Assembly: GCA_026874595.1 (NCBI GenBank)
Contig: CM049312.1
Location: 24,173,956-24,237,955, forward strand
Length of the DNA: 64,000 nucleotides
Source of the DNA: Sipunculus nudus
Taxonomy: Eukaryota; Annelida; Sipuncula; Golfingiida; Sipunculidae
Direction: 5' to 3'
Shown: positions 1 through 64,000 of the stretch, one piece after another
Position numbering within the stretch: position 1 is the first letter of the stretch
Layout of the letters: each line of letters begins with the position of its first letter
The notes under the pieces: generated by a model
Told to the model about the DNA's origin: nothing
The model's database searches: none
What the model saw: only the letters and a program-made list of their open reading frames with translations
Position numbers and translations under genes: made by a program

Positions 1-1965
1 AGAACTTGGATTTTGTGTTCACGCACATTTATTAATCAAAGAGCAGTCTACACATGATTATTTTATTTCTCTATTAATCTATCTGGGACGAGTCCATTTT
101 ACCCGCTAGATTTGCTGCAGTCCTATGGGTAAAAACGTAGAATTACCCTATGCGGACCTAGGCTACCAAGGTTTGTCTTAACGAGTAAGCATACCAAGCT
201 ATATTGTGTTTTTCTAGATACCTAAACAGAGTGCATGCTGGGGAAACATAAGCTTGACAGATCTTTTTTCTGACACTTTGTCTGAGAGAAAAGTCCTTTC
301 TGGTGGCACCTCGTTCACCTTAATATTATATAAGATTATTTGATAACTTGATTCAATGGCCTATTGATCACTACCTCAATAATACAATATTGCATTTAGC
401 GAACGTCACAAACGTTAATGAGAAGTTACGTTAAATGAAAAGTTTAACATTTTATGAAATATTGCTTTTCACCGAGACATCTCTGAGATTTTAGATTTAG
501 TAGACTCAAACTAAGCCATGACACAGATATCCGTCGTAAACATATCGACCATCCAAGTAATACACCCCCCTTGGTAACACAGCTTGATCATTATTATAAA
601 TTCTATATATGGAGTAAAATGGCACTGACAGCCAAGGTGTTAAACCGCTTTATGATACAATGTATATTTTGTAATAATAATTTTCGTTACTTATAGACAT
701 TTTAAGAGAAAAGAACTTTAACATTAGGCAGAAATCATATAATACTTCATAACAGACGTATGTATGTTCTCTTATTGCTCTTTGGTACCTATGTGCAGAG
801 ACAATGTCATGATTATACATTACTGGGTACCAAGTATATATTCCAAGTCGTTGTAATTAACTTGATTATAGAGGAATACAGATATGTTCCTGTGATTCCT
901 ATCAGGCGCCTGTACTTAGACACGTAGCATTAATTTTAGTCTAGTATACATACAAGAATTATGGGCTACTTGGGGCAAGTAGCTTTTGCAGACGTAGAAA
1001 ATATTTGAGAATTTTATAGATTATCTTCTACTTGGTATATTTGACAGAATTCCCTTTTATTCTCCAGAAAAGAAAAACCTCAGCTCAACAGCAGATGTAA
1101 ATGGAGCATACCGTTGCCAAATATCAACATAACGCAAAATAGATAGACTGTTTTGGTGTTATGTTCATATTTATTTAGCATAAATCGCCGATCATGGTTA
1201 AATAATTTCAGCAACCTGAACAACCTGATTTTGCCGCTGAAAATATAAACAAAATATGCGATTAGGGCAGTTCTTTGACAAAACAATGTGCATAAATATT
1301 AATCACCCTAAGTCACATTACAAAGGTATTTTTGTTGTACATTTCCATTGCAAGGGATTACCTGACATTCATTATAAACACAAAAGGCCACTTAATAGTT
1401 TACAACTGTTCCTGCCTACTGTTATACTATAATTCATCATGAAGTGAAAACGATATATCCGACAACAAATCTAAGAACCAGAAAGGTAGATATATAGAGA
1501 ACATTCAGAAACTCGGTGGTATGAGACTGCTGCGCGGAATCTCTTTCGGACGCCTGTTTCTGGGTGTTCGGGCGTTTGATCAGCAATTAATTTCTGATTG
1601 AATTAGGGGATCGAAGCTTGTTTTTGTACCTGTCACTGACCCTTGCCAACTTCCTTACTTGACCATCAATTTATGTAAAATTGCGATTTAAGATAGTCGA
1701 TTTAACTACATTCAGATATTTATATAATGATACGATGAAGACGTAAAATAGTACAAATTGTTCAATTTTAAATAAACTGTCAACATCTCTCACAATTTTC
1801 CCTTCGCTTCCATGGAACCCACAATATATTTAGCCTTGGCATTACGGATCCTCCAGTTAACATTCTTGATGAAACCCCTGTGCATATGTTTATCCTTAAC
1901 CACTTTTCTTTTCAAATCATAAGTGAAGAAAACTACTTTCGTGAAGGGTTGTAAGCCCCGTTATC
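1..1965. other. intergenic, no gene recognised
   Basis: AT-rich sequence downstream of the first lectin gene. A more GC-rich patch at about 1505-1610 is open for some 35 codons on the plus strand and also on the minus strand, but has no convincing splice sites. No RNA gene or named repeat is visible. Confidence 0.5.
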
Positions 1966-2161
1966 TTAATGAATTCGAGATAAGTAACCTTTCTTGCAGA
2001 CTCCGGTGTAGCCGTCCCTGCACGGCCGGTCGTTCCACTGTTCATAGTAATCATTTAGGGTAGACACGTCTCCCATCACTACACACTCCTCATCGCCAAA
2101 GAAATTGTTGGGCTCTCCAGGATACCAATTCGTGTATCCCCAGTTGGTCCTATCCGCCCAC
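1966..2161 (-). CDS. CTL-1 terminal exon (second half of lectin domain)
   Basis: Opens after CAACAG with G TGG GCG, completing an AGG codon from the previous exon. It encodes WADRTNWGY, then the YPGEPNNF sugar-site loop, EECVVMGD, QWNDRPCRDG and VCKKGYLSRIH, then TAA. The last two cysteines needed for the CTLD disulfides are present. A possible TATAAA-type polyadenylation signal lies about 250 bp downstream, near 1718. Confidence 0.88.
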
Positions 2162-3198
2162 CTGTTGAAAAGATATTAATATTAATATATGGGAGATATA
2201 TACATATATAATACAGTTGTCTACAAATATTTTGTCCACAATTTTATTTGAAGATTCAAATCCCAATGTACATATCCGAAACGATATTCTTCGAACCGAA
2301 GGACAATCACTTCAATTGTAAACACGAGATGATGCAGTCAGTATAGTCAGGCAAGGCCTGTTTTAGCAGTTGGTAAGACGGTGTAAACAAACATAAGAAT
2401 TTGTCACCAAGAATAAGTGTAAAAAAAACTAAAAACTCATCATGACACGTTTTAGATAGTAAATTCATGACAACAACAGTAAAAACTACAGAAGTTACTG
2501 TTGTTTTGACCTGAAAACCATTCCGTTATTCTGCCTGTCAGCGCCGATCCAGATCCCTCGTCGGCCTCCGATCTCGTACACGGCTCTGTTCTCGTCGGCA
2601 CTGTGGATGGACACCGCGTCACTCCCGTCTCCGTAGTCCCGGCAGACTCTCAAGTAATGATTCCAGTCAAAGTTGTTTCCGTCCAGTTTTCTCATGCACG
2701 TTTTCGTCTCGACATGAAGTCTCCAACCGCTCCCGGGACAACAGCAAGTATCAGTCACAAAAGTCTGACTGGTCACTTGAACATAAGACAATCAGAAATG
2801 GCAAACTAATATGGAGTGGTAAACAGAATAAACTCCAAGTGGAAACTGAGATTTAGAAAGCGGATAATGCTTAATTTAATGACTGTATTAATTTTACTTT
2901 TGGAATGTGTATTTGTATCAGTTGACGGTGACCGGGACACCAGCAGTGACAAACGTCTGACTGGCCACTTAAACAACAGAACCACACAAAATATCCAAAT
3001 ATATTCTTGAAGCTGATTGAAATAAATATAAGTAGAATTAAAAATTTAAACTCTAGTAGCTTTTCCTTTGAGCTGTGTTCTAGCGTATTGCGTAATTGTT
3101 TATTATGTTTTATCAACTCTGCAATGTTACTTGAAAACATTTTAAAGTTACAAACCGTATCCTGCGTGCAGTACAGCCGCAAACAAAAGGATCAGCAT
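1966..3198 (-). CDS. secreted C-type lectin, EPN/WND type (CTL-1), 3 coding exons
   Basis: Spliced gene read on the minus strand: exon 3156-3198, exon 2511-2775, exon 1966-2161. The 504 nt encode 167 aa plus a TAA stop. Residues 1-14 (MLILLFAAVLHAGY) form a hydrophobic signal peptide, so the protein should be secreted. The rest is one long-form C-type lectin-like domain: a CCCPGSGW start, a conserved CRDYGDGSDAVSIHSADEN block, WIGAD, then EPN (residues in GEPNNF), EEC, QWND and a C-terminal PCRD..GVCKK. In this family EPN plus WND mark the calcium-dependent mannose-type sugar site, so Ca-dependent glycan binding, probably in innate recognition, is inferred. Splice junctions are CAG|GTCAAA and CAACAG|G between exons 2 and 3, and TACG|GTTTGT and CAAG|TG between exons 1 and 2. 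The last acceptor is the least certain, since a CCAG lies 6 nt further in; I chose the one matching the phase-1 intron of the paralogue at 21.7-24.5 kb. Confidence 0.85.
2511..2775 (-). CDS. CTL-1 middle exon (first half of lectin domain)
   Basis: Encodes TSQTFVTDTCCCPGSGW and then the alpha-helical part of the CTLD up to NGMVF. It ends at the donor CAG|GTCAAA. Over the CRxxGDGSDAVSI and NExAVYEIGGR blocks it is closely similar to exon 22214-22469 of the second lectin gene. Three adjacent cysteines precede the domain, one or two more than a typical CTLD. Confidence 0.88.
2931..2990 (-). repeat. duplicated copy of CTL-1 exon-2 acceptor and exon start
   Basis: On the plus strand this segment closely matches 2731-2790, which is the 5' end of exon 2 plus its acceptor. 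It lies in the intron about 200 bp upstream of the real exon. It keeps an AAGTGGCCAG acceptor-like site and a QTFVT-like reading, but lacks the CCC motif and soon reaches a stop. Confidence 0.75.
3156..3198 (-). CDS. CTL-1 signal-peptide exon
   Basis: ATG at 3198 opens 14 hydrophobic codons and one extra base, then the donor G|GTTTGT. The ATG directly follows a pyrimidine-rich tract ending in AAAG, which looks like the acceptor of a 5'-UTR intron. Length (43 nt), phase and context match the corresponding exon of the second gene (46 nt), which is why I accept so short an exon. Confidence 0.75.
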
Positions 3199-3593
3199 CT
3201 TTGTAAAATAGAAAGAAAACAAATAAACGTGCACGGCAACTTTTAATTTGCCAGGTATATTGGCGTCATTAAAGAGAGTTAGCAGCAGGAGCGGAACTGC
3301 TTTCATTTAAAAAAACAAACTTTAGCTTAGACGCCGATGCAGACTGATGATGTCAGGCCAGTTACGAAAAGAGTAACAGATATTCTGCTGAATGTTCTTA
3401 GGTGGAAGCGGGATTTTAGCCTACGAAAATTTATCAAGAGCTGTGATCAATATGCAGTATAACCTTGTAGTTTAAATTAATATAGGTCGTTCCAGAACCT
3501 TATCACACACAGTAACATACTCATATCAAATGACAGACAGAATAATTTTCAATCAAGGTTAAGGAATTTGTGATTGATTTTTACCTTTAGTTT

Positions 3594-3636
<43 letters not shown>

Positions 3637-3776
3637 ATTTTCAATAAAAGTTAGGGCATTTATGATTGATTTTTACTATAAGTGTTGATATTTATATAGA
3701 GGAAATAGTAAATTAAGAATATTGTTGTTTAATTGTCATGAGATATATCTATATAGAGAATGGTAATATTCCTACC
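3199..3776 (-). other. CTL-1 5'-UTR intron and end of non-coding first exon
   Basis: A donor ACAAG|GTAGGA at 3776/3775 would join a short non-coding exon to the acceptor just before the ATG at 3198, giving an intron of about 577 bp. Inside it a ~93-bp unit is tandemly duplicated (3542-3596 and 3635-3690) around a (TA)n tract. The paralogue has the same layout. Confidence 0.55.
3597..3630. repeat. (TA)n microsatellite
   Basis: Uninterrupted TA repeat inside the CTL-1 5'-UTR intron. Confidence 0.97.
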
Positions 3777-3820
3777 TTGTCCCGTTGAGGAAACATCAAA
3801 GAGTCAGATATACCGTTTGC

Positions 3821-3828
3821 TATATATT
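3821..3828 (-). promoter_or_regulatory. TATA box of CTL-1
   Basis: AATATATA read on the minus strand, about 45-50 nt upstream of the first-exon donor at 3776. This is the same spacing as in the second lectin gene, so transcription probably starts near 3797. Confidence 0.45.
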
Positions 3829-3830
3829 CT

Positions 3831-4490
3831 CATCAATCCCCCTGATGGGAAGGAAAACACATGTCTGGTGATCGTTTTTACTCAGTTATAGTACATCTGA
3901 GGGGCAGATACAGGGAAATAAACATTGGAGTGGCTCACATGGCGAGGCCGCGAAGCTGGTGAGACGAGGCGCGAAGATATATGTGTCAGATATACACTAT
4001 ACCTTTGCGTTTACCGCACAGATTTGTCAATGATAGCGAGAAATGTGAATACAACAATAGCCGGTTGATTGAACGTCCTATGATTTAAGAGCTCCGAATA
4101 GATGTTCTTATTCCCTGAACTTGAATTCATTGATTACATGGGAAGTGCTTTATTCCAATATTGAAAAGCACCGATAATGATTTACAATTTCATCATTAAT
4201 ATGCAATTTATTATTGCATCATTACAAGAGATCGATAATTAGGTAACTAATCAACATCAATGTTGAATATAATAATCAGATACATTTCACACGAAAGAAT
4301 GTCGTTTTCATCTTAATTTAAACATTACCAATTTCTAAAAGGGATTGTATAATTAACTGATATTTTACATCTTGTCTCAGGTTCATAACGTCACTGCTTC
4401 TTTCCCTCGTCCCTTTGCAGCTTCAATACAGAATGCATCATCTGCGGCCTTACATAGATGACAATTGAACTTCATCTGTAATTTAATATA
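3831..4490. other. intergenic, nothing recognised
   Basis: AT-rich sequence upstream of the CTL-1 promoter. A short CpG-containing patch lies near 3940-3975. No open frame of note. Confidence 0.5.
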
Positions 4491-4493
4491 TAT

Positions 4494-4750
4494 ATACAGT
4501 GAAAACTGGTCTAACGGATACCTCGCTTTGGCGGACAACTTGCTATAACGGACAATAAAGTTAAGTCCCTTCAAAATTCCCTATATGTTATGTATAAGCG
4601 GAACCTCTATAAGGCGAACACCTCACTACTGCGGACAACGGACTGCGGATTTCAACTCAAACTAACATTCTTAAAGTGAATGAACCTGACAAATACGTAC
4701 ACGACACGCCATCTCTTGCGGACACTGATCACTTGCCCCGAACAAAATCA
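4494..4750 (+). mobile_element. pogo/Tigger-like transposon end, degenerate
   Basis: Begins TACAGTGAAAACTGGTCTAACGG and contains repeated blocks such as GCGGACAAC, TATAACGGAC, GGAACCTCTATAAGGCG and ACTGCGGACAACGG. This CAGTnnAACC...ATAACGGACA style with internal sub-repeats is typical of terminal inverted repeats of pogo/Tigger elements in the Tc1/mariner superfamily. No transposase frame and no matching inverted partner are visible, so this is a remnant or a non-autonomous element. Confidence 0.55.
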
Positions 4751-5638
4751 AAGGCCACCGTTACTGTTGTTCCTGGGACTGGAACAAAATGGATTTAGCA
4801 ATTCCTAGGTGTTACCTTAATGCGTGTAGGTGCTCATGTCACGGTGTGATGTGCTCATAGGATAAACATAGCAAGGGTGAAGCGGTAAACTTCCTGTCAC
4901 TTTATTTCACGGTTGATCATTCACACGTTGCGAAGCTGAATATTATTCGCTCTACCGCGGGGTCATTAAAATGATTAAACGGCTGCCGATTACCCGTGCG
5001 TCCCTGATTTCACCACGCAATATCTAACTGTTAACTAGCTACTTTGTTGTAGCAGGCTGTTTGATATTAATCAAATAGTTTTGCTCAATATATCTCAAAC
5101 TGATCTGCTCAGTGTCAACCATGTGCTCGCTCCGTAGTTACGCGTATCGTGCCGCCGTGCACAAGCTTCCTCGGGGTTCATTTAGTCTCGGGTGCCATCA
5201 ACATTAAAGCAAAACAAACCAAACAAACATCATCGCAAAAAGTTTATTTAAGGCTGAAGCTACAGTGACATATTAAAAAACGAATGTTCCCAGGTTCGTA
5301 GCCATTACAATGATCGAATTATCAACGTCGTCATAATCTTTGAGATAATCGCAATGGGGCAGCTGAACAGGATAATTTAGACAATGCCGCCGGGTGGCAC
5401 CACGCGTACTCCAGGCGTGAGCTTTCAGAAAATTCGATCTTGTTGGACAAAGTGAATCCGCGAAAAAGAGCGTACGCGCACTTGCAGAAGAATTTATGAA
5501 CATTGTTATTATGGATGATTTCATAGACCTTTCTCCTCATATTGTTTACTACTTGAGATAAGTAAAAATAATTAGAGTTTGTATATGACTATTGAATGCA
5601 TGATGTGTGCATGAATATGTGGTACATGTACATGAAAC

Positions 5639-5640
<2 letters not shown>

Positions 5641-5716
<76 letters not shown>
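5641..5716. repeat. (TA)n microsatellite
   Basis: TA repeat with one interruption near 5672. It creates a false minus-strand open frame of alternating Ile-Tyr. Confidence 0.97.
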
Positions 5717-5719
<3 letters not shown>

Positions 5720-6774
5720 GGGGTCTGGGCCCCTGGCAATTATTCTTAATACTACTGGTATTGGTGTTCACCAATAATAATGTGGAATAATGCTTGCCGA
5801 TGCCAGTTAAATTAAGGTTAGGTCTCAAAAAAGTATGTTGCATAATTTTATCATTTTGAACAGGTTCCCTTTGTGAGCTGCCTTTATCTCTAGTCTGACC
5901 AACTGTAAGTTGTTTTTCAGTAAATTATTTCTTGTTAACCATAAATTTGCTTCGCTACTGGCTCAGCAATGTATTTATTACGCCAAACTAGCATTGTTTC
6001 TACCGACAACCGAGCACTTTTCGGGAGATATAACATACGTTTTGAATTACCTAAAGGTCCATCAGTAGAGCATTCATCAGTTATTTACATCCTGTGTCCT
6101 GCATCTCGAAAATAACAAATAAAAGCAACACTTCTTCTGGTGCTATACAAGGTACTCCTCCGGAAGTATCGAGTGATTTTGTACGTCTGCAATGAACAGT
6201 AAAGGCTACAATATATGGGGTTAAGGAAGCACAATTAGAAAAATTTGAGGTAAAATATTATATATATAATTAATAACCACGGTGCACATGTATACTCAAA
6301 ATGTACACTTTAATGATTGTCCGGATCTCTATGGCTGGTTATGATTCAAACAACACAAACACCTTTACGTATATACAAGTTCTCTCCCATATAATATCAA
6401 TTATTTTAAAATGATACAGCAAGAGTTAAGATGGTCAATAAAAATCACATTATGAACCAATTGTTTAATATTAATACATTTAAGCTACGCCTTTCGTTCA
6501 ATAAAAATGCTGAAAGCAGCAGACCATATGAGAATCGTATGAACAAACGGAGGACAAACAACCTAAAACCAAATGCCCTTTACATGAAAATCATCACCCA
6601 ATTAAGAATGTGTGGCCCAAAGTGACCTTTTACATTTAGAAATAGGTCATTGAGCTAATGCTAAGTGCAGACACGTGCGGCAGGGAACGAACAGATGTGG
6701 TCTATGTTTGAACCAGGCCGACTTGTCATGCACCACGTTCCCCAATAATATGCAGTCCGTGGAATATAACGCTG

Positions 6775-6789
6775 AGCGCCATCTGGTGG
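6775..6789 (-). promoter_or_regulatory. CTCF-like motif
   Basis: Minus strand reads CCACCAGATGGCGCT, a full match to the core CTCF consensus CCACYAGRKGGCGC known from vertebrates and conserved in many bilaterians. Whether it is bound here is unknown. Confidence 0.4.
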
Positions 6790-7057
6790 CGAAATATTTT
6801 ATTAGGATCTGTCACATCTGTTGAATTCCAAGTTTTTACAAATACAGTCGAAATTTAAATTATAATTTATTTCACCTGGAAACTTTGCATTTTGCCAGTT
6901 TGAATATCACTTTTTATGCAGAGGTTTGTAGTACATAAGAATACACCCTACCAGTAGCGTTAATTAATTTTCAAGTGTGGGGTTGTATGATTCAGGTGCG
7001 TAGGCCAGGGCACCTTTTATCAATAAACCCACAAAAATTGAATTATCATCCTACAGA

Positions 7058-7060
<3 letters not shown>

Positions 7061-7100
<40 letters not shown>
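7061..7100. repeat. (TA)n microsatellite
   Basis: Pure TA repeat, followed by TGTATATATG. Confidence 0.97.
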
Positions 7101-7109
<9 letters not shown>

Positions 7110-7721
7110 GCCATATGTATGATGTGGTTATTCAAAATAATTTAGGTCTTTCACCAATTTGTTATTGCCGCTCCATCAAGCCGAAAGACAGAAATGCGTA
7201 ACATACTTATTATTCATATATTTTATTTCAAATATATATAAAGTTTATTTCATGAATAGCTGTTGATGATTACATTTTTGGACCCCCCCCCCCCTCCACC
7301 TCAACACCCCTGAAAGTACGGATTTATACTCCCATCCCCACTCTATTGTCGCCCCTGTATCCTACGCAAATGTTGCGCACACGTCATTTGGGTAGGTTTT
7401 CTCACCAAGGTACATGTCAGTATAAATTAAATAGGCCGTGCTGTACACAAATACAATTTAAAGATTAGTAGGTAAAAGAGCGAGACTGAAATAGCAGCTT
7501 ATGGCTGAGAGATATCTATACATAGATAAGGCCTGTGAGAAAGTGAAACGTGTTAACACTGACACCGGCACGTGTATGTCCTGTATTTGTCAGGGTTGTT
7601 ACTAATTCGGGATACCTGAGTGATTTGTCTTCTCCAGATTTATATAAAAAAGGTGGTTGGTTGAGAGCGGGGGAGGGGGGGGGGGGGGATTCGTTGTGAC
7701 TTATTTGCATTCATTTGCATT

Positions 7722-7790
7722 CAATAACGGACGACGGACAAAGGGTGATCGCTAAAGCTCAGATTTACAGTCAACTGAGCTAATAAAAAA
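7722..7790 (+). repeat. dispersed repeat tail (ACGGACGACGGACAAAG, hairpin end)
   Basis: Contains ACGGACGACGGACAAAG followed by AGCTCAG...CTGAGCT, a short terminal hairpin. The same end occurs at 31792-31862. The body upstream is not obviously shared, so this is probably a truncated copy of that family. Confidence 0.6.
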
Positions 7791-9400
7791 TTATGATTGC
7801 TAATACATATTGTTACATATAATATATATTATATTTTATCTGTTTTGTTGTGCGCAGGGGTGTTACATGTGTCTGTTGATATTCTGATTCGTGTAGCGCA
7901 GGCACAGTTCGTATCTATGGGAACCTCGCTTCTTGGGCGCTGGCTCGCGTGTGGGATCTGAAGCGTAGAGACACAGCGTTCTTTCCCCTCTAGATGTTTC
8001 GGGTCTGTTCATGTGCGTGTGTATTCTTCTTTGTAATTTCCCATTTTTAGAATTTTCGGGTGAAAGTTTTTAATTAGGGGCTGTGTTTAGAGCCGACAGA
8101 AAGGAAACTACCAGCGAGCACTAAGGGTTACTTTCTCGTCAGTTTTGGGACCTTTTCCGATAATTGCAGTGGGGTCAGATATTATACGGAATTTTAAACA
8201 GATTAAATACTCCCATTTGCCTTTGGATTATTACTATAAACATGGAGCTGTGACCGTGGCGGTATGCAGAAATCAAAGCGCAGGATCCGGACATTCGGGT
8301 ACTGTAAATTTTATTGTCATACTGTGTAATTGTATTGATTTAGTGTATTGGAATGTTAGGATTGTTCTAAGAATTAATTATCATTATTTGTAAAAAAAAC
8401 CCACTGACTTCTTTATTCATTCCCCTAGACATTTCACGCTGCCTAGTGTTACAGAATCTGATTTTTTTATCTCCATACCAAAATTTGTGCTCCTCAGGAT
8501 TACGTGATCTGTTGTTATTAGGTTCCGTGACAATATATATATATATATATATATGCGTGTGTATGTGTAACAACTTGTATCAATGGACATAACATATGTA
8601 CAAGCACTGATCCAATTAATCTTTCTAATTTTTTTATAAGTTACCCGATGCATCCTTGGAGATAATAATTGAATAAATATATATATAAATTATACTGTTA
8701 TACAATTTTTCTCTGAGCTGCAAATCATTGTACGCTGTTGATCATTACGAGCAACAACTAAGTAAACATTTCACTGGGCCTATAGGGACCTTACCCCATC
8801 ACATTATATCAGAGTACCATGCAAGTAATTGGGTGAATGAGCAAACGTCCTCTCATGGTATTAACTAAACAATTCGTTTGATTCGATCCAACTGAGTGAC
8901 TGTCAAAGAATATGAATATTTACTGAGTGGTGTATGCATTCACTGCTGTCTGTAAACCATCATCGGAACACCAAGTCTGGGCTGAGGTCTGACCGAGCAT
9001 GTGCAGCCACATTAATGGAAGTAGTCTAGTTGGTATGCATGTATCCTATGTTCGCCTAAAATATCTCGTATCAACCTAAACCGACTCAATCTGCACAACT
9101 TTGTCATTGCTGAGGGAGCCAGTGCGGGTTGGATTTCCCGGAGACCTGTGACTGGCTCGTGCGCCGACTTCACTTTCATTCAGTCAGTCAGGTATGCATG
9201 CATCCCATGTCTAGCCTTCAGTCAAGAAGGTTATATAATGAGTATACAATCCTACGGAAATACACCTCTGACTTTGTTCATCTGTTTGATCATTAACGTT
9301 GAACAATAATTATTAAATAATTAATGTTTTTTTTTATTGATAATAATTTAAACATTCACATTAAATAAAGCTCCACAAATTTAAATAGGAAGATTCAACT
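7791..9400. other. intergenic, no gene recognised
   Basis: AT-rich. A (TA)n tract is at 8533-8554. A short similar pair, TGGTATGCATGTATCCTATG near 9031 and AGGTATGCATGCATCCCATG near 9190, suggests an old ~160-bp duplication. No supported coding exon. Confidence 0.45.
8533..8554. repeat. (TA)n microsatellite
   Basis: Short AT repeat next to a TGTGTATGTG tract. Confidence 0.95.
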
Positions 9401-9409
9401 GGGAATATC

Positions 9410-9577
9410 AATGAATTGTCCACATTAGCTTGGGAAAAGTGCCCTCTTTACATAATAGAGAGGTGCTCACATTAGCTAAACATAATAAAGAGAAGAAACA
9501 ATGGGACTGCCCATAAGTGTCCACATTATAGAGGTGCCCACACAATGGAGGTGCCCACTAAGAGAGGTTCGACTGTA
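9410..9577 (-). mobile_element. pogo/Tigger-like transposon end, degenerate
   Basis: Read from 9577 on the minus strand it starts TACAGTCGAACCTCTCTTAG, followed by GTGGGCACCTCC, GTGGGCACCTCTATAATGTGGACAC and more GTGGACA/GAGCACC-like blocks. This is the same architecture as 4494-4750 but a different subfamily. It reads leftward into the window, and no transposase frame follows. Confidence 0.55.
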
Positions 9578-9698
9578 ATATGATATGATAAGGGACAGAG
9601 TTTTCCTTCTGCACGGCTCGAGGTGGGCTCAAATCCTTACCTATGACTGCGATAAATAAAACAGTCTGTCTAAAAGGTGTCACTCTTACTCTTTATCT

Positions 9699-9702
<4 letters not shown>

Positions 9703-9770
<68 letters not shown>

Positions 9771-9781
9771 TATATATATAA
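9703..9781. repeat. (TA)n microsatellite
   Basis: Long TA repeat with an AAATA interruption near 9766. Confidence 0.97.
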
Positions 9782-11739
9782 TATAAACGTCTTCATGCGT
9801 TTTTATTTTTTATATGTAAATGTATAATTGTGTGAATGTCGGGATTGAAATCCAGGAAAAATTGTGAGTCTTGTTATACTTAGATATTGAAAATCGGAGG
9901 AGCATTTCCCACAGCATATATGAAAACTGAAACTGGTGAAAATGATATAATTAATTTCAAAATATGTAACTAATAATCTGGGTGTATTGAACGATTCATC
10001 AACTCAATGCTCATAAAAAATACTAACTATAACCGGGCGTACATTACTTTATACCTGTAACATGTAACAAACGAAAGAATACTCTAATGAACTGATGTAA
10101 TAATTACTCTTTTTCAGTAATGGAACAATCTAATAATTAATCTGTCACTGAGTGATATTTAGTGTCTTCAGCCAGACAACACTCTTTCATCAATGTTGGA
10201 TGAAAATTCGGGGACTTGGCACCCTAAGGAACCATTCCCTCAGCGCTTAGTTCCAGACTTTATGCATATCGAAATGAATCTTCAAGTATGAGAAATTGGG
10301 AGATATCGGGACCGTACAATGTGCGCCATCTGCAGAACGTATATTGAACAATTGCATGACATGTCACAAACCACAAGGTCAATACGAGTACATGATTAGC
10401 CCCTGTGATGGTGTGGGCGGTCAGGCTGACCTCCGGTATTCACTGATGTAGCACGTCAAGAGATGCCCCGGGACATGCCATGTTAGATTTATCCAAGGGC
10501 CAGCTACAAAGTAACCGGCCGCCTGGTGGGAGGGAGGAAATCCCCGGGAGACGTCGGTCTGCGGGAGGTCAAGGCAGTAATTAAGCAACATACCATAACG
10601 ACGCCCTCTGAGGCATTATTGAGCTTGTAAACAACTTTCCACGAATATTTCCCGCTCTCTGCCCCAAGATCAACTATTATTTAATGTTTATTTAATGTCT
10701 ATCTCGATCCCTAAATACAGTGCTTACTTACTAAGCGATATTTTAAGCTAGACAGCATCATTTAAAATAACAAATTTCCAATAAATTTTCTTTAGATTAT
10801 TAAAATATTTTCCGGTTAGTGAGGCAGCCGAAACGTTGGTAAGTTCTCTAATCACTGTTTTCTGTTGGTACCAATATTGGAATATACAGTTTTCCATCAA
10901 CTATGTAAACGTTTAGGCGCTTTCAAAGGTGCAGGATACCAGCCTATATATTTCTTATCTACAATCAATCAAAAGATGACAAACATTTCTGTGCCGGCCT
11001 ACCAATTAATGGTTTCAATGCAGTTGCAAATGAAGATGCCAACCTTGTATATTTGTATATAAACAAATTACTGACAAGCATTATTGTTTAGCTCTTAAAA
11101 GGGGGTGGGGAATTGTTTATATAGTTAACTGAAAATTTTTTTAGCTAAAAGTTGTACTAACAGGTATTCAAGGGCCTGATCTCTAATGAGGGTAGAAATC
11201 AAATAAAAATCAGCATTACATATCAAAATGTCCGAATCTATTATTTTAATGCATTAATTATAAATTGCATATCATTTTCTTACACACTATATCATTTTGA
11301 TTGTTTAGACTGTTTAATTTCTACTTGGATGAAACCGAAATTATACAGCGGGAACTGGTGAGTAAATCAAGTAAACGATGCATTGTATTGCGAAACTGCA
11401 TTAATAAAGTCACCAAATAAACGGTTCAGGTAAACATATTAGCACGCGGGTTTATTATGTGATGGAAAAATAGCTCCGAGAACAGGGACAGGGTCCAATG
11501 TAACTGGCTTGTGCAAAGTGCAAAGTGTGACAAAATTTAGAAATGATTTAAATCTATTTGGGGCTGCCATTGTAATAAATACATGCATTGTTGATGAGAT
11601 CTAGATTTTTTTTTAGTTACAGGGGTTTCCCTGTGTCTGATGTCACTGTCGCTCTAACAGTATTCATAGATGTGCTTATAGATAATAATTCAGCAAATAA
11701 TACAATCGCAGGTTTTTTTTTTGTTTTGAAAAAAAAGTA
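9782..11739. other. intergenic with GC-rich island at 10.17-10.58 kb
   Basis: Bases 10172-10581 are clearly GC-richer than their surroundings and are open on the plus strand in three successive frames: 10172-10288, 10278-10449 and about 10444-10581. The first follows a good acceptor (GTGTCTTCAG). This could be a frameshifted gene remnant, exons of an unseen gene, or chance. The rest is AT-rich with nothing recognised. Confidence 0.35.
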
Positions 11740-12310
11740 ATAGAACAAGAGATTTGGGACCGTTAAGATCCCCAATTAGAGCCTCGCGAGCGCCCGTTCC
11801 TCCAAATAGCAGCCCATGGGCCATATTGGATGCAAGCTTAGTCTGAATTTTTTTTCATCGCAAATAATCTAAAAGGGTCAAGTTTTCTGAAAAATCACAG
11901 CATTCTATTAACAGATACTGCGAAAGGATTTTAAATATTTGCCTGGCAGCCATATTGGATTTAACAGAAGTCTGACATTTGAAAGCACTGTTGACTCGTA
12001 GGTGTCAATGTTCTGTCAAATATTCAAAAGAAAATAGTGCTCTGGCGGCCATAGTTTATTTTCGGCAGGCCTTTAATATGAAACGACTGGAGGCCTCATA
12101 GGCACCAATCGTCCTCGTGAATTCGAGAAAGTTCGAACAGTCTCTTTAAAATAAGAAACTCGAAAGAAAATTAGCGATTGTTCTGTGGCAGCCATATTGG
12201 GCTTAGGGTAGATCTGTTATTTGAGAGTGCTAGAACTGTCATCGGCTCCAATCAACTCTGTGAATCTGAAAATGTTCCAGCGGGGCCCGTAAAATAAATG
12301 TTTCCTTTCT
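11740..12310 (+). repeat. old diverged copy of the ~147-bp GCGGCCATATTGG tandem array
   Basis: Holds about four diverged units, each with a GG(C/A)(G/A)GCCATATTGG-type core (near 11815, 11943, 12046, 12189). A GGAGGCCTCATAGGCACCAA...GTGAATTCGAGAAAG block is clearest near 12089-12135. These blocks match the near-identical array at 48950-49670, so this is an older member of the same family. Confidence 0.65.
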
Positions 12311-12543
12311 TGAATTGTGTCTTTTAAATGCAAAATCTACATGGCAAATTTCCATAGGCATTAGTGTTTATACTTTTTTTTAATATGCACATACATTAAC
12401 CCTCCTTCCTTGAAGGAAACTTTATGAATTATACAACACTCCGTATAATGACAAAGGTACACCATGTATATTTTCGAATTACTTATTTGTGACGACTGGT
12501 GAATTAACTTTACATTTCAAAGATATATTGATTACGAGATAAA

Positions 12544-12700
12544 TGTTTTCTTCACTCTTCCCACCAGGACCCCGCAATAACAGCCCCCCCCCCCCCGCAA
12601 TTAAAGATATAAAGGAATATGTTTTCTTCACTCTTCCCACCAGGACCCCGCAATAACAGCCCCCCCCCCCCCCCCCCGCATCTTGGGTGGGGGCAAACCC
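12544..12700 (+). repeat. 76-bp tandem duplication with poly-C tracts
   Basis: TGTTTTCTTCACTCTTCCCA...CAATAACAG followed by a C-run occurs at 12544 and again at 12620. The two C-runs are 14 and 18 bases long. Confidence 0.9.
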
Positions 12701-12769
12701 ATATCCCCCAGTACTGCATCACTAGGGCAGCAACCACCAAATCAAGCAAGTCTGCCGAACAGTTTTTCT

Positions 12770-12835
12770 CATAGCCGCGAACTCACGACCCAGTGCAAGC
12801 AACAATACTCGACTGTTAGACTGTGAGAACCTGTA
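12770..12835 (-). repeat. possible tRNA-derived SINE head
   Basis: On the minus strand an A-box-like TCTAACAGTCGAG is followed about 30 nt later by GGGTCGTGAGTTCGCGGC, a B-box-like promoter. The spacing fits a tRNA-derived SINE. The tRNA fold itself is degenerate. Confidence 0.4.
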
Positions 12836-14383
12836 CTGTCAACAGTTTAATACTGGACCTACACCCACATTAGCCGTATCCCTTTACATTTATACATTTT
12901 TTGCACGTGTCGGTACTTTTTTTTGTTCTGGGGACTGAATACTGAAACGACGATGAATATTTTGATCATTTGTTAGACCAATCCGTGCAACTTTTCGAAT
13001 TTAAGTCATTGGCTTCATCTAAACTTTTAAAATTCATTTATTTTTTGTATTTTTTTTTCTTATTATGATTTCAATTACTTTTATGTTGTTTCTACTTCCA
13101 TATTTTATTGTATCATAACTGTCTTTTCAGATTTTGTTGATTTGCTACTAATCATTCATTTCGTAGTTTCCTGTGCATATTATTGTAAGTACGGTGTTAA
13201 GTTTGTGTCTATGTCCTATACATATGATCTCTATGTGCAATAAAGCGTTCATTTTTTATATGCAATATCCCTTTACATTTAATCCTTGAGTGCTAATTAA
13301 AGATATAAAGCTATATGTTTTTCGACACGTCTTAAGCGGGTTAAACATCAGAAAGCAAATTAATATAAGAGTGCGATGAAGAGAATTCATTTAGAAAAGC
13401 GGAGTTATTAAACTTTCTAGTGACATTTGTCTCCTTTTTATTAACACTATTCTAATTAGATAAGTAAAATACGAAAGAAACGCGCCGATTGTTGATTAAA
13501 TCCCGGATAATTTTTGAAGCTCAAGTGAAATATATCCTTCCGCCAGAGGTGGCCTCTACTCAAAACGAATCTCTTTTCTCTGAGGCTCTGTGGGACGGCC
13601 GGGACTAATTGTCTCAAATGTCAAACTTCAAAATGAAACTTTGTTATATTTCAAGAAAACACCTTCTTTTACATTTCACATGCATATGCTTACAGCATTT
13701 TACTTATTACGTTAAGTCTTTACAACAAAAACTTTCATGGAAATGTAATTTGTCTTGAAACAATTCTCATCCAATTGTTGAAACGATCTGCATGACCGAC
13801 TTCTCTACATGTTTACATACGGGCGCTGCCGTATGTAGAAGCCGTGATGCATTGTGGGGGACAGATTGTGACGCCACCGAACCCTAAACAGCAGAGTCGT
13901 ACTCTTGTGATTCCAAGTCAATGTGGTATAATGATGAAATTAAATTAATTTAGCAATTTGCAAAAAGGGGTAAGGTCCACTGTGGCACACGAATAGATCC
14001 TGTTGATACATTGGATTTTAGCATGCTTAATCTGAATTTTGGCCCGGTTTCAGACCTATTCACATTGTAATTACTGTTAACAACATGTGACCTTTGATTC
14101 CTGGGTTCCACCATTTCAGCCAAGTGATCGCGTTTCGTAATACTGAATTGACCACAAGTAATACTGAATCATATATTCTGCATCTTCAACAATTCTTGAA
14201 ACCGATGTGTGACGTCATGTCACCATGCAATCACGCAAAGCAGATCAAAGGTTTAGCAAAATATAACACATATATAGAACAATCATAACAATCATTACAT
14301 ACACTAAGTTGCCAGGGTAATCTTGTTTCGGCTTTGATATGTTTGACTGTTAGCAACATGACTACAAAAATAGGAACGACTTT
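12836..14383. other. intergenic, nothing recognised
   Basis: AT-rich sequence. The plus-strand frame at 14094-14288 lacks splice or domain support. No RNA gene seen. Confidence 0.45.
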
Positions 14384-14660
14384 TCATGAAATTTTCATGA
14401 TAGCTCGGCAGTGACACACAGAAAAATGGAATGGTCTACAGTAAACAAGTTTTTTTATGGATTTGGGTCCATAGCAACTTTTGATATTGGTTGTCCTAAA
14501 GACGACCTTGGGCACATTTTGTAATATGCAAATTAGGGCCGCCATTGACAAAACTTCTATATTCTTCAATATCTTCAGAACCAACCAACATTTCTGGTCT
14601 AACATTGTGCCCATAGACCTAGGTTTACATGGTCATTGTTTCAAATGAAACCATAATAGT
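14384..14660 (-). repeat. inverted copy of ~162-bp repeat unit
   Basis: Read on the minus strand it contains CCTAGGTCTATGGGCACAAT, TTCTGAAGATATTGAAGAA, TCAATGGCGGCCCTAATTTG and CCAAGGTCGTCTTTAGGAC. These match the units at 15280-15960 in order. Confidence 0.75.
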
Positions 14661-15279
14661 AACGGTTTTCATCATGCATGTATACAAACACTTATGTTTA
14701 TTCCGTTTTACTTTCATCAAATATTCTGGGGAATTGAACTTTTGGCCATGAAAAATGTATTCTGAAAGGCGTCGTGATATCTTAAGGTTGCATATTCCAA
14801 CCCAACTCGTAACAAGAAAAAAAGTTAATTTTTAATTTTCATTAATTAAAAAGTGATACATCAAATTTGCAAGGCAAAAGAGGTGATACTGTGAATTTAG
14901 ATAATAAATTTATCTAACATATTTGTTATCTATCTCTCCTGACATCCTCTCAATATAACATATTATAATTAAGGTTACATATTCTGGTTAAGGAGATCTT
15001 ATATCTATATTAAATAGTTCACTAACCACTCAATGGTAGGGTTTCCAATTGATTGCTGACCAAGAAACCTCTACTTTTGCAAATAAATCTGACCACATAT
15101 CAATGTTTTAAAAATACAGTTGAGAAACTAGGTTTTACTGCAATGACTGCCGTATTTAACATTCTCAACATATACAAAACATTGAACATCAAACATTGTT
15201 CGGGTCGTCTTGTTACATTAGTTGACAAAAAACATGGTTGCCCTGATTGCATATATCATTTTGAAATACTGACAAACAG
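14661..15279. other. spacer between inverted repeat copies
   Basis: AT-rich spacer. The start of the 131-codon plus-strand frame (from 15053) lies here and runs into the repeat array, so I treat it as non-genic. Confidence 0.45.
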
Positions 15280-15960
15280 GTTGCTATTATGGTTTGATAC
15301 GATTTTTCTTCCAGATGAAAACATCGGTCTAGACATAATGTTCAACCAGTTATCATGGTTAGTTCTTGATATATTGAAGAAAGTAGAATTATCATCAATG
15401 GCGGCGCTAATTTGCATATCAAAATTTAAAATACGGACTCAACCATGACTATTATGGATTCATTTGAATCATTGACTATGAAAACCATGGTGTAGACAGT
15501 ATGTCCGAGCAATCATCATGATTAATTCTTGATATATTGAAGAAAGTAGAAGTATCATCAATGGTGAACCAAATTGCGTATCAAAATTTAAAATACAGAC
15601 TTAGCCTTTACTATTATGGTTTCAATTGAATCTTTGACCAAAAAAAAAAACCTAGGTGTAGACACAGTGTTCGAGCAATTATCATGATTATCTCTGGAGA
15701 CATTAAAGAAAGTAGAATTTCCATTGATAGCGGCCCTTATTTGCTGTTAAAATTTAAATAAGGACTAAACCGTTGCTATTATGGTTCCATTCGAATTTTT
15801 AACTTAGGAAACCTAGGTCTAGGTACGATGTTGAACCAGGTATGTTGGCTAGTTCTGGAGATATTGAAGAAAATAGAATTTTCTTCTATTGCGGCGCTAA
15901 TTTGTATATTACAAAAATTGCTCAAGGTCGTCTTGAGGACAACCCATCTACAAAATATCA
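15280..15960 (+). repeat. ~162-bp tandem repeat, about four units
   Basis: Units recur with landmark TTGATATATTGAAGAAAGTA or its variants at about 15366, 15527, 15693 and 15857, each followed by a TCAATGGCGGCGCTAATTTG-like block. The spacing is 160-168 bp. The last unit is the most similar to the inverted copy at 14384-14660. Confidence 0.8.
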
Positions 15961-15991
15961 TTGGAAATTCATTTAACAACCTTGCAGTTTA

Positions 15992-16056
15992 GACAATTCA
16001 TTAGTACCCCCTACTGGCAACTCGACTACAATGCCAAATTGGCGTAATGAATTGTC
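15992..16056. repeat. 65-bp hairpin with perfect 12-bp stem
   Basis: GACAATTCATTA at 15992-16003 is the exact reverse complement of TAATGAATTGTC at 16045-16056. It lies just outside the repeat array and may be the end of that element. Confidence 0.8.
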
Positions 16057-16881
16057 ATTGCGGAGGTCTGCGCTCTGTGAGTGCAAATCTCTAGTTTCGA
16101 TTATAGTTTGAATCGATGTTCTCGATGCATTCTTTATATTTGCTCTATCTCCTATTTTGTTATGTTATAAACGATTCCTATAAAAAATTGTTCGATTTCG
16201 ATTAAAAAAAACGTTCATTGACCACTGCAGGGATTTATCCTTTACTTTCTTGAATATATCCTCTGTATATGTGGAGAATGATGGTTGAGGAACACGTGAC
16301 TCTCGTGGGCTGTATATTAAACTAAGTCAGCGCTAAACTCCAGGTACATATCTAAGAATATTCCCATTGTTATTCAAATCAATTTATAGGTTAGTTACAA
16401 GGCGGCTCAGGTAGTAGCGGAATTTATCAGGTGATCTTATATGTCAATTAGCAGAGATCCAGCCTCACACAAATCTAATAAATAAACTGGATTATTGAAA
16501 TCTGAAAATAACTGTGTTAATCATTGGAGATTTACTTCCAGTATTTTTGTGAGCCATGCGTTCTGGATTTTATATATTGTGACGGAGACAGGTTGCCGGG
16601 ACGGAGTGAACATAGCGCTACTTCCCCGGGGACGCTGCGGCTCGGAAAGCATGATGTACATGGCTCATATCTCCTTAGCATCCATGATACAGACCGCGCC
16701 TCTGAGATGGATAGAGACAGGACGCCATACAACTCAACCCATAGAGAACAAAGACATACAGAAACCAACTCTGCCTTCAATAGTTAGGCTACAGCTGTAA
16801 AAAATATGTACAAAATGAGCCCAATGATGGCCCCTATCACGTAGTAAGCAAACCCTGCGTGTCTAAATTAAGCAGCCTGCA

Positions 16882-16883
<2 letters not shown>
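16057..16883. other. intergenic with GC-rich patch, no gene accepted
   Basis: Bases 16550-16790 are GC-richer and are open in two plus frames and one minus frame at once. That pattern is expected from base composition alone, and no frame shows a domain. An acceptor-like TTTACTTCCAG lies at 16533-16543. Confidence 0.35.

Positions 16884-16977
<94 letters not shown>
16884..16977. repeat. (TA)n-(GATA)n compound microsatellite
   Basis: About 60 bases of TA repeat run directly into eight GATA repeats. Confidence 0.97.
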
Positions 16978-18540
16978 GTAGGTAGAGTTACCCCTGTAAA
17001 GTGCTCTATGGCCTTCAGACAAGGCCTTCTAACAACATTCACCTGAGGATCGGGTCGCATCCCGTGAAACAGTCTGAAGTGAATTTACAGTGCTTTTTTT
17101 CTTCAGTGTTATATAGAGTATATCAAATAAAACTCTAGAATATCGGCTTAAAATCGTTTCGGTTGTATGTAGTGTATTTGACATAAATATACATATCATG
17201 TAATGTACCACAATGCCTACGCCCGACAGATGCGATCTTTTTACTCCAATAACGTTTGTTTTCTGTAGACATGTCATCAAATAAAACTATAAAAATATAG
17301 GCTTAACATAAAAAAAAAAGATTTTTGTCCGAAGTTTATCGCAAAGTTTTCTTCAAACTATGTCTACCACATCTTGTTGATATTTAAGAATATTTCAATT
17401 TCAGCCGTACTTCAGTTACATGTAAGGGTCTGTGTATACTTCAACAGGCCTGTTGTAATGCCGAGCAACAGCGATAGCTCTATGTTCATCGATCTTACAT
17501 CAGTTAGTCAGACTGTCTGTCTGATGACAGGTCACGATCCGTTCGATCGAGAACGTTTTAACTGGAGACTCTGATAGGTCATGATGAAATTCCTCTGTCC
17601 TTGAAGTAGATTACCGTGGCCTATATCACTAGCCGTGAATACAAACCTCAGTATAGCCTTCATATTTGACTGACAGGCCTACGTAAGTGGTGTCACAGGT
17701 CATAAGGCCATTATTTTTTAATATGTCGTTTCTCGAACCCGCCGACCCTAAAAACTGGAAAAATGAAATAAAAATAAAAACGAAATTTCGACTTTTTTTT
17801 ATTATCGCCGGTCACGCCAACGCAGCAGTTTTCAAAATATTTTTTCTAACAAAATTATCCATCGTGTTTCCGCCAAATTTTCGTTTTGTGAGAAATGTAC
17901 CGACCATTGTTTTATTTGACTTCGGTGCTTATCGCTAATTTAGGTACCCGAACTCCCGACTTGGTAAACCCGGTAACCACGACGACGCGGCATGCCTAGG
18001 CTGGACTAACGATTTGGTATAGTCTCTGAGATGGACACACGGTGGCGCTCCGTTTCCTCCCCAGGATTCATGTCAACTCATTTGCATAACCTAAGACATT
18101 AAACGGCACTCCACACGAATGTTGCCGACTTCCGTAGTATGTTTGTAGATAATGAGCCCTAAGGAGAAATGCAAACTGTCAGGGCGATTTCGAACGATCT
18201 CAGCTCAGTACTTTTCAAACTGAATTCGAGGCTACGGCTGTCAGACACGGACTCTCGGAATGGAATCCTCATTTAGAGATGAAGGAACCACTCATTTCTC
18301 CAGGGGGACATTTTTAATATTTTTTAAAGCGCTTTTTAAATTGCGTTAAGTCTGTTCTCACTAAGCACGTGGTTTCGCGAGTATATTGGAACCAGTTCTT
18401 GAGACCATTGTCCCGGGGATCGTTTGAAATCACATATGATCCCATACGATTTGTGTATCCTTATAGAAAACATATCATGTCCGGAGTCGTGGCTCAATGT
18501 CCGTTTTTCATTTCAAATTCAAGTTCCGGTTAAATCCACA
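16978..18540. other. intergenic, small local duplication
   Basis: A ~155-bp-spaced pair (ATCAAATAAAACTCTAGAATATCGGCTTAA near 17120; related copy near 17277) is visible. The 83-codon frame at 17687-17938 starts with GTG and has no family signature. CpG-rich bits at 17950-18260 have no gene. Confidence 0.4.
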
Positions 18541-18559
18541 CCAACAGGTCATTATCACG

Positions 18560-18900
18560 TTGAATATGTTTTATTAATATAACTCAAAGGCGAACATATC
18601 AATGACGAAAAATAACAAACAGAAAGGGATTTATATAATTTATTGAGTGATACATCCGCATATGTACCTAAATGCCACAGGTATTCACATCGTCAGGTGA
18701 CGATGCTTGCACGACTTAATCCAGCCCGCATATATTGACAAAATACGTTTTCTTTTTTAATATTATTATAAAGAGAACATAGAGATGATGAGAAATAACA
18801 AACACCAAGTGAATATATTTAAATGAGTGATAAATTCACACACTTAACTAAATGCCACGGGGACTGACATCGTCAGGTAACCGATCTTGCACGGCGTCGC
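18560..18900 (+). repeat. ~180-bp tandem duplication, two copies
   Basis: Shared landmarks AATAACAAAC (18611 and 18794), TAAATGCCAC (18669 and 18849) and CATCGTCAGGT (about 18690 and 18870) keep a constant offset of about 180 bp. Confidence 0.85.
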
Positions 18901-20735
18901 GGTCGGTCATTCAAGCTGGCAAGTCCAGTCCAGAATTGGGCTCTCAGATTTTATCATCAGAGTTTATCAATTATAATTATAAAGTTAAACACATGACATA
19001 ATTCATTAGTTCCTTTTATACAGCAGATAAAAAATATGGGTCACTCGAATCGGCCTTTCCGTCTATTTTCTCTCGAGAATGACCGCCAGCTTTCCGTTGT
19101 CGCCCATATACGTCATTAGCAAGATGGTAACATCAAAATCTAAAGCCGCAGTGCGAGTTCAGCGAGGATTTGAAGGTTTCAGAGCGCTAGTTTTCTAACT
19201 GAATCCGCGGTTCAGTTAGAGATTATACAGTTGTTGGCATTTCATCAAACATACATTATATTTTATTTTCATATTCCAATGAAGGATGAAAGTCTTATTG
19301 GCAAAATATATAATTAATCTTGTGAAAGAAACTGAAAAGTCCTATATCGAGCACCTGTCAACAGAGTACCAGACAAGTAATCATAATGATTTCTCTTTTT
19401 TTATCAAGTAATTTTATGGGGGAAATGCCTGTGGGTTTATCCTTATGATAGCAAAACAAAGGTTGCACGGTAAAATTGTATTTCCAAGGTTCTTATTATT
19501 TACGCTTAGGGTATTCAGACTTTAAATAATGTTGATTGAGTATTTTCATTTCCTTTTTTTACCTGTTCAAAAAATTAACAGAGAAAGCTTAACATCGAAA
19601 TTTTGTGACATATTCCTGGAATAATATCTTGGCATTCATAATTTTTTCATTTTTCTGTAACATCTCTGTTAAGTACCTCTGAATGTGTATAGTTTCTCTG
19701 ACAAAGAAATGAATGCCAAACACCATGATTTAAGATTGTAACAAAGCTTTAACTTAAAATTTTAACTGTTGTAATCTTTATAAGAGGTTATTTTAGAATG
19801 TATAATTATATTGGATGTCCTATTTTTTGAAAACCCCTTTCATTTGTATGTTGACCCTTATGATCATAATATTTCTTTTAAATATGAGGGGAATTTTTTT
19901 TTGTGTTCGTAGAAAGGTTTCTCAAGGTTAATTAAAGATGTGGTATAATCTTTTGCTAAAATAGTTTATGTTTATGTTTATTATTTAAAACTGATGCCAA
20001 AGACTTAAATCAGATTTGAATTTACCATGCTCAATAGAGTGTTTAGTGAAATTTTGCATTAAATAAATACTTGGAAGAACATACAACTGGATTTGAGATT
20101 ATTAAATACTACCTATAATACAGAATATGGTAATCACGTGTACCAAGCTTGTGTTATGATAAAAGTTTATAAAATTTAAAAAAAAGGTCTCATTTTATTT
20201 ATTTTTGTTTACAGTGGCCAGTAGCATATTAATGACATGACTCAGTAACACAATTAATTAACGATGATACATTTTTCAGTTTTTATTTTTATTTTTTTCC
20301 CTCCTCCTGACTTAAAGTTTTTTCAGCTCCGTTCGAGAAACAATTAATTAAAATAATGGCCTAAAGGGAACTGTACTGCTACATCAAACTTGTTTCATCG
20401 AATTCATCGTAAACAGCCGGAAATGTTAACATTAGGCTACAAGTGAGGAATAAACACAAAAGATTACATGTGAACGCACAAACCAAAATGTAAATCAGTC
20501 TCTAAGGTGATAAGCCATTTCCTGTGTCGCGTACAAACATGCTGTCGTCCAGTAACCCGTGTGAGACAATAATTCAACAAACGTGCAACAGGATTTTCCA
20601 GTATACAATGTACTAAGTTACAAAAAAAATGGTCTCACACAAGGCTGGTGTTGTAAGAAACACACTATTATAATATTGAACGATTTGTCTGGGTAATTTA
20701 AAGTATCAGCGTACTTGTTGTGAAGTACCCGGGTT
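18901..20735. other. intergenic, nothing recognised
   Basis: Very AT-rich stretch with homopolymer runs. No open frame, RNA gene or repeat structure stood out. Confidence 0.5.
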
Positions 20736-20940
20736 TCGAGGAGCGTGATGGATAGGGCGCTGGACTTGTGACTGCAGGGTTGTGGGTTCGCGTACCATTC
20801 TGACGCTGTCTGCGCTAAGACTCCTCGCCCAGGTCATTACCACGAGGGTGCGCTCTTTCGAGTGAATGGATACTGGTTTCAGCCGTTTCTTGGAAATGTG
20901 ACCTTCATTTATACTTTTAGCTTGAACTTTTACTGACATG
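20736..20940 (+). repeat. tRNA-derived SINE-like element
   Basis: A-box-like TGGATAGGGCGCTGG at 20749-20763 is followed by GTGGGTTCGCGTACC with the B box at 20784-20794. The 30-40 nt spacing is that of a polymerase III tRNA promoter. A GC-rich body follows to about 20900. The 77-codon minus-strand frame here is antisense to it and is not a gene. Confidence 0.6.
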
Positions 20941-21676
20941 AGCCTTAGCGTCTGAGTCGTTTAAAGACACTAACAGTCCATAAGCCGAAGAATGTAGATG
21001 ACGGGGCTGTTTGAACTTTATGGGCATTACGGTTACAATGTGATACCCGAATAAAGATCCGCTTTCACTCAGTTGGCCTAGAGGATAAAAATCCAATATA
21101 TCAGAGAAAAATTATATAAACAACACAACTAACAATATTCAAAAAGCAAATTGAATAACACCACAAAAACAGTCTTTATTTCTATTCCGATTCGTGAAAA
21201 ATGGAATCAGCCTCAACACAGTTGACAGTTATTGCCGGTCTTGGCGGCTGAAAAAAAGATTAGCTAGTTACACATTCATCTATACCATAACATCTACTAA
21301 AACATCATTATTAAGAAGTCACTGGAAGTAAACGATTTCCAACCAGTTTCTATTATTGATGCGCATTTATTGCTAGATATCCACATGATTTCAGAGATTG
21401 TGTGCAGAGCATATCATGTGAAAGTATTCTGTTTACATCATTGTAAATTTTTGCACAGAAAACATTGTTTAGCTCTTTGATTACACTATTTTATCTATAA
21501 TAGTGAAAATACGGCATACCCCACCTGAAGAGAAGCCTCGTAACAAGCATTCGACAAGGTTGACCAACCTCTTCATAATCAGTATATGTTCTTCATAGGA
21601 AGTTGCATTTAAATGCCACAACGATCATTACAGTATTAATTTGTGACAGTACTGAAATCTTAATCTCCTACAGCAA
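20941..21676. other. CTL-2 downstream region / 3' UTR
   Basis: Downstream of the CTL-2 stop on the minus strand. Candidate AATAAA signals on that strand lie at about 21366-21371 and 21176-21181, so the 3' UTR would be roughly 300 or 500 nt. Nothing else recognised. Confidence 0.4.
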
Positions 21677-21854
21677 TTAAACTTTACCTTTTTTACAGAC
21701 GCCGGTGTGTCTGTCCCTGCAGGCGATGTCGTTCCAGTTGTCCCGTCTTCCGTGGATACCGTCAGCCATTACAATACATTCCTCGTTACCAAATGAGTTA
21801 CTTGGCTCTCCGGGTGCCCATTTTGTGTAGTAGAAGGGGGAGCCATCAGCCCAC
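21677..21854 (-). CDS. CTL-2 terminal exon (second half of lectin domain)
   Basis: Begins G TGG GCT GAT GGC after TTTAAG, completing an AGG codon. It encodes WADGSPFYYTKW, APGEPSNSFGNEEC, NWNDIACRDRHTGVCKKGKV and TAA. It aligns with CTL-1 exon 1966-2161 but is shorter between EEC and WND. Confidence 0.88.
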
Positions 21855-23442
21855 CTTAAAATTTAGAAACTGACATTACACATAAAAGAATATACCTTTT
21901 TAGACGTAACTTAATACCCCTATCTTTCTTGAGCGGAAAATTGCTGATTATGGTCAAAGGTTTGTGTATATTCCTTTTTTTTCATTTTTATCTATGTACA
22001 TATGACGGTAAAGTGAACAGCGATCAGGTCTCAGATATACAAGGATAATAAAACGATGAGGAGGTGTACTAGATCTCCTGCGGGCATGCTGTACTAGCTT
22101 TTACGGATGTTTGACGTTACGTCGTTGGTTTTGATAAAATCGTGTAAAACCAAAGAGTTTAAACGTTTTAAAGGCGATGAGCCTTGAACATATGATTTCG
22201 AATCTCGTCAGACCTGAAGCTGCGTCCATTTCCTTGACAGTCACCACCGATGTAGATGTAACTTCTCCCTCCGATCTCGTACACAGCCTCGTTCTCGTTG
22301 GCATCTTCGATGGAAACTGCGTCACTCCCGTCACCGAAGGAACGACAAGCTGCAACGTACTCGTTCCAATTGTAACCGGTTCCTTCCAACTTCAAATAAC
22401 ACCTGCCAGTGTTGAGGTTAAGTTGCCAGTTACCAGTACCACAGCAACACTCGTCCGACACAAACTGGCCTGTAAATATTATAGAAATGTTAAGAGCAAA
22501 ACTCGTCCGACACAAACTGGCCTGTAAATATTATAGAAATGTTTAGAGCAAAATTCGTCCGACACAAACTGGCCTGTAAATATCATGGCAAATGTTAACA
22601 GCAAAATTCGCCTTGAACCAACTCGCAAGTGCATATCATTGACAAAAGTTATAAGCAACACTCATCCGAAAAAAAATTGCCCTGCCGTATACGAATCAAC
22701 AAGAGCTTCTCAAGGGAACTATATATTTACAATCGCAGAGCGATCCCAAGGGAGTTAAGCCCCCCCCCCACCAGGACATCTAACCCCGTTCTCTCCCAAA
22801 GTTACCCCCAAAGAGCATAAATAGTAAATAACTTGGAAACGATGTGTAACTAGAAAATTAGTAAACAATTAAAATCTCGACCTCTGACTGTTTCTGACTG
22901 TTAAAATAAGCTAAACTTGGGATCTAACATAAATAAGCATTTTGGTAATCGATGGTTTATCACACTCGCGACTTCAGAATTCAGAAGTCAAAAAAAAAAA
23001 CATGATTAAATATGGAGATGGAAAAAAACTCATCAACCCCTATAAGCATCCCCTCCCTTCGGATGGAGGTTTCAATACAAACTCGTCTGCATATAGTAAT
23101 CACAGAGAGCCGCCAAACACGACCACCAGAAAGACTTTAAATCTTTAAAATCTGGCCTTATTATTCAAATTCACATTTGGAAATTACTAGAAACAGCGGT
23201 ATGCAAACTGCATCCAGTGTACATACAGTAAAAGATGTATGCATATTATGCATTTTTTTTCATAACTTCAAGAATTATATAGAAAAAAAGGCCCAAACGG
23301 CTATAGATTGCATGTTATCAAAAGAACTGGTGTGCAAGCACTATGCCTGTTACAGAGAACAAGATAAAAAATAATGCATTTGCCAAAAAAACCTACCTTG
23401 GCCAAGGTGCAGCAGAGCTGCCAATGCGAGCATAAGATACAT
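21677..23442 (-). CDS. secreted C-type lectin, EPS/WND type (CTL-2), 3 coding exons
   Basis: Spliced minus-strand gene: exon 23397-23442, exon 22214-22469, exon 21677-21854. The 480 nt encode 159 aa plus TAA. Residues 1-16 (MYLMLALAALLHLGQG) are a signal peptide, so the product should be secreted. A single C-type lectin-like domain follows: QFVSDECCCGTGNW, CRSFGDGSDAVSI, NENEAVYEIGGR, IYIGGD, then W.DGS, GEPSNSFGNEEC, NWNDIAC and TGVCKKG. WND, a Ca-site motif, is intact, but EPN is EPS here, a change in the sugar-contact loop that could alter specificity. All junctions are standard: CAAG|GTAGGT, TTTACAG|G, TTCAG|GTCTGA, TTTAAG|G. Phases equal those of CTL-1 (1966-3198), so the two are duplicates about 18 kb apart in the same orientation. 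The last codons contain AAG|GTAAAG, which resembles a donor; I treat the exon as terminal because the protein is complete. Confidence 0.88.
22214..22469 (-). CDS. CTL-2 middle exon (first half of lectin domain)
   Basis: Starts with GCCAGTTTGTG after the acceptor TTTACAG and ends TTCAG|GTCTGA. It encodes QFVSDECCCGTGNW through GNGRSF. It is the CTLD half carrying the two alpha helices and is the most conserved part between the two genes. Confidence 0.9.
22452..22700 (-). repeat. 52-54 bp tandem array of the CTL-2 exon-2 acceptor
   Basis: Units start at 22452, 22504, 22556, 22609 and 22663. The first is the real exon-2 5' end with its acceptor. The next two are nearly identical and keep TTACAG|GCCAGTTTGTGTCGG, so they are potential competing splice acceptors. 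The fourth and fifth are decayed. Because 52 is not a multiple of three, use of an upstream copy shifts the frame and hits a stop (GAGTTTTGCTCTTAA). Confidence 0.9.
22701..23396 (-). other. CTL-2 intron between signal-peptide and lectin exons
   Basis: Rest of the ~930-bp intron. Several short plus-strand frames occur here, none with coding support. A C-run lies near 22760. Confidence 0.6.
23397..23442 (-). CDS. CTL-2 signal-peptide exon
   Basis: ATG at 23442 follows directly after the strong acceptor TTTTTGTCTCTTCAG. It encodes 15 residues plus one base and ends CAAG|GTAGGT. Joining gives GGC CAG across the junction, in frame with the lectin exon. Confidence 0.85.
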
Positions 23443-24481
23443 CTGAAGAGACAAAAATTAGTTCATATATAACATTAGAAAATTAATATTTACTAGCGAG
23501 ATTACCTAAAATTTCAACATGCGACCTGTAACATTCGGGTTTTAGTGTGTATCGACAAAATTAAAGCGAATTCGCCTTTTTTGGATCACACCTAACCCGT
23601 CAAATGCTTAATCAGCACATTTCCTTAGGAGTTCTAATATCTGAAAGAAAGACATCCCAGAAAGACGTCTTATTCGTCATTAAGTTGTATAATATTTAAC
23701 TGTATACACGGTACCTGCCATAACTGCTGAACAGGATTTAAAATTTAGTCCACAATGAATTCCGATGCCAAGGAACAAAACTCTATAACTGGATTGCTAA
23801 ATGAAATAAATGATCCATCCAATATGGGGTCATCGAGAAACGAATATCCGCTCGTGAAAATTCACAGAAACTGTATTTTGCGGAAATTATAGGGATTGGT
23901 GTTGCTGAAGAACAATACACCAAAGTTAGCATTTGTTTATTTATAATTTCGATTCGTAAGAATTATGAAACAAAATTGCTCAAATAATATTTAAGGAACG
24001 AGTATAACTATCTAACATCTGCATACAAAGCAAATAGCTAGGATACCAATGTAGTTTCTTTTGAGGACCTTTTGCACAAGATTTTACTCAAAATGACTAA
24101 TTTTGAATTTTCACATTTCACGAAGGTTCCTAAAAATATTGGAGAACCGAGTAATCAGACTTTGCATAGTTACAGAGGTCTGTGTGATAGTAAAGTTTAA
24201 TGTTATAAAACAAGGAAAATTATTTATTCGGTTGAATTTTATGGGGCGCAAAACGGTGGTTCACAATTAAGTGTTGATAAAGGGGTATAAATAAGTTAAT
24301 CGTTCATAATTAAAGTTTCTAACGAGACATTGCAATATATTGTACACTTTCATGTTTTGCACTGACGTAACAAAGAAGGCCTGTGACAGCATGGATTTTA
24401 TTATATCAAGGGACAGATGATGATTTCCATGATTTAGGTTACACACAAGAGCACTCGCATTAGATGTCGTAGCCACTTACC
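23443..24481 (-). other. CTL-2 5'-UTR intron and end of non-coding first exon
   Basis: A consensus donor CTCAAG|GTAAGT at 24481/24480 pairs with the pyrimidine-rich acceptor TCTCTTCAG just before the ATG at 23442. The intron is about 1038 bp. The non-coding first exon would be roughly 20-30 nt. Confidence 0.7.
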
Positions 24482-24524
24482 TTGAGTTTGTATGAGTACA
24501 CACTGGCAGACTGGACGTTCACTG

Positions 24525-24534
24525 TTTATATATA
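24525..24534 (-). promoter_or_regulatory. TATA box of CTL-2
   Basis: TATATATAAA on the minus strand, about 45-50 nt upstream of the first-exon donor. This places the start site near 24498 and matches the CTL-1 promoter layout. Confidence 0.6.
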
Positions 24535-24754
24535 TACACAGCCGGTTGGGAAAATGTCCATCTTTACCTCTTTATCTGTATATTATTATCATGGTCAAGG
24601 TAAATACAGACAATGCCAGCCTTGTACACGAGATTACCAATCTCGCCCTGATGGTCGGATTCTCATAAATAAGATATGGCACCTTCCTGAAAACGTACGG
24701 GTCACTGTATTTGTCATTGGTTAGCAGAGCGTCCGTTCACTAAACACTCAATAC

Positions 24755-24759
<5 letters not shown>

Positions 24760-24799
<40 letters not shown>
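24760..24799. repeat. (TA)n microsatellite
   Basis: Pure TA repeat. Confidence 0.97.
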
Positions 24800-24802
<3 letters not shown>

Positions 24803-25990
24803 ATATATTATAGTTAAAATCGATGAACAAAGCATAACAGGGACGGATCCAGCATTTAGGAAAAGGAGGGGTCCAACCAGCGAGGACTAATAACAAAACC
24901 TAAAATAAGGTTTTATACACGGAAAACGTCTCCTTTCTGGTCTGATTAACATGGTTACTGGTTTGGGGACGTTGCTTAAATCAAATGGTTAATTTAATAT
25001 TTATACGCTGATAATATGGCAATTTCCCTGGCTTTTCTGTTACCAGAAAAGGATTACGAGCCACCTGCACAGAGAGCTTGATCTGTCAGTGAAAAGGTAG
25101 ATGTTGTGTGAATTATCTTAATTTACTTGACTTCAAAATAACCCCTGTAGATACATGTCCTGAAACGTGAAATCAGTGCCGGGTTTAAACATAGATAGAA
25201 CAGCTCTAAGACATGAAGAAAATGATAACTGTTTTCATTTTACTTAATTATATGTGAAGTGATAAAAACTAAAAGAAGGGAACTGCTATGACTTTGTAAA
25301 TAAGAAATGATTGATTATCCATATAATCGATTATAATATGGAGGCAGACATATCGACTTTTTAATGATTCGTTAGCTATGTACGTCTGCAGAATTCCATC
25401 CGGGTCTCGTGACAGGGCGGAAACACATGATTATCAATTGCGTCAACCATGCGGGATTAGTGTACTGTTCCTGCGGCCTTGGCTGTGTAACACTGAGGGG
25501 CCCCCCAAAGCCGCACTCATTTGTGAGTGAAACACTACTGTGGAGGTACAGTCTCCAAATTAAGCGTATAGATTGATCACCCTGGGTTGTGGACAACTCT
25601 TGCATGGAGTCTGTACTCTGCTCCTAGACCACGGAAGCCGGTCATCTGTACTTGATACTGGATCTCAACATTTTTAATATAAATAGCTTCAGTTAACATG
25701 TAAACGATAATCAAATGGCGATATCCCAGGCTTTTTCTTAAATCAGATTAGGATTCAATCCACCGACAAAGGCTCCTTGATATATCAATCACAATTTAGA
25801 TTGCAACCGATCGATGCTTAATAGATCTCAATTTATTTGTTGGTTCCAAATGTTACCACCCTTTTAGTTACAGGTCTAAAAACATTTTTACAGTGCCGGA
25901 TATACTAGATATAGTCCAGAAATGTACGCTGGGTCTCACATCCCCTGTCAGCGTCCATATTTGGATAGCTATCACTATTTTTCAAAGTGA

Positions 25991-26040
<50 letters not shown>

Positions 26041-26058
26041 AGAGAGAGAGAGAGAGCG
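25991..26058. repeat. (TG)n-(GA)n microsatellite
   Basis: Short TG run followed by about 28 GA repeats with two AAAG interruptions. Confidence 0.96.
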
Positions 26059-26939
26059 AGATTGCTTATAATTACGACGGATATGTGTGCCGAGGGGAAA
26101 ACGAAATGAGCAGGTGCTGAATATTTTCAGAGATATGGCTTTCATTTATATCGATCTTCACAATTTCAAGCGCTGCCGTATACTAAATTTCATCCCAAAA
26201 AGATATTACTTGAAATAACGGTAAGCCTTGCTTGCAGTTTTATATCCGAAAGCGCTCTATAAATAGAACGAAAATATGGAATCAGAGATACAGAGCAGCT
26301 ACAGTGGATATTAAAACCCGGACTATAGCATATGGTTTCTTTTATTATATAGAGTTTAAAGCTGCCGTCCAAGATTAAATCTTGCCTATATGTCCCACTG
26401 AAAAAACAAATGGCCAATATAGACAGTCCCCGGCGATGGTTGGGAGAGTTTATCAAGTCTGACTCCGTAGCTTTATTTCTTCTTTATGTTCAGAGGCAAA
26501 AAACCTAAGATTAGACGGCGGTCTCTGTATTATAGGTAACGGGATGCTGCCAACTCAATCAGCATATTTTTTTAGTATAACAATTCAGAAGATACCAATG
26601 TGATTTGTTTGGGGTATACTGGAATGGTTTAAAAAGGATTGGTACTGACAAGCCGAGCGTAACTCTAGCTTGAAATGGCTTGTAATGGATAAATAAGTTA
26701 AACTATATCACTGATACAAAGTTAAATAAAACAGATATATGTCTCCCCTCCCTATTGGCTTCCTATTACCAGTTTTAAAGAAAAAAAAATTATCCTGAAG
26801 ATTTTTGTAGAATTGACCTCGATGATGATAATCAAAGTCCCTATTTTTAACTCATCTGAGATTTTGGTAGAAACTATTCATGAATCAAATATCACCAAAA
26901 ATACTGAATGGTTCAACAGTTATGGCGTACCCAAATTAT

Positions 26940-27180
26940 TTCCATTCCAGTTGATTTTACCTCGACAATAAAGGTCAAGGTCACCAGTTTTCCATCCTTT
27001 TGAAGAAATTGCATTAAACAAAATGTGTATCAAGTATTTGAGAAAATAATATTACCTGCTTCAAAAGTTGCCACATTCAAATATAATTACATGTGTTAGG
27101 GTTCACAATGAAATTAAAGTTCGGCCGATTTAACCTTGATGGTAAAGGTCAAGGTCACCTGTTTTCGAACTGCCACGAGA
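26940..27180 (+). repeat. dispersed repeat with AAAGGTCAAGGTCACC core, two copies
   Basis: GATTTTACCTCGACAATAAAGGTCAAGG near 26953 and ATTTAACCTTGATGGTAAAGGTCAAGG near 27128 lie in similar contexts about 177 bp apart. Confidence 0.65.
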
Positions 27181-28510
27181 TATTTTATGGCCCTGAAAAG
27201 GCCATATAAATAATCATTTTAACGTTATTAAAATTGTTTTGAATCGTCTGAACAGGTGGGGAAGGAAGGGACGGCATAATGCTGTAAACATACATCATCC
27301 CTTTTCTTGGCACTACCTCCATGGATCTGTATTAAATGATCAACTCTTAGATTCTTTTTTACCCCGGCCACCAGGGCGGCTGCAGTGGCGGGTCGTGCCC
27401 TCGTCACTTCCGGTATGAATGGCGTCCTATTGTTAACAAGCCGCATGATTTACTTGTCAACTGTTTTCATGCTTGTGTCGTTATGACTCGTACCCAGTGT
27501 TTGTGATTACCAATGCTCTAACAGAGGGTAACATGCATTCCCTTAGCAGAAACACAGGAAAGAGCGGGTTTGCGAGCGAGAAGTCTGTCATGCTCACTTC
27601 ACACCTGTTTTGACTAACGAGTTGTGCCAAACGAGACGTCTGTTGCGAGAAAATAAACTGAGGAAGCTTTCAAAAAGTGCGGTACGGGGCTTAAGTTTAA
27701 ATAGGTAGCATTTTGCTCCCTTTATATTCCAACTTTACAAAGGAAGCAAGCGATAACTAAGATTTACATTAAAATTAGATTCAGCCCCGGTCTCAGGTAT
27801 ATATCAATAGTAAAAAACCCATGGTTAATAAACAGGTACAGACTATACTCGTTTACCACTGTGGCCCCAGTCACACATTCCCGGATTTGCGTCACGGTTT
27901 GCCCCCAGGTTGACCTCGGTTTTGACTCTACGATTTGAATTCTGTACGCATGGTTCTTCGAAGTTAACTACGGGCTAGTTAAGGTTCCAGTAGGGTTATA
28001 ATAATATCGGTTTTAAGCCGATTTACCCTGTTTAACCACGGCCCAAAGAGGGCGCCAATAGGTCGCAAGTACGGTCATCGCGGCTCTAGCAGGACGCCGG
28101 TGCGACATGAATAGGTTTGGGGTCATTCCAGACAAATGATGAATTTTAGGTTAGCAACTTTTATAAACATGAAGCATCAACCATTAAGCTTTTGTGTACT
28201 TTTGTATAATAATGAAGTATTTCTGAACAGGATAGGATGTTTGCCAAGCTAAGTACTCTTTGGATTTTTAAATATTGATACTGTAAAATAGAAATACCAT
28301 AAAATCATATCCACTAGGTTATGAACAAGAGAACCTGCGTGCTGCACATTAGGAAAGCGTACTGACACTTATACTTCTATCAACAGTTAGGGCCGAAGTT
28401 CCTTTTTCTGAAGTTTCAACGAAGTGTCACAAGAATATATAAAAAGTATTGAAATACGGTGTCTTTAAGCCGGATCCTGATTTGCCGAGCTAAAAATGAT
28501 TTTGTTATAA
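27181..28510. other. intergenic, nothing recognised
   Basis: CpG-containing patches at 27340-27440 and 27860-28100 have no supported exon, splice pair or RNA gene. Confidence 0.4.
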
Positions 28511-28514
28511 ATAA

Positions 28515-28970
28515 ATTTTCCTTTTAATATTAAAAGAAAATTTGAAATTAATTTTCTGCAATAAGGTCCTTATTTGTATATATAAAAATACTCACAATAT
28601 TAACTAAATACCAACATTTACAGAATATATACCAATTTTGGTGACAGTAACTTTGTGGAAACATGGTAACAGAGCAAACACATTAACATTCCCGCTTAGT
28701 TTCTGATGTAGCCATACAGGATTTTTGAATAGGGGGCGTGGGAGGGGAATGGAAACCCGATTCCATGGTATAGAATCATTATGAAAAGAAAGGCTATAAT
28801 GGCGCAAACTGAGGCAGTTTTAAAGGCTTCATGATGAAGTTTTTAATCAACAAATTAACCTTTAAATGTTTAAACAAAGCCTAATTTTTTTCTGCAATAA
28901 GGTCCTTATTTTTTCATACAAATATACTCACAATAAGAGGCATTTTTGTTCACATTGCTTTGCTGTTGAA
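28515..28970 (+). repeat. direct repeat pair, ~345 bp apart
   Basis: A segment containing TTTTCTGCAATAAGGTCCTTATTT and ATACTCACAATA occurs near 28550 and again near 28890. Confidence 0.8.
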
Positions 28971-29633
28971 TCAAAAAAAGTCACAAAAATCTTTCTTTGT
29001 GCTTGACAAAACGTCATCCATATTATACACTTTTCTCTCCAACAGAGAACACATAAGTACATATATATCTGAATTCATTTAAAAGGTCCGGGACACAATT
29101 TAATAGGAAATGTTCATAATTTGTTTAGAATGACCCTTTAACTAGGGTTTATTAGAGTCCATAGCGGTGTTTACCGGCGGGCACACGGGCTTACCTGGAG
29201 GCCTGCATGGCGCATTTTCACGCATTTTTCATTCTAAGCAGTTTTGAGGTTTAAGTAGTTGAAATACCTCATTACATTTTCACCATCTTGTAAAGGAAAA
29301 CTCAGACTATAGGACAAGTCAACAAGCCCGAAGAATTAGTCTCAAGCAGAGAATCAGTTTGACGATGAGGTGTCACAGCCCTAGAAACAGACACGGAGCA
29401 AGGGGAAGGAAAAGTATTAGTGCCTCGAGGACAAGCGTTGACAGCGTTTTAATACAATCTTAGAACTGCACAAATCTATAATCAAGCGTTCCCCTTCAGC
29501 ATAAAATGAGGCCTACAAGACTCACTTCTAAAGCAATGGAAAACCAATGGACCTGTTCTATTCAGAGACGGAGGTCTTATCTTTTACCATAATACTATAA
29601 ATAATATTTCAAGCTTGAACTATTACCAGTTGA

Positions 29634-29693
<60 letters not shown>

Positions 29694-31080
29694 ATTTATA
29701 TATATACATTTATAAAACAGATATATAACAGAATACTATTAAACTTGCACCAAGGAAAATTATTTAGTGCATAGCTTTGATATGAATGAGCGATAAAATG
29801 CAATCTGCAATCATTACTTATGGATAATGAGGGCTTTTGTATTCTATGACAGGAAGAAAACTTAAAACTTTAATTCCGGAAAATCAATCTACAAATAGAG
29901 GTCAATTGCGCGTTGATATATAATTTTGAATATAGAGAGACCCGTGAAAAGGTCCCCATGACCGCATCGTCAGGGTGAATGGATGATACCGGTTAATCAA
30001 GAATTAGAGGGAAGGGACCAGGCGCTGGAATTATAATTATATAATTTCGATTTTTTTTTCAATTTTTTTCCATTATCAGACTGTCTGACCGTAGCAGACC
30101 CTCCAGGCGGCCTAGATAAATTCTCCTGAACCCTAGTTAAACGACGCATAACGTAGCTACACGTAGTTCCCGAGGCGTAATTAACCTTACTTAGCCCTAG
30201 TAGGGCCAAGGCGTAGCAGAGTGAAACAGTGGTCACACCATACATAGAACCTCCTTAACCGTACAAGCAAAGAATGTAGTAAGATAAGAGGGTTCGTGAC
30301 GACGCGACTTCGGCGCCCCTTACGGCGAGGAAGACATGATCCAAACAAAGCAGGTGCGCGTGATTGAACGTTAAGCCAAAGGAAAATTCAGGGCTGTAAA
30401 TCGCGCATATTATAAATACCAACTGCGGCATGTGACCATAAATAATGCCAACAAATGTAGAAACTCTATTAATTCGGGGTAAAACTTTTTAACTGACAGT
30501 TGATAGTTTGACGATGAGAGCTGTTCCTGTAAGCTATTTATCGCCCACTCAATTGTCAGATAAATGTAAATGAATCAGTAAATATATGGCTTTGACGCAT
30601 ATTTATTTGCAAATATTAAATAAAATAGATAACCTTTCTTTTAAAATCATATAAGGTGATCTTTTAAGGAGACACGTTTTTCCAAACCGATGGACAGTGT
30701 TCCTGTTTATACCATTTCACGGCGTCTTAATCTTCTTAATCTTTTGACGTCACACGTGGCACCCTGGCAGGCACAGGTTTTAATCCAGAATAAATCAGTT
30801 GTTTTCAAAATGTAACTGATACAAACATCCTTTGAGTATGTGTGATTTTATGCATGATTTACATGACAGGTGCCTGTAAAAATGTGCTAATGATCATTTG
30901 ATTAGTAATGTAAGATCGCCGCGGACAACATTACTGCCTGACAAATCATGATACACGGGAAGTTAATATGTTACAACACGTTAATTAATTTTGGGATTTC
31001 TGTGGTTTTCAGGGTAAATCTGTCGGAGCTGAAAAAAAAAAACAACAAGTTGCCAATGCGCCTTGCCGCTCAACTGATTT
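28971..31080. other. intergenic, nothing recognised
   Basis: AT-rich apart from a CpG-richer part at 30080-30370. The minus-strand 82-codon frame at 29997-30245 has no domain. No RNA gene seen. Confidence 0.4.
29634..29705. repeat. (TC)n-(TA)n microsatellite
   Basis: Short TC run followed by an interrupted TA repeat. Confidence 0.95.
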
Positions 31081-31085
31081 CTGTT

Positions 31086-31862
31086 TACCTTGAACATGGG
31101 TCACATGACTCCTAGAGTGCTCAAAATCATGCATTTTGCCAAAAGACCTTAGATTACAATGACCTTTATTCTACATCCAGCTGCTACCATTTGTGCCCAT
31201 CTGACTAATGGATTGTTTAAATTAAGTTCTTTCACACAGCTTGCAGAATATAGGTCACAATGACATTATTTCAGGCTTTCAAGATTTTCACATGCAGGAA
31301 TCTCCCTGGATCTTAATCAAATTAAAAGTTTCAAGGTCCAACTAAATGCAAATCTCTCTTATCGGGTGCGCAATTCATGTTCGTTCACATATCTTGCAGA
31401 ATATACCTCACTGTGGCGTAATTTCAGGTTTAGAAAGAGATTTGCCTAAGACCTCCCTGGGTATAAAGATAGTAGATTCAGTAAATAACGTTAACAGTTT
31501 GTGCCCTGTTAACAGCCAGACTGCTTCATTTGAAAGTCTCAAAATCGAGAAAAAAATATGTAAAAATAGAAAAACATACATGTGGCGCCATTATTCTGCA
31601 GGAACTGATGAAACACTCCATGATCAATATGTATACAAAGTTACATGGCAATCAATGCATTAGTTATGCAGATACTTGAGCTTTTGTATCAAATTTAACT
31701 TTAAATTATGGATATATTCCATGGACCTCCCTGGATATCAAGTAAGAAGTTTTTAGCTTCAGCGGGTACGGTTTGTGCTCCCTGTTAATGGAGGGCCGGA
31801 CGGACGACGGACAAAGAATGATTGCTATAGCTCAGTTGCTTTTCAGTTAGCTGAGCTTATTA
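31086..31862 (+). repeat. dispersed repeat ending GGACGGACGACGGACAAAG plus hairpin
   Basis: Has internal similar blocks (TTGCAGAATATAGGTCACAATG near 31240; CTTGCAGAATATACCTCACTG near 31391; repeated CCTCCCTGG). It ends with a GGACGGACGACGGACAAAG tail and a hairpin AGCTCAG...AGCTGAGCTT. The end is shared with 7722-7790. The 105-codon frame at 31346-31663 lies inside this repeat and is probably not a gene. Confidence 0.65.
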
Positions 31863-32569
31863 TTTAAAAAAAAAATAACGTATTATGCGTATATTTTAGT
31901 TAAACGAAAACAAAACCTGTGCTTCCTTGTAAGAAAATGGAATGTTCATAGCTTGCATTTAAATAAATAAAGTTTTAAGTTTTCCACTTAAATTGAATTT
32001 TTACTTACTTTAATCAGCTGATAAACTTCCTATATCCTTTACATTTTGTCACCTAAATTAACAATTGCAACTAATAATTTAACTATTTCCGAGTGTTAGT
32101 ATGTAAAAGTCTATTAATGTATAAGTAACACATATATAGTTAATGTATTTAAAATGTGAAAACTGGCACAATTGATTTAAAAGTGATAATTTATTAAAAG
32201 CTGTTATATTTCATTTCATGGCTCATTACTAAAATACTTCTAATTAAAAAAAAAGAAACCCTGTAGAAGAGTGTTTGAATTACGTCCAGTCTTCTCTGTT
32301 GCTTGGAAGTTGAGGTGTTTGATTGTCAGTTTACCAGAGAATACAGATACAGACTGAACAAGAGACGAACATGGAGAGGCAGGAGAGGAGAAAAAAAATG
32401 AACACTGTTATTGAGAACCAGTCAAAAACTTTTATTGAAACCTGAAGCCCTTAACAATAAATGTCCGTTTAATCCAAAATAAGCACTTCATATAATTGAA
32501 GAGAAAATTGATATTTGTGTAAGCACTGAAGTCTGCCTGAATTCATTGAACCCCGCAGTCATGGCAGAT
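31863..32569. other. intergenic, nothing recognised
   Basis: AT-rich sequence with no gene signal. Confidence 0.5.
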
Positions 32570-33525
32570 TAAAACACTCAAGGCTGTGTGTTTACACATG
32601 TGGTAAGGGAAAGGAGGGGGAAGGGGATCACTATTTCCCATAGAGACTGTATGAATAGAAGTAAAACAAATTAGATCAACATAAGATGAGTAAACTTTTG
32701 AAATTGTGGAGTGGAAAATCATCATAATTTCTCTTTGCTTGGTGTGTATCATCCACCACCTTCACCTAAGTGCAATTTCACTAATCAGCAATTTATTGAT
32801 GGGTTTACACAGACCCTAGTACCACTGCTGGCAGATGCGCTGAATAATCTGATTATGGGTGATTTTAACATCCTTAATGAATCATGAAGTAGTTACACCG
32901 TTGATCTTGAACTAAGTAAACAGAAAGAAAAAACTTGGAGTTTGTATGGCTGGCAAAGGAAAGTCACTGTCTGATTATAATAAAGTTATAGCATACCTTG
33001 GTGCCGTTAAGACACTATCCTCAAGTAACAAGCCGGAAAGTAGACAGTATAATATCAGATGTATTTACTTCTAAGTTAGACAAATTGCAAGTGAAAATTC
33101 AGGAAACAATGAAACCTGATCTCTTACATCTGTATATTCAAAGGGACTAAGTGACATTCTTGACAAATTAGCTACAGCAAAAGCCAATGTGGTAACAAAA
33201 CGTTCAAAATATCCGTGGTTCACAGAAGAGAAGGCTAGTCTCAAAAGAGCCGTGAGATCTCAAGAAAGACTTAGCGAAAGCATAAAACGTTTGATACATT
33301 GACAAATTATACTCACTTTAGGAATCTATATTCGAATTACTTAAAGAACAGTAAAAGAAAATATCATTACTGAACAATTTCAAAATAGTGAAAATGATGC
33401 ACACAACTTATATGCATTAGTAAATATTTAACCTAACCGGGCGTGTCAGCAAAAATCCCATGCCGAAAGATGAAGATTTTGGGAACTTCCAGACAGATTT
33501 GCATATTTTTTTCACATGTCACTGA
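32570..33525 (+). pseudogene. non-LTR retrotransposon (LINE) endonuclease fragment
   Basis: Read with frameshifts on the plus strand, this follows the order of a LINE ORF2 amino part. QGCVFTHVVRERRGKGITISHRD-like residues lie near 32580-32650, then FEIVEWKIIIISLLGVYHPPPS near 32698-32770 (the GVYRPPS strand of AP endonucleases). LLADALNNLIMGDFNILNES follows near 32830-32885, with the catalytic GDFN motif. Next come KYPWFTEEKASLKRAVRSQERL near 33206-33275 (the PWxxxEI linker) and NPMPKDEDFGNFQTDLHIFF near 33457-33515, equivalent to the block just before the reverse transcriptase. Several stops and frame changes show it is dead. The layout suits a CR1/L2/RTE-type element; the clade is not decided. 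The reverse transcriptase half is absent. Confidence 0.78.
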
Positions 33526-34172
33526 AAACAGGGTTTAATCAGATTATCTTTAATTTTTGCCACATGAAAAAGTGTATTATTTTTATGATTTTTGTTTTAA
33601 TTTTGATTAATACAAAATGAAATGAAATAAGACAACTAGCCTATGAATTTTCATTTTTATCAATTTTTACTGTAATTTGAATCAATAATCATACCAAACC
33701 TCGTTATATCTTTATCTTGTTCAAAGTAGGTTGATAATTTTCAGGGGGGATTAATATATAATAAAGGAGGCAGAACCAGTAAATCTTTATTCTCTGAAAA
33801 ATTGAAATCATACATGTGTATAATGAGGAGTGTTACGAAAACTTGATCAAACTTCTATACGTATGACGAAAATGTTGTGCTTTGGCTGGGGGCCAAAATT
33901 AAATATAACATTTTAATAATTATTAATAATGCAATTTACAAATAATATTTTCTATGATAATTTGAAATATCCTTTTAATAAAGACAAAAAGTACAAGCAT
34001 CTGTACTCTGATCTGGCCTCTAAATACACGGCACGTATCCCTAGTTACTGGCAAATAAGCAGAATTTTTGTTCAGGAGGTCCGCTGGTGTTCTTGGCCCA
34101 CTGACGCTGAGGCTGTCTCAAAATAGATTGACAAACACATTTTGATTCAAACGTTCTGCATAAGTGCAAAAT

Positions 34173-34235
<63 letters not shown>

Positions 34236-34795
34236 CAGGGAGTTTGCCTTCACAGCAGTGCTGCCACCTCTAGCTAAATTATGTTATTAATTATATATCA
34301 GTGTTGCCACCTAACAGTTAATTATTAATTTTATTTAACCCTTAAAAAGCATGTCTCAGTTATCCATCGGTCAAACTTGGTCAAGTGACATGGCAACTGT
34401 GTTGACCAGGTTACTTGGAAACTCTGTGTATTTTTCATTATGTCTCTTTTCATTATTCTCTGATAGAGAATGCTATGCTAACAGCTCGTTGCAGTTTTAA
34501 GACAGATTCCTGGCACAGGGTAACTTATTTCATTTAATTTACTTTACTTCATTTATCTCTTAAATATTAATTAGTTTACTCTTGAAGTGTGTCTCTTTCC
34601 GTTAATGATATTGTAACAATTGTCAGTGTAATAATTACAATAGCCTATAAGGTTTAATGTTATAATGGGACAAGACAATGTGCCTTCATGTAAGACTTTA
34701 AGGAATATTACTCTTATATTTAGTTGGGAGAGAACAGAATTTAAACTTTTACACGTATTGCGAAATGTATTAATGTACGCGCATCGTTATACACA
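33526..34795. other. intergenic, no gene recognised
   Basis: AT-rich. A (TA)n tract lies at 34176-34231. A short pair CAGTGCTGCCACCT / CAGTGTTGCCACCT (about 34256 and 34301) suggests a 45-50 bp duplication. The plus-strand frame at 33929-34126 has no support. Confidence 0.45.
34176..34231. repeat. (TA)n microsatellite
   Basis: Pure TA repeat. Confidence 0.97.
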
Positions 34796-34808
34796 TTTAT
34801 TGATGTCA

Positions 34809-35485
<677 letters not shown>

Positions 35486-35530
35486 GTTGCCCGTCTAGTG
35501 TTTGTTAATTTTAGCATTTGATTGGCTGAT
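35486..35530 (-). promoter_or_regulatory. predicted core promoter (CCAAT box, YY1-like start)
   Basis: AGCCAAT on the minus strand at 35527-35521. The start codon itself lies in a YY1-like AACATGGCTGCG. The arrangement is shared with 41177-41246. Confidence 0.35.
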
Positions 35531-35624
35531 AGTCACATCATTAGCACGATGTTTTTCAACAGACACTGACCCGCCACTTGGTGTCTAAGTTCATCATAAC
35601 CGGTCATTCCAGGCAGGGGTAAAA

Positions 35625-35725
35625 TCAGTCGCTTCTTTAGAAGCGCAAGATTTCCGCTGCCTCGTAGGCAGCAATCGGGTCGCGCTGCTATCCGCGTGCC
35701 CCATGAAACTTCGTATGGGCCTTAA
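35625..35725. other. cluster of three short hairpins
   Basis: GCTTCTTTAGAAGC (35631-35644), GCTGCCTCGTAGGCAGC (35656-35672) and GCCCCAT...ATGGGC (35698-35720) are successive inverted repeats in a GC-rich 100-bp block. This could be a structured RNA or the core of a repeat. No known RNA family was recognised. Confidence 0.45.
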
Positions 35726-35729
35726 CGAG

Positions 35730-36254
35730 AAAAAATTAAAACAACAGAGTGACGCAGCTTTATATGGTATATATAACATATTTTTGTCCTACGCTAAAAG
35801 AGATCAATATAGCTTTGTTGGGAAAATAACAGGACAGGGATCTTGATAAAAAATAATGAAATAAGTATTTCATATATTGCGCTACTGTCAGAGTTGCAGA
35901 GAGATGTCTTACAAATCATAATAGTGCTTTTCGATTGTAGGTAACATGTATCAATTTAAACTCTAATAAAGTAAAATAACTAAATTAAAAAAAATGACAA
36001 TGTTAATGTTCCCATATTTTTTTTTCTAGAAAAAAAGTTCTTCTATAATCAACATTTATGAATACTCATATAGTAGGCAAATTTAAATAAAGTCAGGATG
36101 TGTTATTGATTCAAGTTTAAACTGTGAAATGTTATTGGTTATAAAGTTTCATTTTAAAAGTAACTGCCATGGGTCTCTGGCTCCAGCTTATACGAAACTG
36201 TCATATAAATCATGGCCTTCATGAATGGATGTGTCATAGTCACCCCCTGACTCA
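35730..36254. other. intergenic, nothing recognised
   Basis: AT-rich sequence without gene signals. Confidence 0.5.
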
Positions 36255-36660
36255 AATACGTCCGTGTATTGTCATGTACTTAATGTGTAGTTGCAATTTT
36301 CAAGTTATTTCATGTGTAGCTGTGCGTTGTTACGTATTTTATATATAATAATGTGATGTCACATATTTGATGTGTATTTGTGTATTTTTACGTATAGGAC
36401 ATTTAATTGTGTATTTTCATGTGACTTGATGTGTAGCAGTGCGTTGTCACGTATTAGCTATGTAGTTATATGTTTTCACGTAGCTTGATATGTAGCTGCG
36501 TACGTGTTGTCACATATTGATATGTAGCTGTGAATTGTCTGGCAATTTAATGTTTCGTTGTGTGTTGTCACGTGTTTGATGTGTAGCTGTGTATTGTCAC
36601 ATTATTTCATGTGTAGCTGTGTGTTTTCACGGAATTGCCATGTAACTGTTTGCCTTCTCA
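36255..36660 (+). repeat. ~40-bp minisatellite
   Basis: Imperfect repeats around the core TTGATGTGTAGCTGTGTGTTGTCACG, at least nine copies, with variable spacing of about 35-45 bp. Much diverged, so old. Confidence 0.75.
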
Positions 36661-37777
36661 TTCCTGCAATGTGATTATCTCTCACAGATTGTAGTACAAT
36701 GATCTTTTCAATTAATAACCATTAATGTCTAATTTTATTAGCCATCATATCTCTTGATAAATTGAGATTGAGAATAGGATTATTATAATTTCAGCAATAA
36801 TTACAAGTTAAAGCAAACCAAATAACTAAACGATGCAATTGAATGTTAATGTGGACATAAAGCATGATTAGACGTTCATGTTATAATGAGTTAAAACGCT
36901 TTCCTTTGGTTCCATTAGCGAGACATAATGTGGAATTAACAAATAAATCCTCCAAAAGACCGAAGGTCATTCTGTTTACTGTGCTGAAGGATAATGCATG
37001 GGAAGAAAAGAACGCTTGCAGCTAAGGCCCTGTTGTTAGAGAAGGAGAAATATTGTCAATAAAGCCATCAGGACACTGCCGACGCCTGGCTAGTCGGGCA
37101 GCGTGTGAAAAACTTTCCCTCCAGTACCGAGGTGTAATATTTACGCGACACCCCAACGTCATAAACACAGATTTAGAAAAGGAGATTTGATTGTAAGTAG
37201 TCATCATTTCCTGTTTATGTGACAGAGTGGATGAGCCACAGCACACTTTGGTTTGCTTTTTGTTGCTTTCTCGCTAAAACGTAGATATAACCGAGAACTC
37301 TCACAGCCGCGTGATGTATCACAAACTATAATCTCTAAGCTGTAATCAACAAAAACTCCCATCCTAAACAATTATCTTAATACAAGTGAAGATGACTATC
37401 TTCTTGGCAATGAAATAAAGTAAGTCTTCATTAGGTATTATACAGTGAAACTAATTAGGTCAGGGTTAAGTAAACAGACAAAACATCTGAATCCTAATGT
37501 GTTACGGAGGTATTTTATATCGACATTTTGACGACAGGGAGGTCCATGTAGTGTAATGTTAATCCAGGAGAGCTGCTAATTAACCGTTAATTAGGATGAA
37601 GCCATCATTCTGATTGATTCCGCAGTGAGAAAATCACTGCGGGGATTACTGATAGAGAAAGACGGGATGGCTTGATTTTCCTGCGTACGTTTTGATTTTT
37701 ACCTGTTTTAGGTTAATATTGAAGACGTCTAATTTGTCTTCTGTCTATTCAGACACAGGTTCCATGTACACATCTCA
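36661..37777. other. intergenic, nothing recognised
   Basis: Includes 37381-37495, a partial third copy of the 38.2-kb duplicated segment (GACTATCTTCTTGGCAATGA, ACAGACAAA). No exon supported. Confidence 0.45.
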
Positions 37778-37970
37778 CTGTAGTCGTTCTATTTCTCCTT
37801 TGTTGTAACCGCTGTTTTGGGTTTCGTTATCGCACCAATGAGAGCGTTGTGCATCATTGTGCATCCGACTCCAACAATGTCGCAAACTCTGTGCAAGCCC
37901 TGGTGCTGCAACCCCAGAAACGTGCCATACAAAGCATTGGTTAAAGCAAGAAGATCTTGGACTCCTGCAG
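37778..37970. mobile_element. foldback element copy A
   Basis: Plus-strand CTGTAGTCGTTCTATTTCTC...GTAACCGCTG at the left is related to the reverse complement of the right end (CTGCAGGAGTCCAAGATCTTC). On the minus strand the whole matches 47483-47753: shared GCTTTGTAT, CACC.GGGCT, TTGGAGT.G.ATG.ACAATG, AGCGGTTACA and ACGACTACAG. The short frames on both strands here follow from that palindromic structure and I do not call them genes. Confidence 0.6.
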
Positions 37971-38056
37971 GGTATCGCCTCTTGAAGGAATTTAATTCCA
38001 TGTCAAGGCCGATTAACAAATAATTATATATTGTTACTAGGTTTTAATATGCATCA

Positions 38057-38535
38057 AACCTATCCTGTCACATATTATTTTAGATATTTTGACACTATTT
38101 ATATTTACATTACAACCAATATTTTTTTTTAACTTTTGTAATTTCTTTACCAAACTTTTAGGAGTTCTTGCTAAGAGGGTTTGCTAAAGTTAATTTATAA
38201 TATTTGAAAAACAAAAATTAATATGCAGTATGATTAACCTATGATTGAAGACGACTATCGTCTTGGCCATGAGATATAGTAAGTCTTTATTAGAATACAC
38301 TGAAACCAAAGAGGTCGGGGTTAATTAAACAGACAAATCACCTAAACCCTTTTCCTGTTACATATTATTTTAGATTTTTGACACTATTTATATTCACATT
38401 ACACCAATATCTTTTTTTAGCTTTTGTTATATCTTTACCAATTTTTCAGGAGTTCTTACAGAGAGGGGTTGCTTCAGGTTATTGATAATATATGAAACAC
38501 AAACATTTATTATGCAGTATGTTTGACCTGAAAGA
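38057..38535 (+). repeat. ~290-bp tandem duplication
   Basis: CCTGTCACATATTATTTTAG...GCAGTATG at 38067-38231 recurs at 38355-38521 with the same order of landmarks (GACACTATTTATATT, GGAGTTCTT, ATGCAGTATG). The linking part 38241-38350 also has a copy at 37381-37495. Confidence 0.85.
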
Positions 38536-40924
38536 AGCTAGTCCTACGATGGCATTCTAAGTGCTCATTTTTAGTGAGCTTAAGTTAGCCTGTAAACCTG
38601 CAGTTCTTTACATTATATACTGAAAGCATACTGGTACATTTTATACATGGACGCACTTAATTTAAGATAAAAAATTTAACATGGACTCCCAAGTGTACCT
38701 TAATAAGCCCTAATGTTTATAGCTGACTCATCCTGCCATATCAGTAAACTAATTTGGACAGAAGCAAAGGCATTTGTTACATGTTATCTAACTGAACACG
38801 ATTTTACCATTTGTATTTTCGAAGTTATGTTGTGAGGCATCGCAGATATTCATGGGTCGGGAGTTGAACGGTTTTGGTTCCAACTCGGATGTCCAATGCT
38901 TGAAGTCTTTAATCCTATGACCAGCCACACTAAATCAAGCCCAGACAGTTTAAAGCCTGTCTAGTCCCAGCATTACCAGTTATTTATTCCCCGTTTGACA
39001 GGTAGGGAATTTCGTTTCCGTGCCATTTTTTCTCCATCTTTGGAGCTTAAGAGAAGTACTTAAATATACAGCTGTGTTTCAGGAATTATTTGGTTACAAT
39101 TAAACACCAGTTCACTGGTCCAGGAAACTTTCAAATTCAAACTTAAGTAAAATTTGCTATGCATGGGAATATATGATATTTATTATTTGTACTTTGGAGA
39201 TTGACAAATATAAGAAACAAAATATTTCATCAATCAAATATTTAGAAGTAGATCATAACATTGAAATCATGTACCAAAGGAAAATCCATATCCTCTCATT
39301 GTGCATATCGTCTCAACTATTCCTTTAAGAGTAGCATTGACACGGGTAAAATAATACTGAGTAAATTCCAGACAAATCGCACAATGTCCCTTTTATGATT
39401 GCGTACACAACCTTGAAATTTGCCGTCGAAATGGTTATCCGTTATTTTGTCAAACCATTATGGTGATAATTAATGCAAGGTCGAAAAAATATTGAATTTC
39501 TTAGTAGTTTTACTTACATTTCCTTTAATAAATTAGGCGCAGGTCCTTTAGGATATATGTCAATCTTTCTCAGAAGCATACTTTTTATTAACTTTTAAAT
39601 AGTATGACCTTACCATGAAAAAAAAATAAGCTTATTGATATGGTTAAACAACCTAGAAATGCCTTATGAAATTGTTTTATTTATCTTTATACTCACTGTC
39701 ATAAAAAGGTCATCGGTCTAACCTGAAACAATCTTATTTGTTTTAACCGTGGTAAAAAATATGCGGGGAACCTTGCCTTAACAAATCACTGGTAAACCTG
39801 CTCCTGTCAGTGAGGGTTATGTTTGGTGAGGCCTGGCGGTTTCGTTATTGCTAGAGGCCAGCGGTGACGCTTATTTCCGTTTGAACATAAAACATTTTGT
39901 CATACACTGTGGAGAACCTCCCGTGGGTCATGACTTAACACATATTGCATGTTCTGGTTTGACAGTTCTTTCCGGTTCCGGAGTCATGACTGACGTTCTG
40001 CCGGAATCTCCGCCAGAATAAACCCTCCCTGCAGACAAAAGCTAAGACAGGCTACATGCTGGAGTTTCCGCGTGGCTGAATACCCGACCGCCACGCCGCT
40101 GGGAGGATAAAATAAGCTAGGGTGTATTTACATATAAATCTCAGAAACAATCTCAAAGGTCATCTGCTTTCATGCCTGCTTTTCCTGTTCTATCTGTGAT
40201 TGTTATAGCGTCTGTATCATCCACAACATAGTCACTTGATGTACATTTATTCTACTCTTTAATCATGTCGGCACCTTTCCAAACAAAGCCGTTTAAAGAT
40301 TGTACTGTTGTGTCAAAAACAAACAAACTAATAACTCGGTCTGAACAGATGCATTAAAACCAAGATCATAAAATAAGTTTATCGGCCTTGTGAGAAATCT
40401 GTCTTGACGTGTTATGCATAGCTGGGACAATAAAATACTACCGTAAAACATATAGGAAAATAAAGAAAAAAAAGATAATAAAATTCATGCTATGCTGTGC
40501 ATTGTAAAATTTGTGAGTGAAGAATGTAGAGTGTATGTTTTAAATAAGCCTGATACTGATCCTTGAGCGGCCATACATTTTCTGAACTGATTTTTTCTAC
40601 ATTCAGACGCCTTCCAGATGGGTAAATGATTATTTGTGATGGAATTGTTTGTTGTTATCATATATGTCACAAACGCTAGCATTTTTGTATCAAAACCGTT
40701 CGTTTGAAATCAGATGTTGCATACATGGTTAATTTGTGAAACATAAATAAAATACCATAGTATACATGACAAAAGTAATGTCAGATTACATTTGGTGATA
40801 ACGGATACAAATGGTTTTAGTCATATATGTATATGTTACAGTCAATATGTAAGAGCAGTCAATTTGTAAAATGCCTGAAATTTTCATTCAACTGTAACAA
40901 CCAGAATTAAGTGAAAAGGAAGTT
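38536..40924. other. intergenic, nothing recognised
   Basis: AT-rich, with a GC-richer zone at 39750-40110 that shows no splice-supported frame. Confidence 0.45.
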
Positions 40925-41159
40925 TTAGATTAAGTGAAACATTAAAATGTGCAATAATTTGTGAAAGTGATGATGAAGAACGGTTAGGGATAAGCACATT
41001 AACATAGTAATGTCAAATACATGATTAAAGGGGGTGGAAGCCTTAAATCTGAACCTGCTTAATTCAATTAATCCATCCATGAACATCGTAAACAGGGATG
41101 CCATACGCGCTATATGATCACAGTTAGTCCAGTAATTAAGGTAAAATGAGAAAAAAACA

Positions 41160-41720
41160 AGGCCCATGGGCGCTGCCATGTTGGCTTGCTCGGCCCAGCA
41201 CTGCTGACGTAACGGGAACCCTACTGTAGCAGCACAGTGATTGGCTTCAGGGCTGTAACCTCCAGCAGGGAGGCTGGTCAGTTGTGTGCCATCTGCTTGC
41301 GCAGCAGTGGTTTCTGCGCGGAGGTTAGGGTGAAGGTCATACTGGGAAAGCAGCATGGCCACTTGGTAAACAAAGCGCGATCTCAGTGAAATTCAACCGT
41401 ATTTGACGAGCCAGAGATATGACAGTGTGAACGAGTACTGCAAAATGACAAAAATACATCGTCGGACGAGGATGAAAACACTGGGCGGGATTGTCAGGCC
41501 TTGGATTCATGGTCTCGACGCAGTCACTTGTTACTGACGCAATGCCGACCAGGAGGTCACGCGTGTGCTACAGAGCTTAGAGAGGTGTCCGCGCGTCTGA
41601 CTTGGCCGAAACCGATTAAGTCATCTAACCTGCCAGCTTTACTTTTTCTGTCGGAGGCGGTGCTGCGGACGTGATTTTCCAGACACCTAATATCGAAAGT
41701 TGAAAGGAGATGGGTACCTT
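41160..41720. promoter_or_regulatory. CpG-rich predicted promoter region, possibly bidirectional
   Basis: GC- and CpG-rich block in an AT-rich setting. On the minus strand it has a CCAAT box (41246-41240), a CRE-like TGACGTAA (plus strand 41205-41212) and a YY1-like GCCAACATGGCAGCG with ATG at 41179. On the plus strand it leads into the predicted first exon ending at 41742. A divergent minus-strand gene starting MAAPMGLVFF is possible but its later exons were not found. Confidence 0.4.
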
Positions 41721-41725
41721 ACATA

Positions 41726-42580
41726 ATGACTAATAGTAACAGGTAAGACCTGAAGTGAAGGACTTTCGAATAAAACAATAATAATTACGATATGCGTACG
41801 ATCGTCAGTACTTTACTCCTGCATATATTTTATACGAAAGCCTATTTTATATCTTTATATTTGACCCTTTTACACCTTCTGTATTCCCTTTTTACTTTTT
41901 AAAATAATTTGTGCAACTATATGGATATGCCGGTAATGTATTGTATCATTGTATGCATGTAAATAAATATTTTTTTATTATATTGTCCCATTCAAGTTTA
42001 ACTATGAAACTACCGCATATGAAATATGTCATATATATTGTATACCATACTTAAAATGAGTATTCATAACTTTAAGAGATAAGCTTCTTCATTCATGCAG
42101 CTGCAAACTTGATAAAAAGATTCTCACAAGCATGAAAAGGGGAATAAAGCAGTGAAGCTCATAGCCATATACAAATAAACTTTAATAATAGTCCTGCAGT
42201 TTTCTTGTATTCATACATTTATTAAAACTTTAAAAAGTGGCCAGTGAAATAAGGCATGTGACAAAATGTAGAAACATCTCACAGAAACATAAAAGATGTT
42301 GACCTGGACATCAAATAAATGAACACATTTCACATTCATATTTATAATACATTTTATTTTCACATTCAAAATTGCAAATCTGTAATCACTGTGCTGTATT
42401 TGTTCCAGGCAGATTAGGCTAATGGCTTTCAGACAACTGCCAGCCTGGTTACACATTGGCAATATCTGGGCAGGGCAAACAGGATCACTCTGCCATCAAG
42501 AAGTGCTGCAGCCAGATCCAGATCCAGATGACAAGTACCCTGGTTTCAAAGAAGTGGAGGAAGCCCTGCAATCAAAATAA
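41726..42580 (+). CDS. predicted small protein, two exons, family not recognised
   Basis: First exon 41726-41742 (ATG ACT AAT AGT AAC AG) ends at the strong donor AACAG|GTAAGA. The last exon 42409-42580 follows the acceptor TTTGTTCCAG. The join is in frame and gives 62 aa: MTNSNRQIRLMAFRQLPAWL, then HIGNIWAGQTGSLCHQEVLQ, PDPDPDDKYPGFKEVEEALQ and SK, TAA. The C-terminal part is acidic and proline/aspartate-rich. No signal peptide or membrane segment is evident. The first exon lies at the edge of the CpG-rich block 41160-41720, as expected for a housekeeping gene. A 7-codon upstream frame (ATG at 41710) overlaps the start. An alternative start is the ATG at 42422 (52 aa). I do not recognise the family, and more exons may be missing. 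Confidence 0.45.
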
Positions 42581-45500
42581 TATTATAACCATTAACCACA
42601 GAATAGTGTTACATTCAGTGATATTTTTTTCTGATCTACCAATCAATGTTATTATTTAAATATGTTTGTCTGTGTGTCAGAAGTAACATGAATATACAAC
42701 ATTTATATATTTGTATTGAGAAAGTATACTCTCAGTGTTATAAGACGGTAAACTATAATTTTATGTGTGCGTGTGTATATATATATTTATACATATATAA
42801 TATTGATATTGTGTGCATGTCATAAGTAACATTGAAATACAGTTTTTATGTATTTACATAAAGAAAATGACACTGAGGAGAGGTAAAAAAGTGATTGTAT
42901 TTATACATGTTTATTATTTAATTAATAAAAAATCAATACAAAATAATGTTCACCTGTGTAAAAATTGTAAATAATAAAAAGTATGTTTGATCTGGGGAGC
43001 AGACCAAGTTTCTGACTCCTGCCAGTCAATCCTTTATAAAAAACGAGTGTCGAGTTTGATACTAAACGACATTTGACAAAGGTTCATGTTAACAAAAATA
43101 TTCTAAGACTTCCCAGATACCTTTTATCTGTCTTCCCTTTAATAATTGTTCAGATATTTTTTTTTCTGAACATGAAAGGCTTCCATCCCCTTTAAGATAT
43201 GCTTAAGTGAGTTACAAAGTGTAGGGTTAAATCACAGTTACCGACTGGGTATGTTACTTTTAATGAGTTTGCCATTTACATTCCCTGTGATGACCCACCC
43301 CATCCCCATATTATCATATGAAAACTGTCAATTGCTATATAAAAAGTTCTTATTTCAATCCGTAAAATAAGAGTTATTTACAAAGAAAGTGACAGTTTCC
43401 TCAAATATTAATGAAGTCTTATCTTTAAGAAATAAAATGTCTAGACAGATTTGTTATATCATGGTATAATTCACTCGTTTCCGTAACATTGTGTAACCCA
43501 GGTATTGAAACACAAATTAGATAATGAATGCACATTTCGATAATTCAAACCAAGATGGTATGCTTTATTGCGAAGTAACCAGCGTTGGATCCACGGGTGG
43601 GGGGGGGGGGGGGGGGTTCTCAGGGGACGTTTGTATATTTAGATCCAACACATTTATATGTTGTTTGTTTCTGAAGCGAGAATATTCCCGGTTAGTTTTT
43701 TATACCATATTCCTTCAAAATATCTGAAATTGTGAATGAAATTGTATCTCTGAGACAGTATAATATTGGAACAAAGAACAGTTTATTTGACAAGAATTAA
43801 ATTTACATAAGGCCAAAATAAAAAAAAAAGGTATGGTTCTCAGGCACTTTTTTTCAGAAAGCAATGCGGGCGGGCGGTTTTTTTATTCTTAATTTTTTTG
43901 TATGTTTCGATGAAAATGTCAAACAATAAGGAAAAAGCATGTTAATAAAAGAATTTTTTTTGCTAAACAAGTAAAAGCACTAAATGACAAAGGAAATTGT
44001 ATGATTTTATCTTCTTGAAAGAAATGTCCGAGCAGCTGCAGCTCAAAATTGGTAAGTTTCTTTTGAGAATCAAAATAAAAATTTTCGATGCGGGGGTTTA
44101 AAATTGATGCGGGCGGTGCCTGTTAACCTTTTATTTTTTTTAGGCCTAATGCAGATGTTTGATATACATATATAATATTCAAACGAAATTCACTGTGCAA
44201 AAATGTTTCGTCAGGAGACCACTAATAAGCAGTGTCCACCCGTATCATGGCGGAGAGTCGGTTTATACTTCAGTTATAAACAGCTTATATTAATGCACAT
44301 TTAAATAAAAATACAATGCAACATGGTTCTCATCTGCTGATTATAAATAATGATATGTTGACATTCATAAGCTCTTGAAATAAACCACAAACTAAGAAAA
44401 AGAGAATACATATTATATAAAATGATAAGAAATAAGAATTTTATCATAATGTGATACTTCCACATGATCATACTATGGAGTAGAAGATTGAGAAGCCTAT
44501 TACAATCAATAAATTCTCTGATAAAAAAAAGAATATGCTTAATATGAAAATTATATAATTTATTAAGTGAGACTGCATAAGTCAGTGAGTTATCTGACAT
44601 TCAGTTTGACAATTGTTTATATAATGTTTTTATATATATATATATGATGAGAAACCTTGGAGGCTCTGAGTGTATACCTTTCAACAATGATTGATTGCAT
44701 TGGTATCGTTTACGATTTTTTGAGTTATGTGCCTGAGACAATTTTCGGCAAATGTCGTCCTTGTATTGGCGGTGCTTAAAATATATTTCCTTGATATATT
44801 ACACGTGCATACTTCATTTATTGGTATTAATTCCAAATTGAAGCAATATAAAGGTAACTGTGACTTTACGTAATTAAAATAGAACTTGAATACATTTAGA
44901 GTAAAAATGTCTTCAACTCGCAAAGTTTCGAGTGCCTTAAAAAAGTGGGTCTGAGTGAGCATTATATCAGTGCTTGTCACCGTACGCACTGCCCTTTCCA
45001 AGTATAAGTTTATGGAAACCATGTGTGACCGGTTTCCTTGCCCTCTTAAATCTGATATATTTATTATAACGATGAACCTTGAACAATTGTAATATATATA
45101 TAGTATATATCGAGTATATATTGTAGAGTATATACATGCTGGTGTAAAAGATGCACCAAAGAGATTCATGCATGGACGGACACAGGCAATATTTAGTTGA
45201 ACTGGTCAATACTTAGAAAATCGGTCAGTATAAAGGGAATTGGTAATAATTAGATGGTAAGTTATTTCTCTAATCTATAAGGCAGACTCGGTTTGATTTG
45301 TGTCGATATAAGACACGTCACGTGATTCGTAGTCACATGACCTTTAATATTAGCAAAGGCACCTTCAATGATCACTACAGCTTACTAGCTCACTGGTGCA
45401 ATACTGCATTATAGTCACTTTGCCGTAGGTTGTAGGTCTTCTGGTCTGTTTCTAAGATAATCATGGTCAGCTCTAGCAATCCAGCTTATCATTATCAACA

Positions 45501-45940
45501 TACAGTAAAGTTAATAAGGGATAGTCAACATATTTTTTTTTGCTGTTAGTTCATTCTAAACATACTCGTAATATGATTTGCTTACTTGCAGGTGCCCAAC
45601 CTACATTATGATCATTATTTTACCCATCGTCATATTATAATGACATTTTATATTGTATATTAGTGATAGTTCTGTTTGCCGCATGCATAAAATATATCAT
45701 ATTATAAATATACATATACACACATCATGAAACAAAAATCATGTAAGACAGTTTACCATAACCAGAGGTTTGTCTCCACAGAGCCGGACTACAAAAACTA
45801 AGGGACGAAACATGAAAAAATAAACACTGAAGAAACACCAGTTGGAAGCTTGGAAAATATCGAGTTATAATGTTGCGCGGAAAAGGACTTAAGTTGCATT
45901 CCTTTAGTCAAATCAAAGGTAGGATGCCCTAGCAATTGTA
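42581..45940. other. intergenic, no gene accepted
   Basis: AT-rich. Holds possible AATAAA signals for the 62-aa gene near 42923 and 42972, and an 18-base G-run near 43598-43616. A repeat segment at 43834-43905 has an inverted copy near 46145-46215. The 162-codon minus-strand frame at 44681-45169 is Ile/Tyr/Asn-rich and without domains. Confidence 0.45.
43834..43905 (+). repeat. dispersed repeat, inverted copy at 46.2 kb
   Basis: TGGTTCTCAGGCACTTTTTTTCAGAAAGCA here corresponds on the minus strand of 46145-46215 to TGGTTCTCCGGCACTTTTTTTCAGAAATCA. GCGGGCGG/GAGGGCGA follows in both. Confidence 0.65.
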
Positions 45941-46144
45941 ACCCCCCCCCCCCCCCCCGCATCAAAATATTGAAAGTTAACAATTTTGAGTTCAGCCGGC
46001 CGGATATTTCTTTCAAGAAGATAAAATAATCCAATTTTGAAAAGATTTCCTTTTTTGTGTTATGCTTTTACCTGTTTAGCAGAGCAATTGTGTTATTTTC
46101 ATGCTTTCCCTGATCATATGGCATTTTTATCGAAACATACAATA

Positions 46145-46215
46145 AAGGGTGAAACAAAAATCGCCCTCGAGCACTGATTTCTGAAAAAAAGTGCCGGAGA
46201 ACCAAACTTTTTTTT
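46145..46215 (-). repeat. dispersed repeat, inverted copy of 43.8 kb
   Basis: Partner of 43834-43905, in the opposite orientation. Confidence 0.65.
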
Positions 46216-47482
46216 GCCTTTTGTTGTTCATGGTTTACCTCACTGATTACGCCTTCTTTGTATTTGTGTACTGAAGTAAGCAAACGGTTCCAGAACGAGA
46301 TATTGACAGCTACCATAATATTTTAAGCTGACAACACTATACTTCATGTATAGTCAACATACCTGTTATGTACCTTTTATGTTTCTTTTGACGCATGTAT
46401 GATCAACCAAAAGCAATAAATGTGTATAAGTAACCATATATTATTCTGGAAACCGAGTATATTGTGTTACTTGTTCCGAACTTACTTTGCCTGCAGGACA
46501 ATTACTTATGGTTAAGATGCTTTATGACGAGTTATAATCCATGTTTTATTTTGGGTTTCTTCCATAAATATACCTGCTACAGAAGCCCAGCTGCCATCCA
46601 AAGCGAGGCTGGCCCTGGATGGTTTAAGAGCTCGGCCAGTTAGGGGTTGTCCCCCACGTGATAAATCTCTTCTGGTGAATTTGGTTTCTCTCGTAGGAGT
46701 ACCCCATAGGCTGACAAGAGCCATACATTAAACCAACAACACGTAAACCATGGGCCGGGGCCGGCCTCCTCCGTATCTGCTCACTTTTATCATATCCATT
46801 CAGTTTAGGCTTTTTTATTTTATGCTTGCGCCAAAGTATCAGACAGCTCACTTATTTACCCATCAATCTAGAAACAAATCTTGTTCATTGAAATTGCATA
46901 AAGAAGAAGTAATTGAGTCTGGCATCGGCTATAAAGGTCGCTATTGACAAAATGCAGGCCGCGCAGGAAAGGCTTTAGACTGGCCTATCAGTTACAGGGT
47001 GAACAGGTCTGGTATCACGTAAGTACTTTACGAGCTTTGTAGGATCGCCCTGGGCCCCTGTGTCAATAAATTGAGTCAGTGTCCACGAAAGAATAGAAAG
47101 TTCGCTTAACCAATATTGCAGTGACGTGACTGGGCAATAGATAAGAAACAAATGTTCCCACTGACGTCACTGCATTCATTTTAACTATCCTGAACTGCAG
47201 TATATTCATGTGTTTTTTACATACATATATAATTCATTTTGTTATATGATTGTTTAAAAATAACTTTATTCAATATATACAGAATATAATGATAATAGGA
47301 TAAAATAGAAGAAACACCAATATGGTTTTCATAACCTGTTTGAAAGTCTAACACGTGTCATAAGAGTCTTACTTTTCTTGTACCGATAGTATACATATCC
47401 GTTGGTTCATATCTTTAATGTTTGGGCACATGACAAGATCATCCTCAAAACACTTCTGCACTCATTACCTATCGCTTATACA
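46216..47482. other. intergenic, no gene accepted
   Basis: The GC-richer block 46560-46790 is open in overlapping minus- and plus-strand frames without domain or splice support. Confidence 0.4.
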
Positions 47483-47753
47483 CTGCAGCCGCTCCAGATC
47501 TCCGTCGCTGTATCCGCTGCTTTGTATACCAAGTTTTGTTTCAGGGTTTCTTCACCTGGGCTAACAAGGGGTCAAGAATCCGACCAACGTGGTGTAAGGA
47601 ATATAAAACTTGGAGTTGTATGTACAATGGGATATCAAACTCTCATAGGTTTGGTTACAATTGCTTGCTCTGTGCCAGCCCTAGTGTTGAAACCCCGAGG
47701 ATACTGCTACTCAAAGCAGCGGTTACAGGGACGGAGATACAGCACGACTACAG
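47483..47753. mobile_element. foldback element copy B
   Basis: The left arm CTGCAGCCGCTCCAGATCTCCGTCGCTGTATCCGCTGCTTTG is closely related to the reverse complement of the right arm (CTGTAGTCGTGCTGTATCTCCGTCCCTGTAACCGCTGCTTTG). The arms are about 90 bp around a ~90-bp centre. It is related to 37778-37970 in the opposite sense. The 130-codon plus-strand frame runs through it and is therefore suspect. Confidence 0.7.
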
Positions 47754-48949
47754 TATACTCATGCTTTAATTTAGCTTACATCCACGCGTCTTAACGGGAT
47801 GGGAGGCGTTAAGTCCCCAAATGATGATTGCTTCCGGCGTGTGTGAGGGTTAATTTCGGAGTCATTATCCTTGGTCAAATGCGAAGGAAGGAGTTATGCT
47901 GGATTTACATAAACAGGCATGATCACTGATTTATCAACTGGCGGGAAGTCGTTTCTGTTTAGCATTACATCGGTAAATTTACCCTGCAGTAATTTTTTTA
48001 GATTATCGCTCAACCGAGAGGCTAGTGGATTATTTAATGGGCCAATATTCAAAGCAGTTGTGGTTTATACCTTGAAAGGATATTCACCAAAATAAACGGT
48101 AACCCATATTCAGCTGTTTCATCAGAGATACTGCCTCCTGAATAAAAATAGAGATACTGGTACTTAAAGTGCCTATGTCAACGTTATACCCATGATTCTG
48201 AGGTTAGCAAAATACCCCACGACTGAACAAATAAGCCTGATAGGCTTAGTGTAAAATCACCCTTTAATGCCAACATTGCTGACTTGGGTGAAAAGCTTGA
48301 TCACACGCAAAGGCAATCATGTCTTCATGATATTTTTCCTGTTATGGGCTACCATAATTCCTGATGTGAACTACAAATAACTTTTTTTTTCAAATGCGAC
48401 TACCCATGTATACACTCTCCTGGGCGACTTAAAAAAATGCTCACCGGTTATGTATGTGTGCAAGGGCGTGTTTAGAGGTTGGGCCTTTTTTTGGGTTTTC
48501 TTTAGTCCTCCTGGGTGGACTCCCCCCCTTTTTTTTCCTAAATCCTGGATCCGTCCCTGGATTCCCGGTTGCCTGCTTTGAGCCTGAGGTTATAGGGATG
48601 CCTGCTAAGACCTCATAATATTTTTTTTTTCAGTTTAGCATGGTGGTTAAAGTATAAATATGATAATATTCTCGGCATTAAATGGAGAAAACTATACATT
48701 CCTCTCTTACAGTCCATTCTTTAATATACTGCTTCAATAAACATAGCATTGGATTGGAATCGAACTAGATGTGGTCGAACAATGGTCCTCGGAGGGCTAG
48801 TGCTGTAATAGTTTACATATGGGTGAAAATTTAAGTTAAATTTGAAAAATATGACAAACAGAAAAAGGTTTTTATCCATATGCATGTGGGAAAAAAATCC
48901 TACTGGATCAAATGATTTTAAAGAAGATATGTCTGAAATAATGTGTGCA
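47754..48949. other. intergenic, nothing recognised
   Basis: Contains CCTGGATCCGTCCCTGG near 48545, an inverted match to the CAGGGACGGATCCAG motif at 24839. No gene. Confidence 0.45.
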
Positions 48950-49760
48950 ATAGAAAATCACCAAATGTAGTCTGTTAGCCATATTTGATTTTGAGCAAGT
49001 CTGTAATAGACACAAATGACCCCTGCAAACTTTGGAAGGCTTCAGTATGTATGTTGTTGTTGAGTTATCACGCGCGAAAGAAAATCAGCGATTGGGCTTT
49101 GGCGGCCATATTGGAATTCCAGCAGGTCTGTAATTAACAAATAAATTCTGGAGCCCTCATTGGTACCAATCATCCCTGTGAATTTGGGAAAGCTGCAGTA
49201 GGTTTTTGTTGAGTAATCGCGGGCGAAAGAAAATCAGCGATTGGGCTTTGGCGGCCATATTGGAATTCCAGCAGGTCTGTAATTAAAAAATTCTGGAGCC
49301 CTCATTGGTACCAATCATCCCTGTGAATTTGGGAAAGCTGCAGTAGGTTTTTGTTGAGTTATCAAGCGCAAAAGAAAATCTGCGATTGTGCTGTGGCGGC
49401 CATATTGTAATTCCGACAGCTCTGTAATTCAACAGGTCTGGAGCCCTCATAGGTAACAACCATCCCTGTGAATTTGGGAAAGCTGCAGTATGTTGTTGTT
49501 AAGTTATAACGTGCGAAAAAAATCAGCGATCGGGCTGTGGCGGCCATATTGAAATTCAAGCAGGTCTGTTATTTGATAGGTCGTGAGCCCTCATAGGTAC
49601 CAATCATCCCTGTGAATTTGGGAAAGCTGCAATAATTTGCTGTTGAGTTAACGCGCGCGAAAGCAAGTGTCACTGACGGAAAGACGGAAGGACGGATGGA
49701 CGGAAGGACGGACTGACACGGTGATCACTATAGGGCACTTTTTGTCAAGCGGGGCCCTAA
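48950..49760 (+). repeat. young ~147-bp tandem array with GGACGGA tail
   Basis: About five units; landmarks AAAATCAGCGATTGGGC near 49080, 49227, 49373 and 49520. Each carries TGGCGGCCATATTGGAATTC, GGAGCCCTCATTGGTACCAA and CCCTGTGAATTTGGGAAAGC. Middle units are nearly identical; the first is degenerate. The array ends in GGACGGA/GGAAGGA repeats and GGTGATCACTATAGGGCAC...GCGGGGCCCTAATAAA. The minus-strand 65-codon frame here is a product of the repeat. Confidence 0.88.
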
Positions 49761-52088
49761 TAAAGAGTTAATTACATCCCTAAAATTGAATGGATTTTAT
49801 AACGAAGATAAAGGATGGGGCCGAAAACATTTGTAACCGCCTTAAAATATTTCTCTCGGAGGCCCTGCTTAAAGTCACATTCAGAGCGTTAACATATTAT
49901 CTAAAAAAACTGAATGAAATATATCATTTCTGCTCAAACATCATTGCGTTTTAATTAATCTTATTAATTTTATCGAATAGACACATTGCCAATCGTCAGT
50001 GACTGTCATCCCTGAGGCAAAATAGTCTTAACTCTATGCATGGGCTAAAACCAGTGGAAACTGTTGCTTTGTAATTTTAAACAATTTAACATCCGATGGG
50101 GTGGGGGCGTATATAGATCATAGCGCGATTGTCAAATGTCTCGGCCAAAGGGGGGGGGGGGGGCCCTCAGACTTTTTGCGGTCGTGAGCCCGCCCCCCCC
50201 CCCCCCCCCATTGTGTGTGTACTTCCTATTCAAGTGCAACACAGGGTGGAGAAAGTCATTTTGGAATTAAATGTACCAGTGATGAAGTTTAACCACATAA
50301 GGCGCCTCTACAGGAGGCACATTAGGTATCCGAAAATTGAGATATACACTCGTCATGCACCCAGACATGCTAAACACACGTACACAACCATTCAAGCATG
50401 TTAGTAGGTCTGTGCGGTTGCTATAATCTGATACCGTGTAAAAATGAACGAGAGTTAGCAATATCAGTTGTGTAAACACTTTGCCAATTCTTGAATTTTT
50501 ACAGACTTCTATGCGGATCAATCGATTTTAGCATTAATAGAAAAACAGACATTCATTTTCTGATACCAGCAAAGGATTCTAAATATAGGATAATGGTCTC
50601 AACCCATGAAATAATAAATCCTGGAATTATCGTATGCTTATTAGGCTGTACATATTACCTCCATTTGATGCTAATTAAATAGTACCTTACACTTTCACGT
50701 ACTGTCTATAAATGTTATATGAGGAAAATATTATTATTAATAAATATATTAATATAAAGATTACCCTAGTTATATCCATCTCTAAAATATCAAGACTTAA
50801 ACTTGTTTTCTATATTAGGGTATGACCTTTGTAAAACACTGTGAATAGAGTTTTTCTCTGTGTGGCCAAAGGCACTGAAATCTGAGTAATTCCTATCGGC
50901 AGCAATGCCTGTGTAATTATAATTCTGATACGATACCACTACTGCACTAAATTAAAAGAAATGACATTTTAAATGTCCCGCTTGTGATTTATAATGCATA
51001 TCTAATTGACTCAGGGCACTTTAATTCTTCTTTCATTATCAGCATTAGAACTAAACGCTCTTTTTACCCCTTACATCTCCGATGAACAATACTTGGTAAG
51101 ATCGCACTGATTACTCGAAGCAAATGTAATGGACAGATTTTTTTTTTATTTCTCCTAGACTTCGTCTTTAGGAGTTCAATATAGCATTGATTATGGACAA
51201 GTGCCAGGGACGAAGTGATTGGTTGAAAAAAAATAAGTAATTCTGTTAGCTAATCACCGAGTCGCTCATTTCATCGAAATGGAACTCATCCCGCCCTATG
51301 ATATGGTTTTGTTGAAAAGTTTCACGAGCGTATCAGCAAGGAAGTCAGGCAATATCCGTTTTATGATACACAAGAGTGTCTAATTAAGGATGAACAAAAA
51401 TGCAGACGAGACTTTCCTTGGATTTAACAAGGTTTTGATGACAGACACAAGGTGCCTTTATTCTTAGATCACGCATAAAATCACACTTACAACCATCACA
51501 TGCCAAATATGTCTTAAGGGGAGGAGTTCATTTTTGCAAATAAATTCAGAGAACCTTGAAATTATTCACATAGGGGCTAAAACAGCACCATCTATCAGAA
51601 ACTACATGAACTTCGGAAACATGGGTAAAATACTACTACAAAGCAAAACAGGATATTTCAACCAATTAAATGTCATAGAATATTTAAGCGAAATAGTGCG
51701 GCAGACCTACAGATCGGCCCTGGGGTAGACCTGATTGACATAAAAAGAACAGAATAAGTAAAAATTTTTTAAGTCACATATAGCTGGATGCATTTGTCAT
51801 GTTACACTGGAGAAACTGTTTTCGATCAAAATTAGCATATAGCTATTTTTCTGAATATGTTATATATATTGCATGAATATGTAACAAAAATTGTATGTGA
51901 ATAGGTCCTTTTAACTGCAGGATTTAGCTCTAGCAAGTTGGATGTGAAGGAATAAAACTATCGTTAGAGCAATGGTTCCTTCTCTTCACGTGTCACGTTT
52001 TTTTAGAGTTCCGTCCTGAAAGTGACATTGTTTCATACGGTTCATACATGTAAAATTCTTTCACTCATGTTCGCGGGTGTATGTTTAT
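49761..52088. other. intergenic, nothing recognised
   Basis: G-run near 50151-50164 and C-run near 50190-50208 flank a short unique piece. The frames at 50129-50404 and 51534-51728 have no domains. Confidence 0.45.
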
Positions 52089-52215
52089 TCAGGAAAGCCA
52101 TCAAGGAATATTCACAAATGTTAAATCACTTATGCACGAATGAACTTGGAAATATGGGCCGAATAGATGAACATATACACTGGTTTTGTAGCATCTCACA
52201 ATAGGGACCACCTAT
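52089..52215 (+). repeat. dispersed repeat, copy at 61.8 kb
   Basis: TTCAGGAAAGCCATCAAGGA, CTTATGCACGAATGAACTTGG and CATCTCACAATAGGGACCACCT correspond in order to landmarks at 61828-61955. Confidence 0.65.
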
Positions 52216-52325
52216 TTGCAGAAGCTTGCATTCCTTAGGAAGCACATTTCTTTTATATATTGCATTTATTTTATATAGCCATTCAGTATGAATATAAGAA
52301 CGTATTAGTTAACGGTTTTCTTTCG

Positions 52326-53700
52326 TTAATTATCCCCTGCCTCAGCGGAGCGGGGGATATAGTGATCGGCTCCGTCCGTCCGTCAGTCCGTAAACAATTG
52401 TTATGCGACACGATATCTCAAAAAATGATTTACTCAGAGCTACTTCAAATTGTTGAAGCAGGTGCATCTTATGGGTCTCCAGACCTGATTAGGTTTTGGT
52501 CAACCTTGAAAGATTTTTGGATTTTTTATTAATTGTTTATACATTTTTTTTTTCATTTGATATGTGACGCTATTTCTAAAAAAAAAATGTAGTGGGATGT
52601 ACTTTTAATTATAGTTACAGGTACATCTTAAGGGTTTCCAGAATTGATTAAGTTTTGGACACACTTTAATGATTTTTCGATTTGGTATATGTCCGCATAA
52701 CGGTATACCCAAAGTCCTCCTTCCGTTAATCTGTCCGTCCGTCCGTTAACTTTTGGTGTCGCCGCTCTAACCTACCAGGGCTTTGATGGATTTTCACAAA
52801 ACCCACCATAACTACTTACCAATAGATTATATCACCCGAGTTCGATTATAGACAAATTCCCCACATATTTAATGAGGTAAGGGGTCATAAGGCTACTTTG
52901 TGGTGTCTCCGCGATAACTTACGAAGAATCCGATGGGTTTTGATCAAACTCAGCAGAAATATTAATTAATAATATAATATTTGGCCTAATCTTGATTTCC
53001 AGCAAAATCCACGCATATTTAATAAGGTCAGATGTCATCAAACGTTGGTAGCACCAACGCATATTTAATAAGGTCATAGGTTATAAGATACACAACGGGC
53101 CTATTATGCACATTTGCGGTGCTCTTGTTATGCATTGTTTTATACACAATTTTTACACTTCACACGCGTCACTATTTCTCAAAAAGTTCTATTGGGATCT
53201 ACTTCTAATTATAATAGAATTTGCATCTTATTGGTCTCCAGAACTGATTATGTTTTGTTTACACCTGGTTCCTTTTCGGATATTTATATGAATTCTTAAA
53301 TTGTTTGCATTTTTCATGAATTTTGAAATCCTAACCAATGCCATAAGCTATGCAAATTTAAACAAACATTCCTTTCCTTTATATGGTGGGAATATCTTAA
53401 AAGTCACCTTATCTGAACAGATTAAGGTCGCAGGTTGATGGATTGTGTGATTTATTTATGAATTCTCATACTTAATCTCAAACATTTATATGCAAAGCAG
53501 TATCCTAAAAAGTGTTACTAAAATCCATTTGTATTTACAAGGCAGGTATATTTATATTATATATATTTATATTATATATATTTTTAATTGTTATCCGCGC
53601 TTGATTAGGTTTAGGTGCATTCTTAGTTTATTTTGTTTTATATTTTTTTTTTACATGTAATATCTTTGTCATGTTTCAGGTTGATAACAAGGCAAATTAC
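52326..53700 (+). repeat. CCGTCCGTCC-type dispersed repeat with internal duplications
   Basis: Starts with CCCCTGCCTCAGCGGAGCGGGGGATATAGTG, a small hairpin, followed by TCCGTCCGTCCGTC. A block (CTTATGGGTCTCCAGACCTGATTAGGTTTTGG) recurs with changes near 52465, 52625 and 53225. A second CTGTCCGTCCGTCCGTTAAC lies near 52729. This layout resembles a non-autonomous repeat family widespread in marine invertebrates. The frames at 52260-52532 and 53106-53299 lie inside it. Confidence 0.65.
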
Positions 53701-55468
53701 ACATTTCTCACACAAGACACTTTCCGTATTGATAGCAGATAAGGTTCTCTGATGAAGCCTGCACAAAGTGGACCGTTATTGTTTTCGGCCAGTCCCGTGA
53801 CTGTGTGTGTGACGGTGTGTGTACACAATTACCGTTTTGCTGGGGATCCAGTCCTCTGGACATTTTCTAGTTTCAATGTTCTATTACAGCTTGGCTTGTA
53901 TTGGTTCTACTATGTATTAGGAAAATGTTGGGATACAAAATGTATGGTAAGAACAGCTCACAAACCATTATAACATCTTATGTCTATATTTTTTAGAACG
54001 AATGGCACACTATAAAATCATAACAATAAAAAATTAGTCACTAAATGCCAGCTTGCGTCCCTACTGCTTCCAGAGGGAACACATCCAGCAAGGAAACATA
54101 AAAATCCCAAATGGATAAAGAATTATTTTCTCTTACGTTCATTATATACAATAAAGAAAACAGCAGTTGTGAGAAAAGAATGGAAAACTAACCCATAGTG
54201 TCACTGTCAGTGCATAATTTATTAAAAGAGATAAACAATAACTGTCTGCTTTAGGTCTTTATAGCTGAAGGAAGGGTGCGGCGGACTCCAATGGAGGAAG
54301 CGTTTTTGTTGTCTTTGAAGCCATTTTCTCCGTGCAGTCTACAGTCATTTAATATATGTTATTTTTTGGTTTTACTCTACCGGCTCCCATCACGGAAAAA
54401 CATAATGCCGGACTAAGATAGAACTAACTCCCAGTTTGACACCGCTTAAATCACTGTGCTAGGTTTTGTTACTCTCCAGGGCAGTTGGAGGGCGAAAAGG
54501 AAGTAATAAAGCCGCCATAAATTTACTATCTTCTCTGATATGTCCAGCTTTGACGGTTATAGGCAATTTCAAAAAGACATATTACCACAAAAAGGAAAAC
54601 GCATAAAAGAAACATCTACGATAAATGTCCTTTTTATTTTCCATCTATACTGTTGACTTTGAATGTGGTTTCACTATACTGTTACTAAGAGTGTGATTCA
54701 TAGCCGCAGTCGGGTGATGTTATTATCTGGTGTTAAAGTTTATATTCATATTAATCTTACCAGTTACTCCCTCTGCATGGCAGTTATAGATAAAAAGGAT
54801 AAAAAAAAGGGATAAATAAAAGGGACCTGGACCAAATTCTGTGGAAATGTTAGGATGTCATCCCGTACCAAAAGGACCAAAAGTGCCAAAACTTGGGAGC
54901 TTACATGATAAACCAAAGGAATATTCTAAAGATGAGAATACAAAAAAACTCAATTCGATAAAGTTCAGAATAAAGCTACACAACCATTACACGATGTGAC
55001 AGAGTCCAGGCTGAAAGGGCTCAAAGATGAACTTGGCCAGTCATTCAGACTTTTGGTGAGGACCACCTCTGCTTGTATGGGTTTTAGTGAAAATATTTTA
55101 TCCCTTTACTCCACAGAGAGTTACCCAAGTCTTATTGAGTTTTGATAACCTAGAATTTTCCGTTATACGTCAAACATATTGTATATTTATATTTTTTTTA
55201 CCCGATGCAAACAAACTCTGTATTAATTTCATTGATGTATTTTCTCAGCTCCTCGCAGATGTGTATTTTTTTATCAAGTGATACTGTTTGTCTTTGGCCG
55301 CTTTTCCCCACTACCAGCTGATCAGGTAAATAAATCATTAGGGATATGACGTTTCATGATAAAGCAGCTTTCGTCCGTCAGGTAATTAGATATATGCTGT
55401 TACCTGAAACGCTACAGGCAGTCAATGCCATGGAAATCTGCAACAGTATTAAAAGCAAGATACTTGAT
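53701..55468. other. intergenic, nothing recognised
   Basis: AT-rich with a few GC-richer bits near 54280-54480. No supported exon. Confidence 0.45.
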
Positions 55469-55469
55469 G

Positions 55470-55544
<75 letters not shown>
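55469..55544. repeat. (TA)n microsatellite
   Basis: Pure TA repeat of about 75 bases. Confidence 0.97.
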
Positions 55545-55547
<3 letters not shown>

Positions 55548-58500
55548 GCCAGAGATAAAAGGAATACGTTTATTACAAATAAAAAAATTGAATGACAAAT
55601 ACTTTACTCATAATTACATAATATCACTGAAACGAATATATTCTAACATGCATTTTTTAAAAATAATATATAATTGGATATTGCAGCCCCAGTAACACCC
55701 CCAACCCCGCTTTGATCCTAGCTGCCATGTACATGTTCTACACACTTATTATCACTTCCGCAAACAGTGAATGTATACATGACAAATGACGGTGTCGCAG
55801 CTGAAATAAACGTGCTTGAACTCCCGGTTAGTGTGGAGAACTTTTATTTATTAATCTTATAAATGAAGAAGTTTACAACAAAAAGGCGTGCGATCATGCT
55901 TGTGAAGCGCATAATTCTCTGGAATTCGGACTTGTGAAAAGTTGTCTTGCACCGCTTAGCGGTAGAGGTCAATACCTTGTTCTCTTGTTACTGGAATATC
56001 GCCCATACTCAGTGTGTTTGCAGTTTCTAAGCCATTTTAGACCTGGAAACGAGTGCTTATTATTAAGACGCACTCGCGCAATACTGCGTTAGACATCATT
56101 CAAGCATATTCAATATTAATCGTTAGAATGTGGGTTTACACTAGCGTGCTTCTTATATAGCCACCATTACTCCTGACTGCGGATCTTCTGTAGATTCCCC
56201 AGGGAGAAGAACAGATAAAGATCACACAATGACTCAAAACCCGGCTTTAAGATAGAGTACATTGCTGCAGTGTTTACAATTTACGGCGAGCAATTTTGTA
56301 GAAGACTGAGAATCAATCTCCCTGGCCGGCTAGTAAGATCTCTTGTTGTCCAAGGGCCACGGCAAATCAAACGTTATTTAATATTATACGTCACACTGTG
56401 TTGAAAGAATCAATGAAGAGCCAGATGAATCTGATTCTGAATATGATATTGTTCCGCAAAGCCAAGAGGATAATGTAATTTTTCCGCTTACGTGTGTTCA
56501 TTGAGAGAATATATACGGCAGTTATATATATAGATCTCATGGGAACACAGAGAAATTGGCCTGAGCTACAACTTTTTATCAAGCAGAGACTTTTTTAAAT
56601 TACATTATAAAAACACGCTTCTCTCCCTCGCTTATCTTGTTTTATTCATGTATCAGCTAACCCTTGCGATTTGTTATCATATCTTTATGTTATATTCAAA
56701 ATATGGACTCTGACAGTTCAGGGAATTGGTTACAGCTTGTGTCTGTTTTCTTCTGACTACTTGATTAGTACTCTGTCACTGAGCCAAATGTTCAGCGGTA
56801 TATTATACGAATATTTACTCTTTTTATTGAATATTCATTATATAAGGAACCAGATCACATAAGGTGTTAAATGTAATAGATCGATGTACATAAATCAAAT
56901 AAATTGGTAAGTGGAAGGACTCTTTGTGTCTGCATTTGCGATATTAAAAAAATAATAAAATAAAAAGCATCTATTTTATGTGAGGGAAATTCGTTTTTTG
57001 TGTGGCAATTTTTTTGTTTATATTTTTCAAGTGTTGTTCTTATGTGTATACGCTTATATTCATGTGAAAGGTTCACTAGCAGATATTTTTCTGTCTGGAA
57101 TAAATTATCATTAAGGCCAAAAAGGGATACATCTGGGCATCTGTCGATAACAAGCGTTACGTAACCTTTCTGTAATCCGATGGAAAACTATGGTGCAATA
57201 TCACGAGCTGCATTATATTCCACTACCATATGTTTGATTGTATATCAAACGGAGATATAGTTACGATAACCCGTAACTGTTTAGGGCATTTATTTTGTCT
57301 ATCGGGAGACTCTGCGCAGTAGTTCTTCGAGCACTTTCCAATTAAGTCGTACGTGACGTTTGTACTTGCAAAATGAAATTGTCTGAACCAATTTTCATTC
57401 AGCAACTGAAAACGGAATTACAATTCGTCTTAAATAGACTATTTTGTAATCCTTTCTAGTAGAGCAAATACGTACCCATATCATAAGACATTAAAACACG
57501 CTTGTCCATTATGAATATGATATTAAGGATATCTAAATAAACTAGTAGATTATGTGATGATGAAAGTAGTAGCTGTGCATGCGTTGGATTAGGACGTGAA
57601 AGGGAAGTGTGAGTTACACTTATTTATTTTGTTAGCTTGGTAAGTTTTTATTAATGATTCAATGGTGATAAAATCTGAGATAACGTCAGCTCAATGGGAG
57701 TCACCATTAATTTAAACGTTCCTTTTCAGGAGGAGTCTTTTGTCACTTAATGTAATGTACGGCTTGTCTCCCCGACACCAAGAATACACATCAAAACGTT
57801 TTACGAATGCTGAAACACTGTAAAAAGGATACTCGTTAATTTAAAACATTGCTCCGTCATAGCTTTTGGAGCGCCTGCTATACCTTAAAACCACACAACG
57901 CACGCTGAGGAGACCGGGTTTACCGATCACAGTTAGAAAAACGATAAAATGTGACAGGCAGTGTTTTGTCAGCTCTGGCTAGAGCAGCTGGTTTCCTTTT
58001 AGGTAAACGACCAATCCAATCATGACAGCCGGGGATGTGTAAAGTGGTCTTACACGTAACCAATTTATTTCTCCTCCGAAAAAAGAAGGCTATGTAACGT
58101 TTTTGTGTGACTCTCTTTAAAGAAAAGATTTACAACAATTTTTATTTCTTTGTGTAAAATATTTGACTTTTTGAAGTAAATCGGCCTTTCTGGTGTTTTA
58201 GCTAAAGAAAAAATTAGTAGAGTTAATGCATATTTAAGAAAGAAAAAAAACTACGAAAATATATTAAAAATATATAATCTTATAAGTTTTTCGGTAGGAA
58301 TAATTCTAAAACGCACCTTTAATTAAAACTGGTCATGTATGGAGACAGGCCGGGTTGCAGAATAACAATACAACCTATTGCTCTGCTGATTACTGTCACT
58401 GCTTATTAGACAGAAAGCTAGCGCGTGTGGCCTACTTCTATCTTCCTTTTCTTTTTCAGAAAAAAAATGAAATTGAGATATCAATTGCCGTTGATAGCAG

Positions 58501-59890
58501 CTGTTTCTCATGTGGTATCGCGAGATGACTGATCCTGCAATCAATAATAAAATTGATTTCTTATTAAGCGAATCTTCCATTCCATTGTAATATTCAAATG
58601 CGTTTTACATGTATTAAAACAGATAAAATGAAAGAAAAACACATATGTAGAATAAAATTCCTAAAAGTTGTTATAGCACCTAAGGAAAACTGTCCATTTT
58701 AAAGCAAGAAGACCAAAACTGAGTAAAAATATATTCTTCCTTAAATAGATATATGTCTTAAGATGTGATTAAGAATTTCTGTATCTGTGACTGCACGTGG
58801 TATAGATATAGAGCTCCACAGGACTGGGGCTATGATTGTATATAGACTCTCTTTCCATACCCATTTTGATATCCTGACACAGTAAGTAGGTTTAGATTGG
58901 TGGACAGTAGCTCCCTTAGCGGAATATAGGGATGCATTAGCTCCGTAACGTATGTGGGTGATGTACGATATTCCTTTTGAGCTTTAGTTGTTTTTGAGAC
59001 TTTGCTGTATCAACATGAAAGGTATAATGAACAACGGCCCAATTGAATTTAAAACAGTTTCAGGAAGATACACATCCGCAATTTCGAGACATTTTAGTCC
59101 AGACCATTCCTTTTAATATATTTCCAACTTACAGTTGCTTTATTAGGGTCATGGTTTATCAACCAAATGCAAATGATTGGACTAACACAAGATACATGTA
59201 ATCACCTGTTGTGATACACAAATTAAAGAAAGTGTTTGCTTATATACAGAATATTTATATCTCCATATACATGGCAAAAATACCTGGGGGAAATACCTAG
59301 GGGATGCAAATGAGCATATTATTGCACGTGTATAACGTTCATCTACTTCCAATATTCCATGTTCATATTTAGGGAAACCCTGAAATCTCTACCTTAATCC
59401 CTGATTGTCTTTTGCTGGATGTCATATACGATATCTCACGGAAGACGGATTCAATGTTACGTGTAATACATGTCAATTTGGCAAAGATGGAAACACGAAG
59501 TGCGGATATCCATCAGTTGCTGTATCCAGCGTCTGACAAGCAGTTTTTTTTAAGTTACTGGGATTTTTTTTTTACATTTGTGAAATAGTGTACGAAGTGT
59601 AATATCATTTTATAAAGTAACATGCATTTCAGAAAGGAAATATACCATAATCCGGAATCTACAGTGACAACCGAATTTCGCAATGAATATCCTACTGTTG
59701 GTCACATTGAAGGGTGTGGTCACACAGGCGAGTTATTCCGTCCTCTTTCATGCGAGGGGGAACGCAAGAGTTGTCCTAAGGGCAACGTTTAAACGTTTGT
59801 TCTCCAACTGTTATAATGTACGGGTTCTGTTGTGAAAAAGTAAAGTTGCAGATTTTAATAACTGGATCAGAAGAGTTAACAATTTACTTC
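55545..59890. other. intergenic, nothing recognised
   Basis: AT-rich sequence. All frames over 60 codons lack domains and splice context. Confidence 0.5.
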
Positions 59891-59894
59891 CCTA

Positions 59895-59960
59895 CGATAT
59901 GGGATTCCAACCCATGGTTGTTTGGTGACACGCTCGGCACCACCACGCCCAACGATAGAG
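59895..59960 (-). repeat. possible tRNA-derived SINE head
   Basis: On the minus strand GGTGGTGCCGAGCG (A-box-like) is followed about 20-30 nt later by TGGGTTGGAATCCC (B-box-like, one mismatch from GGTTCGAATCC). Confidence 0.4.
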
Positions 59961-61827
59961 GGTAAAGGGGTAGAACAATAAAAGCTTGAAAACGTGAGTT
60001 CTTTCAAAGCCAAGATGCGTTGAGGTCTCCAGTGGTCAGTTCCATCCAGGATGAGCGCGGGTTTACTTGTATAGATTTGCCCCGCGGCCGTGTTATTTTA
60101 ACACAACCGAATGCACCTTTCGGGGGGTTCCTCTGTGTTATGACCCAGCAGTTGGGATGATAACACACTCCGGACCCGCTGGTGCGCTACACTAAGTCTC
60201 GTTGGCGTCAGAAAAGAAAATCGATGGTATACTGCCGTTACGCAGCTCGCCATGAAAATGGGTTCTGCAGATGAACATATTTAAATAAAAAAACATTAAT
60301 CAAAGTAATTAAAAAGGCTATAAATCAAAGGTCACACTTTTAAAATTGCTGTTCATTTCTCTTTTGATATTTTCTGTTTTTGTGTGTCATACAGACCGGG
60401 AGAGTGATCCGATTCAGACACGGTACTTTATAATACCCCCTCAAGGGATTAATAATATAAGTAAATAAACAACTGAGCGTAACTTTTAGGATAATGCATA
60501 TAACGTGTGACTCATAATAAATATTAAGCAGTCGAAAAATATTTAGTTGTTAATAAATGCCTATTTTATTCAAGACTGCAAATATACTTCAAAGTAGTTT
60601 TCTTCTTTAGTCCTGTGTCTGGGTTAGCTGTTTTCTGATGAATTATACGAACTGAGCCATCCCTATTAAGGTTTGTTTTTAAACCTGTTATGAAGCAGAC
60701 ATCATGGCACTGCCAAAGCTTCAATGTGGGTTGTGGTCATCACGCACACGGGGTGGGGGGATCCTCATTACACCCGACCCATCTGTCATCTTGGAGAGCA
60801 AACTAGAATTAAGACGTAGGGCTCTTTCTATATGTTAAACATGCAACGATGCATGTACAACAAATTGTAAATAAGTTTGTTGTGAAGCCCTGAAACGTTT
60901 GAAAATACAGATCTGATAAACACTTTGTGTTTCAATAAAAAAGTAATGTTGGATCAATTGGAACGTTTACACATATAGCGTTTACAACGTTTACATATAT
61001 ATCTAGATTAACCAGACAACGTGATTACATATTATAAACCATGCATGTGTATGTAGACACACGGATGGTCTAAACATTTTATGTAAGACCATTTAGAGTG
61101 GAAGATTGAAGAAACTGAGCACAATATGAAAACCTTTTTTCTCCATTATGAAAGTTTAACCTTTATGAGTGTAAATGGGTTTGAAGTACATTGGATAATG
61201 GGTAAAAACTGCTGAGTGAGAAATAGTTTGTTTTAGGCAATTAACAATTGAATATAAAATATGCGAAATTTTAAAGGTGCCTTATTGTTCTTCCCAGGAC
61301 CATCCTTTTCTATAGTAAGCACGTGTTTGTTTGCTTTAGGACTATTGGTGTGACTATTGGTGATAAACCCTTCTGATTAACCTTTCAAGAAAGCAAAAAA
61401 AGAAATGGACTCTTGACGGTCACACCTGTCTACGCCCCAGGGCAGCATTCTGGCTCTAAATATAAACGTTTCTTTTGTAAGTCTCAAATACACCACTCTC
61501 ACTAACAGGCAGCAAGGACAATGAGAACGGATTTGTCACCTGTAATGTGCGTTATTTTGTCACCCTGAGATGTCTGCATGAGGTTTTTTCCCCCCGCAGC
61601 TGCGGCGCATGAGTACCTGATAGTGACTTGTATTCAGTTTGATTAATCGAAACGCTGAGCATAAGATACCAGAATCAACAATGTAATGCCTCCGCCGTTC
61701 CTCTCCGTTCCCGTGTGTGTGTGCACATGTGTGTGTGTGTTTGTTATAAACATAACTCAGGCAATCAAGAACTGAAACTAAAAAAAGTTTCAGGGCATTT
61801 CAGAAATAAGCCAATGAAGAATCTATC
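59961..61827. other. intergenic, no gene accepted
   Basis: The GC-richer block 60050-60260 is open for 51 codons on the minus strand from an ATG near 60251 but has no further support. A (GT)n tract is at 61711-61741. Confidence 0.4.
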
Positions 61828-61955
61828 AGGAAAGTCATCAAGAAGAGGGACAAATGCAGAGTACCTTATGCACGAATGATACTGGGAACAAGTGCCGAGA
61901 TAATGGATGCAAACACGGTTTAAAGAGTATCCCACAATAAGGCCCCCTCTCAAGA
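61828..61955 (+). repeat. dispersed repeat, copy of 52.1 kb
   Basis: ATCAGGAAAGTCATCAAG, CTTATGCACGAATGATACTGG and TATCCCACAATAAGGCCCCCT align in order with 52089-52215. The minus-strand 78-codon frame across it is not a gene. Confidence 0.65.
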
Positions 61956-63331
61956 TTTTTCTTGTGGTAACTGTATTTTTATGTTTCCTCCTATCAATCA
62001 TATTTTTTCAAGTTTTTACTGTTCTTTCTTTAAATTAATTTTCCCCCCGGGATATAGGAAACATATTTACCTTTTTTTCTCCTATGCCATGACAGCGAAT
62101 CCAGGTTCCATGAAGCTTGCTTATCTTTTGTGGTCTCATTTCTATATTATATTTTAAAAAACATGACCAAGTGACTCTAAAACAATAATCTGATCTACAT
62201 GTCACCCAACAAACCCAATTAAGATTGATCATGACAATTATCTGTTCAGGGTTCATTTGTTGGGAAATGCATGACTTACTTTATGTAAATTATAAACATG
62301 ATAATAACTGGAAAAAAAGATAATTAATTCTTCAGAGTATATGATATCAAGTAATAAATAAAAAAAAAAAGATAAAATATGAATACGTATTCATGTATTA
62401 TTCCTGCCAGACAAGACAGTTTTATTGAAGATACGTACGTAAACACTTTTGTCATGAACTGATAGTTCCCATTTTGAAAGATAACAAAGACGGTCACATA
62501 TGTGCCTGGTTGTTTCACTGTATCCATTATATTTCACTGAAGGAATTCTCCTGCCTTCCCGACCATGCTCATATTAAAGTTATGTTTGGTTAGTAGGGAG
62601 AAATACGCTGTCCGCCACTGTGTCTCTTGCGACTTCTCAAGGACATCAACATTGCAGACCTTTAATTAACCAGACTAAATGTATTCCTTAGTCCTGTAAA
62701 AGTACACACATCAGGTCATACAAAAAAAATAAATTGTTCCACGGATTCGCTGCTCCACTATTTCGTAGATTTATCATTTTTTATTGCAAGTGGTCCTTTG
62801 TAATGTTGCTAATGTGCTTTGGCCCATATTGTCTAAACAGAAATCTTAAAGGTTTGGAAAGTGGACTAAGAATTATGTTGATTATATTCACCAATACAAG
62901 ATCTGAAGCATTTTTTTTTCATTTTCTTGGCAAGCTCCCAAAATTCCACGTATTATGTCTTGATCGATAAAAAAATAAAATCGCCCATAGAATAATATAT
63001 CTGTTATGTGTTACCTGATGCATATTTGAATTTAGTTTGATAAAAATGGATCTTTTTAAACAAGTAAAGTAAGATTAAAGATGTCATTTATTTAATCATC
63101 TTTGATTTTTACACTTTTATCCTAAGATAAGTTTTGTTGGTCATAAAACATGAGCGAAAGTCATTTAAATGGGTATCGTCCTTCATCTGTTATTTCTCTA
63201 CAAATTTTGAACGCAATTATTCGCAGAGATAGTTACAAGAATGTGCCTTAGATAGGGCTCGAGGTAACATATGATATATCTTTGTTGAAGTTAACATCAT
63301 AACATATTTTATGTAAGCGCCCTGATTGATT

Positions 63332-63369
<38 letters not shown>

Positions 63370-64000
63370 TTAGCAAGCTGCCTAAAACACAATATACAGG
63401 GTGATTCGCGGTCGTTCAGTTCTCATTTACGAGTTGCTTCCGAAATATTGAAAGTATGACCCGTTTTCTTGAAAGTGTTTATTCATTTGAAAAAAAAATG
63501 TTAGATGAGGGATAAACCAGTCCTATTGACATTTTCAGTTTCTGGAATCCAACGAGGTACCTGATGAAAATACAGAATTTAGCACCAATAGGTTTTCCTA
63601 AATGTCCGGAGTCATGTTTTTTTTTTTAATCTCCAAACTGATTTTTGTCGTAGATACAATGTTATGGTGAAGGTTATTGAATCATATAGGTACAATGGGA
63701 GAAGGAAACAAGTTGCTGCTCATTTTCGTAAATTTAGATATAACACTTTTAGCTTTTCACTAAGCTTTCAGATTTATTCGTGCCTGTGTTAACGCTATAC
63801 TGTGTTTGGCTTCTACATGCGAGGGTTTCATATGCTTGATATTGGCGAAAGGGTTTTTAATGCGAATGTTACATAAGTGAACATTCGTTTATACTCTAAC
63901 CGCATTCGCATCTCATATACATCGAATATGCTTGTAGCAAGATAAAGAAATTGATTATGGTATGTATATTAACTTATCTCCGTGTGTTATCTATCAGTCA
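61956..64000. other. intergenic, nothing recognised
   Basis: AT-rich. (TA)n lies at 63332-63367. TACAGGGTGATTCGCGGTCG near 63398 resembles a DNA-transposon end, but no partner is visible. Confidence 0.45.

Follow-up and report, generated by a model that had tools for sequence, protein, structure and literature searches.

A 52-bp tandem array across an intron/exon junction of a C-type lectin gene in Sipunculus nudus, a probable local duplication with redundant splice acceptors

The creation of splice sites by tandem duplication, whether new or alternative ones, can be regarded as an accepted route, and introns derived from tandem duplication were reportedly described by Zhuo in 2007. Tandem duplication as a source of introns has been reviewed (PMC3443670) and was found in Drosophila (PMC2891723). 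In human ABCA7, intron 18 holds a VNTR with a 25-bp unit that starts with the exon-18 donor; when the donor of the next unit is used, 25 nt are kept, the frame is shifted and a premature stop results (PMC5954066). The minisatellite of the human interferon-induced gene IFI6 (6-16) (Turri 1995) carries several splice donors (PMC4526556). In potato, a tandem duplication over the intron-1/exon-2 boundary of an RdRp gene made a new intron by means of a cryptic GTAAG donor (PMC4974935).

The C-type lectin gene CTL-2 of Sipunculus nudus carries a comparable structure. A 52-bp tandem array was detected with TRF at positions 22443-22658, on the minus strand, across the intron-1/exon-2 junction of this gene; positions are those of the window, the whole 64-kb stretch of DNA that was analysed, at 24173956-24237955 of its contig. 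The locus resembles ABCA7 in that the true splice site lies inside a short tandem repeat and use of a neighbouring copy would retain one unit, shift the frame and lead to a premature stop. In ABCA7, on the other hand, the repeated site is a donor, the unit has 25 bp, alleles range from about 12 to 427 copies, and the isoforms were seen in RNA; the CTL-2 array can be described as the acceptor-side counterpart of that VNTR. The repeat units of IFI6 also carry splice sites and serve as alternative sites, as those of CTL-2 may; the IFI6 sites are donors, and three mRNA species were reported. The duplicated potato block crosses an intron/exon boundary with branch site, polypyrimidine tract and AG, as does that of CTL-2, but its cryptic GTAAG donor led to a new intron, whereas in CTL-2 no comparable donor was seen by eye and the outcome would be alternative acceptors. 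The usual intron-gain model duplicates an exonic AGGT, while the block duplicated in CTL-2 carries a real acceptor. Repeats carrying splice sites are thus already known, and CTL-2 reveals no new mechanism. Literature on tandem duplication or repeats and splicing, on NAGNAG and unproductive splicing, on splice-site proximity and on mollusc C-type lectins contained no such C-type lectin array among the matches listed, as judged by title and beginning of the abstract.

The gene model of CTL-2 was built from the sequence, and only frame-compatible splice sites were considered (in all motifs given here, a slash marks a splice boundary). Its coding exons are as follows.

23397..23442, minus strand: coding part of exon 1, with the ATG and a signal-peptide-like stretch, ending in CAAG/GTAGGT in phase 1 (pattern search).
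22214..22469, minus strand: exon 2 (spliced reading frame, Lectin_C match).
21688..21854, minus strand: exon 3, second half of the lectin domain (spliced reading frame).
21213..21247, minus strand: putative exon 4, final coding residues and stop; the frame runs on past a CAG acceptor to the stop, a prediction from the sequence alone.

The spliced gene encodes a protein of 167 aa with one Pfam Lectin_C domain (PF00059; E 1e-14), the score of which (55.6 bits) is above the Pfam gathering score of 22.6. Among solved structures, those nearest in sequence were C-type lectin domains from lymphocyte antigen 75 and from mannose-receptor kin. Intron 1 has 927 nt and intron 2 has 359 nt.

Each unit of the array consists of about 27 nt of the intron end and 25–27 nt of exon, as the earlier note on this DNA had recognized when it described a unit spanning the intron end, the 3' splice site and the exon start. 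None of 200 mononucleotide shuffles of 22300-22800 produced a TRF array with a period of at least 20. Five copies, named c1 to c5 from the true site upstream, were distinguished.

22443..22469, minus strand: c1, the true acceptor of exon 2 with the first 27 exonic nt, which belong to the repeat (TRF, copy alignment, spliced CTL-2 reading frame).
22470..22521, minus strand: c2, upstream copy with the acceptor TTACAG/GCCAG and first exonic base 22521; its use is predicted to add 52 nt and to give a stop after 25 aa.
22522..22573, minus strand: c3, upstream copy with intact acceptor and first exonic base 22573; its use is predicted to add 104 nt and to give a stop after 46 aa.
22599..22656, minus strand: c4, decayed copy that has lost the acceptor AG; the stretch is given as aligned and overlaps neighbouring copies by a few bases.
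22654..22684, minus strand: c5, the oldest-looking copy, partial; its exonic part is alike at 23 of 28 positions, and a CAG lies one base out of register.

The array had been placed at 22452..22700 in the earlier note, a range that starts about 9 bases too late at its 5' limit, since the array begins at 22443, and that does include the outermost copy, c5, which ends near 22684. The acceptor TTACAG/GCCAG is intact in c1 (first exonic base 22469) as well as in c2 and c3, so that the claim of at least two intact upstream copies stands.

With the copies in register on the acceptor, c1 and c2 match at all but 2 of their 52 positions, and the 23-mer from -20 to +3 is identical in both. No model confined to 20 intronic and 3 exonic nt can distinguish between the two. 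In c3, the core ATATTTACAG/GCCAGTTTGTGTCGGACGA is the same as in c1 and c2 and the differences lie further upstream (12 of 52 positions against c1 without gaps, fewer with one gap); more than one copy therefore carries the site in register, the cores of c1, c2 and c3 being identical. The weakest copy is c5, diverged and with its nearest AG, a CAG, out of register; its match was equalled by 0 of 500 shuffles when the junction served as query and by 10 of 500 when the whole exon did. A position weight matrix made from 25 paralogous acceptors gave -3.8 to both the true site and c2 and -10.0 to c3, and was uninformative, with other AGs ranked above the true site. A second CAG lies 5 nt past the true acceptor (ACAG/GCCAG/TTT, 22464-22469) and makes a close tandem acceptor, out of frame if used; this CAG, five bases inside exon 2, scored 5.7 with the same home-made matrix.

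The explanation that we favour, and consider likely, is a minisatellite-like local tandem duplication of the splice junction that left redundant acceptors and, as a by-product, some unproductive splicing. A short duplication, by slippage or unequal exchange, would have happened to span the intron-1/exon-2 junction and would have been repeated more than once, c4 and c5 appearing old and decayed and c2 and c3 recent. The gradient of divergence, from 2 of 52 differences between c1 and c2 to the decayed c4 and c5, was counted in favour of repeated local duplication. With c1 as the real exon-2 start, c2 and c3 may act as alternative 3' splice sites, as each comes with an AG, a T-rich tract and what resembles, by eye, a branch site. 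Splicing to c2 or c3 would make exon 2 longer by 52 or 104 nt, respectively, and bring in an early stop, and decay of the mRNA would probably follow. Competition of c2 and c3 with the true acceptor is plausible because the whole 23-mer around the site is common to c1 and c2. The array itself would be without a selected function.

In the 1.43-Gb assembly (153 contigs), a search that skips simple repeats and very common words located the array sequence at a single position. It thus does not look like a mobile or satellite family, and a dispersed repeat was rejected as its source; the compared loci matched only where they cover the CTL-2 array itself. A search for relatives in viral_contigs gave 5 pattern matches, none of which was confirmed. 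Other tandem arrays of the window are located at 15318-15909, 36264-36631 and 49049-49663, with periods of about 166, 29/59 and 145 bp, and these three long arrays had no match to other compared loci (E 1e-5). Positions 20740-20880 resemble what we take to be the head of a tRNA-derived SINE, and no tRNA gene was detected in the window with ARAGORN.

As a special case of local duplication, c2 and c3 may be hardly used at all, with exon definition favouring the acceptor beside the full exon and the array inert; we regard this as possible, if doubtful. Both introns of CTL-2 are long, which would place exon 2 in the 'exon definition' class, and among equal human 3' sites the upstream preference is significantly weaker where the introns on both sides are long (PMC9225289). 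The upstream copies, moreover, hold just about 27 nt of exon-like sequence. The same source, nevertheless, describes an overall upstream preference for competing human 3' sites at least 20 nt apart (PMC9225289), c2 is the same as c1 around the site, and human data may not transfer to Sipunculus nudus. Considering the identity of c1 and c2 around the site together with the reduced upstream preference in human genes with long introns, such as both CTL-2 introns are, we infer some use of c2 and c3 and not dominance.

Regulated unproductive splicing, in which the upstream acceptors would be kept as decoys and would divert a controlled share of CTL-2 transcripts into decay, seems improbable to us. 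It could draw on the identity of the c1 and c2 acceptors over 23 nt and on the position of the predicted stops, 276 nt (c2) and 265 nt (c3) before the exon 2/3 junction. A stop well before a later exon junction is the usual rule for nonsense-mediated decay, and the predicted isoforms fit it. The shift of frame into a stop, also claimed beforehand, was reproduced in the prediction; the control extensions likewise carry stops. When 52 nt taken from each of the other starts in intron 1, outside the array, were placed before exon 2, a stop appeared in 664 of 664 cases, and 104-nt prefixes taken in the same way gave stops in 612 of 612. The premature stop of the c2 and c3 isoforms is therefore uninformative, and it was rejected as a sign of function.

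The related genes bear on the same question. At least ten related C-type lectin genes lie in tandem, all on the minus strand of the same contig, at 24.116-24.197 Mb (24116135-24196422; protein search), and counts of cluster genes are lower bounds, as 150 of 408 protein-search candidates were scored. CTL-1 and CTL-2 are inside the window and the other eight outside. A comparable phase-1 signal-exon candidate was found by pattern search in nine of the ten genes, CTL-2 included, and this supports the placement of the true exon-2 start at c1. The exception was G03 (about 24134227-24134478), which looks like a pseudogene, given the stop codons in its exon-2 match and the lack of a signal exon in this search.

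For each of the ten genes, some 2.5 kb of sequence before exon 2 was searched for a copy of the gene's own acceptor, with 200 shuffles per gene. Clear copies were present in two, CTL-2 and CTL-1, and none was found in the remaining eight within the stretch searched, which indicates that an upstream acceptor is not conserved among the paralogues and speaks against maintained decoys. High scores in G01, G02 and G06, equalled by 0, 7 and 3 of 200 shuffles, respectively, were due to AT or GA repeats or a T-run and are left out of the tally.

In CTL-1 (window 2775-2967, minus strand), the copy comprises the exon-2 acceptor and the exon start; its acceptor, at 2967, lies 192 nt upstream of the true site (2775), and its predicted use gives a stop after 30 residues. 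This separate case could be taken in support of regulated decoys. The close paralogues of CTL-1, G07 and G08, have no upstream copy of the exon-2 acceptor in the searched stretch, and to the same point their intron 1 measures 208 and 204 nt, respectively, versus 394 nt in CTL-1. An array ancestral to both CTL-1 and CTL-2 was not supported: for the c1 region against intron 1 of CTL-1, 264 of 500 shuffles scored as well, and no copy was seen in G07 and G08. Since these two paralogues have neither the copy nor the longer intron 1, and the CTL-2 unit is unmatched in the CTL-1 intron, the copies in CTL-1 and CTL-2 most likely represent two separate duplications.

Other junctions of the cluster genes (exon-2 donor, exon-3 acceptor and exon-3 donor; n=30, 100 shuffles each) gave one clear copy, on the exon-3 donor side of G04, and two further matches, in G06 and G02, scored no higher than the best shuffle and were left out of the count. 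The copy in G04 is a near-copy of about 33 nt, not more than 600 nt downstream. Copies at two of ten exon-2 acceptors versus one of 30 other junctions represent a mild excess (Fisher p 0.15), which could be counted for regulated decoys and against the favoured explanation, as a hint that this junction is in some way special.

Tandem arrays are, however, common in the genome. In 60 kb from 12 random stretches of the same contig, 15 TRF arrays with a period of at least 20 occupied 12.6% of the sequence, much of it in two stretches. In the window 5 arrays accounted for 2.9%, and in 52 kb of cluster sequence 2 arrays accounted for 0.9%; array density varies widely between the sampled stretches, and cluster and window give the two lowest of the three figures, which weighs against the favoured explanation. 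Without the CTL-2 array, about 1.8% of window and cluster is array, from which about 0.7 overlaps would be expected over 40 junctions without selection, by rough arithmetic in which TRF arrays and the copy search are different criteria. The acceptor AG, furthermore, is lost or shifted in the old copies c4 and c5, and c2 and c3 are probably too young for their intactness to indicate selection. The proposal of the earlier note that lectin output is regulated through unproductive splicing is thus unsupported, given the non-specific stop, the eight genes in which no copy was seen, the decayed older copies and the abundance of arrays.

A broader idea, which we consider highly improbable, is that exon-2 acceptors of the cluster are repeatedly duplicated, as in the CTL-2 array and the separate CTL-1 copy, and that copy number sets the unproductive share of each lectin transcript. 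If true, copy number would act as a dosage control of clustered immune lectins, one that evolves fast and varies in length. Resplicing, in which exon 1 joined to c3 or c2 would form the GC-type-donor-like CAAG/GCCAGT, the unit would be removed in a second step and the c1 mRNA would be restored, is hardly credible: the junction GCCAAG/GCCAGT has one mismatch (+3) to the GC-donor consensus AAG/GCAAGT, but a C at +3 is rare in donors, the junction is by eye at best a weak GC donor, and 52 nt is near the lower size limit of introns. The comparable boundary-crossing duplication in potato did make a new intron, with a cryptic GTAAG donor at its disposal (PMC4974935), whereas no good GT donor was seen by eye in the 52-nt unit.

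Taken as local duplication with redundant acceptors, the CTL-2 array has the look of a commonplace accident in which DNA was duplicated locally, not of an established switch. The duplication, recent and on the acceptor side, offers a clean natural case in which two sites share 23 identical nt, and could serve to measure, within one gene, the choice of the spliceosome between equal acceptors 52 nt apart. CTL-2 also shows how a genome rich in repeats can burden a gene with sites that are potentially unproductive.
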